Assembly: GCA_031258945.1 (NCBI GenBank)
Contig: JAIRME010000001.1
Coordinates: forward strand, 1 to 52,925
DNA: 52,925 nucleotides
From: Mycoplasmataceae bacterium
Lineage (GTDB): Bacteria > Bacillota_I > Bacilli_A > Mycoplasmatales > Mycoplasmoidaceae
Direction of reading: 5' to 3'
Of the stretch, positions 1 to 52,925 are shown piece by piece; positions within the stretch are counted from its first letter, which is position 1; each line of letters begins with the position of its first letter. Under the pieces are notes generated by a model. The model did not search any database. It saw only the letters and a program-made list of their open reading frames with translations, and was not told the origin of the DNA. The position numbers and the translations under genes were made by a program.

Positions 1-150
1 ATTGGAACTTGAAGAGGTTGTATTATCTGGACTAGGACCAGGATTATGTGGTTTACGTTTCTTAGTTTTCGTTTTAACATCAACAAGAACATTATCACCA
101 ACCTTCACTGGATTATGATTTGCTTTAAGAATCTTAGTTTCTTTTTTCAT
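1..150 (-). CDS. Partial Lys-rich hypothetical protein of the conjugative element
   Basis: Only the first 50 codons lie inside the window; the gene runs off the left edge. It starts with ATG at 148-150 and reads MKKETKILKANHNPVKVGDN, followed by a VLVDVKTKTKKRK stretch and a Pro/Ser/Asn-rich tail (PGPSPDNTTSSSSN). The start is rich in Lys and the later part looks like a linker. It lies 19 bp downstream of the SSB-like gene on the same strand and probably belongs to the same transcription unit. There is no recognisable family, and a function cannot be given from this fragment. The absence of stops and the position at the end of a run of co-directional genes are the support. Confidence 0.5.
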   Translation of the reverse strand, partial: MKKETKILKANHNPVKVGDNVLVDVKTKTKKRKPHNPGPSPDNTTSSSSN

Positions 151-169
151 ATCTACATTATACAGGTGT

Positions 170-439
170 TTAGAACACTTGCATCCTTTCACCGATTAAG
201 CAAAGCTTATTTTTGACAAAATTAATTCGTCCTTTTACCCCGACAATTTGGCCACTAGTAATTTGCTTCATTTCTTCTGCAAACGTTTCGCGGTTAATTG
301 ATACAGACACAAGATCGTATCAATCATTGCTTGAACTGTTTGTACTAGTCTTTTCAACTTTGATATTCACAATAGCATCTTTTGATTTTGGTAATTTTGT
401 TACTTGATCAACGATGCCGATAATAGCTACGAAATTCAT
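170..439 (-). CDS. Single-stranded DNA-binding protein-like (OB fold), 89 aa
   Basis: The 89-aa protein begins MNFVAIIGIVDQVTKLPKSK and ends with VGVKGRINFVKNKLCLIGERMQVF. The pattern (hydrophobic first strand, an internal NDWYDLVSVSI strand, a GQIVGVKGRI strand and a terminal LIGERMQVF strand) matches short OB-fold SSB homologues carried by plasmids and conjugative elements; in chromosomal SSB the matching strands are G-VEGRL and ...ERIQF. It lacks the long acidic C-terminal tail of chromosomal SSB. One in-frame TGA encodes Trp (NDW). A GGAGG Shine-Dalgarno lies upstream of the ATG, inside the end of the preceding gene. In a conjugative element such a protein would coat transferred single strands; this role is inferred. 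Confidence 0.7.
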
Positions 440-440
440 G

Positions 441-677
441 CTAGCGAGCCTCCATGTTGGTTTTCGATGCATATTCATATGCATAATCCAAACTCACATG
501 TTCTCCATCAATAATGAATTCATCCGCTACAGGATCATAAAAAAGTTTTTTATATCAACCATATCAATTAAATGATGAAAGACATTTTCTTTTATTAACT
601 CTAAATTCTACTTCAGACATTAATCTGATTTTGCCTTGAAAGTTCATTAGCTTGGGTACTTTTTGAAATTTAACCAT
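441..677 (-). CDS. Hypothetical protein, 78 aa
   Basis: This 78-aa ORF begins MVKFQKVPKLMNFQGKIRLM and ends HVSLDYAYEYASKTNMEAR. It contains a SFNWYGWYKKLFYDP segment in which both Trp codons are TGA. A GAGAGG Shine-Dalgarno lies just before the ATG. The stop codon is one base from the SSB-like gene, whose ribosome site (GGAGG) is embedded in this gene's last codons, so the two are probably translated together. There is no signal peptide or membrane segment. I do not recognise the family. It is a soluble, mildly basic small protein of the conjugative element. Confidence 0.6.
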
Positions 678-679
678 AA

Positions 680-964
680 CTAAATACCTCTCATTTGAAT
701 TAAAGACTTAGCAACCCATGCTTTATGCACTGTACCAACTGGTTCTGTAAGATCCGGTTGTTTATGTGCTTTTCACAAAGGGTTACGTAGTAACACAGCT
801 TTAGGTGTTTCAGCTTCGACTATGGTCATGGCATCGATTAGATTAGGGAATTTCTTCGCTAACCATGTATGCTCTGTCCACACATCTACTCATTTTTCAC
901 TTTTCAAAGAACTATCTGTTGACTTATTTTTTATCGAAGTCTCGATATTATTTAAAGTATTCAC
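680..964 (-). CDS. Hypothetical protein, 94 aa (GTG start)
   Basis: The ORF is open from an in-frame ATG at 979, but the GTG at 962-964 has a GGAGGT Shine-Dalgarno seven bases upstream, so I prefer GTG. The ATG alternative adds five residues and has no ribosome site. The protein starts VNTLNNIETSIKNKSTDSSL and has a Trp-rich middle (KWVDVWTEHTWLAKKFPNLI) and an AKAWVAKSLI-like end. It reads as a soluble helical protein without a membrane segment. It overlaps the ribosome site of the next gene (spacing 2 bp). No family is recognised. Confidence 0.55.
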
Positions 965-1075
965 ATTGAATACCTCCATTGCATGGCAAGGACCAGTCGT
1001 CTAGTAATTAGCTAAACGTTACCGCTAGCTTTTTCTAGAAACCAAAAAAAATAAATCATAACTCCGTATGACTAA

Positions 1076-1091
1076 TAATATTTAGGTTTGC
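1076..1091. repeat. Copy 1 of a 15-16 bp direct repeat flanking the toxin-antitoxin pair
   Basis: The sequence TAATATTTAGGTTTGC at this site recurs as TAGTATTTAGGTTTGC at 1660-1675 with one mismatch. The two copies bracket the YefM/YoeB-type cassette (1132-1594). They could be shared operator or promoter elements, or remnants of the insertion of the cassette. Confidence 0.6.
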
Positions 1092-1131
1092 CTGCACCTA
1101 ATTTATATCATTAAAGGTTGATTAATAAAAA

Positions 1132-1410
1132 TTATTTATAATGTTCACGACACGTTAACAAATGAATAATATCATTGTTGACAGTGTATGTTAGACGATG
1201 TTTCCCTAAGATTCTACGACTTCAAACACCCTTTGTATGTTTTAATGGTTCAGGTTTTCCCAAACCCTTAAAAGGATTTATGGTCATATTTTCCAATAAC
1301 ATCTTAATTTTCTTTTTGCCTTGTTGACAATTATGATCAGTTTCTCAACGTTTTATATCGGCTGAAAATTCTTGAGAATAATGAAAAATGTATTTCTTAG
1401 TTACCGACAC
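1132..1410 (-). CDS. yoeB: YoeB-family toxin (ribosome-dependent mRNA interferase)
   Basis: The 92-aa protein matches the Txe/YoeB family: YIFHYSQEFSADIKRW at the start, a NPFKGLGKPEPLK motif, VWSRRILGKHRLTYTV, and a C-terminal LLTCREHYK. The Glu, Arg, His and Tyr of these motifs correspond to the catalytic set of E. coli YoeB (E46, R65, H83, Y84). Length is close to the usual 84-90 aa. It starts with GTG inside the last codons of the antitoxin gene (14-bp overlap), the usual translational coupling of this family. Family members cleave mRNA in the ribosomal A site when freed from the antitoxin. Two Trp residues are encoded by TGA. In a mobile element it probably stabilises maintenance (inference). 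Confidence 0.9.
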
Positions 1411-1594
1411 GTTCTAAAACTGCTTCTAACGAAATTGCATTGGATCTTTTAAAATTTTTAACTTCCTCTAATGCACGTTCCAAACCATTCATTTGTTTTA
1501 TTGTTTTGATTGCAAACAAATGTTTAACGAATTTAATAGCAGATTCTTCGTTAACAAATTCGTTAGCATCTATCTTTACAATTATTTGAATCAT
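1397..1594 (-). CDS. YefM/Phd-type antitoxin partner of YoeB
   Basis: This 65-aa protein (MIQIIVKIDANEFVNEESAI...) sits immediately upstream of and overlaps the yoeB-like toxin gene, the normal order for a type II pair. It has a short N-terminal strand, then two predicted helices with VKHLFAIKTIKQM and LERALEEVKNF, and ends SLEAVLERVGN. Sequence likeness to YefM is weak, so the assignment rests mainly on size and context. The ATG at 1592-1594 is preceded by GGAGG; a TTG nine bases upstream is also in frame but lies inside the ribosome-site spacing. A TATAAT box is present at 1624-1629. Antitoxins of this kind normally repress their own promoter. Confidence 0.75.
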   Translation of the reverse strand: MIQIIVKIDANEFVNEESAIKFVKHLFAIKTIKQMNGLERALEEVKNFKRSNAISLEAVLERVGN

Positions 1595-1623
1595 AAGTTC
1601 CAACCTCCATTACAACTTTGTCA

Positions 1624-1629
1624 ATTATA
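1624..1629 (-). promoter_or_regulatory. Candidate -10 box of the toxin-antitoxin operon
   Basis: The minus strand reads TATAAT, 29 nt before the antitoxin ATG, with a GGAGG ribosome site between them. No good -35 box is seen. The 15-bp repeat at 1660-1675 lies about 30 bp upstream and could be an operator. Confidence 0.5.
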
Positions 1630-1659
1630 AACAATATTTTGTGGCATACATTTAATTGG

Positions 1660-1675
1660 TAGTATTTAGGTTTGC
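1660..1675. repeat. Copy 2 of the direct repeat flanking the toxin-antitoxin pair
   Basis: TAGTATTTAGGTTTGC, one mismatch from the copy at 1076-1091. It lies between the antitoxin promoter and the terminator hairpin at 1684-1716. Confidence 0.6.
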
Positions 1676-1683
1676 AAAAATCG

Positions 1684-1716
1684 AAAAAATAAGATCAGGC
1701 AATTGGTCTTATTTTT
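1684..1716. terminator. Bidirectional intrinsic terminator between coupling protein and toxin-antitoxin genes
   Basis: AAATAAGA (1687-1694) pairs perfectly with TCTTATTT (1707-1714) around a 12-nt loop. A T-run follows on the plus strand (1712-1716) and an A-run precedes it (1684-1689), which gives a U-run for minus-strand transcripts. It would end the long transfer operon before the toxin-antitoxin cassette. Confidence 0.65.
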
Positions 1717-1739
1717 ATTATGAATAAATAAAAAGTGCC

Positions 1740-1771
1740 AATCATAGAGGTAGATAAATCTACATATGATT
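1740..1771. repeat. Interrupted inverted repeat (hairpin) downstream of the coupling-protein gene
   Basis: AATCATA (1740-1746) pairs with TATGATT (1765-1771), and inside it TAGAT (1751-1755) pairs with ATCTA (1758-1762) around a 2-nt loop; the bulges are GAGG and CA. There is no T-run. It lies in the same 270-bp noncoding stretch as the larger structure at 1833-1883. Confidence 0.6.
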
Positions 1772-1832
1772 AGCGCCTAAATATTATCAACAGCCATAAA
1801 GTAATCAACAATATGCATCCAACTTGCAGGCA

Positions 1833-1883
1833 GGATGAGTGTCTTGGCCAAGAATTAGCTGTTAGCTAATTAACACTCATTCC
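1833..1883. repeat. Three-way-junction inverted repeat at the end of the coupling-protein gene
   Basis: ATGAGTGT (1835-1842) pairs with ACACTCAT (1873-1880), extended by GG with CC across a bulged T. Enclosed are the palindrome CTTGGCCAAG (1843-1852) and the hairpin AATTAGCT-gtt-AGCTAATT (1853-1871). The fold is a stem carrying two hairpin arms. It overlaps the last codons and stop (1866-1868) of the coupling-protein gene. It has no U-run, so it is not an ordinary terminator; a transfer origin or single-strand initiation site is possible but unproven. Confidence 0.7.
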
Positions 1884-4079
1884 CATTCATTCTCGATATA
1901 AGTTTTTAATACAAGTGTTTTTATCATTTATAAAATCACTTGGTATATTTTCAAAAGATCGGCCTTCTTTTTGTAATTTGTTATTCCATTCGTTTTTACG
2001 GAAAACTTGAAATTCTGCTTCGGACATATTTTCGATTTTAATCAAGAGATTAGTATCAAAATTTGATTTAGCTATATTTGTTTTTCTTGATGTCTTTAGT
2101 AAATTAGCTTTTTTAACTTCGAATTCAGCAACTGTATCCATAATATTATCAACATGCAAATTCGAATGAATGTCATCTGATTCAATTGTTTTATATTCTG
2201 GCCAATTATTAATTAATTTCTTACCCATTGTACTAAACATAACTTGCCCTTTAAGTAACTTCCGGATGTCATTAGGATGTCAGATAAACGTTTCATCAAC
2301 TCGAAGAGAACCAGCACCAGAGTGGGAAATATTTCCTTTCTCATCGGAAATCGTTTGGTCGGTATGCATTAAATGTTTGGTAGTGCCATGTATGGCAGCA
2401 ACTGCCCTAATAGTTTCCTCGTCTCGCAATCGAGAAATAAAGAACGTAGTGCAATTATTGATGATGGTGTTTAATAAACCACGTTTATCTGCTTTTTCAA
2501 GGCCAGCTTTTTCTTGAATCCCAAATCCCAATGCAATACGTTTAGAACGGAATTGTTGGACCATTCCGCTTACTTGTCCTTGATCTTGAAAAACTTCCGA
2601 AGCTTCATCAATAATGAAAACAGTGATTTTGTCGTCGATCCTGCGTTGCATTTCATTGTAATTAGCTAATTGTTGAAAATCATAAAGCAATATTTTTTCA
2701 ATTGCTTTATTGGTGATGTTTGAATAAAACTGAAATAACAAAATTTGATTGGTTGCATTTATACGCATGAAATCTTTAATTGCAATGCCGTCTGAAGAAA
2801 TAACATTTTTAGTATTTACATATAGTTCTTCAAAATCATTGTGTAAGATTGTAAGCTGTCCTCTGTTTTGTTCATTAAGATCATTAAATTTTCGGTATAG
2901 CTCACCAGCGGCATTATCTTTGTAATGAATTTTCTTTTTCTTTCGAATGACTGTTTGGCCCATAGAATCAACATTAGCTCCTGAAGATTTATCGTCTTCA
3001 TCATACTCTCCGTCAGACCCAAAAAGAGATAACTGTTTTACAATCGATAACCGAACAGTGTATTTGGCCAAATTCTCTAAAGATACTCCGCCAAGATTTG
3101 GAAACAAAAGTAAAAAATCGACTAGCATAGTAATTCATGCTCTAGTTTCGCCAGCATAGATATTAGTAGTTGCTGATTTCTTTTTAAGTGAATAATCGAA
3201 TATTTCAGAAATCATATCAATTATTTCAATTCGAGTTTTTTGAGAGAATGGATTGTATTTAGCTTTATGCTGATCACTTAAATTTCAAACAGTGAATTCA
3301 GTATTAAACAAATTTGCGATACGTTTTAAATGCTTTTCAAGATCACCGTCTGCTTTTCCGTCTAATATGCAAATTGGAAATTTGTTATAAGCAGCATCGA
3401 AACAAAATTTTAAGATGTTATACGTTTTACCAAAACCAGTCGCTCCAATAAATAAAATGTGCATATCTCAAATACTAATGGGCACCATAATCTTTTTCTC
3501 TCGATTAACAATAATGCCGTTCTTTCAAGAAACAATATTTAACTTATCGCACAACTTATCAAATCTAGCGTCCTCGATTTGGGCCCAAACTTTATAACCT
3601 GTAACGTTACCAAAGAAATCTAAGTATGGATGATTAGGTATCTTTGGGACTTTTTGTTCGGCTAAATCTGCTTCTATTTTTTTGTTCTCCAACAATTGAA
3701 GTTTATAGATACGTGTATTTAAACGTTCTTCATAGAATGTAATTCACAATCATAAAATAATTAATCCAGTTAATCATCATAGCAAGATTCAACGTAGTCA
3801 CATATGAATCGTAGATACCAAAATAATTTCTAAAATAAAAACACCAACGATTACTAGCAATCATTTAAGTTTGTTTTCTTTAGCTCTTTTTTTATTTTCT
3901 TTTTCCTGTATCCATCTCTTCTGTTGTTTTATGTAACTGCGGTTACATGCGATGGCGATTAAAGCTAATGGGAAAGCAAGATAAAAAAACACTCTTACAA
4001 TTAATTTGTAATTGAAAAGTGGTTCGACACTTGAAGTTGCCGTACCGATTGCTTTAGATTTTAAATCTTGTGTGGACAT
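1866..4079 (-). CDS. VirD4/TraG-like type IV coupling ATPase
   Basis: The 737-aa reading frame is complete only with TGA as Trp. Residues about 20-45 and 72-110 are hydrophobic membrane segments, followed by a cytoplasmic ATPase domain. Walker A is GATGFGKT (Lys about residue 218) and Walker B is VFIIDEASE (Asp about 491), the arrangement of VirD4/TraG proteins that hand DNA-protein substrates to the mating channel. The C-terminal RVDETFIWHPNDIRKLLKGQ stretch resembles the end of the motor domain. An AAGGA ribosome site lies in the upstream gene's end, with 2 bp between the genes. The stop codon sits inside the three-way-junction repeat. With the VirB4-like gene it defines this region as a conjugation module. 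Confidence 0.88.
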
Positions 4080-4081
4080 AT

Positions 4082-4351
4082 TTATTCCTTAACTGGTTCA
4101 GTTACTGGAGCAGATGTAGCGGGAGCATCATCTTTATCTTTAGCTACAATAATAGATTCCAAAAGCTTTTCAGCTGAAACATTGATGAATTTATGTTTAC
4201 CATTTTGCGAATCTTTTATAAAGCTTTTTGGAAAATATAAAGCAGCACGTACAATTACACCTTTACCAGATTTAGTTTCTTTAAAACTTTCATCAATGAA
4301 TGTATAAAATGTTTTGCCATCTTTACTTATGTCTTTTTTTACAATTGTCAT
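4082..4351 (-). CDS. Hypothetical small protein, 89 aa, of the transfer operon
   Basis: The protein begins MTIVKKDISKDGKTFYTFID and has a beta-rich core (GVIVRAALYFPKSFI, HKFINVSAEKLLESIIVA) and a Pro/Thr/Glu tail ending PVTEPVKE. It has no membrane segment. The ribosome site is the strongest in the window: a full AAGGAGGTG nine bases before the ATG, which suggests high expression. It lies 2 bp upstream of the coupling ATPase. The core pattern could fit a small OB-like or DUF961-type protein found in Gram-positive conjugative elements, but I cannot confirm that. A hairpin at 4407-4434 precedes it. Confidence 0.65.
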   Translation of the reverse strand: MTIVKKDISKDGKTFYTFIDESFKETKSGKGVIVRAALYFPKSFIKDSQNGKHKFINVSAEKLLESIIVAKDKDDAPATSAPVTEPVKE

Positions 4352-4406
4352 TATGAATCACCTCCTTTCTTTACTTCACTTTTAGTTTTTGATGTCATTT
4401 CGGACG

Positions 4407-4434
4407 ATTTTAGGGTATTTTACCCTTCTAAAAT
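4407..4434 (-). promoter_or_regulatory. Hairpin in the 162-bp gap upstream of the 89-aa gene
   Basis: ATTTTAGGGTA (4407-4417) pairs with TACCC (4421-4425) and TAAAAT (4429-4434), with a 3-nt bulge and a 3-nt loop. It lies about 55 nt upstream of the very strong ribosome site of the 89-aa gene. The gap 4352-4513 holds no gene I can support, only ORFs of 32 codons or fewer without ribosome sites. Confidence 0.45.
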
Positions 4435-4513
4435 GGCTCATTACTCTGATTTTGTGCATCTTGCTGCACCAATAAGGCATTAAACGCATGCTAATAGGTC
4501 TATTTTGCACATT

Positions 4514-4648
4514 TTAGATTGGATCACCATTCTCATCGGTCTCGAAAATAGCTCCGCAACGTCGACATTTATACTGTGGTTGTTCTTCGTCAGTACAAAT
4601 TCAATCACATCGGTTACCACACATGTAACACTTAATTCATTTTTTCAT
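4514..4648 (-). CDS. Zinc-ribbon small protein, 44 aa
   Basis: The protein contains two Cys pairs, CYMCGNRC at residues 6-13 and CRRC at about 30-33, spaced like a rubredoxin-type or zinc-ribbon fold (MKKWIKCYMCGNRCDWICTD, then QYKCRRCGAIFETDENGDPI). Two of the Trp residues are encoded by TGA. AAGGAG lies seven bases before the ATG. It is too short for enzymatic activity of its own; a zinc-binding nucleic-acid or protein-contact role is likely. It sits among other cargo ORFs of the element and is separated from the next gene by a gap with a hairpin. Confidence 0.7.
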
Positions 4649-4650
4649 AT

Positions 4651-4767
4651 TTACTCCTTAACATCAACTATTCCTAGTATCCTGATTTTGTTTGGTTCTT
4701 CTACATCAGCCAGTCTCTGTCATTCTAAAATCATTTCATTGAATTCACCCAAATCCAAATAATTCAT
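4651..4767 (-). CDS. Possible 38-aa acidic protein
   Basis: The ORF reads MNYLDLGEFNEMILEWQRLA and ends IRILGIVDVKE, with one TGA-encoded Trp. Its stop region carries the AAGGAG ribosome site of the zinc-ribbon gene, which fits an operon gene. It lacks its own clear ribosome site. Just upstream a 7-codon ORF (ATG at 4799-4801, MKKVIVT, TAG stop) does have a strong AAGGAG site, so this 38-aa ORF may depend on coupling to that leader. The amino-acid composition is protein-like, but the length makes it uncertain. Confidence 0.4.
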
Positions 4768-4777
4768 GTAACCATTT

Positions 4778-4801
4778 CTATGTTACTATTACTTTTTTCA
4801 T
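4778..4801 (-). CDS. Possible 7-codon leader ORF (MKKVIVT)
   Basis: An AAGGAG ribosome site eight bases before ATG drives a 7-codon ORF that ends in TAG. The same frame stays open for about 38 further codons after the TAG, but that continuation overlaps the 38-aa ORF in another frame and looks less protein-like. It may be a translational leader, or a gene broken by an amber codon. Confidence 0.3.
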   Translation of the reverse strand: MKKVIVT

Positions 4802-4814
4802 ATTTATTTCTCCT

Positions 4815-5117
4815 TTAGTTTTGTTTAAACCCTTGTTTTAGCTCTGTTTTAGGCTTATTTGACTGCTTAAAAGTCGATTTTAAGAGGGTATGAACCAAAT
4901 TTAACCCATAATCCTGCGACTTAAGGCCTTCCTGAAGCTCTTTTAGAGGCATTACAAGCGTTTTTTGAGTTGATTTGGAGTAAATCTCGACATATTGATC
5001 ATTAATCGAATGCGCAGCCTTATGATCTTTTGTCAAATATCGAAGACGAATGTTACCGTTATCAGCATATGCCTCATATTCGTTTTCGTTTATTTTTGTT
5101 ATTTTTGTGTCATTCAT
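4815..5117 (-). CDS. Hypothetical protein, 100 aa
   Basis: The protein begins MNDTKITKINENEYEAYADN and ends in a Lys/Gln-rich tail (FKQSNKPKTELKQGFKQN). The first half is predicted beta-strand (IRLRYLTKDHKAAHSI, YVEIYSKSTQKTLVMPL), the second helical (KELQEGLKSQDYGLNLVHTL). There is no membrane segment and no cysteine. GGAGGAAAG lies ten bases before ATG, embedded in the end of the ASCH-like gene. Family unknown. The His/Asp-containing beta region could be a small nucleic-acid-binding domain, but nothing specific is seen. Confidence 0.6.
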   Translation of the reverse strand: MNDTKITKINENEYEAYADNGNIRLRYLTKDHKAAHSINDQYVEIYSKSTQKTLVMPLKELQEGLKSQDYGLNLVHTLLKSTFKQSNKPKTELKQGFKQN

Positions 5118-5119
5118 AT

Positions 5120-5458
5120 TTACTTTCCTCCATTTTCTTTGGATGATTTAACTATTTGCCGGATCGAATAGATTCACAAGAAATGCTTATTTTCATTAAC
5201 ATATTTTTCGCAAAAATCATCTCATCATTTTTGTTTACGCAAATCATCAAGGAAATCAGTTGTTGGGTAATATGTTTGGCCAAATTTGACAATTAGAGTA
5301 TCGTTAGTTTCAATTGATTTTAATTCGACTCATCCTGTTAATTTACTATTGTTACGTATTTCATCAGTCTTTGTACCATCAAGAATTGCCTTTAAATATT
5401 TTTGTTTAATATTTAATTTATTTTTGGGTACAATTGTTTGTTTAATATGTTTAGCCAT
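5120..5458 (-). CDS. Small ASCH-domain-like protein, 112 aa
   Basis: Residues 14-36 read LNIKQKYLKAILDGTKTDEI followed by R. This fits the ASCH/PUA-like signature K-x-x-Y-x-x-x-I-x-x-G-x-K-x-x-E-x-R, which lines the RNA/nucleotide cleft in that superfamily. A beta region (TGWVELKSIETNDTLIVKFG) follows, then a Trp-rich helix. Four Trp codons are TGA. The start overlaps the previous gene by 8 bp and has a GGAGGC site. ASCH proteins bind RNA or modified nucleosides; some mobile elements carry them as anti-defence or regulatory cargo. The domain call is from motif only. Confidence 0.5.
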
Positions 5459-5723
5459 TTTTGCCTCCAAGAATTGTCTCTCCAATTGTTGATGCTTTTA
5501 TAAAGCGGATCAATCGTTTTAATGTTTTGATAAAAAATACTAAAGAAACAATTAAAAGAATTAAACCAACAACTCAAAGAACTGTGTTATCGTTTTTATT
5601 AATTAATACACCTTTAATTCCTGACACCATCATAGCAATTGAACCAACAATAGATAGAAATAGTAAGACTAATAATAATCATTTTCATTTTGTGTTATGA
5701 TGCTGAGCAAATTTAATTGACAT
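5451..5723 (-). CDS. Two-TM membrane protein, 90 aa
   Basis: After a short polar start (MSIKFAQHHNTKWKW) there is a first hydrophobic helix (LLLVLLFLSIVGSIAMMVSG), a short loop (GVLINKNDNT) and a second helix (VVGLILLIVSLVFFI), then a basic tail (KTLKRLIRFIK). The topology is a hairpin with both ends probably cytoplasmic. AAAGGAAA lies before the ATG. It overlaps the ASCH-like gene by 8 bp, so it is in the same operon. It resembles small accessory membrane proteins of conjugative elements (entry exclusion or channel accessory), but no specific family can be named. Confidence 0.6.
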
Positions 5724-5725
5724 AT

Positions 5726-5917
5726 TTATTTTCCTTTACTATTTTTCAATTCATCAATACACTCGTTAATAAAAGTGTTGATTAATCGATTTGGATTTGT
5801 TTTATGAATACGACAATAAAATCTAAATCTGCAATAGCGTTCAGGTGTCGTTTTGACACCTATGGATTTCTTCGGTTTCTTGTATTTTGCTTTTTTAGTC
5901 ACTTCTTGAATGTTCAT
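5726..5917 (-). CDS. Small basic protein, ribbon-helix-helix-like
   Basis: A 63-aa protein with a Lys-rich N-terminus (MNIQEVTKKAKYKKPKKS) followed by a short strand (IGVKTTPERYCRFRFYC) and two helices (KTNPNRLINTFINECIDELK). The strand-helix-helix order and the NRLINTFINECIDELK ending are what one expects from a CopG/Arc-type ribbon-helix-helix DNA-binding protein. GGAG precedes the ATG and the gene begins 2 bp after the VirB4-like gene. It could be the element's autoregulator or a relaxosome accessory factor (inference). Confidence 0.5.
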   Translation of the reverse strand: MNIQEVTKKAKYKKPKKSIGVKTTPERYCRFRFYCRIHKTNPNRLINTFINECIDELKNSKGK

Positions 5918-5919
5918 TT

Positions 5920-8685
5920 TTAAACTCCTTCACTTTTAACTTCATCGAGAAATTTTCACCAATAACTAACATCATTACTTAATCGATAACGATCCCACGC
6001 ACTCTTGACTACCAAACATTCACCTTTTTTAGCTCTAGCGATAAATTTATGTTCAACATCGCTAAGAGGTTTACCTGAAGCTGAAAGCATTTCTGTTAAT
6101 TTATTAATATCATTCTCTGATGATTGAAAATAAAAACCATATTGAGCTAGTTCGAAAATTTCTTTATATTCGGTTGAAGCTTCTCCAGTAACCACTCCTA
6201 AACCTTGATCTACTAAAACAGCGGCAGCATTGTTACTTCGAGCGATACGCACAAATTTATTAAGTGCTCACATTACGCCAGCGATGTGTCGAATACTATG
6301 GAACTCATCAATATATGAGACAAATTTATAACCAGACATTTTGTTAGTCATCATAATTTCAGCCTCTACTTCAAGTAAAAAAATAACAAACGCTGCTAAA
6401 ATGTTAGTCGTAGTTCTTGCAATGTTATGAATATCAATGTTGAATCAACGATTATCAGTTCAATCAACATTGCTATGAACATTGAATAAATAACCGTAAG
6501 TGCTATTTTCGTTATATTGTTCCAACAAAATAGCTAATTTAGCTAATGCTTCTTTATTTTCTTTTTCGGTACGCGACATTTTAATTGCGGTTTCGTAAAA
6601 ATCTTGTGTCGTCGGCATACGCTTTTTAGAAATTTTATGAAAATCTATGTCTTGTGTAAATTTACATGGCCCGCTTTTGTTCTCATAAACATATTTGTTT
6701 ACTTTACGTCAAGCTGCCATGATTTCTTCTTCATCACTTTTGCCTTTTAGATTAAACAAAGCTATAGCTATCGCATCATTTTTAATGTAAGTTTTGTCTA
6801 GTGGTTGTAATGAAACGTTTGTAGTTACATCATTAGGAACAGTTAACACATCTCAAATATTTAGCATTTTAGTTTTTTGATCATTAATATTTTTTTGACC
6901 AAGCACAACATTTGCCCCACCTAAGCGTTCTGTCATCTTTCCATAATCTGGTTTAGGATCAATACAAAAAATATAATGCCCGTCAAAATAATCTTGAATC
7001 ATGTCGCGTTTTGTAGTTCATGTTTTACCTGCTCCAGTAAAAGCTAACGAAATTCTAGTGTACGAATTATATTTTTCAGTTATTTGTCAATAATTTTCAA
7101 AGATCGGTGTTTTGCTAATATGCATGCCAGTTTGATCAACAATGTTACCTTTGTATCAAGAATTTACTTCGCCTACACTTACGTCATTTACAAATGGATA
7201 ACCGATGGCCAAACTGGTATTTAAAACATGAATGGCATTATCTTTAACAATTTCCATTGGTAAAGATTGCACATTGATTTTTTTTCTGCGAAATGTATTT
7301 TTCATAGAATCTCAATAACTTTTACGGAATTGCAACGATGGTAATTCGTAACAACGTGTATTTGTAAAAGCATCCATTTGAAAATAATTCAAATCATTGA
7401 CACCAAATCCTCGATTGTAATCCATCATTTTTTGATCAAAGGAATTCATTTTTTGTTTGAGTTCTTTGCGAGTATTAGCTTTGAATATGACATAGATGCA
7501 CAATTCTTTCAAATCATAAATATGACTATTGCTAGCTATTTGATCAGATATAAAAGCAATTTGCGAATCAACTTTCTTAATTTCGATGCGTTGCACATCA
7601 GAGGCACGTTTTCGAAATCATTTTGAACTCATGATACGTGAAGTAGCGTTTGATAAAAAATATAAAATATTCTGTGTTATGCTTTTGTCTAAAAACTTAG
7701 TAGATGTGTAAGTTGTGTAATTTGTATCGTTGTACAAGTAACGTAAATATTCGCGTCTAGCTACATCTGGTAAAACATTAACACATTTAAAACCCATTAA
7801 TTCAAAAGTTCCGTCATCTCGAAAGAACTTCAGATAGTTTTTATAAGCTGTAATGTGTTTTACGCCCACTCTATTAAGCAGATTAATGTTTACACTATCA
7901 TTTGGTCATAGTTCATTTAAAATTTGCGAAATTTCGCTTCTATTTGCTTTAGTGATGTTTATTTTAGCTTCTTTAATAAGTGATTCTAGAACATAGAATT
8001 GTTTTTCATTGTTTTCGATACTATCACTATTTAAAACCAGAAAATAGGCTTGTTGCTTATGAGTGGTGTCTTTATTCATTTGTTCGATTTTGGCGTCATA
8101 CTGGTCTTGTAATGTTTTAATATCAATATTAGTTTTTTTCAATTTATATTCTTTTTTAGAAATTTGATAAAGTATGCCAGTAGTGATGATGTCATAATCA
8201 GAATGATGACCCCAAAAGTTAGCACACTGTTCAATAATTTGATTTTTAGTGGCATTCTCTGATAAGCTAAGATCATAACCACTAATTCGATATATAGAGA
8301 TGTAACCTTCACGTTCTTCATTTTTGTATCGAATATGGTTATCTTTTATTTCTTTAAAACGGTAATAAGCTTTAATTTGTTGCTCATTTCAATGTTTTTT
8401 ACCAAAAAATTGTTTGGTAAACCATCGACGTAAACGTGTACGTAACTTGCCGGTTTGTTTGCTACCAGCAAAGCAAAGCAAGGCGAAGATCCCTACATAT
8501 ATAGCAAAAATTAAACCCATAGTAAAGTCTCAGCCTACGGAAAAAGCAATGATGAAAATAGGCAAAACAGCTATAAGAAACATATATAAGTCTCTTAAAT
8601 CCAACCCCATTTTCCGCACTTCGCGAATTGGCATTAAATTTATTTCTTCGTTTTGTTTTTCGTTATTTTTTTCGATCTCGTACAT
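5920..8685 (-). CDS. VirB4/TraE-like conjugation ATPase
   Basis: The 921-aa frame is intact with TGA read as Trp. An N-terminal portion carries two membrane segments (about residues 31-50 and 55-71: LIAVLPIFIIAFSVGW, FTMGLIFAIYVGIFALL), resembling a VirB3-type fusion. A long helical/beta middle follows, then the motor domain: Walker A AFTGAGKTWT (Lys about 554), then YIFCIDPKPDYGK, and Walker B VSYIDEF (Asp about 793). The C-terminal part contains GFYFQSSENDINKL and ends FLDEVKSEGV. VirB4 ATPases power pilus/channel assembly in conjugation. It is flanked by the VirB6-like gene (5 bp upstream) and small cargo genes. Confidence 0.9.
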
Positions 8686-8690
8686 AAATA

Positions 8691-10352
8691 TTACACATCC
8701 TTCAATCATTTAATTGTGTTTTTAGTAGCTTTTACACCTTTATTTATATTAGCGAGAGCATCTCGTGTTGCAGTACCGTTAGCATAATAATCAATTGCGT
8801 CACTATTGCCAAATAACATTGCGCTGCGTCTAGCTTGGATTAATGCGGCTAGCAGAGCAGCATCAATAAATAATAATCCAACACCACCAGTGATTCATTG
8901 AGCGTAGCTATCAAGATTATTTACTCACGTCATGAGGAAAGGTAACAAACTAATTGCAACTTCCATGAACACGTATGTGAAAAACAATTCTACTCAAACT
9001 GTGATCATCTCACCAGCATGTTGTTTGAAGTCTGCATTTTTGCCCCTAGCTAGAACAATAACGGTACCGCCCCATTTCATAATAATAATTACTCAATTTT
9101 GAGCTACACGTCAAGATGCTCGCATAAGAATAAGATCGGCAATGGCAGTAAAAATAAACCCAATAATCATATTAGGTAAACCAATATCACCCCATCCATT
9201 AAATAAGTTAGATGATCAATTATTTCCATTTGGATCACCGGTTATAAATGTATAAATCTGTTCAACTAAATTCATGCTAATCATTCCCATGGTTTTTAAC
9301 TGTAATGCTTGCAAACCGATTTGTTGAGTGTCGCCGTAAAGAATTCGATCAACTAGTCCTTTTTGATCGGAAATAAAATATCCTAAATAAGCATCACTAG
9401 ACATGTTTAGACTACTATCCTTTAAACCATCAAACGTTAGAAAAATACTACTAAATTGTGTGTCCCAACTAATAATAGTGTCGTGAAATTTAGATAAATC
9501 TTTGTAATCCGACAAACACCCGTTAAATAAAAGATTAATGTTATTCAAATGCAAAGAAACATTGGCGATTTGATTTGCTAATTTACCACTCAGATCTAAT
9601 GTTCCAGTTTGTAATTGATTAATGATTAAAGTCAACGTTTGAATATCTTCTGTCATATTGCCCGAGTTTATGTAATTCAAAATATTATTAACATCATTTA
9701 ATTGCGTTTGTAATTGATTAGCGATGTCTGATCGACCATTAGCATTAGCTTGTGTGATAGCATTTGTTAATTCAGTTTGCATGTTGTTTAAAGCTTGCAC
9801 AATACTAATTTGTTGTCCACCAACATCAATTTTGACAAAATTAATATTTTGTAAATCTTTTAAATCATTCAGTAAATATGTTTTTAAACCTGTTACATCG
9901 TCAGCTGATAATGTTGCTGGTAAATTCTTATTAAAAATACTTATTAATATTGTTACTAATGTAGAAACAATCATAATGATGAATGGAGAGACTGCTAAAA
10001 ACAAAGGATATCCAAATATAAATTTAACATGTTCTTGAACCTCTCCATCATTTCCAAAACGACGCATCGCATTGCGACGACTTATTTTAATTAGTAGATA
10101 AGCTAATCAAATAATTGCGCTTACAATAATTAATAAAATCACAATTGTAAAAATTTGTCCGCCTCAATTAAATTGTCAAATTAAACGGCCATTAATAATT
10201 TGAGTATGAAAAATAGCTTGAGAAAACCCAGATCCGACACATTTAAAAAGATTATAGAAAATGTTCAAAACTCAAAGCGGTATATAAATAAAAATGACAT
10301 AGAAAATGCCACCTAATGCATTAGCAACTAAATCAAATATCCAAGTAAACAT
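8691..10352 (-). CDS. VirB6/TrbL-like polytopic mating-channel membrane protein
   Basis: 553 aa. N-terminal membrane segments are at about residues 10-30 and 62-85 (VILLIIVSAIIWLAYLLIKI), followed by one at about 110-135 (PFIIMIVSTLVTILISIF). A large soluble, Gln/Asn/Leu-rich region of about 200 residues follows (QALNNMQTELTNAITQANAN and similar heptad-like segments). The C-terminal third returns to hydrophobic helices (MIIGFIFTAIADLILM, WVELFFTYVFMEVAISLLPF, WITGGVGLLFIDAALLAAL). This layout is that of the inner-membrane channel component next to VirB4 in conjugative elements, and I recall an ICE transmembrane family of similar layout in mycoplasmas. AAGGAT lies before the ATG; spacing to the upstream gene is 1 bp. 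Confidence 0.75.
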
Positions 10353-10353
10353 T

Positions 10354-13300
10354 TTATCCTTTTAATGCTTCCTCATCTTCGTCTATCACAGACTTAGTGA
10401 TAGATGGTTCTTTTTCTGAATTTACTTTTGTATCTTTTTTAAATTTATGTAATACAGATTTTTTAATAGGTTTATCAATTTTGATTTCAGTTTTATTCTC
10501 TTCGATAAATTTTTTGCCAGATTTTTTTGCTTCAATTTTGCGTTGATTTAATTCATCTTGAACTTCTTCATCATCATATGCGGAATTGTATTTTTTACCA
10601 CGTTTAGCAAATTTAATGATAAAAATTAACATAATACCAAAACCAACGATTCCTAATACTACTCATAAGGCCGTTAAATTGGTTCCACTATGTGGATGCA
10701 ACGGTGTAAAGTCATTATCAATTATTTCAATACTTTGTAAATCTGGTACCGGCATTCCAGATGGATTCATGTTATAGACAGTTGAATATAAATTAAATAC
10801 GACGTCTAGTTTGCCGCTATCATCGTTTTGAACTTTGAAAATAACACCTTTAAGTGCCTGAGCAAATTCAGTCTTAGATAAATTAGTTTCAAATAAATAC
10901 GAATCATCATCACCAACAGTAATGCCGTTATAAGCGATTAAGTTATCTAAGATATATTGTTGATTAATTTGACTTGGTTCAATTTTGATTGGTGTACTTC
11001 GACTATGTTTTTGTAGAATAACATTTTTAGCAAATAACTGTACATTTAAAACTTGCGCAGCATCTCCTGACGCTTCATCCTTAAAATGAATTGTCATCTG
11101 TAATGTTCCGGTGTTATCGTTACAAACATAATCAACATGATCAATTAATTGATCGATTGTGTAAGATGTTTCAAAAGCTTCTTTCACTTGTACAAAACAC
11201 GTTTTATCAAATGGCACATCACCCAAACCTTGTGTGTCAGAAGCTGGAACTTGTTCTGCATCAAGATAAGCTTTAATTTGACTAGGTGTTTTGGTATAAA
11301 GAATTTTGGTGAATGCAGATCATGCTGTTGGGTTAGTTCCTAATCCGGTTGGGCCATAAAAGAAGCCAGCATTTTTATCTAAAGGGTTTCCATCAATTTC
11401 ATCTAGTGCATTAGAGAGTGTAAAAGCACTAGGACTAAATTGTCAATAATTGGATGAATCTCCGTTTAATGATCAAACTTTGTCATTAGCTATATCATAG
11501 ATACCTAATGTGTCAGATGTACCTAATGTTCCAAATGCACCGTCATTAGTGATACATGATTGTAATTGAAACCATGTGTTATCAATTGAAGGATAATTAA
11601 AACTTAGAGCAATTTCTCCGCCCATTAAATCATTTAAATTAAATGTTTTGGTTTGTGGTTGCGTTTGATCAGCACCATCAATGTAAGTAAGCGTGTAATT
11701 TAGATTTTGACTTAATAAATTTGTGACTACATCTAAATAGTTATCAAATTGCAAAGCTGAAGTTATATCAATATGTTGAGACACATAGTCATTCTTTCAC
11801 TTTAAAATCGATAAATCAGCAATTGCTGCTTCCATTGTTGTTTGGTCGTCGTGCGCATGATTAATTAAAAAATTACTTAAGCTCCATGATTGTTCAGTAT
11901 TATCATATCACTCTAATGGTTTGGTTGTAGTTGTTGGAATAGTTCAATCAAAAATTCCAGATGATACATCGCAATCAATTAATTTTCCGTCAATGATAGC
12001 GTTAGATAAATCATTCAGCGCTCATTGTGGCAATATTTTTGCAAATTGAGCTATATCAGGTTGTTGGATTCAAAATGAATTATCATAATTACCAGTAGTT
12101 GGATCTTTTTTACCAGATACTTGATTTTTAGTTGTATCTCATCCCATTAAATCTGCAGAAACATAATCTTCATTTAATTTTAAAGTTAAGTAACTTCTGG
12201 ATTCATCGTAAAAGGAATCATCAATATCGGGTATTAATAATTTATCTTTATCAAAAGCAGATATATCCATTCCTTGAGGGAATGAGGTAAATTCTATGTT
12301 ACTAGGATCTATAGACTTTGTAAAAGGAGTTGTAGAGGAATACAATTGCGGAGTTGGGTATTCTGGTTCAGGTGGCGGTGGAGGATAATCTCAATTAGTA
12401 CTTTGACCAGACCAATGTGCCGCATAATATGACGAAGTGTTAAAAGTAAAAATGTAATCCGTACCATCGTATGCCAAACTAGCATTTTCTCATATATTTG
12501 ATACACCGTAATAATCTGTCGTTGTAGTTTCGGTGTAATAATATTCTCCAGGAAGAGGTTCATCGACGTGTTCAGAGTAATTAACCTTTCAACCATCTTT
12601 TGAAGTAGGCAATTCGATATATGTTCCTTTTAATCCAGAGAAAGTATTATTTAATTTGTAATAAATTGGAAAAGAAAATTGGAAAGAACGTTCGTCACCA
12701 TTTTTGATGTATCCTGCGATAACATTATCGCTTGATTTTATGTTTTCTTGAGTAGCAGAATAAAATGATTTGTCATAGTCCGGCACCACTAGCTTATTTT
12801 TGTCAAATGATGTAGAATCCAAATAATAATCATCAATATGATAATTAGAAATTGTACCGGGATTCAAAGAACCATAATTTAAATCTTTAGTTTCGTTATT
12901 TCCATCTTTTGTAAAGTGTTCAGTAAATTGCAAATTAGAATCAAAATGACAATTTAATGTATTTGTAGAAACAACATAATCGGCAAAGCAATGATCTACT
13001 CAATTTTGTATAAAATTACTTATGTCAGCAGTTCTATGGAAAGTAACGGTTTGATAATTTGGAAAATAATAAAATTGGCAGGAAACAGATGGCCTATCTG
13101 TTGGAAAACTTCAAGGACCTTGTTCACTTCCGGTTTCGGTGTAAGATCAATACGCTCCTTCAAAGTTATTAAAAGTAACGATAGCATTTGATATTGTATT
13201 AATTCGAATATTAGAAACATTTTCAGTTGGCAAAAAAATAGGAACAGGAATTTCAAAATGAAAGTTCATTGAATGAACAAAAGCTTCGCAACTTCCACCA

Positions 13301-13482
13301 TTATCTTTATACAAAACTTGGTCTGGATTTGATATCGTAAAATTTTGATCTCAACTTCATATTCTTTTTGCATTGCTTATACGATTGTATGAATTATTGT
13401 TTACATACAAACTACACAACGGTAAAAATGTTACCGGTGTAACTAAGCCCAAACTTAATATCCATAATTTGCTAAATTTCAT
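10354..13482 (-). CDS. Very large surface-exposed conjugation protein, 1042 aa
   Basis: A signal-like helix opens the protein (FSKLWILSLGLVTPVTFLPL). There is a long secreted region rich in Tyr, Trp, Asn, Asp and Ser, a Pro-rich hinge (DYPPPPPEPEYPTP, about residues 360-375), then a C-terminal membrane segment (LTALWVVLGIVGFGIMLIFII) and a 90-residue basic cytoplasmic tail. Two motifs repeat within the ectodomain: SFDKNKLVVPDYDKSFY and AFDKDKLLIPDIDDSFY, so it contains a duplicated module. It has no lipobox Cys near the start. Size, position between the pilin-like and VirB6-like genes and topology fit the large surface protein of mycoplasma ICEs. A role in donor-recipient contact is inferred. 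Confidence 0.7.
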
Positions 13483-13484
13483 GT

Positions 13485-13679
13485 TTACCTCTTAATATTC
13501 CTAGTAACCATTTCATCCATAGCAAATATTCCATATCCATGGTCAAAATAAATTTTGTTCATTTTGTTATTAGCAAATTTAACATAGCATCTATTTGGTG
13601 TATTAGGAATCGGAGTAACAAATATTTTTTGTCACCCAGCATTAATAAACATTTCTACAACTTTTTTCTTACTCTTCAT
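13485..13679 (-). CDS. Hypothetical protein, 64 aa
   Basis: The ORF begins MKSKKKVVEMFINAGWQKIF and ends IFAMDEMVTRNIKR. It has a basic start, an internal FVTPIPNTPNRCYVKFANNK stretch and no membrane helix. The ATG follows a weak AGGG site. Its last codons carry the AGAGGT site for the large surface protein (2 bp gap). Family unknown. It lies between the pilin-like and surface-protein genes, so it may be a small assembly factor, but nothing in the sequence shows this. Confidence 0.5.
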
Positions 13680-13682
13680 AAC

Positions 13683-14039
13683 TTACTGCCCTATAAATTT
13701 ATTTAAGAAGAAAAATACGGCACTAAAACCAATGCCAGCAATCAATGAAATAACTACAATAATCAAAAATGCTGCTCGAACATTTTCTTTTGCCTCTTCT
13801 CGAATTTTAATAACTTCGTTATTGCGGTTGCCTCAATTATGCATTAAACGGAAAATCTGTTGCCCAATTAAAACCATTGCTAAACCATAAACGGCACCCA
13901 TTACCACATACTGCACAACTGCTGCATTATCTGCACCTATCAAATTTGAAAGTCAAACTCAAACTCATGAGGGAACATTACTAGCCCCATGAATCGCACT
14001 ATGCGCATTCAATTGAATGTTTTGTATTATGTCTAACAT
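13683..14039 (-). CDS. Pilin-like (VirB2-like) two-TM conjugation protein, 118 aa
   Basis: A 118-aa protein with a short N-terminal segment (MLDIIQNIQLNAHSAIHGAS), a first hydrophobic helix (AAVVQYVVMGAVYGLAMVLI), a polar loop with basic and acidic residues (MHNWGNRNNEVIKIREEAKE), and a second helix (AAFLIIVVISLIAGIGFSAV). Two helices joined by a charged loop are typical of VirB2-type pilins and of the pilin-like protein at the head of mycoplasma ICE transfer operons. Several Trp residues before the first helix are encoded by TGA. The neighbours (large surface protein, VirB6-like, VirB4-like) support this call. Confidence 0.6.
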
Positions 14040-14041
14040 AC

Positions 14042-14293
14042 TTATTTACCTATTCTTTCTGTTTTCTTAATTTTTCGTTCTGAACTAAACTGATAAACCC
14101 CGACAGAAATTAATAATCCTGCACCAATCCCTAATAAAATACTTAACAATATATGTTCGCCTTCTGGTTGTTGTTTGAACCCAGTCATCATCATGATAGA
14201 CGGCACAATTAAACAAACGAATCCTACAATCAATAAGATGATAGAAATTTTGAATATTTTTTTATTTTTCATATTTTTTTTAAATTCTTTCAT
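14042..14293 (-). CDS. Two-TM small membrane protein, first gene of the transfer operon
   Basis: 83 aa. The basic start (MKEFKKNMKNKKIFK) leads into two membrane helices (ISIILLIVGFVCLIVPSIMM and LLSILLGIGAGLLISVGVYQ) and a basic tail (SSERKIKKTERIGK). A second ATG eight codons in is an alternative start. No clear ribosome site precedes either. It lies 2 bp from the pilin-like gene and is the first gene downstream of the terminator at 14328-14367, so the operon promoter should lie in 14294-14327. A TATTGT box there (minus strand, near the GTATTGTAAT stretch) is a weak candidate. Confidence 0.55.
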   Translation of the reverse strand: MKEFKKNMKNKKIFKISIILLIVGFVCLIVPSIMMMTGFKQQPEGEHILLSILLGIGAGLLISVGVYQFSSERKIKKTERIGK

Positions 14294-14327
14294 TTAAATG
14301 AATTACAATACTTGGGTATGTTGAAAA

Positions 14328-14367
14328 CAAAAAAATCTCTAAACTCAATTATTGACTTAGAGATTTT
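14328..14367 (-). terminator. Strong intrinsic terminator between tRNA-Trp and the conjugative element
   Basis: An 11-bp perfect stem (AAAATCTCTAA with TTAGAGATTTT; plus-strand arms 14332-14342 and 14357-14367) with a 14-nt loop, followed on the minus strand by a U-run. It ends transcription coming from ymdB/tRNA-Trp and insulates the element. Confidence 0.8.
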
Positions 14368-14385
14368 CTCTTGCTTCTTCGCTTG

Positions 14386-14417
14386 CTCTTTATTAAGTTT
14401 TGAACTTATTTAAAGAG
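14386..14417 (-). repeat. Hairpin just 3' of the tRNA
   Basis: CTCTTT pairs with AAAGAG and, inside, AAGTT pairs with AACTT. It starts four bases after the encoded CCA of the tRNA and may be a processing signal or a remnant of the element junction. Confidence 0.5.
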
Positions 14418-14420
14418 TTT

Positions 14421-14494
14421 TGGCGGGGGTTATAGGAATTGAACCCATGTCAGTGGTTTTGGAGACCATTATTCTGCCGTTGAACTAAACCCCC
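14421..14494 (-). tRNA. tRNA-Trp (anticodon CCA)
   Basis: The minus strand folds into a full cloverleaf: acceptor GGGGGTT/AACCCCC, D stem GTTC/GAAT, anticodon stem ATGGT/ACCAC with loop CTCCAAA (anticodon CCA), a 4-nt variable loop, T stem ATGGG/CCTAT with loop TTCAATT, discriminator G73 and an encoded CCA. It reads UGG. The first anticodon-stem pair is an A-C mismatch. Four additional Gs precede the 5' end, giving a run of nine. A second tRNA-Trp(UCA) that reads UGA must lie elsewhere. It is 14 bp from the ymdB stop and marks the right border of the conjugative element. Confidence 0.92.
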
Positions 14495-14508
14495 CCCCTC
14501 ATCTTTTA

Positions 14509-15297
14509 TTACTTTTCGTAAATAAAGATACGCTCAATTGATTCTACCACATTGGTCTTATCATTGAAAGTTAATAATGCAGCATTCAATTGATATTTAC
14601 TATGGGAAGGCGACAAACGAAAACGTTCAGCAGTACCCATAAATACTTTAAGAATAGTTTCTGGTTCAGCTCCAATAATTCCTAAAGATCCCCCAGTCAT
14701 TCCTACATCCGTAATGTAAGCTGTATTTTTATATATTTTTTCATCAGCTGATTGTATGTGAGTATGAGTACCTAAAATAGCACTTACTTCCCCAGCAAAA
14801 GTTAAAAAGAAAGCATTTTTTTCACTAGTTGTTTCAGTATGAAAATCTACAATATGTATATCGTTTTGACAGTTTTTCAAAAAATTTGCAAAATACGGAA
14901 ACGGATTGATTTGTATCTTATGACATTCCACCGTATTGCCTAGTAAATTTGTAAGCCTAATAATTTTATTGTTAATCTTAAAAGTAATTGAGCCTTGCCC
15001 AATTTTGGCTTCCGATGTATTTTCATTTAAATTAAGGGGGCGTACAGTATTTTTTTGGTTTAGCACATCTTTTATTTCGTCTAAATGTCATGTGTGATTA
15101 CCAAAAGTAAAATAATTAACACCATTATTCATTAATTCATTGTAGTGTTTTAGAGAAATAGAACGCCCATGTGTAGTATTTTCAGCATTGGCAATCACAC
15201 AGTCAATATGATGAGTCTTAATTAAAAATGGTAATTCAGTTTTAATTGCACGACGACCAGCTTTCCCAAATATATCACCTATAAATAAAATTTTCAT
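14509..15297 (-). CDS. ymdB: YmdB-family metallophosphoesterase
   Basis: 262 aa, usual family length (about 265). It opens MKILFIGDIFGKAGRRAIKT with the metal-binding GDIFG motif, then IANAENTTHGRSIS (N-E-N), FTFGNHTW (GNH), HIVDFHTETTSEK (D-H-E), ILGTHTHIQSAD (GTHTH) and DVGMTGG, the metallophosphoesterase motifs in order. The family hydrolyses 2',3'-cyclic nucleotides and acts in RNA turnover in B. subtilis. The Trp of GNHTW is a TGA. The stop lies 14 bp from the tRNA-Trp gene, and the start 2 bp from the cyclo-ligase gene, so the three are probably co-transcribed. Confidence 0.93.
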
Positions 15298-15299
15298 AG

Positions 15300-15839
15300 T
15301 TAATTAGTAATGATTAAGTCTAACACTTTATCATAACGATTAATCACAAACTCATCATTTCTTTGAAAATCATAAGCCAATCCAATAGTACGGATATTTG
15401 TATGAGTATTTAAATAATTATTGTAGTGGTTAAAACCGTAACCTAAACGGTGCTTTGTTTTGTTAAAACCAATCAACGGAATAATCATTAAGGTAATTTG
15501 GTCACCATTTACTATGGTAGAAGTAGAAGGTTGACGCATATTTTTTCAATATTCATATTCAAAATGAATAGTAGTAATTGGTTTAAAAAACATTTTATTC
15601 TTATTAAGATACGGTAAACATATTTTATAGTGTGATTGCAATAATTCATGAATTATTGCAATCGTATCCACTTCATTTTCCATTGGTCAATAAAATGCAA
15701 TATATTTTGATAAACTTTTTGCAGAAATATTTTGCAAAACTTTAATGTAAATTTGATGGTCAAGATGAGTTTTATAACTTGGCTTTAACTCTCATCTTTT
15801 TTTCAGTATTTGCAGGCGAATATCACGATTATTAATCAT
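15300..15839 (-). CDS. 5-formyltetrahydrofolate cyclo-ligase (MTHFS)
   Basis: 179 aa, usual length. The N-terminus reads MINNRDIRLQILKKRW, then YIAFYWPMENEVDTI (the IA-Y-P-EV-T signature), LLQSHYKICLPYL, IIPLIGFNKTKHRLGYGFNHY (the substrate-binding GF-R-GYG-Y motif, here GYGFNHYN) and IGLAYDFQ. The enzyme converts 5-formyl-THF to methenyl-THF with ATP, feeding one-carbon metabolism and formyl-Met-tRNA synthesis. The upstream frame stays open into the degenerate glycosyltransferase region, but the family start is the ATG at 15837-15839. No ribosome site is evident. Confidence 0.88.
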
Positions 15840-16400
15840 TCAATGATTATAATTTATCGTTTCATGAAAACATGTTTGAAATTGTATGTACAATTTTCAA
15901 TCCAAAATTAAATTTGAAAGTTTATTGAGGTTAATATATTCGTGTGACGATAGGCTTAAGCTATATTACTCGATAAACTGCTGCGGAATTGTTAAAACAT
16001 CTATATGTCGATACTTTTTTTAATTAAACGATCTTGTTTTGTTAAATAAGCATAATTTTGTGTTTGAATATAAGGAATTACAATTGTTTCTATACCTCCC
16101 ATGAATGTGGTAGTAGAGGAGAGATCATATAAATTGCTTAGATCTTTTTGGATAATAGTATCAATATCCAGATAAATTATTTTTGATAATTTTTTTGAGC
16201 AATTTGATTAACTCTGCCAAAAAAATTTTCTTCAAAATAAAGAGTTCTACTTTTAGGATATTTGTATATTTTCTTTGGAACCAATAAATTAAATTGTAGG
16301 TACAATTTACGAAATATTTGCAAAAAGTTGAATAAACCTACGGTTTAAATTATTCCCGGTGAATAGTTACAAGTTCTATGCAAAAATGTATTTTTTTATT
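15840..16400 (-). pseudogene. Decayed family 8 glycosyltransferase
   Basis: Minus-strand pieces can be read in different frames. The first is KSRTLYFEENFFGRVNQIAQ. After a frameshift comes SKIIYLDIDTIIQKDLSNLY, the GT8 nucleotide-sugar/Mn signature with a D-x-D (YLDID) at about 16158-16169. The next piece is NYAYLTKQDRLIKK. After a shift in a poly-A run comes KYRHIDVLTIPQQFIE, then a TAA, and then SLSLSSHEYINLNKL, LDWKLYIQFQTCFHETINYN. At least two frameshifts and one nonsense codon interrupt it. TGA codons alone cannot explain the breaks. GT8 enzymes add sugars to glycolipids or polysaccharides. The 5' end is uncertain. Confidence 0.55.
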
Positions 16401-16438
16401 AATGGATGTCAAATTTTTTTTAGATATAAATAAACATG

Positions 16439-17212
16439 TTAATTCATTTTCGGTTTTGAGTCAATATAAGAAATAAGCTGTTCGATTTTACAAACATTTG
16501 AAAATGGATTGAAATAATCTTGAATTAAGCAATTATTATCGTACACGGCTATTCTTTGATTAAGATTTTGCTCAAAAAATTCTTTTAATCTAAAATTAAC
16601 CAGTTTTATATCCATTGGACCTGATCAGCCATTTCTAAATGCATGGATTAGAATGTTTAATGATTGACCTGATACTTTTTCTCCTTTAATTATCTTTGCA
16701 TATGTTTGATTGATTTTTTTATTTTGTCCTCTGCTATCTTCGGCGGGTCAAATATCTTTATTTTCGATAACAATTGGATAATTAATTTCTTGATCGCTTG
16801 TATCTTTTAGTTCGATTAAACATTCTCATCCATCACCTGTGTCATAGTAATAGTGAAGTATCTTTTCAATATTAAAATAACTTTTGAGAGTTTTAGTACG
16901 CCATTCTATTAAATTTCTTCCTTCAGCTCAGCCTTCGTCATATGTATCGGTTATCTCTTCAATTTGAGATATTAATGGAATATATCGTAGATCAGAAATA
17001 CTTTTTTTGTCAAAATTCCCATGTCTGAATTCTTCTTCCCTTAAAAATTCTTTGTGAGAAACGAAATACCCAAAATGTTCGCACCATCAATTGCTTAACA
17101 TTTGAATAGCATAATGTAAATCTGCAAAAGTAAAATTTGACGGCACACTAATAGTAACCGATGGATTTACTTCATCTTTTACTAGTTTTATATTTAATAT
17201 GTAATTTTTCAT
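16439..17212 (-). CDS. Plasmid pRiA4b ORF-3-like (PRiA4_ORF3) family protein
   Basis: 257 aa. It shows the family's landmarks in order: a first strand YILNIKLVKDEVNPSVTISV followed by FTFADLHYAIQML (the 'ladLH--iq' helix), WWCEHFGYFV, YYYDTGDGWECLIEL (Y-YD-GD-WE-I-L) and YPIVIENKDIWPAEDSRG, which corresponds to the 'C--G---PPED-GG' motif but without the cysteine. A C-terminal extension of about 80 aa follows. Family function is not established. Several Trp are TGA. The gene is single, with a TATAAC box six bases before the ATG, and is flanked by a pseudogene and an AAA ATPase, so this is an accessory segment. Confidence 0.75.
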
Positions 17213-17218
17213 ATTGGA

Positions 17219-17224
17219 GTTATA
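17219..17224 (-). promoter_or_regulatory. Candidate -10 box of the PRiA4-like gene
   Basis: The minus strand reads TATAAC six bases before the ATG at 17212, implying a leaderless or nearly leaderless transcript. Confidence 0.4.
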
Positions 17225-17357
17225 CACTAAAATGTGCCATATATTTGTTAAAAATATTACGGTTGTCTTTCAATTGATATAACATAAGTGACGATAAACT
17301 AATAAAAAATGTCAAATAGATTGCCCATAATGATTACTTATAATTAATAGTGTTAGT

Positions 17358-18608
17358 TTATTCTCTCAAACAAGCAATTGGTATTACATATGTGTTCTTT
17401 GAGGTTACATAAGCATATTTAGATATCCCACTAATGATTGCTTTAAATTTGGGTTGCTTCGCGCCACTATTAATCATTTTGAAAATTAATTTATCTAATT
17501 TCAGTTCTCATTTTTCGATATCACTAGCGCCTAACTTGACTTCAATAATACCTCAATCTCCATTAGGTTTTTCTACGATTAAATCAACTTCGTCAGTATC
17601 ATCTTGGTTTAGATGAAATAACTTACCATCAAATACATTGATATAGGTTAATAAATCTCTTACGACTAATGATTCGAATAAAAAACCTAAAAACCTTAAA
17701 TCATTGAGCAATGATTCATGAGTCAAACCTAATGCTGCACAAGATAACGAAGGATCAACCAAACGAATTTTAGAACTTTTTTTAATTCTTAGATTTGATC
17801 GTAAATTTTGTGACCAGCTCGGCAAAGATTCAATCAAATTAAAGCGTTCTAGAATATCAAAATATTTGTTTAAAGTTGGTTCTGAAATGTTAGTCTCATT
17901 CATAATAGTCTTATTTTTTACAAATGTTTGATCATTTCTAGCGATAGATTTAATGACATGTAGCATGGTTATTTTGTTGTATTCACTAATAGAAAATTCA
18001 ATATTTCTCTCATTGCTAATTGCTTCAATGTAGTTACGATTGAATAAGAGCGCCTGTTCAATGGTTTTATTTAAGTTTTCTGGCCATCCGCCTCTTAAAA
18101 TAAAATCAATCAAGTTATCAAGAGTTTTATTGCTTTCACCAGTGATTTTTTTATGTTCAAATAAATCTTGTAATGATACAGAACCATTTGAATCATTACT
18201 TTCATATAGTGACATCGGTCTCATTTTAAGAAAAGCAATTCTGCCGGCACCTGAATGAAAAATCTTTGTTCTTTCTGGTTTGGTTGAACCAGTCAATATA
18301 ATTTTACCTTCCCATTTATCGTCTATCTTATTACGTAAGGCATCTCAAATTGACGGTAATAGTTCTCATTCATCAATTGTTCTAGGAAATTCACCAATAA
18401 AAGAACGCTCAATATCTAGTTTTAATAGTTTTAAATTTTGAAAATTATTAGTAGGATCTGTAAGATTAATGTATGAATTAGATATTTGTTTGGCTGTCCA
18501 TGATTTGCCACATCATTTAGGGCCTTCTAATAAAACGGCGGAAAATGTGGAAATGTATTGTTGTAATATTTGATCAATAATTCTTGGTTTATACAGTTTA
18601 TTTTTCAT
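17358..18608 (-). CDS. AAA-type ATPase with DUF4143 C-terminal domain
   Basis: 416 aa. N-terminal P-loop LLEGPKWCGKSWTAK (Lys about 35), a TIDEWELLPSIWDALRNKID segment (the Walker B 'IDE-Q--P' of this family), KIILTGST (sensor), and GRIAFLKMRPMSLYES, then the DUF4143 part with ILRGGWPENL and RNYIEAISNERNIEFSISEY, SEPTLNKYFDILERFNLIESL, and a restriction-endonuclease-like nuclease fold end (DDTDEVDLIVEKPNGDWGIIEVKLG: D-E-V-D and E-V-K). This family is widespread in bacteria and archaea; the physiological role is unknown. It is common in accessory regions and sometimes near toxin systems. TATGAT lies 11 bp before the ATG. Confidence 0.87.
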
Positions 18609-18619
18609 TTTATGTGTAT

Positions 18620-18625
18620 ATCATA
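18620..18625 (-). promoter_or_regulatory. Candidate -10 box of the DUF4143 ATPase gene
   Basis: The minus strand reads TATGAT 11 bases before the ATG at 18608. No ribosome site lies in between. Confidence 0.35.
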
Positions 18626-18668
18626 ATTTTAGTAAAATGCATTAAATAATTTTAGTTTTTTGCATATT

Positions 18669-18869
18669 TTATTTTAGTAATTTAATCAAACATATTGCAT
18701 AAACAACTTCGATTTTTTGCAAATAACTATAGTTCTTAGATTTGATAAATTCAAATAGCCTAGTATTCTTAAAATTCACAATTATTTTCTCTGCATTTTC
18801 ATAATTTATTTTGCACCTATTATAAGCTGTACTAATAGCCCTCATATGAAGCCTATTTTTTATGCACAA
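18669..18869 (-). pseudogene. Possible remnant ORF in the gap 18609-19058
   Basis: The 450-bp stretch between the DUF4143 gene and the 600-aa membrane protein gene holds one minus-strand ORF of 66 codons with a TTG start and no ribosome site. It is basic and helical (RAISTAYNRCKINYENAEK, NTRLFEFIKSKNYSYLQKIE) and ends in a hydrophobic VVYAICLIKLLK. The style recalls the C-terminus of mollicute glycosyltransferases, which would fit the decayed GT8 nearby, but I cannot prove homology. A small hairpin (GGGA-aaatg-TCCC) lies at about 18936. Otherwise I see nothing in the gap. Confidence 0.25.
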
Positions 18870-19058
18870 ACTTACTATAAGTTAAAATAATGTTTTGCCA
18901 CTTAATTAATTTTTTCTAAAAGTTCAGGGAAAATGTCCCGAGTAAAGGATCAGTGATTTTGTACCAATATATCATTTAATTAGCAAAAAGACAAATCGTG
19001 AACGAATTAATTATTAGTTGGATTTGATAAGTAAAGTATTAAAAAGTTATTTATTAAT

Positions 19059-20861
19059 TTAATTGTCTTTAATAGTTTTTAACTCGTTTAAGAATGTTTT
19101 GTAATTATCTTGGTTATTCATTTCTTTTTTATCGCCTAAAAACATTGACATAATGATACCTTTTTTAGTTACATTATTTACATTAAATGATTTAGCATAT
19201 TTTGCTCAAATTGCTTTAATACTATTATCATTTTGATTGAAATCTCTCGTTGTTTGTTCTACTAGCGAGTTGGCGATGTATGTAGATTTTTGAACAGAAA
19301 AGTAATCAATTACAGTTACAGGTACATTAACTAATCCGGCTTCAAAGTCGGTGACTGGAACGATAACTACTCTTGTTGAACTACGATAACCGTAAGCAAT
19401 AATTTCATTGATTTCATACAAACTATTAGCAAATATACGCTTAGTCTTGAGAATATTATCGGTTACTGATTGTGGATGTTTGAAAAGATTAATGTCATGC
19501 ATAGTATTAGCGATGCTTTCATTTTGGACATATGATAACAATTTTTGTTTTGCTTTTTCGAACAATGGTTGGCGATATTCATATTGTTGATAAAGCGGAA
19601 TAACTAAAATAGGAGCAAACATAAAATAAATATCCTTAAAAAATTGTTTGTTGACATTAATAAAAGCATTTTTAATATCATTGTAATCAAACAAATTTAT
19701 AAATGGTGTATAGTTCACATCAAAATTAATACTATTAAAATAAGGGGATGTAATAATGTTCAAGGTTTGATGTTTGCTAAAATGGTAATCATTTTTAATT
19801 TTCATTAGTTTAACCATCTCTTCTTGTGCTAATGGCGAAAACAAAGTTCGAAATTGTATTTCGTTATTTCGTTGACATGGGAAATAACGATCGAACTCAG
19901 GATTATCCATTGGTTCCATTTGTTTATTTTTATTAAAGAATTTTTCAGCATTTTTTTCATTTTTAAATTCACCCAAATTGACAAAATCTAGAGATTCGGC
20001 TGCATTGGACTTAAAAAATAATTTAGTGTCTGTTCAATAACGAGGAGCTGGATTGGTTGTCGTAGCACTAATTATTTTGGGTGCCATGTAAGAGGTTGTT
20101 CTGCCATCGACAATACGAGTACGTCGAACCATTACGGTGATCGTACCAGTATACACATGATCATACATATCGGTAGATTTAGTTTTTAAAACAATAAAGG
20201 GATTAGTTTTCAATGTACCAGACAGACAATAAAGAACAGATGTATTCACATCATTTTTTAATCACATTGTTCAATTAAAATAATCGGCTTCTGAAAAATA
20301 ACGAGTAAATTGAATTAAAGGATAAGTTTGTTCAAAAATTGTATAAGTTAAATCATTACAAATATGGGATAGAAGATTAGCTAATTGATTTCGAGCAGTT
20401 TGAAAATTATTATTTCTTTCACTTTGTAATTCGTTTAATTGATCTTTGTTTATCAAATAACTTTTCTTTATTAATCAACTCAATCCAAAGATAGTTGACC
20501 CTATGACAGTTGAAGTGATACCAATTCCTAAGTATAATGTCAATGCGGAGAAATTATGTGAAATAACAGTGGGTCATAGAATGAATATAATGCCTACAAA
20601 AAAAATAATTAAACCAATTATTCGCATAAAAGTCATTCAAAAGCGAGACTGTTTTACTTCTTTATTCTCTTTTTGAATTTGTTTATCAAGATCTCTAATT
20701 TTGTCAGCGGTTGTGCGATTAGCGTTAATGTCAATCTTAGAACGTTCTAATATGTATTTATTAAAAATATTATTGATGATTTTTTCACTTTGGTTTTGCA
20801 AGAAACCATTAAAATAATCTACGACATGTAATGTTTCATTATTAAAAGAAGCATTAGTCAT
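19059..20861 (-). CDS. Uncharacterised 600-aa membrane protein paired with LemA
   Basis: The N-terminus is soluble and helical (MTNASFNNETLHVVDYFNGF, then a charged NRTTADKIRDLDKQIQKENK). Two membrane helices follow at about residues 80-100 (IIGLIIFFVGIIFILWPTVI) and 106-127 (ALTLYLGIGITSTVIGSTIF). The remaining 470 residues are soluble, with alternating strands and helices and a basic segment (TGTITVMVRRTRIVDGRTTS). It is 28 bp downstream of lemA on the same strand. LemA genes in Mollicutes and Firmicutes often stand beside a large two-TM protein of unknown function (some called DUF3137). That link is suggested, not shown. TGA codes many Trp. No signal peptide. Confidence 0.75.
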
Positions 20862-20889
20862 ATTGTAAATTACCTAAATTAACGGAAAT

Positions 20890-21573
20890 TTAAACTTCCA
20901 TTTTAAGACTAACGTCTTTTTTATCTTCGTCGTTTGCAGCAAATAATGCAAAACTGTGTAAGTGCATTGAAGAAGCTATCACATTACTTGGCCAACTTTG
21001 GATTTCTTGATTGAATTGTAAAGCCGTTGCATTATATAAACGTCTAGAAGCAGCAATTTCTCTTTCGATATAATCAGCCGAACTCATTAAATCACGGATA
21101 GTATCAGTTGTTTTTAAATTAGGGTAATTTTCGAAAGTAGCCATTAATCGAGATAAGGCGCTAGACGAAACACGATCTTGTGCCACTAATCCATTAGCAT
21201 CATTGGCAGTAACATTGACATTGCGTAGTCTGGTAATATCTGTTAATAATGATTTTTCAAATTTTACTGATGTTTGTGTAGCGTCCACTAACTTTATCAA
21301 TGTATCACGTCTTTTCTTTAGTTGTACATCTATACCGGAAACAGATTCATTAATCTTTTCTTGTTGGCGTTTAAAATAATTACCTTTTTGAACCTTTCAA
21401 ACCGTCATAATAATTCCGCCAATTAAACCTAATAATCACAAAAAACAAAATAGAACTCAAAAAGCAATTTTTGCACCCTTGTGAATAGTTACATCTCTTT
21501 GTGTATTAACGACATTAGGATTAAAGCCTTCCTTATTTTGTTGCGCATCTTTTTCTCTTGTATCTAAAAGCAT
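20890..21573 (-). CDS. lemA: LemA family protein
   Basis: 227 aa. One N-terminal membrane helix (residues about 34-55, AFWVLFCFLWLLGLIGGIIM) is followed by the LemA helical bundle: KRRDTLIKLVDATQTSVKFE, LTDITRLRNV, LSRLMATFENYPNLKTTDTI (the YP-LK signature), DLMSSADYIEREIAASRRLY and NATALQFNQEIQSWPSNVIA. LemA proteins are membrane-anchored and of unknown biochemical role; they were named from a Listeria antigen. AGGAA lies ten bases before the ATG, and a TATAAT box at 21609-21614 heads the lemA operon, divergent from ybeY. Confidence 0.88.
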
Positions 21574-21608
21574 AATATTTCCTACTTATATTCCAAAACA
21601 ATACGTCA

Positions 21609-21614
21609 ATTATA
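21609..21614 (-). promoter_or_regulatory. -10 box of the lemA operon
   Basis: The minus strand reads TATAAT 35 bases before the lemA ATG. An AGGAA ribosome site lies between. No good -35 box is visible. Confidence 0.5.
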
Positions 21615-21650
21615 CAAACAAAAAATATTTTAATCTCATGTATTACCTAC

Positions 21651-21656
21651 GATAAT
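21651..21656 (+). promoter_or_regulatory. Candidate -10 box of ybeY
   Basis: GATAAT (within TACGATAAT) lies eight bases before the ybeY ATG with no ribosome site between, suggesting a near-leaderless transcript. Confidence 0.4.
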
Positions 21657-21664
21657 TTAAACAA

Positions 21665-22093
21665 ATGTTAAAATATAGTATTAGCGATCAACAAAAAAAA
21701 ATAACACCTAGAATTAAGATTTTATTACGACGAGCGAATTTTTTGATTAGTAAAATAATCAAAGACGAATATTTTTATGATGTCAATATTGTTTCAAGTG
21801 AAAAAATTAAAAATATTAATAACAAATATCGACATAATAATAAACCTACTGATGTGATTGCTTTTGCTTTTCATGATGCTAACAATATTAAAACATTATT
21901 GCTTGGTGAAATATTTATTAATTATCAACAAGCTAGAAAACAAACTAATGCATCATACGAGTATGAAATTTTATTTCTATTTGTTCATGGGTTATTGCAT
22001 TTATTAGGGTTCAATCATAGTAATGTTTCTAACCGAAAACAAATGTTTGATTTGCAAAATAAGATTGTTCAACAATCATTTATCGTAAGATAA
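21665..22093 (+). CDS. ybeY: Endoribonuclease YbeY
   Basis: 142 aa, usual length. The zinc-site signature H-x3-H-x5-H is present as HGLLHLLGFNH near residues 105-115. The upstream NKYRHNNKPTDVIAFAFHD is the family's 'R--D--TDVLSFP' equivalent. YbeY is a single-strand-specific RNase that takes part in 16S rRNA maturation and 70S quality control. It heads the ybeY-dgkA-era-recO cluster, an order shared by many Firmicutes and Mollicutes, linking ribosome assembly (with Era) to membrane lipid recycling. No ribosome site lies before the ATG. Confidence 0.95.
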   Translation: MLKYSISDQQKKITPRIKILLRRANFLISKIIKDEYFYDVNIVSSEKIKNINNKYRHNNKPTDVIAFAFHDANNIKTLLLGEIFINYQQARKQTNASYEYEILFLFVHGLLHLLGFNHSNVSNRKQMFDLQNKIVQQSFIVR

Positions 22094-22103
22094 TTAAACA
22101 ATT

Positions 22104-22487
22104 ATGGACAAGAAAAAAACAAAATGAGCATGATTTAAAAAATTTGGTTATGCATTTAGAGGATTATTTACTTCGTTAAAAGAAGAGACTTCTTTGGTGG
22201 TTCATATTATTATTGGTGTAATTGTATTAGTTGTCGCAGCTTTATTGCACAAACAGATGAATCCTATCGATTGAGCTATAATTGTTTTGGTTATCGGAAT
22301 AGTAATTGGAATGGAACTACTAAATACAACCATTGAAAATTTAGTTGATATTGTGGCTTTTGAGTATAACTACAATGCTAAAAAGATTAAGGATATATCA
22401 GCTGCTGCTACTTTGATTTTAACTATTACCGCTATTGTAGTAGGTTTAATTATTTTCATCCCAAAAATAATCATGGTATTTAATTAA
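22104..22487 (+). CDS. dgkA: Diacylglycerol/undecaprenol kinase family protein (DgkA)
   Basis: 127 aa. Starts [20 protein letters not shown], where both Trp are TGA; AFRGL and ETSLVVHII correspond to the family's 'A--G------E-n-riH' motif. Three helices follow ([58 protein letters not shown]). The catalytic signature E-L-L-N-T-x-I-E is followed by VDIVAFEYN, and [13 protein letters not shown] completes the family pattern. In organisms without cell walls it probably phosphorylates diacylglycerol for phospholipid recycling rather than undecaprenol. It is 10 bp after ybeY and 1 bp before era. Confidence 0.92.
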
Positions 22488-22488
22488 C

Positions 22489-23367
22489 ATGCTTAATGGT
22501 TATGTAAGTATTACTGGTAAACCAAATGTCGGTAAATCTACCTTAATAAACACTTTACTAAAGCGTAAAATTGCCATCACATCTCCCAAACCGCAAACCA
22601 CTCGTAATCAAATTTATGGAGTCTATGAGAGTGATAATTTAAAGATTAAATTTATTGATACACCAGGGTGACATATTCCAAAATTTAAATTAGATTATTT
22701 TTTAAATTCTCAAATAAAGAATAGTTACAAGATTGCAGATATTGTTCTACTATTGATTGATTTAACTAGACCTATTGATAATGAAGATTTGAATGTGATT
22801 GACATGATTAAAGCTTATAAAAATGAGAGAGTTATTCTTGTTTTAACTAAAGCAGATATAAGCAATGACAAGAAAATTGATGAGTATAAAGAAAAAGTTA
22901 GCAAACTAATTCACTTGGCAAGTGTTGTGGTAATCTCTAGTAAAAAATTAATAGGAATTAATGATTTATTGACTAGTATTAGCAAATACTTGCCAAATGA
23001 AAACAAAAATATTTCTAATCAAGAAGATGATAATTTTACCATTAGTGAAATTATCAGAGAGCAAATTATTTTTAATACTAAACAAGAATTACCATATGCA
23101 ACTTCTGTTTATGTGGAATTAAATAATTATGATAAGTTTACAAACACATTAAATATTCAAGCTGTAATTGTAGTAGAAAAAGAAAGCCAAAAACCAATCC
23201 TTATAGGTAAAAACGGTTTGATGATTAAAAAAATTGGTACTATAGCTCGTAAAGAATTGTTGAATATCTATAGTTCCAATATTAATTTAAGATTATTTGT
23301 TAAAGTACAAAAAGAATGAAGAAATAACGAAAAATTTTTAATTGATATCGGTTATAGTAATAAATAA
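22489..23367 (+). CDS. era: GTPase Era
   Basis: 292 aa, normal length. G1 is [13 protein letters not shown]2 includes [17 protein letters not shown]3 is FIDTPGWH (Trp as TGA), G4 is LTKAD and G5 is VISSKK. The C-terminal KH domain contains [20 protein letters not shown] (the G-x-x-G loop is GKNG) and ends [20 protein letters not shown]. Era binds the 3' end of 16S rRNA and helps 30S assembly; the KH domain reads the sequence near the anti-Shine-Dalgarno. It begins 1 bp after dgkA with no ribosome site and is followed 2 bp later by recO. Confidence 0.96.
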
Positions 23368-23369
23368 AG

Positions 23370-24074
23370 ATGGCTGAAGCAATTTACCGTGGCTATATTA
23401 TTTGTAAACAACCATATCAAATTTTTGATGAAGTAGTTACTTTTTTGATTGATGATGGGTGTCGATTTACATGTCTTTCCAGAGGAAGTCGAAAAATAAC
23501 TTCTAAAAATGCTCGTCATCTATTTGTAGGGAGTTATGTGGAATTTCAAATATTTCAAAGCCGGCATGAGAACAAATTAAGCCGTTTAAAAAAAGTAATT
23601 ACAGTCAAACCGATTGATTGAAATTATGAAATGTTAGAATCTTTCAATGTTTTGAATGAATGTGCAAATAAATTAGAATTAAAAAACCAACGTTTATATA
23701 AATTTTATCAAAAGCATTTGGAAATGATTTTTAATCAATTATTTTACGATAAAATATTAACACTAATTATTTTAGAACAATTTATTAAATTATCTGGGCA
23801 TACATTAGAAGTCAATCGTTGTATTAAGTGTAATGATAATAAAATTAAAACTATTTCTTTTAAAGACCATGGTATGTTGTGTAATCTATGTTTTGATCCG
23901 CGCAAAGATAAGTACTTTGATTTAACTATTTCCAAGGCATTTCATTACCTATTTAATCAGCAATACGAAAAATTAAATACTAATATACAAGAATTAGATT
24001 TTATGATTAAATTACTAAAGATTTATATTGACGATAATATTGCCGTTAAATTGCAATCATTGAATACTTATTAA
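23370..24074 (+). CDS. recO: DNA repair protein RecO
   Basis: 234 aa, typical for Mollicutes. The N-terminal OB fold (MAEAIYRGYIICKQPYQIFD, EVVTFLIDDGCRFTCLSRGS, RKITSKNARHLFVGSYVEFQ) is followed by a helical middle and the zinc finger NRCIKCNDN...MLCNLCFDP (C-x2-C and C-x2-C). RecO mediates RecA loading on SSB-coated DNA. Its stop abuts, base to base, the stop codon of the convergent coiled-coil protein gene on the minus strand. TGA is used for one Trp. Confidence 0.93.
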
Positions 24075-26237
24075 TTAATGTTTTTGCTTGCTTCTAATAA
24101 TTTTACGAATATCTTTGGCTTTATTACGTGCTTTTTCACGTTCTAGTTTTTTATGCCATTTTTCCATTTTAAGTGCTTTACGATAAGCTAATTTTTCTTG
24201 TAAAGTAGGACGTTCATTTAAATGTTGAATGTGTCGTTTTAGATGATCAATTTGACTTTCAAGACCACGAATTTGGTGTTCTTGAGAATTAATGTGTGAT
24301 TGCAATTTTAGTGCTAATTTAATACGGACATAATTCTGTAATAATTGATCACGTAACTTTTTAATTTTTTTCTTTTTATGTTCAATTGTATTTTCTAAAG
24401 TGTAAATGAATTTTTCTAATTGACTAATAAGTTTCATTGATTGTCGATGTGCACGAACAGCATTTTTTGCACGTTTTAATAATCGACGAGCAACAACTGC
24501 TTCGCGAGATTTATTATCAATAGCATGTAAAATTAACGCTGTGATTACGAGCATAACACAGAAAGCAAAAGTGGCGATTGATATAGTGCCAAAGAGAGTA
24601 AGTTCTCCTCGAAAATTTGTGAAATCAAACATTGAATCACCATGATAAATATTTAACATTAATAAAGTGATAACAGCCACAAACACAAGACCTAAAATGA
24701 TGAGTGAAAGTTTCACGAATCCATTAACTCATCCTGGGATATGAACATAACCAGTAAATTCTTCTTTTTTTCGACGAATCATGGCTTGGTGTTCTTGTTT
24801 CTTTTTTGCTTTAGCTAATTTAATAGCGCTACGGCGAGCCTGTTTTTCAGCTTTTATAGCCATTTTTTTAGCAAATAATTCATGTAGTTCTTCTTCGCGT
24901 AATAATTTAAAATGTGCTTTACGTTGTTCAATTAATTTTCTTTTTTCTTGTTTTCGTAATTGGATTAAACGTTTCTTTTCTTGTTTTTTTTGAAAAATTA
25001 ATTTTAATTCCTTTTCACGAGTTTCACGAAGAATTTTAATTTTAGCTATCTTCTTAATTTTAGCAGCTTGTTTAATTTCTTTTTTAATTTTAGCTGCTAA
25101 AAGAGCCTTACGTTGTTGTTCAGCTTTTTGTGATGCAATTTTTTGTTTTTTCTTTAGGTGTCTTTCATATTTACTTTGTAGATATTGTTTTTTGAAAAGA
25201 TTTTTTTGTTGTTTAACGATTTTCTTTTGTTGAATAGCTCGTTTACGAGCCATTAATACATCTTGGTAAGTTATTTCACGATTTTGTGCTTTTTTAAGTT
25301 CTTGAATTTTCTTAATTTCTTCGTTATGAAGTTGTTGGATTCTATCGTGTTTTTTTTGAATTGATTCTTTTGCAATTCTTAAAGCTTGGACTTTTTGTTC
25401 ATTACCCTTTTTAATATATTCTGCTTGTTTTTGAGCAATACGAGTAAGAAGCAAAATTTGATGTTTTCGTGCATTGCGTAAACTTCTTTGTTTTTTTAGA
25501 GATAATTTAATTTTGCGGTTTAGTATACGTTTGCGTTTTGCTTTTGCTTTATCTAGAATGTGGGCTTGTTTGTTTAATTTACGTTCTAAAATTTTACGTT
25601 GTTTAGCAATCGCTTTACGTTGTTCAGCAACTTGATTTTTTTCTTGTCTTTTTTTAGCAATTATCGCTCGTTTTTGTTCACGAATAAGACGACGATGTTT
25701 TAAGTTTTCTTGTCTACGTTCCTTTGCTAATATTTTCTGTTGATGTCTTATTTTCTGTTGTTGTGTTCGTAGAACATGAGCATCAATTTTTTGTTGTCTT
25801 CGTAATTCGGCCTTCTGTCGTCTTTTAAAACGAGCAGCTTGACGTTGGCTATGTCGTTTTAAAATATTTTGTTTTCTTATTTTTTTAGCAATAGCTTTTC
25901 TTTTGGTTTTATCAATTTTGGCTTGTTTGCGTTGTGTCTCTTTTTCAATGCGAGCGGCATGTCTGTCTCCTGCTCGTTTTTCATTCTTAACATCCTTGTT
26001 ATATTCATTTTTAATTTCACGTTTTTTGGCTTCTTGTTTAGCAATTTTACGAGCAGCTTTTTCTTTACGTTTTTGTTCTTTAATTGCTTGCTTTTGTAAA
26101 CGAAGTAAATCTCTAGATTTTTGCTTTTGTAATTTTAAAACCTTTTTATTTTGCTTAATTTCTGATTTTGGTAAATCGTTGCTGCCAATATCAACATTAA
26201 CAATTACTTTTTCAGTTTTATTTTTTGATTTGCTCAT
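24075..26237 (-). CDS. Giant Lys/Arg/Gln-rich coiled-coil membrane protein, 720 aa
   Basis: One frame runs from ATG at 26235-26237 through a TGA (Trp, about residue 503) to the stop. Residues 1-45 are polar (MSKSKNKTEKVIVNVDIGSN). Residues about 40-500 are an almost unbroken helix of Lys, Arg, Gln, Glu, Ala and Ile with few hydrophobic or aromatic residues (RKEKAARKIAKQEAKKREIK, QRKAIAKQRKILERKLNKQA). Two membrane helices follow (LSLIILGLVFVAVITLLMLN and FGTISIATFAFCVMLVITAL). A second coiled coil of about 135 aa ends the chain. The net charge is strongly positive. It has no signal peptide. Family not recognised. It may tether DNA, RNA or cytoskeleton to the membrane (inference). Confidence 0.8.
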
Positions 26238-26283
26238 ATTATCATTTTTATCAATATTTACCTTAAAATATTTTATATAAAAT

Positions 26284-26321
26284 AAAATAGAAAGCATTTT
26301 TTTGACAATGCTTCCTATTTT
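26284..26321 (-). promoter_or_regulatory. 15-bp hairpin in the leader of the coiled-coil protein gene
   Basis: AAAATAGAAAGCATT (26284-26298) pairs with AATGCTTCCTATTTT (26307-26321) with one mismatch, which becomes a G-U pair in the minus-strand RNA. The loop is 8 nt. It lies 46 bases before the ATG and lacks a proper U-run, and no minus-strand gene lies upstream to be terminated, so a 5'-leader structure is more likely than a terminator. Apart from this and the glyS promoter I see nothing in the divergent gap 26238-26478. Confidence 0.55.
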
Positions 26322-26458
26322 AAAAATATAGTACAATTAGGTTAATACTTACTTTTCCTCTTTCTTTTTCATTATGAAATTTTGAAGAATGCTTCATAAA
26401 CACATATCATTATAGCGATAATAAATTATGCGAGCATTTTTTCTTTTCATTATCATAA

Positions 26459-26464
26459 TATAAT
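26459..26464 (+). promoter_or_regulatory. -10 box of glyS
   Basis: TATAAT, 14 bases before the glyS ATG. The predicted transcription start leaves a leader of about 8 nt. No T-box leader is present. Confidence 0.5.
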
Positions 26465-26478
26465 GCATTGGATTGTAT

Positions 26479-27882
26479 ATGAAAATAATTGATGCTAATG
26501 ATACTAAAAAAAAAATACAAGAAAATATTGTTAACTATTTAAAAAAATACGGATTTGTGTTTTCAAATTCGGAAATTTATGGTGGATTGGCGAACACTTG
26601 AGATTTTGGCCCGCTTGGTACATTATTAAAACATAATATTAAAAAGCTTTGGTGAAATCAGTTTATTACTAATGATCCTAATGCAGTAGGAGTAGACACA
26701 GCCGTTATTAGTAATCCTTCTATTTGAAAGGCGAGCGGACATTTAAGTAATTTTAGTGATCCATTGATTGAATGTAAGAACTGTCATAATCGTTTCCGAG
26801 CTGATAAGTTGATTGAAGAAAGCATTAAGGATTTCTTTGTTGATGAACAATCTAGTTTTGAAGAATTAGAGAAGATTATTAAAGAGCATAAAATCAGATG
26901 CCCAATTTGTGGGAAAATTGATTGAACTTCAATTAATCAATTTAATTTAATGTTTCAAGTACACCAAGGAATTTTATCAAACGATGCTACAGTTAATTAC
27001 TTAAGACCGGAAACAGCACAAGGAATTTTTATTAATTTTGCTAACATACAACGAAGTTTACGACTAAAAATACCTTTTGCCGTAGGTCAAATAGGTAAAT
27101 CATTTCGAAACGAGATTACGCCTGGTAATTTCATTTTTCGTACGCGCGAATTTGAACAAATGGAATTGGAATATTTTGTTTTACCAAAAGATGTCAATAA
27201 AATATTTGATGAACAATTAGAAAAAATTAATAATTTTTTGATTGATATTTTAATGTTTGATAAAAATAATCTTCGTTTGCATGAACATAGTAAAGATGAG
27301 TTATCTCATTATTCTGCTCGTACAATTGACATCGAATATCGTTTTCCACATGGATGAAAAGAATTGTGAGGCATTGCCAACCGAACAGATTACGATTTGA
27401 GATCTCACATGCAACACTCCAAAACTAATCTCACTTATTTAGACCCAATTTCTAATAAAAAAATTATTCCTTATGTAATTGAACCATCTATTGGGGTGGA
27501 ACGATTATTTTATGCATTAATCGTAGATAAATATGAGGAAGAAATACTAGAGGATGGTGAAATAAGGGAAGTTTTACGACTATCTTATAAATTAGCACCT
27601 TTTAAATTAGCAATTTTACCTTTAGTTAATAAGTTAGGTAGTGAAGCCTATCAAATTTATCAAAGTTTTAGGATAAATGGATTAGAAGTTACCTATGATG
27701 CAAGCGGTTCAATCGGTAAACGATATCGTCGCCAAGATGCGATTGGAACACCTTATTGTTTAACCTATGATTTTGAATCACAAGAAAAAAAGACTGTTAC
27801 TATTCGTTACCGTGATTCAATGAAACAGGAACGGATCCCTATCGATGAAATTAAAGAATTTTTACGTAAAGCCAATGATTAG
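26479..27882 (+). CDS. glyS: Glycyl-tRNA synthetase (single-chain class II)
   Basis: 467 aa, the homodimeric type (glyQS/GRS1 form) found in Mollicutes. Landmarks: [19 protein letters not shown] near residue 30, a zinc-ribbon insertion (CKNCHNRF and CPICGKID), [32 protein letters not shown] (motif 2 region), [20 protein letters not shown] (motif 2), [33 protein letters not shown] (motif 3, GVER) and an anticodon-binding end ([32 protein letters not shown]). Five or more Trp are TGA. It charges tRNA-Gly. It is followed 2 bp later by dnaG. Confidence 0.97.
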
Positions 27883-27884
27883 TT

Positions 27885-29933
27885 ATGCTTAATCAAGTTA
27901 ATTTTAACATTATCAAAGAAATTCAAGAGAAGGCTGACATTGTTGGTGTAATTGCTGGTTTTATTAAATTAACTCGCAAGGGTAATAACTATGTTGGTTT
28001 ATGTCCGTTCCATGCCGATAAAAATCCATCATTAGTGGTTTCTCCCAAGAAAAAAATTTTTAAATGTTTTGTATGCGGGGTAAAAGGAAATGTTTTTGGG
28101 TTTGTCCAGCAATATCAAAAAATTTCATACTTGGAAGCTGTCAAAGTCGTAGGTAATTTGATTGGTTATGATGAAAGTAAACTAAATTTTCAGACACATA
28201 ATACTTATTTGGATCCATCAATCAAAAAATTAATTGATTTAAATAAACAAGCAAATGAATGATTTAAAGGTTTGTTACATAACCCTGAAAATAAAGATAA
28301 ATTAACATACTTACAACAACGTGGGTTAAATTATGAAATTATTAATGAATTTGAATTTGGTTATGCTCCACATAGTAAAGATCTAATTTATCGTATGGCA
28401 TCTAATTATCAAAATATGTTTGGTACATCACGTGATAGTGCACTTATATGAAACGAAAAAGAATTATTAGACGCTGGATTGATAATCTATAACCAAAAAG
28501 GTGAAATATTTGACTTTTTTAGTGATCGTATTACTATTCCTATTTATGATAATAATGGTTATTTAGTTGCTTTCAGCGGTCGTACTACGGCTCAAACTGA
28601 ACCAAAATATTTAAATACATCAAGTACAAAATTATTTACAAAAGCCAATGTTTTGTTTAATTTTCATAAAGTAAAACAACAAGATAATACCAAAATCATT
28701 ATTGTTGAAGGTTTTATGGATGCTATTGCTTATTATCGTGCTGGTTTTTCTAATGTAGTTGCAACCATGGGAGTGTCATTAAGTAATGAGCATATTAATG
28801 CTTTGCAAACATTAAACAAATTGCAAACTGTCATTTTATCATTTGACAATGATATTGCTGGAATTATGGCAACTATTACCAATGGACAAAAATTAATGGA
28901 AAATGGTTTTAATACATACGTGGTAGGTTCATATGATAAAGATATTAAAGACGTTGATGATTTAATGAAGATTCGTGGGAAAGAAAGTATTAATGAAATT
29001 TTGAATGAGCGAGTTGATTTTATTACTTTTTTAATTAATAATGAATTTCAACAAAAAAAACCGTTGGATGAAATTCAAAGGTCAATCAACACTATTATTT
29101 TTCATATGATTGAATTTGGGAATAACTCATTATTATTGCGTCAACAACATTTAAAATTATTGGCTGATAAATCTGGTTTGGCTTTCGATGATTTGAAAGC
29201 TAAATATGAACAAGATTTTATCAAAATAGCCGGGAACAGTAAAGTCAATCGAATATATCAATCAAAACCGCATAAACCTGACAATGAAGTAGGTTTGCAT
29301 CAAAGATTTATTGAACCAGAAAAAACTGAACTTAAAGAAAATGAACAAACAAAAATCAATAATCATATCGTTGAATTGGAAAATGAAAAACAAGCATCGC
29401 AAATTAGATTAAGTGATGGTTTTAATCAATTAATTTTAGCTTTAGTCAATTATCCACAAGGATTTAAAAAAGTTGATGATGCACTTAATGTTAATTTAAT
29501 AAATTTTCCGCTTATACAACACAAATTCATTTTTAAAAGTATCCAATATATTTTAGACAAAGAAGAGAATTTGAGTGAAGAAACATTAAGCGTTTTTCTA
29601 AAAGAACATGCCGTTAATGATAACGTAGTCGCAAAACACTATCGTAGTGCCTATGAATATTTTTTAATCCAGATTAATGATCAAATGTATCAATCATACT
29701 TTAAAAAGCATTTAGTGAAAAATTGTGAACAAAGAATTTCCGACTTAATTAATCGGATTCAATTTACTAAATATGAATTTACTATTTATCAAATAATGTT
29801 AGAAATTTGAGAGTTAAAAAAACAAAATAATCCAAAAGATTTGACTAAAATAGATAAGTTGAACAAACAATTGATTGACACAAGACAAATATTGACACAT
29901 TGAATTAAAAGTAATCAAAAGAAGAAAAAATAA
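27885..29933 (+). CDS. dnaG: DNA primase DnaG
   Basis: 682 aa, longer than average (about 600). The N-terminal zinc finger has C40-P-F-H43 and C61-x2-C64. The RNA-polymerase core includes DRITIPIYDNNGYLVAFSGR and YLNTSSTKLFTKANVLFNFH, and the TOPRIM part IIVEGFMDAIAYYRAG (E-G-x-x-D), VATMGVSLSNEH and LSFDNDIAG (D-x-D). The C-terminal helicase-interaction region is a helical, low-conservation tail ending in SNQKKKK. DnaG makes the RNA primers for replication. In many relatives rpoD follows; here deoD does (3 bp gap). Confidence 0.96.
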
Positions 29934-29936
29934 AAT

Positions 29937-30650
29937 ATGACGTTTCACAACAAAGCTAAATTACATGAAATTGCTAAAGTAGTGTTGATGCCTGGTGATC
30001 CGCTGCGTGCCCGTTGGATTGCAGAAACTTTCTTAAAAAAACCAAAATTGGTAAATGATGTGAGAGCAATGTATGCTTATACAGGTACTTATAAAAATAA
30101 AAAAATAACTGTTATGGCTCATGGTATGGGTATGCCATCAATTGGAATTTATTCGTATGAACTTTATAAAATCTATGATGTAGACACTATTATTCGAGTT
30201 GGTTCAGCTGGTGCTTTTGTTAAAGAATTAGCAATAGGTGATGTAGTCATAGCAAAAGAGGCTTATAGCGAGTCTGTCTATGCAAAAGATATCGGTGTAA
30301 AAGTACCATGCAACAATATTTTAAAAGGTAGCATAAGCATTTTAAATAAATGTAACCTAACTGCCAAAGCATTAAATTTAAAACCGTATGTAGGTAAAAT
30401 ACTGTCTGAGGATGCCTTTTATTCTTCAATTCCGTGACAAAAACGTATGAAATTATCAAAAGATATTGTAGCAGTAGAAATGGAAGCATTTGCTTTATAT
30501 GCAAACGCTATTAAAACTAAGAAGCGTGCACTTTGCTTATTAACCATTAGTGATTCATTTGTATCAAAAAAATCAATATCATATGAGAAACGTCAAACTA
30601 GTTTTATTAATATGATTAAACTAGCGTTAGAAACAGCGATTAAGGTTTAA
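29937..30650 (+). CDS. deoD: Purine-nucleoside phosphorylase (DeoD type)
   Basis: 237 aa, usual length. Family motifs: [18 protein letters not shown] (phosphate-binding GDPLRA), [53 protein letters not shown] (the M-E-x-x ribose/base contact) and LLTISDSF (catalytic Asp of 'SD'). It releases purine bases and (deoxy)ribose-1-phosphate from nucleosides. It is the first of the salvage genes that end in sugar-phosphate catabolism (deoC, deoA, cdd, pentomutase). A 59-bp gap with no terminator separates it from deoC. One Trp is TGA. Confidence 0.95.
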
Positions 30651-30709
30651 TCACACTCTCATATAAGTTAATTATTTTTATCGTAGAATTAGTATTTGAT
30701 AGATTACTT

Positions 30710-31354
30710 ATGAAATATAACAAATACATTGACCATACTTTACTAAAGGCAGATGCATCAATCAAAGAAATTAAACAATTGTGTAATGAAGCAAAAAAAT
30801 ATCATTTTGCTTCAGTTTGTGTAAATCCTATTTATGTTTCTTATTGTAAAACACAATTAGTTAATACTAATGTCAAAGTATGTACTGTAATAGGTTTTCC
30901 GTTAGGTAACAACACTACATTGGTAAAAGTTTTAGAAACAATGGATGCTATTAAAAACGGTGCTCAAGAAATTGATATGGTTATTAATATTCCGTGATTA
31001 AAAGCAAAAAAAATAGAGGAAGTCGTTGTTGAAATAAAAATGCTTAAGAAAATTTGTGACAAACATATTTTGAAAGTGATTGTTGAAACATCATTACTTT
31101 CTAACGAAGATAAAATTAATGCATGTAAGTGTGTAACCTTAGCTAAAGCCGATTTTATTAAAACATCAACTGGATTTAGTACAGGTGGTGCGACCACAGA
31201 TGATATTAAGTTATTTAGAAAATACATTGGTAAAAAAATTAAAATTAAAGCATCTGGCGGAATTAAAACATATAGTGACATGCTTGCCATGATTAAAGCA
31301 GGTGCTACACGAATTGGTACTTCTCGTGGAGTGGTATTAATGCGAGGTAAATAA
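30710..31354 (+). CDS. deoC: Deoxyribose-phosphate aldolase
   Basis: 214 aa, usual size. It begins [20 protein letters not shown] (the IDHT-L motif), then [42 protein letters not shown] (E-x-x-x-L), [16 protein letters not shown] with the Schiff-base Lys of FIKTSTGF, and [14 protein letters not shown]. It cleaves 2-deoxyribose-5-phosphate to glyceraldehyde-3-phosphate and acetaldehyde, so with the tpiA and gpmI genes downstream it feeds glycolysis. A TAGAAT box at 30684-30689 could give an internal promoter. Two bp separate it from deoA. Confidence 0.96.
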
Positions 31355-31356
31355 CG

Positions 31357-32658
31357 ATGGATATTTTATCAATTATTGAGAAAAAACGTTCTAAGCAATC
31401 GTTGACCAAAGCGGAAATAAATTTTTTCATTGACCAACTTGTTAACAAAAAGACTATCAAAGATTATCAAGCTTCAGCTCTATTGATGGCAATTAATTTA
31501 AATGGTATGAATGATAAAGAAACTTTTTATTTAACTGATGCTATGCTGAATTCTGGTAACGTGATTAATCTTGACAGAGTATCTGGTATTAAAATTGATA
31601 AACATTCAACGGGTGGAGTCGGTGATAAAGTATCTTTAATTCTGTCTCCAATTTGTGTTGCCTTAGGATTAAAAGTTGCAAAACTATCTGGACGCGGTTT
31701 AGGTCATACTGGCGGCACCATTGATAAATTAGAATCAATTGGAGTAAATTGTAATCTAACAAAAAAACAATATTTGAGCTTACTAAAAAATATAGGTATG
31801 TTCATCATGGCTCAAACTATTGAACTAACGCCTGCTGATCGAATTCTTTATAATTTACGTAATGCGACTGGAACTGTACAATCCATTCCTTTGATTGCAT
31901 CTTCTATTGCTTGCAAAAAGCTGGCTTTAAAAACGGATTACATTTTTTTAGATGTTAAAGTTGGCGATGGTGGCTTTTGTAAAACTATTAAAGAAGCCAT
32001 TATGCTCTCAAGAGTATTATTAAGGATATTTCGTAATTTTCGTCGTAAAGCAATTGTTCATATCACTAGCATGACTCAACCACTTGGTAGGACTATTGGT
32101 AATGCATTGGAGATAAAGGCAACATTTGATTTTTTAAAAGGCCAACCAGAAACAAAAGCTATAAAAACACTAATTTATGATTTTGTGGCAGATATATTAG
32201 TCACCACAAAAAAAGCTGAAAATAAAAAGCATGCGATTAAATTAGTTGATGAGGTTATTAGCACAGGTAGAGCTCTAAATGTTTTTGAAACTTGAATAAA
32301 AGCACAACATGCTAATATGTTGGCAATTAAAAATAGTACATATTTTAAGCCAAAGCATAAATTAGAAATTAAAGCTCATTCTACAGGTTATGTTGCTTAC
32401 CGTTCTACCAAAGTTATTGGTCTTATTGCTTTTAAATTAGGAGCAGGTAGATTAAGTAAAGAAGATAACATTGATTATCATGCTGGTATTTACTTAAATA
32501 AAATAAAAAATGAATACGTTAAAAAGAATGAATTAATAGCTATTCTTTATTCTTCCAAACCTATTAAATATTCGTTGGTTAGTGATTTCAAAGAAAATGT
32601 GATAATTAGTGCTCAACCACATAAAAATATGCCGATAATTATTAAAACAATGAGGTAG
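31357..32658 (+). CDS. deoA: Pyrimidine-nucleoside/thymidine phosphorylase
   Basis: 433 aa, typical. Motifs: ASALLMAINLNGMNDKETFY, DKHSTGGVGDKVSLILSPIC (phosphate-binding K-S-T-G-G-x-G-D), KLSGRGLGHTGGTIDKLESI (the S-G-R-G-L-G-x-T-G-G-T-x-D-K-L-E signature), TPADRILYNLRNATGTVQSI (A-D-x-x-x-Y-x-L-R-D equivalent with N for D) and FLDVKVGDGGFCK. It phosphorolyses thymidine, uridine and deoxyuridine. One TGA Trp bridges the frame near residue 314. GAGG lies eight bases before the ATG. It sits in the operon between deoC and cdd. Confidence 0.95.
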
Positions 32659-32660
32659 TC

Positions 32661-33047
32661 ATGCACGAAAATAATTTTCAAAAACTTGCAAAGTTAATTA
32701 AGCGTGCTTATGCACCATATTCTCATTTTAAAGTGGCAGCATTAGTGGAAACGGATAAAGGTATTTTTGTAGGTGTTAATGTGGAAAATGCTTCGTTTTC
32801 ATTAAGTTTATGTGCAGAGCGTGTAGCTATTACTAACGCCATTACTAATGGAGCAAAGAAATTCAAGTCTTTATATTTGTTGTCGTCAAAATTGCAAATG
32901 GATGTAACACCATGTGGTGCGTGTAGACAAGTAATCTTTGAATTTTGTCCGCGTCATATGCCCATTTATGTCTATAACAAAATTGGGAAAGTTAAAAAAT
33001 ATTTGGTTTCTCAATTACTACCACAAGGCTTCAAGTTAAAAAAATAA
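32661..33047 (+). CDS. cdd: Cytidine deaminase
   Basis: 128 aa, the tetrameric form. The active-site segment FSLSLCAERVAITNAITNGA (C-A-E) and DVTPCGACRQVIFEF (P-C-G-x-C-R-Q) give the zinc Cys triad and catalytic Glu. The N-terminal RAYAPYSHFKVAALV supplies substrate contacts. It deaminates cytidine and deoxycytidine to uridine, which DeoA then splits. GAGGT lies four bases before the ATG. It is 2 bp after deoA and 3 bp before the phosphohexomutase gene. Confidence 0.96.
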   Translation: MHENNFQKLAKLIKRAYAPYSHFKVAALVETDKGIFVGVNVENASFSLSLCAERVAITNAITNGAKKFKSLYLLSSKLQMDVTPCGACRQVIFEFCPRHMPIYVYNKIGKVKKYLVSQLLPQGFKLKK

Positions 33048-33050
33048 ATT

Positions 33051-34676
33051 ATGAATGAGATTTATCAACAATGACTGTCTTCGCCAAAATTGACACTTAG
33101 CGAAAAAAAATCAATTAAGAGCCTTACTAAACAAGAACAGATGGTTTATTTTTCCGCCGAATCAATGTCATTCGGTACGGCGGGTGTACGTGGTAAGATG
33201 GGTATGGGTACAATGCGCATGAACCGTTTCACTTATGCTAATCTTGCGCAAGCATATGCTAAATATATCGTGCACACATACGGTAGAGATAAATCCATTG
33301 TGGTAGGTCATGACAATCGTTTGAATTCGGCTAAATTTGCAAAACTAGCGGCAGAAGTATTATCTTCATTCGGTATTAGGGTTTTGTTGTTTGCTAAGAA
33401 TCAATTAATGCCTACTCCGATCGTTTCTTATGCCATTAGAGAAACAAAATCGGTTGGTGGATTAATTATCACAGCCAGTCATAATCCGAAAGAATACAAT
33501 GGGTTTAAAGCATATCGAAATGATGGAGCACAAATTTTGCCACCAATTGCTAATTTAATTGAAAAACAGTTAAGAAAGGCTTTTGATATTTTGAATACAA
33601 CATATCGTGCCCAACCGAACCTAGTATCTTTCTTAACCAATGGAATTATTGATAAATATTTCAAAGATGCACAACGAGTGCTAAACAAGAAGGAATTAAT
33701 AGAAAAAAAACGATTTCCAGTGGTTTTGACTGCTCATCACGGTACAGCCTGTAAACTTTTACCTAAATTTCTTAAACTACTAAAATTTAATATTAAACCT
33801 GTACATGCTCAAATGTTTTATAGCCCAACTTTTATTAATTCGCCAATTTCTAATCCTGAAGATATTAAATCGTTTGATCTATCGATTGTACAAGCCAATA
33901 AAATTAAAAGTGATATTTGTATTGGTGTAGATCCAGATGCTGATCGAATGGCTGTTTGCATTAAACACCTTGGTCAATGAAGATTAATGACTGGTAATGA
34001 AATGGGGATTATTTACACTTATTATGTATTGAAGCATAAACATTTTACTAAAACACCTTATATTGTTTCATCTTATGTTTCCACTAATCTAATTGATAAA
34101 ATTGCTAAATTTTATCATGCTAAAGTTTACCGTACTGGTACAGGGTTCAAATGAATGGGGGCTAAAATTAGTGAAATCGACAATAAAGAATCTTTTGTTG
34201 TGGCTTTTGAAGAAGCAATTGGTGCTTTGAACACTACAATTAATCGTGACAAAGATTCTTTCACGGCTTCAGCCTTAGCTTTAGAAATTTATCACATATA
34301 TCGTCAACGTAAAATGGATTTTGTAGATATTTTGGAACAAGAAATCTATCCAATATATGGGCATTGATTCGGTAAAACTGTTTCTTATAAATACGATGTA
34401 TTAAATTGAAAACCACTCGTGTTAAACAAGATGAATTTATTAAAACATTATCATGCAAAAATGATTGGGAACTGAACAATCAAAAAAAATATTTGAAATA
34501 AAGTAGGTGATTGCTTGGAATGACATTTACAAAACAATTCCTGAATTAAATTTCGTATGAGTGGGACAGAACCAAAATTTAAAATTTATTACAACTTATA
34601 TGGCTCTTCGCAAAATCAATTAATAAATCAATATAATGAATTAGATATACTATTTCGAAAAATATTAGGGGTTTAA
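33051..34676 (+). CDS. manB: Phosphoglucomutase/phosphomannomutase (phosphopentomutase role likely)
   Basis: 541 aa, typical for the mollicute alpha-D-phosphohexomutase. It shows FGTAGVRGKMGMGTMRMNRF near the start, IVVGHDNR, GLIITASHNPKEYNGFKAYR (catalytic Ser of TASHNP), DICIGVDPDADRMAVCI (Mg site D-x-D-x-D-R), FKWMGAKI (sugar loop), ESFVVAFEEAIGAL and RMSGTEPKFKIYY (phosphate loop). Five or more Trp are TGA. In related Mollicutes this enzyme also converts ribose-1-P/deoxyribose-1-P to the 5-phosphates, which fits its place behind deoD-deoC-deoA-cdd. Its stop overlaps the tpiA start by one base. Confidence 0.95.
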
Positions 34677-35452
34677 TGCAAAAATATATTTTAGGAAATT
34701 GAAAAATGTTCAAAACGCAAGACGAAATTGAAAGTTTTTGTGATAGTTTTAATGTTTTATTGAATAATGATGATAGATTAAAGCATGCTAATATTGTAAT
34801 TGGGATTGCACCAACCTACGTAGGGTTGTCAACTTTTAAGTTAAGTAATAAAACATCTGCTATTGTAATGGCACAGAATGTAAATATTGAAACTAATGGT
34901 CCGTATACTAGTCAAGTTTCTTATAGTCAATTAAAAGATCTAGGTGTTAACGCTGTTTTAATAGGGCATTCTGAAGTTCGTTCATATTTGCATGAAAGTG
35001 ATGTACTAATTAATAAGAAAGTTTTAACTCTTTTAAAAAATAATATGGTTCCCATACTATGTGTAGGTGAAACATTGCAAGAATTTGAACAAGGCAAAAC
35101 AAAAGATGTTTTGAATAAACAATTAACAATTAATTTACAAAATATTGATTTGAAAACAGTTGAACATCTAATTATTGCTTATGAACCAATTTGGGCAATT
35201 GGCACTGGTAAAACTGCAACGATTGAAATCATCAAAAATACATTTATTGCTATTAAAAACATTTTGAATCATCTCTTAGGTGTATCATCTAATAAAGTTG
35301 CTTTAGTGTACGGTGGTAGTGTTAATGAAAAAAATGCTGTTGATATACTTAAAACCAAAAATGTGGACGGGGTTTTAGTTGGTGGAGCTTCATTAGATCC
35401 TCAAAAATTTTATACTATTATTAAATCTATTCCTACATATCAAAAAGGTTAA
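34676..35452 (+). CDS. tpiA: Triosephosphate isomerase
   Basis: 258 aa, usual length. Catalytic residues are visible: GNWKM (Lys), IGHSEVRSYLHESD (His in G-H-S-E-x-R) and YEPIWAIGTGKTA (catalytic Glu and the flexible loop). The phosphate-binding VYGGSVNEKNAVDIL and GVLVGGASLDPQKFYTII motifs close the barrel. It interconverts dihydroxyacetone phosphate and glyceraldehyde-3-phosphate, the product of DeoC. It starts one base within the preceding gene's stop codon (TAATG) and is followed by gpmI 2 bp later. The Trp of GNWKM is a TGA. Confidence 0.97.
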
Positions 35453-35454
35453 CA

Positions 35455-36969
35455 ATGAAAAAAACTATTCTAATTATTATGGATGGCATTGGTTTGCGTA
35501 ATGTTCGCGAAGGAAATGCCGTTGCTTTAGCCAATAAACCAAATTTGGATATGTTAATGCAAAAATATCCGCATACTCAGTTATTAGCATCTGAAGAAGC
35601 AGTTGGTTTACCAAGAGGACAAATGGGCAATTCAGAAGTAGGTCACTTAAATATTGGAGCGGGTCGAATTGTATATACTGGATTATCATTAATTAGTAAG
35701 GATTTACAAAAAGGAACATTTTATAATAATACTGCTTTTTTAGCAGCAATTAATCATGCTAAAAAAAATCAAAGTAAGTTACATATTATGGGTTTGGCAA
35801 GTTTTGGAGGAGTTCATTCTAATTTAGAACATATCTTGGCTTTGTTCAAACTAGCGCATGATTGACAAGTGGAAACTGTCTTTCATGCCTTTGGTGATGG
35901 GAGAGATGTGCCACCTAAAACGCTTCTCAATGATTTTATACAAACCATAAGTCCGGCTTTACAAAATAATAGTATTAAATTAGGAGTTATTGCTGGCCGA
36001 TATTATGCAATGGATCGAGATAAGCGGTGGGAAAGAGTTGAACAAGCTTATCAAACTTTAATTGGCAATTCACAAAAAACTTTTGATCAACCGGAATTGT
36101 ACATTGAATCAATGTATACACAAAACATTACTGATGAATTTATATTACCAGCTCTCAATAGTACTTATCCAAAAGAACAAATTACAATCGCAGACAATGA
36201 TGCTGTAATTTTTGCCAATTTTCGACCAGACCGTGCTCGAGAATTAAGCCATATGATATATGGTTCAGATTATTACGATCATAATCCTACTGTTCGTCGT
36301 AATAATATATTCTTTGTTTCCATGATGAATTACGAAGGAATCGAAACTAGCATGGTAGCATACCCACCTGTTAGACTTAAAAATGTTTTGGGCGAAGTGT
36401 TGGCTTCAAAAAAAATACGACAGTTACGAATTGCTGAAACAGAAAAATATGCTCACGTTACTTTTTTCTTTGACGGTGGAGTAGAAATTACTTACCCTCA
36501 CGAAACTAAAATTATTGTCCCCTCTCCAAAAATACCAACTTATGATCAAAAACCAGAAATGTCTGCTTATGAAGTGTGCGATAAATTAATTGACAATCTT
36601 AATAGTAATGATGTAATTATTTGCAATTTCGCAAATGGTGACATGGTTGGTCATACTGGTAATTTAAAAGCAACCATTAAAGCAGTTGAAACAGTAGATC
36701 AAATGATTGGTAAGATTTATCAAGCTGCACAACAAAATGGTTTTACGATGTTTATTACGGCTGATCACGGCAATGCCGATGAAGAAATTGATGCTAATGG
36801 TCATAAAGTAACAGCACACACTTTGAGCCCGGTACCATTAATTGTTACTGATTCCAGTATAAAATTAAATGGTGAAGGTAAACTAAGCAATATTGCTCCA
36901 TCAATGTTAGATTACATGGATATTCCAATTCCAAAAGAAATGAATGAGTTATCGTTAATAAAGAAATAA
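35455..36969 (+). CDS. gpmI: Cofactor-independent phosphoglycerate mutase
   Basis: 504 aa, typical. Metal-site motifs: LIIMDGIGLR (D at the first metal site), RGQMGNSEVGHLNIGAGRIV (catalytic Ser), HAFGDGRDVPPKT, VIAGRYYAMDRDKRWERVEQ, VIFANFRPDRARELS, ICNFANGDMVGHTGN and FITADHGNADE. It isomerises 3- and 2-phosphoglycerate using two Mn ions. One TGA Trp bridges the two open segments near residue 137. The operon ends here; 158 bp follow with an A/T-rich tail and no convincing terminator before the pgi promoter. Confidence 0.97.
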
Positions 36970-37112
36970 AATTTAAATATTTTTTTATTTTTCCAAAATG
37001 TCTATGACTAAGCAACAAGTTGTCTACATTATGGGGAGGGAAAAAAACTTAGAGATTGGCTTGGCTAATAATTAATTTTTTTACATAAATCATTAATATT
37101 TTTCTCAAGACT

Positions 37113-37118
37113 TATAAT
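37113..37118 (+). promoter_or_regulatory. -10 box of pgi
   Basis: TATAAT lies only nine bases before the pgi ATG, implying a leader of about 3 nt. No ribosome site is present. Confidence 0.5.
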
Positions 37119-37127
37119 TGCTAAGTT

Positions 37128-38420
37128 ATGTTTAATTTAAAAATTGAAAATATTAATGATTATATTAATAGTAAATTAATGAAACGATATCAGATTTCTA
37201 TTGATAATTTGATGGGCAAAATTAACCTTAAATTACTAGAAGGTAGTGATATGATGGGTTGATTGGATTTAGTTGACTCTTATGATAATCATGAAATTAT
37301 TCAAATGCATAATAAGGCCAGAGAATGAAAAAAAATGGATATTAAATATGTATTGGTTATCGGAATTGGCGGTTCGTATGTTGGTGTTCGTGCGGTAACT
37401 GATATGTGTTGTGGTGTTTTTGATGATAGTACTCCACAATTAATTTGAGTACATAATATATCTAGTTCATACATTGTACCCTTAATGAAAAAGTTGGAGC
37501 ATGAAAAATTTGCTATTATTGTTATTTCTAAATCTGGCACGACTTTAGAACCGGCTATTTCTTTTAGAATTTTTCGAGAGTTATTGCAAAAAAATGTAGG
37601 AATTAGTAAATTACATAAGTATATTGTTGCGATTACTGACAAAACTAAAGGCACCTTACATGACTTTGCTAAACATCGTCATATTACTACTTTTAGTATT
37701 CCAGATGATGTAGGCGGGCGTTTTTCCACATTAACTCCTGTGGGAATGTTTGTCATTATTTTAAAAGGGCTAGATCCTTTGATGATATTAAAAGGTGCAA
37801 GACAAGCAATTAAAGATACAAGTGATAATGATATAAGTGAAAATACTGCTTTTACATATGCTTGCTATCGCCATTATTTTGCTATGGTTAAACATTTACA
37901 AATTGAAAATTTCATAGTTTATGATCCTTCCTTACAATTTGTTGGCGAAATGTGAAGACAAATTTTTGGTGAATCTGAAGGTAAAGAAGGTAAAGGTATA
38001 TTTCCGTCTTTATCGTTATTTACTACCGATTTACATTCTATGGGCCAATATTTACAACAAGGAACGCGTAATTTCTTTCAAACAACTTTAATTGTAAAAA
38101 AACCAAAAAATGATATGCTCATTAAAATTTTAGATAATAATGATAAATTAAAATATTTAAATAATAAATCGCTTGATTTCATTAATAAAAAAGCATTTGA
38201 AGGTACTATCGCTGCTCACACCAAAGTTGGTCAAACTAATAATTTTATTATCGAAATTGGTAGGGATGATGAATACCATTTTGGATATTTATTTATGTGA
38301 TTTGCAATTGCAGTGACAATCAGCGGATATTTATTAAAAATAAATCCATTCAATCAACCTGGTGTTGAGCAATATAAAAATAATATGTTTAAATTATTAG
38401 GAAAAAAGAATTTTAAGTAA
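37128..38420 (+). CDS. pgi: Glucose-6-phosphate isomerase
   Basis: 430 aa, the short bacterial/Firmicute form. Motifs: [17 protein letters not shown] (SIS sugar-phosphate loop), [19 protein letters not shown] (S-K-S-G-T-T), [31 protein letters not shown] (catalytic Glu of the G-E-S-E-G-K loop), [19 protein letters not shown] and [14 protein letters not shown]. It interconverts glucose-6-phosphate and fructose-6-phosphate. It has its own promoter and lies convergent with aspS, with only 9 bp between stop codons. At least four Trp are TGA. Confidence 0.96.
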
Positions 38421-38429
38421 ATTAAATAC

Positions 38430-40163
<1,734 letters not shown>

Positions 40164-40168
40164 AAATA

Positions 40169-41434
40169 TTAATTTTTCTTAATAAAATCAACGATTTTAT
40201 CAAAATCAATTGTTTCCTGTTTTAAGGTTTTTTGATTTTTAATTACTAATTTATTTTCAGTCAATTCTTTTTCACCTAAAATGATTACAAACCTAGCATT
40301 CAAAGCTTCGGCATAATTAAAACTTTTAGTTAGTTTATAAGCGTCAAATTTACAAACTGCACTAATACCAGAAGAACGTAAATAAGCTAAAATAAGCACA
40401 GGTGTTATTTCGTTTTTTTCATTTAAATTAGCAATGACTACATCAATCGGCTTTTGAATTGGTAATTTAATATTTTCATATTCTAAAATTAATGCTAGTC
40501 TTTCAATTCCCAAAGCGAATCCAACACATGCACATTCTTCTCCACCCAATTCTTTAACTAAATTAGCATATCGTCCGCCACCAATAATAGTTGGCTGCCC
40601 AGACAAGCGTTCATCCGTTGAATTGATTTCAAAAATAAAATTAGTGTAATAATCTAAACCTCTTACTAAATTTGAATCGATTTTAAAAGGAACTTTAGCA
40701 ATTTTTAGAGCATTACAGATTAAGTTAAAATCTTCTTTTTCCTTTGATGATAAGAACTTATCAATTTTAGGAGCGTTTTTAACGAAATCTTTTTTATTAT
40801 CTTCTTTATCATCAAGGATACGTAATGGATTAGTTTCAATTCGAGACTGTGATAATTCAGATAATTGTTTTTTGTAATGAGAAAAATATTCTCTTAATTC
40901 ATTAATTCATTTGTTTCTTGCTTCAAAATTACCAATGTTATTGATAGAAATTTCGAATTTTTTGACTCCAACTGTTCGTAAAATAGACTCAGCCATTAAT
41001 AGCAAATCAATATCATCCAAGACTGAATTGGTATTGATACATTCAACCCCAAATTGGTGAAATTGACGTAATCTACCATTTTGAGGTCTTTCATAGCGGA
41101 ACATGGGACCTGTGTAAGAAAGTTTTATAGGAGATACCAGTTTATTTAGTAATTTTTCTTCTACCACAGCTCGGATGATTCCAGCTGTACCTTCTGGTCT
41201 TAAAACCATATCACGTCCACCTTTATCTTTAAATGCATAGAATTCTTTTTTGACAATATCACTAGTTTCACCTACTGAACGAATAAACAACTCACTGTTT
41301 TCGAAAATAGGTGTTGCAATTTCATGATAACCACTTAATGAGGAAATTAAAAATAATAAATTAGTAAGTGTACGATAATTTTCACTAACTTCTGGTAATC
41401 AATCTTCGGTGCCGCGAGGCTTACTATATTTCAT
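40169..41434 (-). CDS. hisS: Histidyl-tRNA synthetase
   Basis: 421 aa, typical. It opens MKYSKPRGTEDWLPEVSENY (P-R-G-T-x-D), then SGYHEIATPIFENSELFIRS, LRPEGTAGIIRAVVEEKL (motif 2 region), GPMFRYERPQNGRLRQFHQFG and GLDYYTNFIFEI (the LVRGLDYYT histidine motif), GGGRYANLVKELGG and CVGFALGIERL (motif 3). The C-terminal anticodon domain has PIDVVIANL and NARFVIILGEKEL. It charges tRNA-His. A TATAAT box lies 11 bases upstream on the minus strand. It is divergent from secDF. Confidence 0.97.
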
Positions 41435-41445
41435 AATGAAACGTA

Positions 41446-41451
41446 ATTATA
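41446..41451 (-). promoter_or_regulatory. -10 box of hisS
   Basis: The minus strand reads TATAAT 11 bases before the hisS ATG at 41434, giving a leader of about 5 nt. No ribosome site. Confidence 0.5.
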
Positions 41452-41472
41452 ATGATTACTATAAATATTTTA

Positions 41473-41478
41473 TATAAT
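41473..41478 (+). promoter_or_regulatory. -10 box of secDF
   Basis: TATAAT in the plus strand, 24 bases before the secDF ATG. A second box, TATAAC at 41494-41499, is too close (3 bases) to serve this start. Confidence 0.45.
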
Positions 41479-41502
41479 AACCTACCTATTTTTTATAACC
41501 AC

Positions 41503-44500
41503 ATGAAAATTTGACCTTTTAATCGTAGAACAAAGAATAATGATACTAATGGTAGTTCAGATTCTTTTGTGCAATCCACAACAAGAAAAACGAGCTTTGG
41601 TAGTATTTTAAGCTCTTTTATTGTTGCTTTTGTAATTTTGGTAGCTGGTGGTACAGGCATCGGTATTTCCGCTTGAAAACAAACGTTAGGTAGTGAATTT
41701 AGTAAAAGTTATAACATTCGTTTTGAATTAGAGCCGCATAATGAACAAGATTACAATTTTGATCAACCACTTGGGTTAGGAACGGAAACCTATTCAGAAT
41801 TGGCAAAAGATGCAGCCAATGCTTATTCTAAATATTTGAATGAAAAAGGTGTAAACGATATTAATGTTTATCCCGAATGAATCCCTGATAGTAGTAATCC
41901 GAATAATGAGTATGCTGGTCGTATTTTTATTAATGCTATAGTACCAAATGATTACTACTATAACAAAGTGGATGAAAAGCGAATCGAAATTCCAAAGCAA
42001 AATATTTACATGAATTACATGAATTCATCTCGTTTAACTGCTATTATTCAAAAGGATAATAATTCTGAACATAAAATAGCTGTTATTCCGTTAAATCAAT
42101 ACATCGATAATACTCACCCAGCATCTATTAACGGTAAACTTCCCACAGAAGTGGATATTAAATTAAATACATCTTTTGAAGATATTGTGGATGGGTGTTT
42201 TGATGATACTCCTGCGACTGGTACCAACGAAGATAGTACTAATAATTCACAAATATACATTGTGCAAAATTATTATGAATTACTTAATTATTTAACTTTT
42301 GTGTTGCAAGCCGAAGCAGGTTATAAATCAGGAAATACAACATTTACGGAAATTTATCGTTATTTTGGGAATACCGATAATGGTGAATCTAAGTTTTACG
42401 ATGATTATTCCAGCGATCATAGTTTTTCAAAACCAGAAAATGCTAAATTGGGTAATAGCCAACTTTCTGAATATGGTAGTGTTTATTACAATGTAGATAA
42501 TAATGCCGATAAATTAGAAATCCAAGAAAGTTCTGTTAACAACTCTAGTACATGAAATACGACTAATGATGCGCCACTTTATTTTGAATCCAAGAAGGAT
42601 GACAATAATCAATGGTCACCAACTGGTAATATTAATTACAATTTTTTAAATAAATGAATTTTAGCCTTTGGTCAACCAGACAAAAAAGCAGCACAAAGTG
42701 GCGAAGAAGTAGCTAATTCTTTTTTAAAAATTATTCCAAATAAAAATCCTACCAACACCAAGGAAGATAGCAATTGACAATGGTTAACAATTAATGCTTC
42801 AGATCGTTACCAAGCGCGTAACATTGTAAATGGAATCAAAAATTATAATTTTCCTTTGCCTATTAAACCTATTACTTTGAATGGTTACCAAGAAAATAAC
42901 ACCAATTCTATATTCGGCAGTATAGATAACAACACGAATGAAATTAAGCAAAGCTTTGCAAATACTTTATTAGGTTATTCACCAGTAGTTGGTTTGATTA
43001 TTTCGCTTTGTTTAATTATTTTAGGAATTGGGATTATTGTTTCCATATTGTATCGTATACCAGGACTATTTGGTACTATTACAATACTAGGTTCATTTGG
43101 TTTAACGCTAATGATATTAATTCTTTCTAACTATGTTGTTTCTTTAGGTTTGTTTTTAGGTTTGTTAGTAGGTGTACTAGGCTCTTCTTTAGCCATTTTT
43201 AGTTGATGTAGTCGGATAAAAAAATTACATCGGAGTGGCCTATTGTTTGATGTAGCAGTACGCAAGGGAATTAAGCATGGTTTTCTACCAACCATTGATA
43301 TTCATATGATTATGCTTTTGCTTGGTATATGTGTTTCTTATTTTGGTACAAATCAAATAGATCCATTTGGTAATGCTTTGTTGATTTTCAGTATTGTGTC
43401 ATTTGCTATTACCGGATTGATTTGAATGTTGTTAACATTATTACTATTCAATAACCGTATTGGTTCTAAAAAAACTAAGTGATTTTTTAAACCAAAACAC
43501 GAAAAAAATATTCCTATCGTTACGACTAAAAATTACGAAACAATTTATAGTGGTAAATTCGAAACCAAACGTTTTACTTTATTTGGCTGGCGCCAAATTG
43601 TTTGTGCAAGTTTAGTCGGTTTCATTGTTCTTTTAGGTGTCATTCTAATTTTAACTATCGGTGTGCATAGTGCATATTCATTTTATGGTGGTAGCAGATT
43701 AGTAATGAGTGATTTTACTTACGCTTCGCATTCAGCTGATTTTATCGGTTATTCAAATTTAGTCAGATCAGATGGTTTAGTTTATTTATATTATGATCAT
43801 ACTTTTAATCTTGGTAACCTTTCTTGAGTAATACGTCAGGAATTACCAGATAAACCATGACAAAATGATTTTGTTTCGCTTCAGTCAATTAGTTCAACTG
43901 GAATATTAGATTACACTCGCTCTACCATTTACATGTTGCTAATTACTAGTGGCTTGGTTGCTCTTTACTCATTTATTAGATTAAATTGAGTTAGTGTGAT
44001 TGCTGTTTTCTTAGGACTGCTTGCCACACCATTACTAACCATTGGTATTGTTGCAATTTGTCAAATTTACTTTGACGTTTATATTATGATTGCTATCACT
44101 ATCGTTTATGCTTTAAATGCATTCTTGGTTATTCATTTGGTAAGCATACTTAACAATTATTGGATTCGTAAACAAATATTTACCACCCAAGATCTACGTA
44201 AAATATTTAATGCAGAATTTAAAAATAGCTTTATTTTCTTTGCTTGATGCTATGGTATTTTAGTAGGAACATTTTTAATTATGTTATTGGTAAATACAGT
44301 TTCAATAATTTGGTTTATCATCATTATTATTATTGGCATATTTGCATCGATACCTACTATTTATGCCGTTGTACCTATTTGTTTATATGCTTTCATACGT
44401 TTACGTTATCGTTATTTAACATCAAATAATTTTGAAAATCCATTATTACGTAAAAATTATGATGCAATTGATGAACAATTAATTGACGGGATTAATCAAT

Positions 44501-44526
44501 TTAAACGTAAAATTCCGGTGTTATAG
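41503..44526 (+). CDS. secDF: SecDF fusion protein (protein translocase subunit)
   Basis: 1007 aa, open with TGA as Trp. A first helix (about residues 34-52, SILSSFIVAFVILVAGGTGI) is followed by a large P1-like ectodomain with RFELEPHN and many polar residues, then five clustered helices from about residue 490 (PVVGLIISLCLIILGIGIIV, GTITILGSFGLTLMILILSN, LGLFLGLLVGVLGSSLAIFS and others). A second helix group follows a smaller second ectodomain and ends in FIIFIIIIGIF-like segments. This SecD-then-SecF order and duplicated topology define the SecDF fusion of Mollicutes, which uses proton or Na+ flow to pull exported proteins. The two halves are diverged. A TATAAT box is at 41473. Confidence 0.78.
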
Positions 44527-44549
44527 TAGTAACTTTTTTAGGAGAATTG

Positions 44550-47414
44550 ATGGAATTACAAAATAAAGAATGATATCAAGTCAGTATAAATGATACATTG
44601 AAAGATTTTAATGTTAATAACGATGGTTTGTCAGACCAAGAAGTTTTGCACCGACGTCAAACATTTGGTTTTAATACATTACAGCAAAAAGAAAAACGCG
44701 GTATTTTCAAAGTGGTTTTAGATCAATTTAAAGATATCATGATTATTATTTTAATTTTCGCTGCATTGTTGGGGATCGTTTTTGGTATTGTCAAAAAAAT
44801 ACAAGGTGAACATGAATGATATGTGGAATTAATTGAAGGCTTTGTTATTTTTATCATCGTTATTATTAACGGCACAATTGGTGCAATCCAAGAAGTTCGT
44901 GCATCCAATGCATTAGAAGCGCTAAAAAAAATTGGTGCCCCTACTTCGCGAATTATACGTAACAATAAAACTATGATAATTCCTTCTAGTGAAATAGTTT
45001 TGGGAGACATCGTCTATGTTGAAGACGGTTCAATCGTACCAGCTGACTTGCGTTTAATTGAATCTAGTAATTTAAAAATTCAAGAGGCTTCACTTACCGG
45101 TGAATCGGTACCAGTTGAAAAAGAGGCAAAAAAATCTTATAACCAATCTTTACCATTAGGCGATCGTAAAAACATGTGTTATAGTTCGTCAATTGTTACC
45201 TACGGTAACGGTGTTGGTGTAGCGGTAGCCATTGGTATGAATACTGAAGTTGGTAAAATTGCTAAAATGTTAAATGAACAAGATGAGCAAGAAACACCAA
45301 TTAAAAAGAAATTAAATAAAATTGGTAAATTTTTAAGTGTTATTGGTGGTGTTACAGCAGCATTAGTTTTAATCATTGGATTTGCTACATATAGTTGAAC
45401 AGATGCGAGTGATAAATTTGGATGGTTGCAACCATTAATGCTAGCAATTACATTAGCCGTAGCTGTTATTCCAGAAGGATTACCAGCGACCGCTACAATT
45501 GTTATGTCGTTAGGAGTGCAAAGGATGGCAAAGAAAAATGCTATTGTAAGAAAACTACCAGTGGTTGAAACATTAGGTAATGCTACAGTTATTTGTAGTG
45601 ATAAAACCGGAACCTTAACGTTGAATCAAATGACTGTTATAAATGTATTAAATGCAGATGATATTCTTAATAAAGAAATCCCGTCAATTGAAGAAGCCAA
45701 AAATCATATTAATGAATATAAAGATATCATTGTAGCTGGAGTTTTATGTAACAATGCTCAATTAGATGAAAAAAATCCAACTATTACTATTGGCGACCCT
45801 ACTGAAGGAGCGTTGTTAAACCTAGCTGCTAGTTTTAAAATGAGTTACAAAGATTTAAGAATTCAATACCCACGCTTATATGAACAACCATTTGATTCTA
45901 TTAGAAAACGTATGTCTAGTTTGCACAATTATGAGGGTAAACAATATTTATTTACTAAAGGAGCGGCAGAAGAGTTATTGCAAAAAGCTAAATATATTTT
46001 AACTAAAGATGGTATCCGTGATCTTACTAAAGAAGATATTCAAATCATTGAAGAGATGATTCACATTATGTCGTCCAAAGCATTACGTGTATTGGGCTTT
46101 GCAAAGACAATTTATAGTGAATCAATAAATAATGGAGAAGACTTAGAAAAAGGATTGGTATTCATTGGTTTGACAGGAATGATTGATCCGCCTCGAAAAG
46201 AAGTTATTGAAGCGATTAAAACATGTCACAATGCAGGAATTAAAACAATCATGATTACAGGCGATCATAAAATTACTGCCAAAGTAATTGCGACTGAATT
46301 AGGAATGTTTGTTGAAGGAGTTAATACGCACGAAGAATTATCAGAATCAATTGAGACTTTTAAAACAGAAAGAGTAGTAGGTAAGGAATTAGGTTTATTA
46401 AAAAAAGGCAACATTGTTATTACCGGAGAAGAATTGGATAAAATGAGTGATGAAGAATTACAAAAGGTAATTAATAAAACTACTGTTTTCGCCCGCGTAT
46501 CACCAAGCGCTAAATTAAGAATTGTCAAAGTATTACAAGCGAATAATGAAGTTGTTGCCATGACGGGTGACGGAGTAAATGATGCACCTGCACTTAAGAG
46601 TGCAAACATTGGAATTGCAATGGGGTTATCAGGTACAGATGTAGCTAAAGATGCTTCTGATATGATTTTATTGGATGATAATTTTACTACTATTGAAGGA
46701 GCAATTTTTGAAGGTAGACGAATTTATCGTAATATTCAAAAAGTCATTCAATATTTAATTGCAGGTAATGTTGCTGAAATTTTAGTTGTGTTAGTAGTAT
46801 TTATCGCAGGTGCTATTGCTATATCTATGGGGGCAAAACTTAATGGGAACAAAATGTTCCCTGATGTTTTAAATCCAATTCAACTTTTAGTTATTAATGT
46901 TTTAACAGAAACTATTCCTTGTATTGCCTTAGGATTAGATCCAGCTGAAAAGGATATTATGAAACGGCAGGCACAAGTAGTTCAAAATTTATTTGATAAA
47001 AAGTTATTAATGCGTATAGTTTGGCAAGGGGCGTATTTATTTTTACTTGGTTTGATAGCCTATTTATTAGGAAATTTTGCTTTAAAGAATCAGTTTGGGG
47101 GTGATGTCAAATACAACGGTATGACGATGGCTTTTTTGACAATTGCTATCTCACAAACTTTTCACTCTTTAAACATGCGTTCTAACACCATTTCCATTTT
47201 TTCTAAAGACAACCAAAAAAATTTATTACTCCCTTTGTTAATGAGTACATCGATTATTTTAATTGTAATTTTAGCAATGATTAGCATGTATGGACATGGC
47301 AATTCAATTTTGGGAATGAATCAGATGCAATGAGGTCCATGATTAATTACAATAGGGTTGGCAATTTCTATCGTTCCCGCAGTAGAGACTGCTAAAATTT
47401 TTCATATTAATTAA
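44550..47414 (+). CDS. P-type IIA cation-transporting ATPase (Ca2+-type likely)
   Basis: 954 aa. The N-terminal cation_ATPase_N region (LKDFNVNNDGLSDQEVLHRR, FGFNTLQQKEK) precedes M1-M2, the TGES actuator motif (EASLTGESVPVEK), the M4 ion site PEGLPA (about residue 308), DKTGTLT with phospho-Asp at about 351, KGAAEELL (nucleotide domain), MITGDHKITA, TGDGVNDAPALK and a six-helix C-terminus with NVLTETIPCIALGLDP. P-E-G-L-P-A and the C-terminal helices place it in the SERCA/Na,K group, most often Ca2+-exporting in Mollicutes. TAGGAG precedes the ATG. It may work with the exchanger-family protein at 51670. Confidence 0.9.
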
Positions 47415-47463
47415 TTTACACATTAGAATATACTAAGCATTTATAGTTTAAGGATATTGATCA

Positions 47464-47940
47464 ATGGAACAACAAAAAAATTTATTAACAATTGAAGGCA
47501 AAGATAAGTTAGAAAAAGAATTACGAGATTTAATCGATACCAAGCGACCAGCTATTATTAAATCCATTCAAGAAGCACGCGAACAAGGTGATTTAAGCGA
47601 GAATGCGGATTATGACGCAGCTAAAAATAGACAAGCTGAAATTGAGAGCCGCATTAAAGAAATTCAAAATATTTTAGATCATGCAGAAATTATCACTGAA
47701 AGTACTAAAGATGATCGAAAAGTAAAAGTTGGTAGTAAAGTGACCATTCAAGATTTAAGCGAAGATGAAGAATATACCTATGAAATTGTTGGTGAAGTAG
47801 AAGCCAATCCTGATCAAAACAAAATATCTAATTTATCAGCTCTAGCCAAATCCATTTTAAATAAAACGATTGGCACCACAGTTGAAGTCCATGGTGTGGA
47901 AGAATCATATAAAGTTAAAATTAAAAAAATTGAAAACTAG
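47464..47940 (+). CDS. greA: Transcription elongation factor GreA
   Basis: 158 aa, usual length. The N-terminal coiled coil holds the family signature LTIEGKDKLEKELRDLIDTK, EAREQGDLSENADYDAAKNR (the loop with D and E that reaches the RNA polymerase active site), and QAEIESRIKEIQNILDHAEI; the C-terminal FKBP-like domain has VKVGSKVTIQDL, YEIVGEVEANPDQNKIS and SALAKSILNKTIGTTVEV. It stimulates cleavage of backtracked transcripts. AAGGA lies ten bases before the ATG. It is preceded by 49 bp containing a TATACT-like -10. Confidence 0.97.
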   Translation: MEQQKNLLTIEGKDKLEKELRDLIDTKRPAIIKSIQEAREQGDLSENADYDAAKNRQAEIESRIKEIQNILDHAEIITESTKDDRKVKVGSKVTIQDLSEDEEYTYEIVGEVEANPDQNKISNLSALAKSILNKTIGTTVEVHGVEESYKVKIKKIEN

Positions 47941-47963
47941 TTAAAATTTATAGAGCTTCTTTC

Positions 47964-49223
47964 ATGAATAAATATTTAAAACTAATAAGTAAAAATAATC
48001 ATGGTATTTATAAAATGAGTAAAAAAGCCGTTTGGATTACTTGTGGCACAATTTTAGGTTTATTAATTATTTTAATGACGATTGCTGCTTTTTATGATTA
48101 TCAAATTGATTGGATTCTAGCACGACCAGAGTTGCCAGACTCAGCGAGTGGGTTTGTTTATACTAATGATGTATTTGCGAGAATCATGGAAATAGTAGGT
48201 ACCGGCCCTTGCATTTTAGCAACGGTGGTGGCTTTAATAATTTTTAATCAAAATGCCTATAAAATTAAATCTAGAATATGAACAGGGGTTGTACGTTATG
48301 GTACAATCATCATTGCTATAGGTTGAGTAGTTTATTCATGTTTCTTTCAATTTTTTCCGTTAATGATAGTATCTTTTGTAGGAGTGGCTCGTTATAGTCA
48401 AATTAGTCCATTAGATAGTTATGGCCAAATTAAAGATGCATTAACTTTTTGAACATTTATTGGATTAGGTTTAATATTTAGTATTTTGTTTATTGTTCCG
48501 ACATGATTAATTTTAAGACGCATTAGTTTGCAAACGATGTCTGAACTATTGAGATATGCTTTTATTTTAACATCAGCTAGTGTAGTCGCTATTTTACTTG
48601 TGGAAATAGCCATTAAACCAACTTTACAAAGAGAACGTTTTCGTTTTTTAATGTCTAATGGTGTAGTTAATCCAACTGACATGTGAGTTGTACCAATTTG
48701 AACTTCACAAAAAGTGGTGTTATTAGATGGCTCTATAAAATGAATACCAATAAGTACATCATTTTATTTCAGCCCTTTAGAATTAGATACTAGTGGTAAT
48801 ATCATTGGTATTGGTGCCAATGATCCGAACGGAGGTTTCCACCCATGGTATGCTTTACCATACACGCCGTATGGTTATGGTGCAACCGGGAATTTACCTT
48901 TTATTAGTGAAGACGCTTCCAAATCTTTTCCTAGCGGTCATGAAACAATGGCTGCAGTAGGTTTTTATTCATTAGTGTCATTACCATTTACAGTGCGTTC
49001 GTTGAATACTAAAAAAATTCGTCGTACTTTATTCATTGTAGCAGTTTGTGGAGCTGGTTTAGTAGCGTTTGGTCGTTTATTAGCCGGAGCACATTACTTA
49101 AGTGATGTAACAATAGGTAGTTTAATTGCGATCAGTTTATTAATTATTTTTCATTGTAAATACTGTTATGGGTCCAAGCATTTAGATCTTTGAACTAATT
49201 TGAAAATTAATATACATCATTAA
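47964..49223 (+). CDS. PAP2-family membrane phosphatase
   Basis: 419 aa with about six or seven membrane helices, and a long extracytoplasmic loop (WTSQKVVLLDGSIKWIPIST...FHPWYALPYTPYGYGATG). The three phosphatase motifs are present: KPTLQRERFR (K-x6-R pattern, motif 1), FPSGHETMAA (P-S-G-H, motif 2) and GRLLAGAHYLSDV (R-x5-H-x3-D, motif 3; the usual leading Ser is Gly). Such enzymes remove phosphate from phosphatidic acid, PGP or undecaprenyl-PP; the substrate here is unknown. Motif 1 lies far upstream of motif 2 compared with short PAP2 proteins. A Met at 48015 is an alternative start. Confidence 0.85.
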
Positions 49224-49231
49224 AAATATAT

Positions 49232-49444
49232 ATGTTACATACTATTTTAACTTCAACTACTTCACATTCAGTCAATTGATTTTTAATTATTGGATTGAGC
49301 ATTCTTATTGCTTTACCACTCATTGCTTCAAGTATCATTATTCCTATTTTACTAGCTATACACAAACGTCAAAATAAACTAATTCAAAACCATGGGTCTA
49401 AAAGTAGCTATAAAAAAACAAGAAAGCGCCGCACACGAAAATAA
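49232..49444 (+). CDS. Small single-TM protein, 70 aa
   Basis: The ORF begins MLHTILTSTTSHSVNWFLII and has one long hydrophobic helix (FLIIGLSILIALPLIASSII plus IPILLA), followed by a strongly basic C-terminus (KRQNKLIQNHGSKSSYKKTR then KRRTRK). A TGA gives one Trp. A basic tail after a single helix suggests a cytoplasmic C-terminus. There is no ribosome site, and the gene lies 8 bp after the PAP2 phosphatase, so co-expression is likely. I cannot name a family. Confidence 0.55.
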
Positions 49445-49464
49445 GAATAATCATAATTTTATTG

Positions 49465-49470
49465 TATAAC
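49465..49470 (+). promoter_or_regulatory. Candidate -10 box of the lipoprotein gene
   Basis: TATAAC, six bases before the GTG at 49477 and with no ribosome site, again implying a near-leaderless start. Confidence 0.4.
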
Positions 49471-49476
49471 TTGAAT

Positions 49477-50178
49477 GTGATAAAAATACGTTTTTTGACA
49501 ACGATAGGATTAATATCAACCGGTTTAATTATTACTAGTTTTTTTTCAACTGGTTGTAGTAGTTCTGTCCATTCTGAATTATTTTTTAGTTCTACTGGTG
49601 ATAAATTTTATGATGAAGTGACTAGTAAAGAATTTTATAAAAATTATGTTTCTAATAAAGGCAAACCACAAAATTATTCTAAAGAAAGAAGTAGTTCGCC
49701 AGATGTTTGTAAGAAAATTAATTCTTTGCTTAAACCGAAAGATATGATTTTTTTAATGGCTTATGACGTTCTTCAAATGTTTGATGATAACGAAGAAGAT
49801 ATTCGAAGTAATTGTGCCAATGTCACATTACATGTAGATAAATTTAATGACGAATCGTTTAGCATCTCACAATTTTGAACTGACAAGAGTTACCAATGAT
49901 CTGGTTCGGCAGACTTAGGGGCGAATTGTGTTGCTTACACATTAAATGATACATGTATTAAAGTTAGCGAAGTGGGTGTAAATGTTCAAGACGGTAGTTG
50001 AAAAATTGTATTTTCACCTGTTACACCTGAACCAAAATTGGCCATTGTTCGTTATTCACTCCCTGGAAAAACATATCATACTCCAGATTATGGAGAAAGG
50101 TCTTTTTTTACTTGAACATTACCACTTTATGCTGCTGAAATGTTATTCCCAGGTTGGGAAATGCCAATAATTATTTAA
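49477..50178 (+). CDS. Lipoprotein, 233 aa, unknown function
   Basis: A signal peptide (IRFLTTIGLISTGLIITSFF) ends in a lipobox STGC, so Cys would be lipidated and the protein held at the outer face of the membrane. The mature part has three further cysteines (DVCKKINSLL, RSNCANVTLHVD, LGANCVAYTLNDTCIKVSEV) and an Ig/beta-sandwich-like end (WKIVFSPVTPEPKLAIVRYS). In-frame TTG codons at 49462 and 49471 are alternative starts. It lies 11 bp before the SGNH-like lipoprotein and shares a LFFSS stretch soon after the lipidated Cys (SELFFSSTGD versus TNLFFSSNNW), so the two may be paralogous at the N-terminus. Confidence 0.7.
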
Positions 50179-50189
50179 GGTAAATAATT

Positions 50190-51668
50190 GTGAAAGGCAA
50201 GAAAAAAGCAATAATTTTGTTACCTCTAGTATCTACTACTATTGCTATTCCCTTTGTTTCCACTTCATGTATTTATCCTAACAAATTTCTAAATGTAGAT
50301 GTAACTGACACCAATTTATTTTTTAGTTCCAATAATTGATTATTAAAAGATATAAATGGCAAAAAGGTGATGAGTACTTATCCTGGCGGTGCTTACATTA
50401 AGGTAGCTTTTGTTGGTAGCACTATTGGATTGGATGTCTATTGTACTTCTTCTTTCCCAAAACGCATTACATTTGCTTGTTATATTGATGGGAATGATAC
50501 TCCAATTGTTAAATCTTTGTCTCAAGCTTTGGGTAATATTTTAATTTTTACTGATACGTTAGCAGAAAACCAAGTTCACACTGCTAAAATTTGCATTAGA
50601 ACTATTAAACAAGAAAACTCTACACAAAATCGTTTTGTGTGGCCTGATGTAATTTTTGTGCAAAATATTTGCATTCAAAAAGACAAATCATTAATTGACC
50701 CAAAGAGTGAACAAAGTCATTATTTTGTCAAAGATAAGAATGTTTTAATTTATGGTGATGATTATCTTGAACCACAAACTGTTGGTTCTGATTTAGAAAG
50801 CAACGCTTTATTATGAGAACAATATGGTTATGAATATTCACTTATTGGTTGAACTGGTGCATTTGTCACAAGAATGAATGGTAATTTTCATGCACCACAA
50901 TTTTATAATCCTAATGAACCCTTCAGTAAACAAACATTTTGGAATCAATACAATTTAATTGATTCCAGAATAGATAATGATCATAAATTTCTTATTAAAC
51001 CAGATTTAATTATTGTAAATCTTGGTATGCAAGATGCTTTAAATAATGTATTCCCTAGTGAAATTGTAACAACGCTAACAAGTTGAATAGAATGCATGCT
51101 TTCAATTTATGAAGATGATACACCTCCCATTATGTTGCAAATGCCTTATTTTTTTGATAAACCTAACTATGCAAACTATCAACAAGCATATACCGATATG
51201 TATGAAACTCTTTATTCTAAAGATAACCTAAAATTATCTTTGATGGATTTAAGTCGTGGTGCCGATATAACAATTTTTTATCAATCGGATGATAAAATTC
51301 ATCCAAATGTCTCTGGTTATAAAAGTCTAAGTCAACTAATGGAACTTGCTCTTACCCCAACTACACCTTTAGATTTTAATGTAACTAGTACAACTATTGG
51401 CGAGATAAATATTAGTTGTAATACACAAAAACAAAAATATCAAATTACACCGATTATTACTCATTATGAAGTGACATGAAAATCAAAAGACTCTCCTATT
51501 TGAGGCGGTTGGGTTTCATATGATTATGATCCAGTTTCTGCATCTTTTACGGGTAAGATATCTGGTTTGAATAGTGGAACAACATATCAAGTGAAAATGC
51601 GATCAGTTAATAATCTAATAAATGCTGTTTCAACCGAAACAGAAATAAAAGAAGTAATGGTCTCATAA
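50190..51668 (+). CDS. SGNH/CE2-like lipoprotein with FN3 domain; catalytic Ser replaced
   Basis: 492 aa. Signal peptide (IILLPLVSTTIAIPFVSTSC) with lipobox STSC. A beta-sandwich (about 60-165: GAYIKVAFVGSTIGLDVYCT, ITFACYIDGND) resembles the N-domain of CE2 acetylesterases. The SGNH part has IYGDDYLEP at residues 188-195, where the family expects G-D-S, then NLGMQDA (block III, about 277) and DKIHPNVSGY (block V, D368 and H371). A C-terminal FN3-like domain (about 388-490: THYEVTWKSKDSPIWGGWVS, ISGLNSGTTYQVKMRSVNN) ends the protein. Block V is intact but the nucleophile position is Asp (GAT), so hydrolase activity is doubtful; a carbohydrate-binding or adhesion role is possible. It starts at GTG with AAGG upstream. 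Confidence 0.7.
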
Positions 51669-51669
51669 T

Positions 51670-52884
51670 ATGAATAGTATATTTGATAGTCTAAATTATG
51701 GCAATTATGCATTGTTTGTGATTTTTGCTTGTATTATTACAATTGCTTCTTACACGATTTCGCACATTGTTGATGCAGCTGGAAAAAGAACTAGGTTTTC
51801 TGGTGTATTAATTGCTGGAACAATAGTGGCTTTTGTATCTTCAATGCCTGAATTCACTAGTTCATTAGTTGGCATTTTTACCACTAATAATCCTTCGGTT
51901 GCTTCAGGTAACTTATTAGGCGGAAATTTATTTCGGACAGCAATGTTAGGCTTGACATTAATTTTTTTCATTATTACTATCAAAAAAGCAAAAACTACCA
52001 TTGTTCAGGTTAGCTTGACAATTTCACAAATTGCTATTTTTGCTACTTATTTTTTAATTATGTGATTAGCACGTAATCAATTTACTGAGAATATTATGAC
52101 GATTATTTTTACTTGTATTTCGGTAAGTGTTTTATTAATTTATGTTTTGAATTTAGTCATTATGTTAAAAAAAGGTAAAAACGAAAAAAAAACCCAAACT
52201 GAAGAATTTGCTGATGATCATATTCAACGTAAAGGTATTCAGGCTATTTGTGTTTCGTTTTTTAATAAAATAAAATTATGAAAAATGGCTTTTATATTTG
52301 TAGGGTGTGCATTAGTTATTATTGGTGCCTCTATTTGTATTGCTATATCTACTAATTGAATATTAGTAAAATCTTGAGGTTGAACTGATGATAGCCCAAA
52401 AACTGGGTTTGGTTATTCTCTATTATTAGGAATTGTTACCTCAATTCCTGAAATTATCACTGTCATTGTTTTACTAAGACTTAAAAATATCAATGCTGCA
52501 ATTAGTGATATTTTAGGCAGCAACATGTTTTCTTGTTTAATTTTATCAATTGTAGACTTAATTTATTGACATGGGAACGATACATTATTTGGTAAAAATA
52601 GTCAAGAGTCTTTAATGATTTCTTTTTGATGTTTTGTGGCGATGCTATTCGTGGGTTGTATTCTACTTATTAATTATTTATTTCGTAATAGTAAACACGG
52701 TAAACTATATTATGGATTAAATATTACGGCATTAAGTTTTGTGTTTATGACTTATTTATGTTATTTAATTTTGGCTTCATTAAATGTTAATATTTTTATA
52801 CCGATTAATCCTGACCCGGGGCCTACATTAAATGCATCTATTAACGATTTATACAATTTTATTAATATTTTAAATATTCATTAA
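51670..52884 (+). CDS. Sodium/calcium exchanger-family (CaCA) membrane protein
   Basis: 404 aa with about ten or eleven helices. The two inverted alpha repeats that carry the ion site are clear: repeat 1 SSMPEFTSSLVGI followed by SVASGNLLGGNLF, repeat 2 TSIPEIITVIVLL followed by AAISDILGSNMFS. Each has the conserved Ser/Thr-x-Pro-Glu and Gly-x-Asn elements. A charged loop (KKGKNEKKTQTEEFADDHIQ) separates the halves. The family exchanges Ca2+ for Na+ or H+, so it may act with the P-type ATPase at 44550 in Ca2+ homeostasis. The protein starts 1 bp after the SGNH-like lipoprotein stop, so it is in the same transcript. The remaining 41 bp of the window hold nothing recognisable. Confidence 0.85.
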
Positions 52885-52925
52885 AATTCCATCATGGTAT
52901 GAATATTTTTTTCATTTCTTTCTTT

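Follow-up and report, generated by a model that had tools for sequence, protein, structure and literature searches.

Shape keeping and membrane organisation in wall-less cells are understood for only a few mycoplasmas and spiroplasmas. Among the described systems closest to the protein considered here, HMW2 (MPN310), a scaffold of the attachment organelle of Mycoplasma pneumoniae, has 1818 residues with eleven coiled-coil regions (PMC4923136), and Rv3852 of Mycobacterium tuberculosis is a lineage-restricted nucleoid-associated protein anchored in the membrane, nucleoid proteins being typically basic (PMC8233713). A different arrangement is seen in RNase Y and RmuC, in which one N-terminal membrane helix precedes a long cytoplasmic coil and a catalytic or folded domain. 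TolA, in turn, is a periplasmic protein with one N-terminal anchor, and its domain II is a long Lys/Ala-rich helix.

The locus that we compare with these systems lies in a 52,925-nucleotide stretch of DNA, referred to as the window, from a mollicute whose two nearest relatives in the genome collection are metagenome bins labelled 'Mycoplasmataceae bacterium', which we take, by the bin names, to come from termite guts. It encodes a protein of 720 residues, in which a K/R-rich helix is followed by two adjacent membrane helices and a second helix. The gene and its parts, all on the minus strand, are as follows.

26283-26322, minus strand: stable inverted repeat of 16 pairs with a T-rich tail, resembling a terminator or attenuator and preceding the start codon
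24075-26237, minus strand: whole gene (720 residues), ATG at 26237-26235 and stop at 24077-24075, from translation and the open-run test
26154-26237, minus strand: N-terminal 28 residues, mostly non-helical in the model and near neutral (net +2)
24756-26153, minus strand: basic helix, residues 29-494, net about +118, with a K/R stripe of period 3.62 and Gln and hydrophobic residues opposite
24717-24758, minus strand: juxtamembrane motif FTGYVHIPGWVNGF, from alignment with relatives
24729-24731, minus strand: sole TGA codon, the invariant Trp503, TGA also in the two nearest relatives
24645-24716, minus strand: membrane helix 1, residues about 508-531, from hydropathy and the AlphaFold2 model
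24594-24644, minus strand: short loop (residues about 532-548) that carries the GxLTxFG motif as GELTLFG and is predicted to lie outside the cell
24519-24593, minus strand: membrane helix 2, residues about 549-573, running unbroken into the next helix in the model
24504-24530, minus strand: motif at the exit of membrane helix 2, here LHAIDNKSR and in the nearest relatives LHxxDxKSR
24078-24503, minus strand: C-terminal coiled coil (residues 579-720) with a net charge of about +27 and hydrophobic residues at a period of 3.45-3.5

Translation of the minus strand from 26237 to 24078 with table 4 gives 720 residues from ATG to stop without a frameshift, the single in-frame TGA being read as Trp503 (W503). 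The coordinates, length and lone TGA (Trp) of the original prediction are thus borne out, although the strand was absent from it, and no stop or frameshift splits the frame in this sequence. A 720-codon open run is far beyond chance, the maximum in 500 dinucleotide shuffles of the stretch being 188 codons, and Arg is mostly encoded by CGN codons (CGT-rich), as in the neighbouring genes. The gene is antisense to both of its neighbours, recO (23370-24074) and glyS (from about 26473). The inverted repeat at 26283-26322 sits between the start of glyS and that of the 720-residue gene; Rfam has no match to an RNA element near this gene.

The long region had been described as extremely basic, and residues 29-494 do carry 164 K/R vs 47 D/E (net +117). 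Likewise, the two adjacent membrane helices that had been predicted coincide with hydropathy peaks at residues 510-528 (KD 3.02) and 552-570 (KD 2.68), with the 23 residues between them carrying net negative charge. The hairpin has the PxW..F, GxLTxFG and LHxxDxKSR motifs of a hairpin family specific to the genus, and all eight hairpin proteins detected combine basic flanks with weakly acidic or neutral loops. Given this charge pattern, the positive-inside rule predicts that both ends of the protein lie in the cytoplasm, in agreement with the earlier suggestion.

The original prediction had both helical regions as coiled coils. A heptad coiled coil repeats its hydrophobic residues every 3.5 residues, and this is what the C-terminal region does (A+ILVMFYW period 3.48, power 10.5, 99% level of shuffles 6.8), so that the claim stands for this part. 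It does not stand for the first helix: in residues 29-490 the power at 3.5 is only 0.1 for hydrophobic residues and 1.2 for K/R, and the K/R residues instead recur with a period of 3.62 and a power of 21.6; the highest power among 1000 simulations under an order-4 Markov model was 13.3. In all seven successive 66-residue segments this stripe has a phase of 135-203 degrees, i.e. it is kept over about 460 residues, and K/R account for 65% of residues at the stripe centre vs 15% on the opposite side, which is occupied by Gln and hydrophobic residues. As 3.62 residues is the pitch of a straight, unsupercoiled alpha-helix, the basic residues do not wind around the helix but keep to a single face through about 128 turns. 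The N-terminal region is thus not a heptad coiled coil and looks like a straight striped helix. As controls for periodicity, domain II of E. coli TolA gave no stripe and a MukB coiled coil gave the expected hydrophobic period of 3.52. Nor does the region behave as a charged single alpha-helix of the ER/K type, since it has 29 pairs of opposite charges at i,i+4 vs 31.7 expected (z -0.63) and a net charge of +118. Neither TRF nor self-BLAST found hidden repeats of note in it.

AlphaFold2 predicts nearly all of the full protein as helix with few short breaks (mean pLDDT 71, pTM 0.29), those in the long helix falling at about 85-93, 278-279, 319-323 and 366-372. A model of the core from five sequences (mean pLDDT 80, pTM 0.36) has the first membrane helix, a short loop and the second membrane helix, the last of these running without a break into one long C-terminal helix. 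These models rest on few sequences and have low pTM; they support the helix and say nothing reliable about packing.

The earlier statement that no named family has this layout agrees with our searches. Pfam has no match for the protein, including any DNA- or RNA-binding domain; the PDB sequence search yielded no usable match; Foldseek found none for the model against the PDB (best E 6.9); phage records gave no match; and the literature searches retrieved no description of such a layout. A profile of the C-terminal part also aligns to generic coiled coils in the PDB, namely tropomyosin, YbgF and MotB. The one NCBIfam match, to NHLM HlyD, scores 22.7 bits vs a cut-off of 156 and was set aside as a match of helix composition. 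RNase Y and RmuC share a membrane segment followed by a long cytoplasmic coil, but Pfam finds no KH+HD or RmuC domain after the coil of the 720-residue protein. The likeness to TolA domain II is confined to a long helix on a membrane anchor, domain II being nearly neutral (+7 over 265 residues) and without a K/R stripe. With HMW2 the protein has in common a very long helical chain that is internal and probably structural in a wall-less bacterium; it differs, by description, in that its long helix lacks the heptad period, is strongly basic and is joined to a membrane hairpin. Library searches for similarity to attachment-organelle proteins, with HMW2 itself compared by description, gave no Pfam match and, in NCBIfam, only the match far below cut-off. 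Rv3852 is likewise lineage-restricted and anchored by its own transmembrane segment, and in both proteins a membrane segment and a strongly basic region occur in the same chain; the mycobacterial protein, however, has a single C-terminal membrane helix, and here DNA binding is putative and the distant relatives are not very basic. Rv3852 is also much smaller. By these tests the protein belongs to neither the HMW2 nor the Rv3852 kind, though it may work like one or the other, and we file it with membrane-anchored helical scaffold or tether proteins.

A search of 60 relatives recovered two clear homologues in the same genus, of 500 residues (in genome G022) and 600 residues (in G024), which are 30% and 28% identical over the whole alignment, respectively, with the core at 28-33%. 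In these two, as in the 720-residue protein, a TGA codon specifies the invariant Trp of the PxWVN motif. A core profile added two further relatives with the same order of parts, of 890 residues (G033) and 854 residues (G019), which share 46% identity over the listed region; on their own, their hairpins score 31 and 27 bits against the three-sequence profile vs a best of 12.3 in 1000 local shuffles. The juxtamembrane motif reads GYxxPxWVNxF in the three nearest relatives and LPxWxxxF in the distant two. The layout of long helix, hairpin and helix thus recurs in five proteins of 500-890 residues that are 28-33% identical or less. That four diverged relatives in the same genus, matched at 28-33% in the core or by profile only, keep this layout is the outcome that had been set in advance as support for a structural role, and it indicates that the gene is real and belongs to a fast-diverging family.

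The sequence of the N-terminal helix hardly aligns among the layout relatives, its length ranging from about 140 to 690 residues. In the 28%-identical homologue from G024 the K/R stripe is again present (period 3.60, with a power of 14.8 that 1 of 1000 simulations matched), and it is absent from the short N-terminal helix of the G022 protein. The distant pair keep the layout and not the strong charge or stripe: they are much less basic (net +53 over 689 residues in G033 and +68 over 657 in G019). In the G033 helix it is the acidic residues that give a line at 3.62, and in the G019 helix no charge line is clear. As neither has a K/R stripe, the strong basic stripe characterises one branch and not the whole family.

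A similar hairpin is found at the end of three shorter proteins, behind strongly basic tandem repeats. These are a 234-residue protein on contig C35 of the same genome (hairpin 25.0 bits vs a best shuffle of 14.6, good support), a 516-residue protein in G024 (20.2 vs 15.7, moderate support) and a 359-residue protein in G025 (13.6 vs 7.7, weak support), the last of which is strongly supported by a tandem repeat of 66-75 residues in common with the C35 protein. This repeat does not match the basic helix of the 720-residue protein. A Pfam match to DUF1090 in the G025 protein spans 40 repeat residues without any single stretch passing by itself, and we did not use it. The proteins with the 66-75-residue repeats lie in same-strand arrays, G000:C35:20000-32000 (L109:2505-11877, minus strand) in the genome of the window and G025:C3:2000-13256 (L108:24-6245), each of which resembles a single operon. 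Short proteins of about 133-143 residues with two membrane helices, which begin with M[SA]FISNKER and end with an LSGRKN motif, are also encoded in two genomes of the genus (L022:1528-1959, minus strand, and L056:1408-1821). Their loop motif is similar to that of the hairpin family, to which they may be kin, or they are perhaps a small family of their own.

The search of 320 genomes of the order yielded confident members in this genus only. The new matches in a class-wide search were only proteins that we take, from their sequences, to be RNase Y-like and RmuC-like, and one coil-only match; the RNase Y-like and RmuC-like matches, at E about 1e-6, set the noise level of the full-core profile, and with hairpin-only scores of 9.8 and 1.5 bits, at shuffle level, they were rejected. 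A GlyRS tree of 24 genomes places all five carriers with a readable glyS in one nine-genome group (support 86/98). The other four of the nine (G001, G005, G006 and G021) gave no match, so that the protein is dispensable there, was missed in incomplete assemblies or has diverged past detection; carrier assemblies being 51-91% complete, these absences are not firm. The minimal history requires three changes, e.g. one gain and two losses. The check proposed earlier, of whether relatives keep such a frame next to recO, came out negative: in two near relatives (G006 and G021) recO and glyS adjoin without the gene, in G024 they are separated by a different gene, and the homologues are elsewhere, near genes that we take by reading of their sequences to be ssb, rpoB or tsf, the last of these in both G033 and G019. 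No gene neighbour points to a role in cell shape.

A layout kept while the sequence diverges is expected if shape, and not an active site, is under selection. The reading that we favour, with a probability of roughly 40%, is that the protein is a membrane-anchored rigid rod on the cytoplasmic side of the membrane, which serves there as a cortical scaffold or tether by lying along an anionic surface. The conserved hairpin would anchor the protein with both ends in the cytoplasm, as its charges suggest, and the C-terminal segment, judging from its heptad periodicity, may pair molecules into dimers or bundles. At 0.15 nm per residue, 462 residues would span up to about 70 nm, and the N-terminal 460 residues would be a rigid helix of such a length, without supercoiling. 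Its basic stripe, aligned along one side from end to end, would rest on an anionic surface that is flat or straight, for which the membrane's own inner leaflet, itself anionic, or some anionic filament is the likeliest candidate, and the Gln/hydrophobic side would face neighbours; together such rods would make up a cortical scaffold in a wall-less cell. We prefer this account because a one-sided basic rod pinned to the membrane would fit a flat anionic surface, of which the inner leaflet is the nearest, and because a heptad C-terminus would pair molecules. The step that lays charge on a surface may be limited to one branch, as the G033 and G019 proteins are much less basic and lack the K/R stripe.

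The main rival holds that the polycationic helix is a membrane tether for the nucleoid, ribosomes or mRNA, akin to a membrane-anchored nucleoid protein or a basic ribosome-binding tail. A net charge of +118 over 462 residues would bind any polyanion non-specifically, the tandem-repeat relatives are strongly basic too, and the mycobacterial Rv3852, with its DNA binding and C-terminal membrane helix, offers a precedent (PMC8233713). We nevertheless regard this account as possible but doubtful, given that a straight stripe does not track a nucleic-acid helix, that Pfam matched no nucleic-acid-binding domain, and that the G033 and G019 proteins keep the layout while being far less basic, which implies that polyanion binding is not the conserved property.

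The neighbours of the repeat proteins in the C35 and G025 arrays have N-terminal export signals, and this raises the prospect of a cytoplasmic linker, in which the hairpin would associate with exported proteins within the membrane, leaving the long helix to transmit force or organise them, a role comparable to that of the internal scaffolds of mycoplasma attachment organelles such as the long coiled-coil HMW2 (PMC4923136). The 720-residue gene and its four closest layout relatives, however, lie outside such arrays, and the library searches detected no similarity to a described organelle protein (HMW2 itself being compared by description), making this quite unlikely. Least probable of all, to our mind, is that the basic helix is a mere compositional expansion of an AT-rich genome, a passive spacer or the product of low-complexity drift, and that the anchored hairpin alone has a specific function. 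The variable length and poor alignability of the N-terminal helix would be in keeping with drift, but a stripe coherent in phase over about 128 turns and found again in a 28%-identical relative argues against it, as do the use of CGN codons for Arg as in other genes, rather than A-rich drift, and the lack of long tandem repeats in the helix.

The cortical scaffold thus remains our preferred reading, and the protein is a candidate for a home-grown membrane skeleton or tether. A broader proposition, that this wall-less lineage evolved its own membrane skeleton from hairpin-anchored, straight single helices that are basic on one side and tens of nm long, is more speculative and we think it rather unlikely. 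If true, such a skeleton would be distinct in form from the coiled-coil, actin-like and tubulin-like bacterial cytoskeletons, and the clade-specific, membrane-pinned striped rods would represent an independent solution to shape and membrane organisation without a wall. If the protein turns out to tether nucleic acid, it would exemplify a means of holding the nucleoid or ribosomes at a membrane that has not been recorded before. The stripe is simple and measurable, which makes the idea testable by binding and localisation assays.

Elsewhere in the window, a 600-residue open frame without a Pfam match lies beside a LemA-family gene (19059-20861, minus strand). A tRNA-Trp with anticodon CCA (14421-14494, minus strand) is the sole tRNA detected in the window, and the tRNA-Trp that reads TGA is presumably encoded elsewhere in the genome. 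The same genome has two matches to the RNase HII family (G000:C21:21794-22327 and G000:C38:17345-17965), one of them with a single in-frame TGA.
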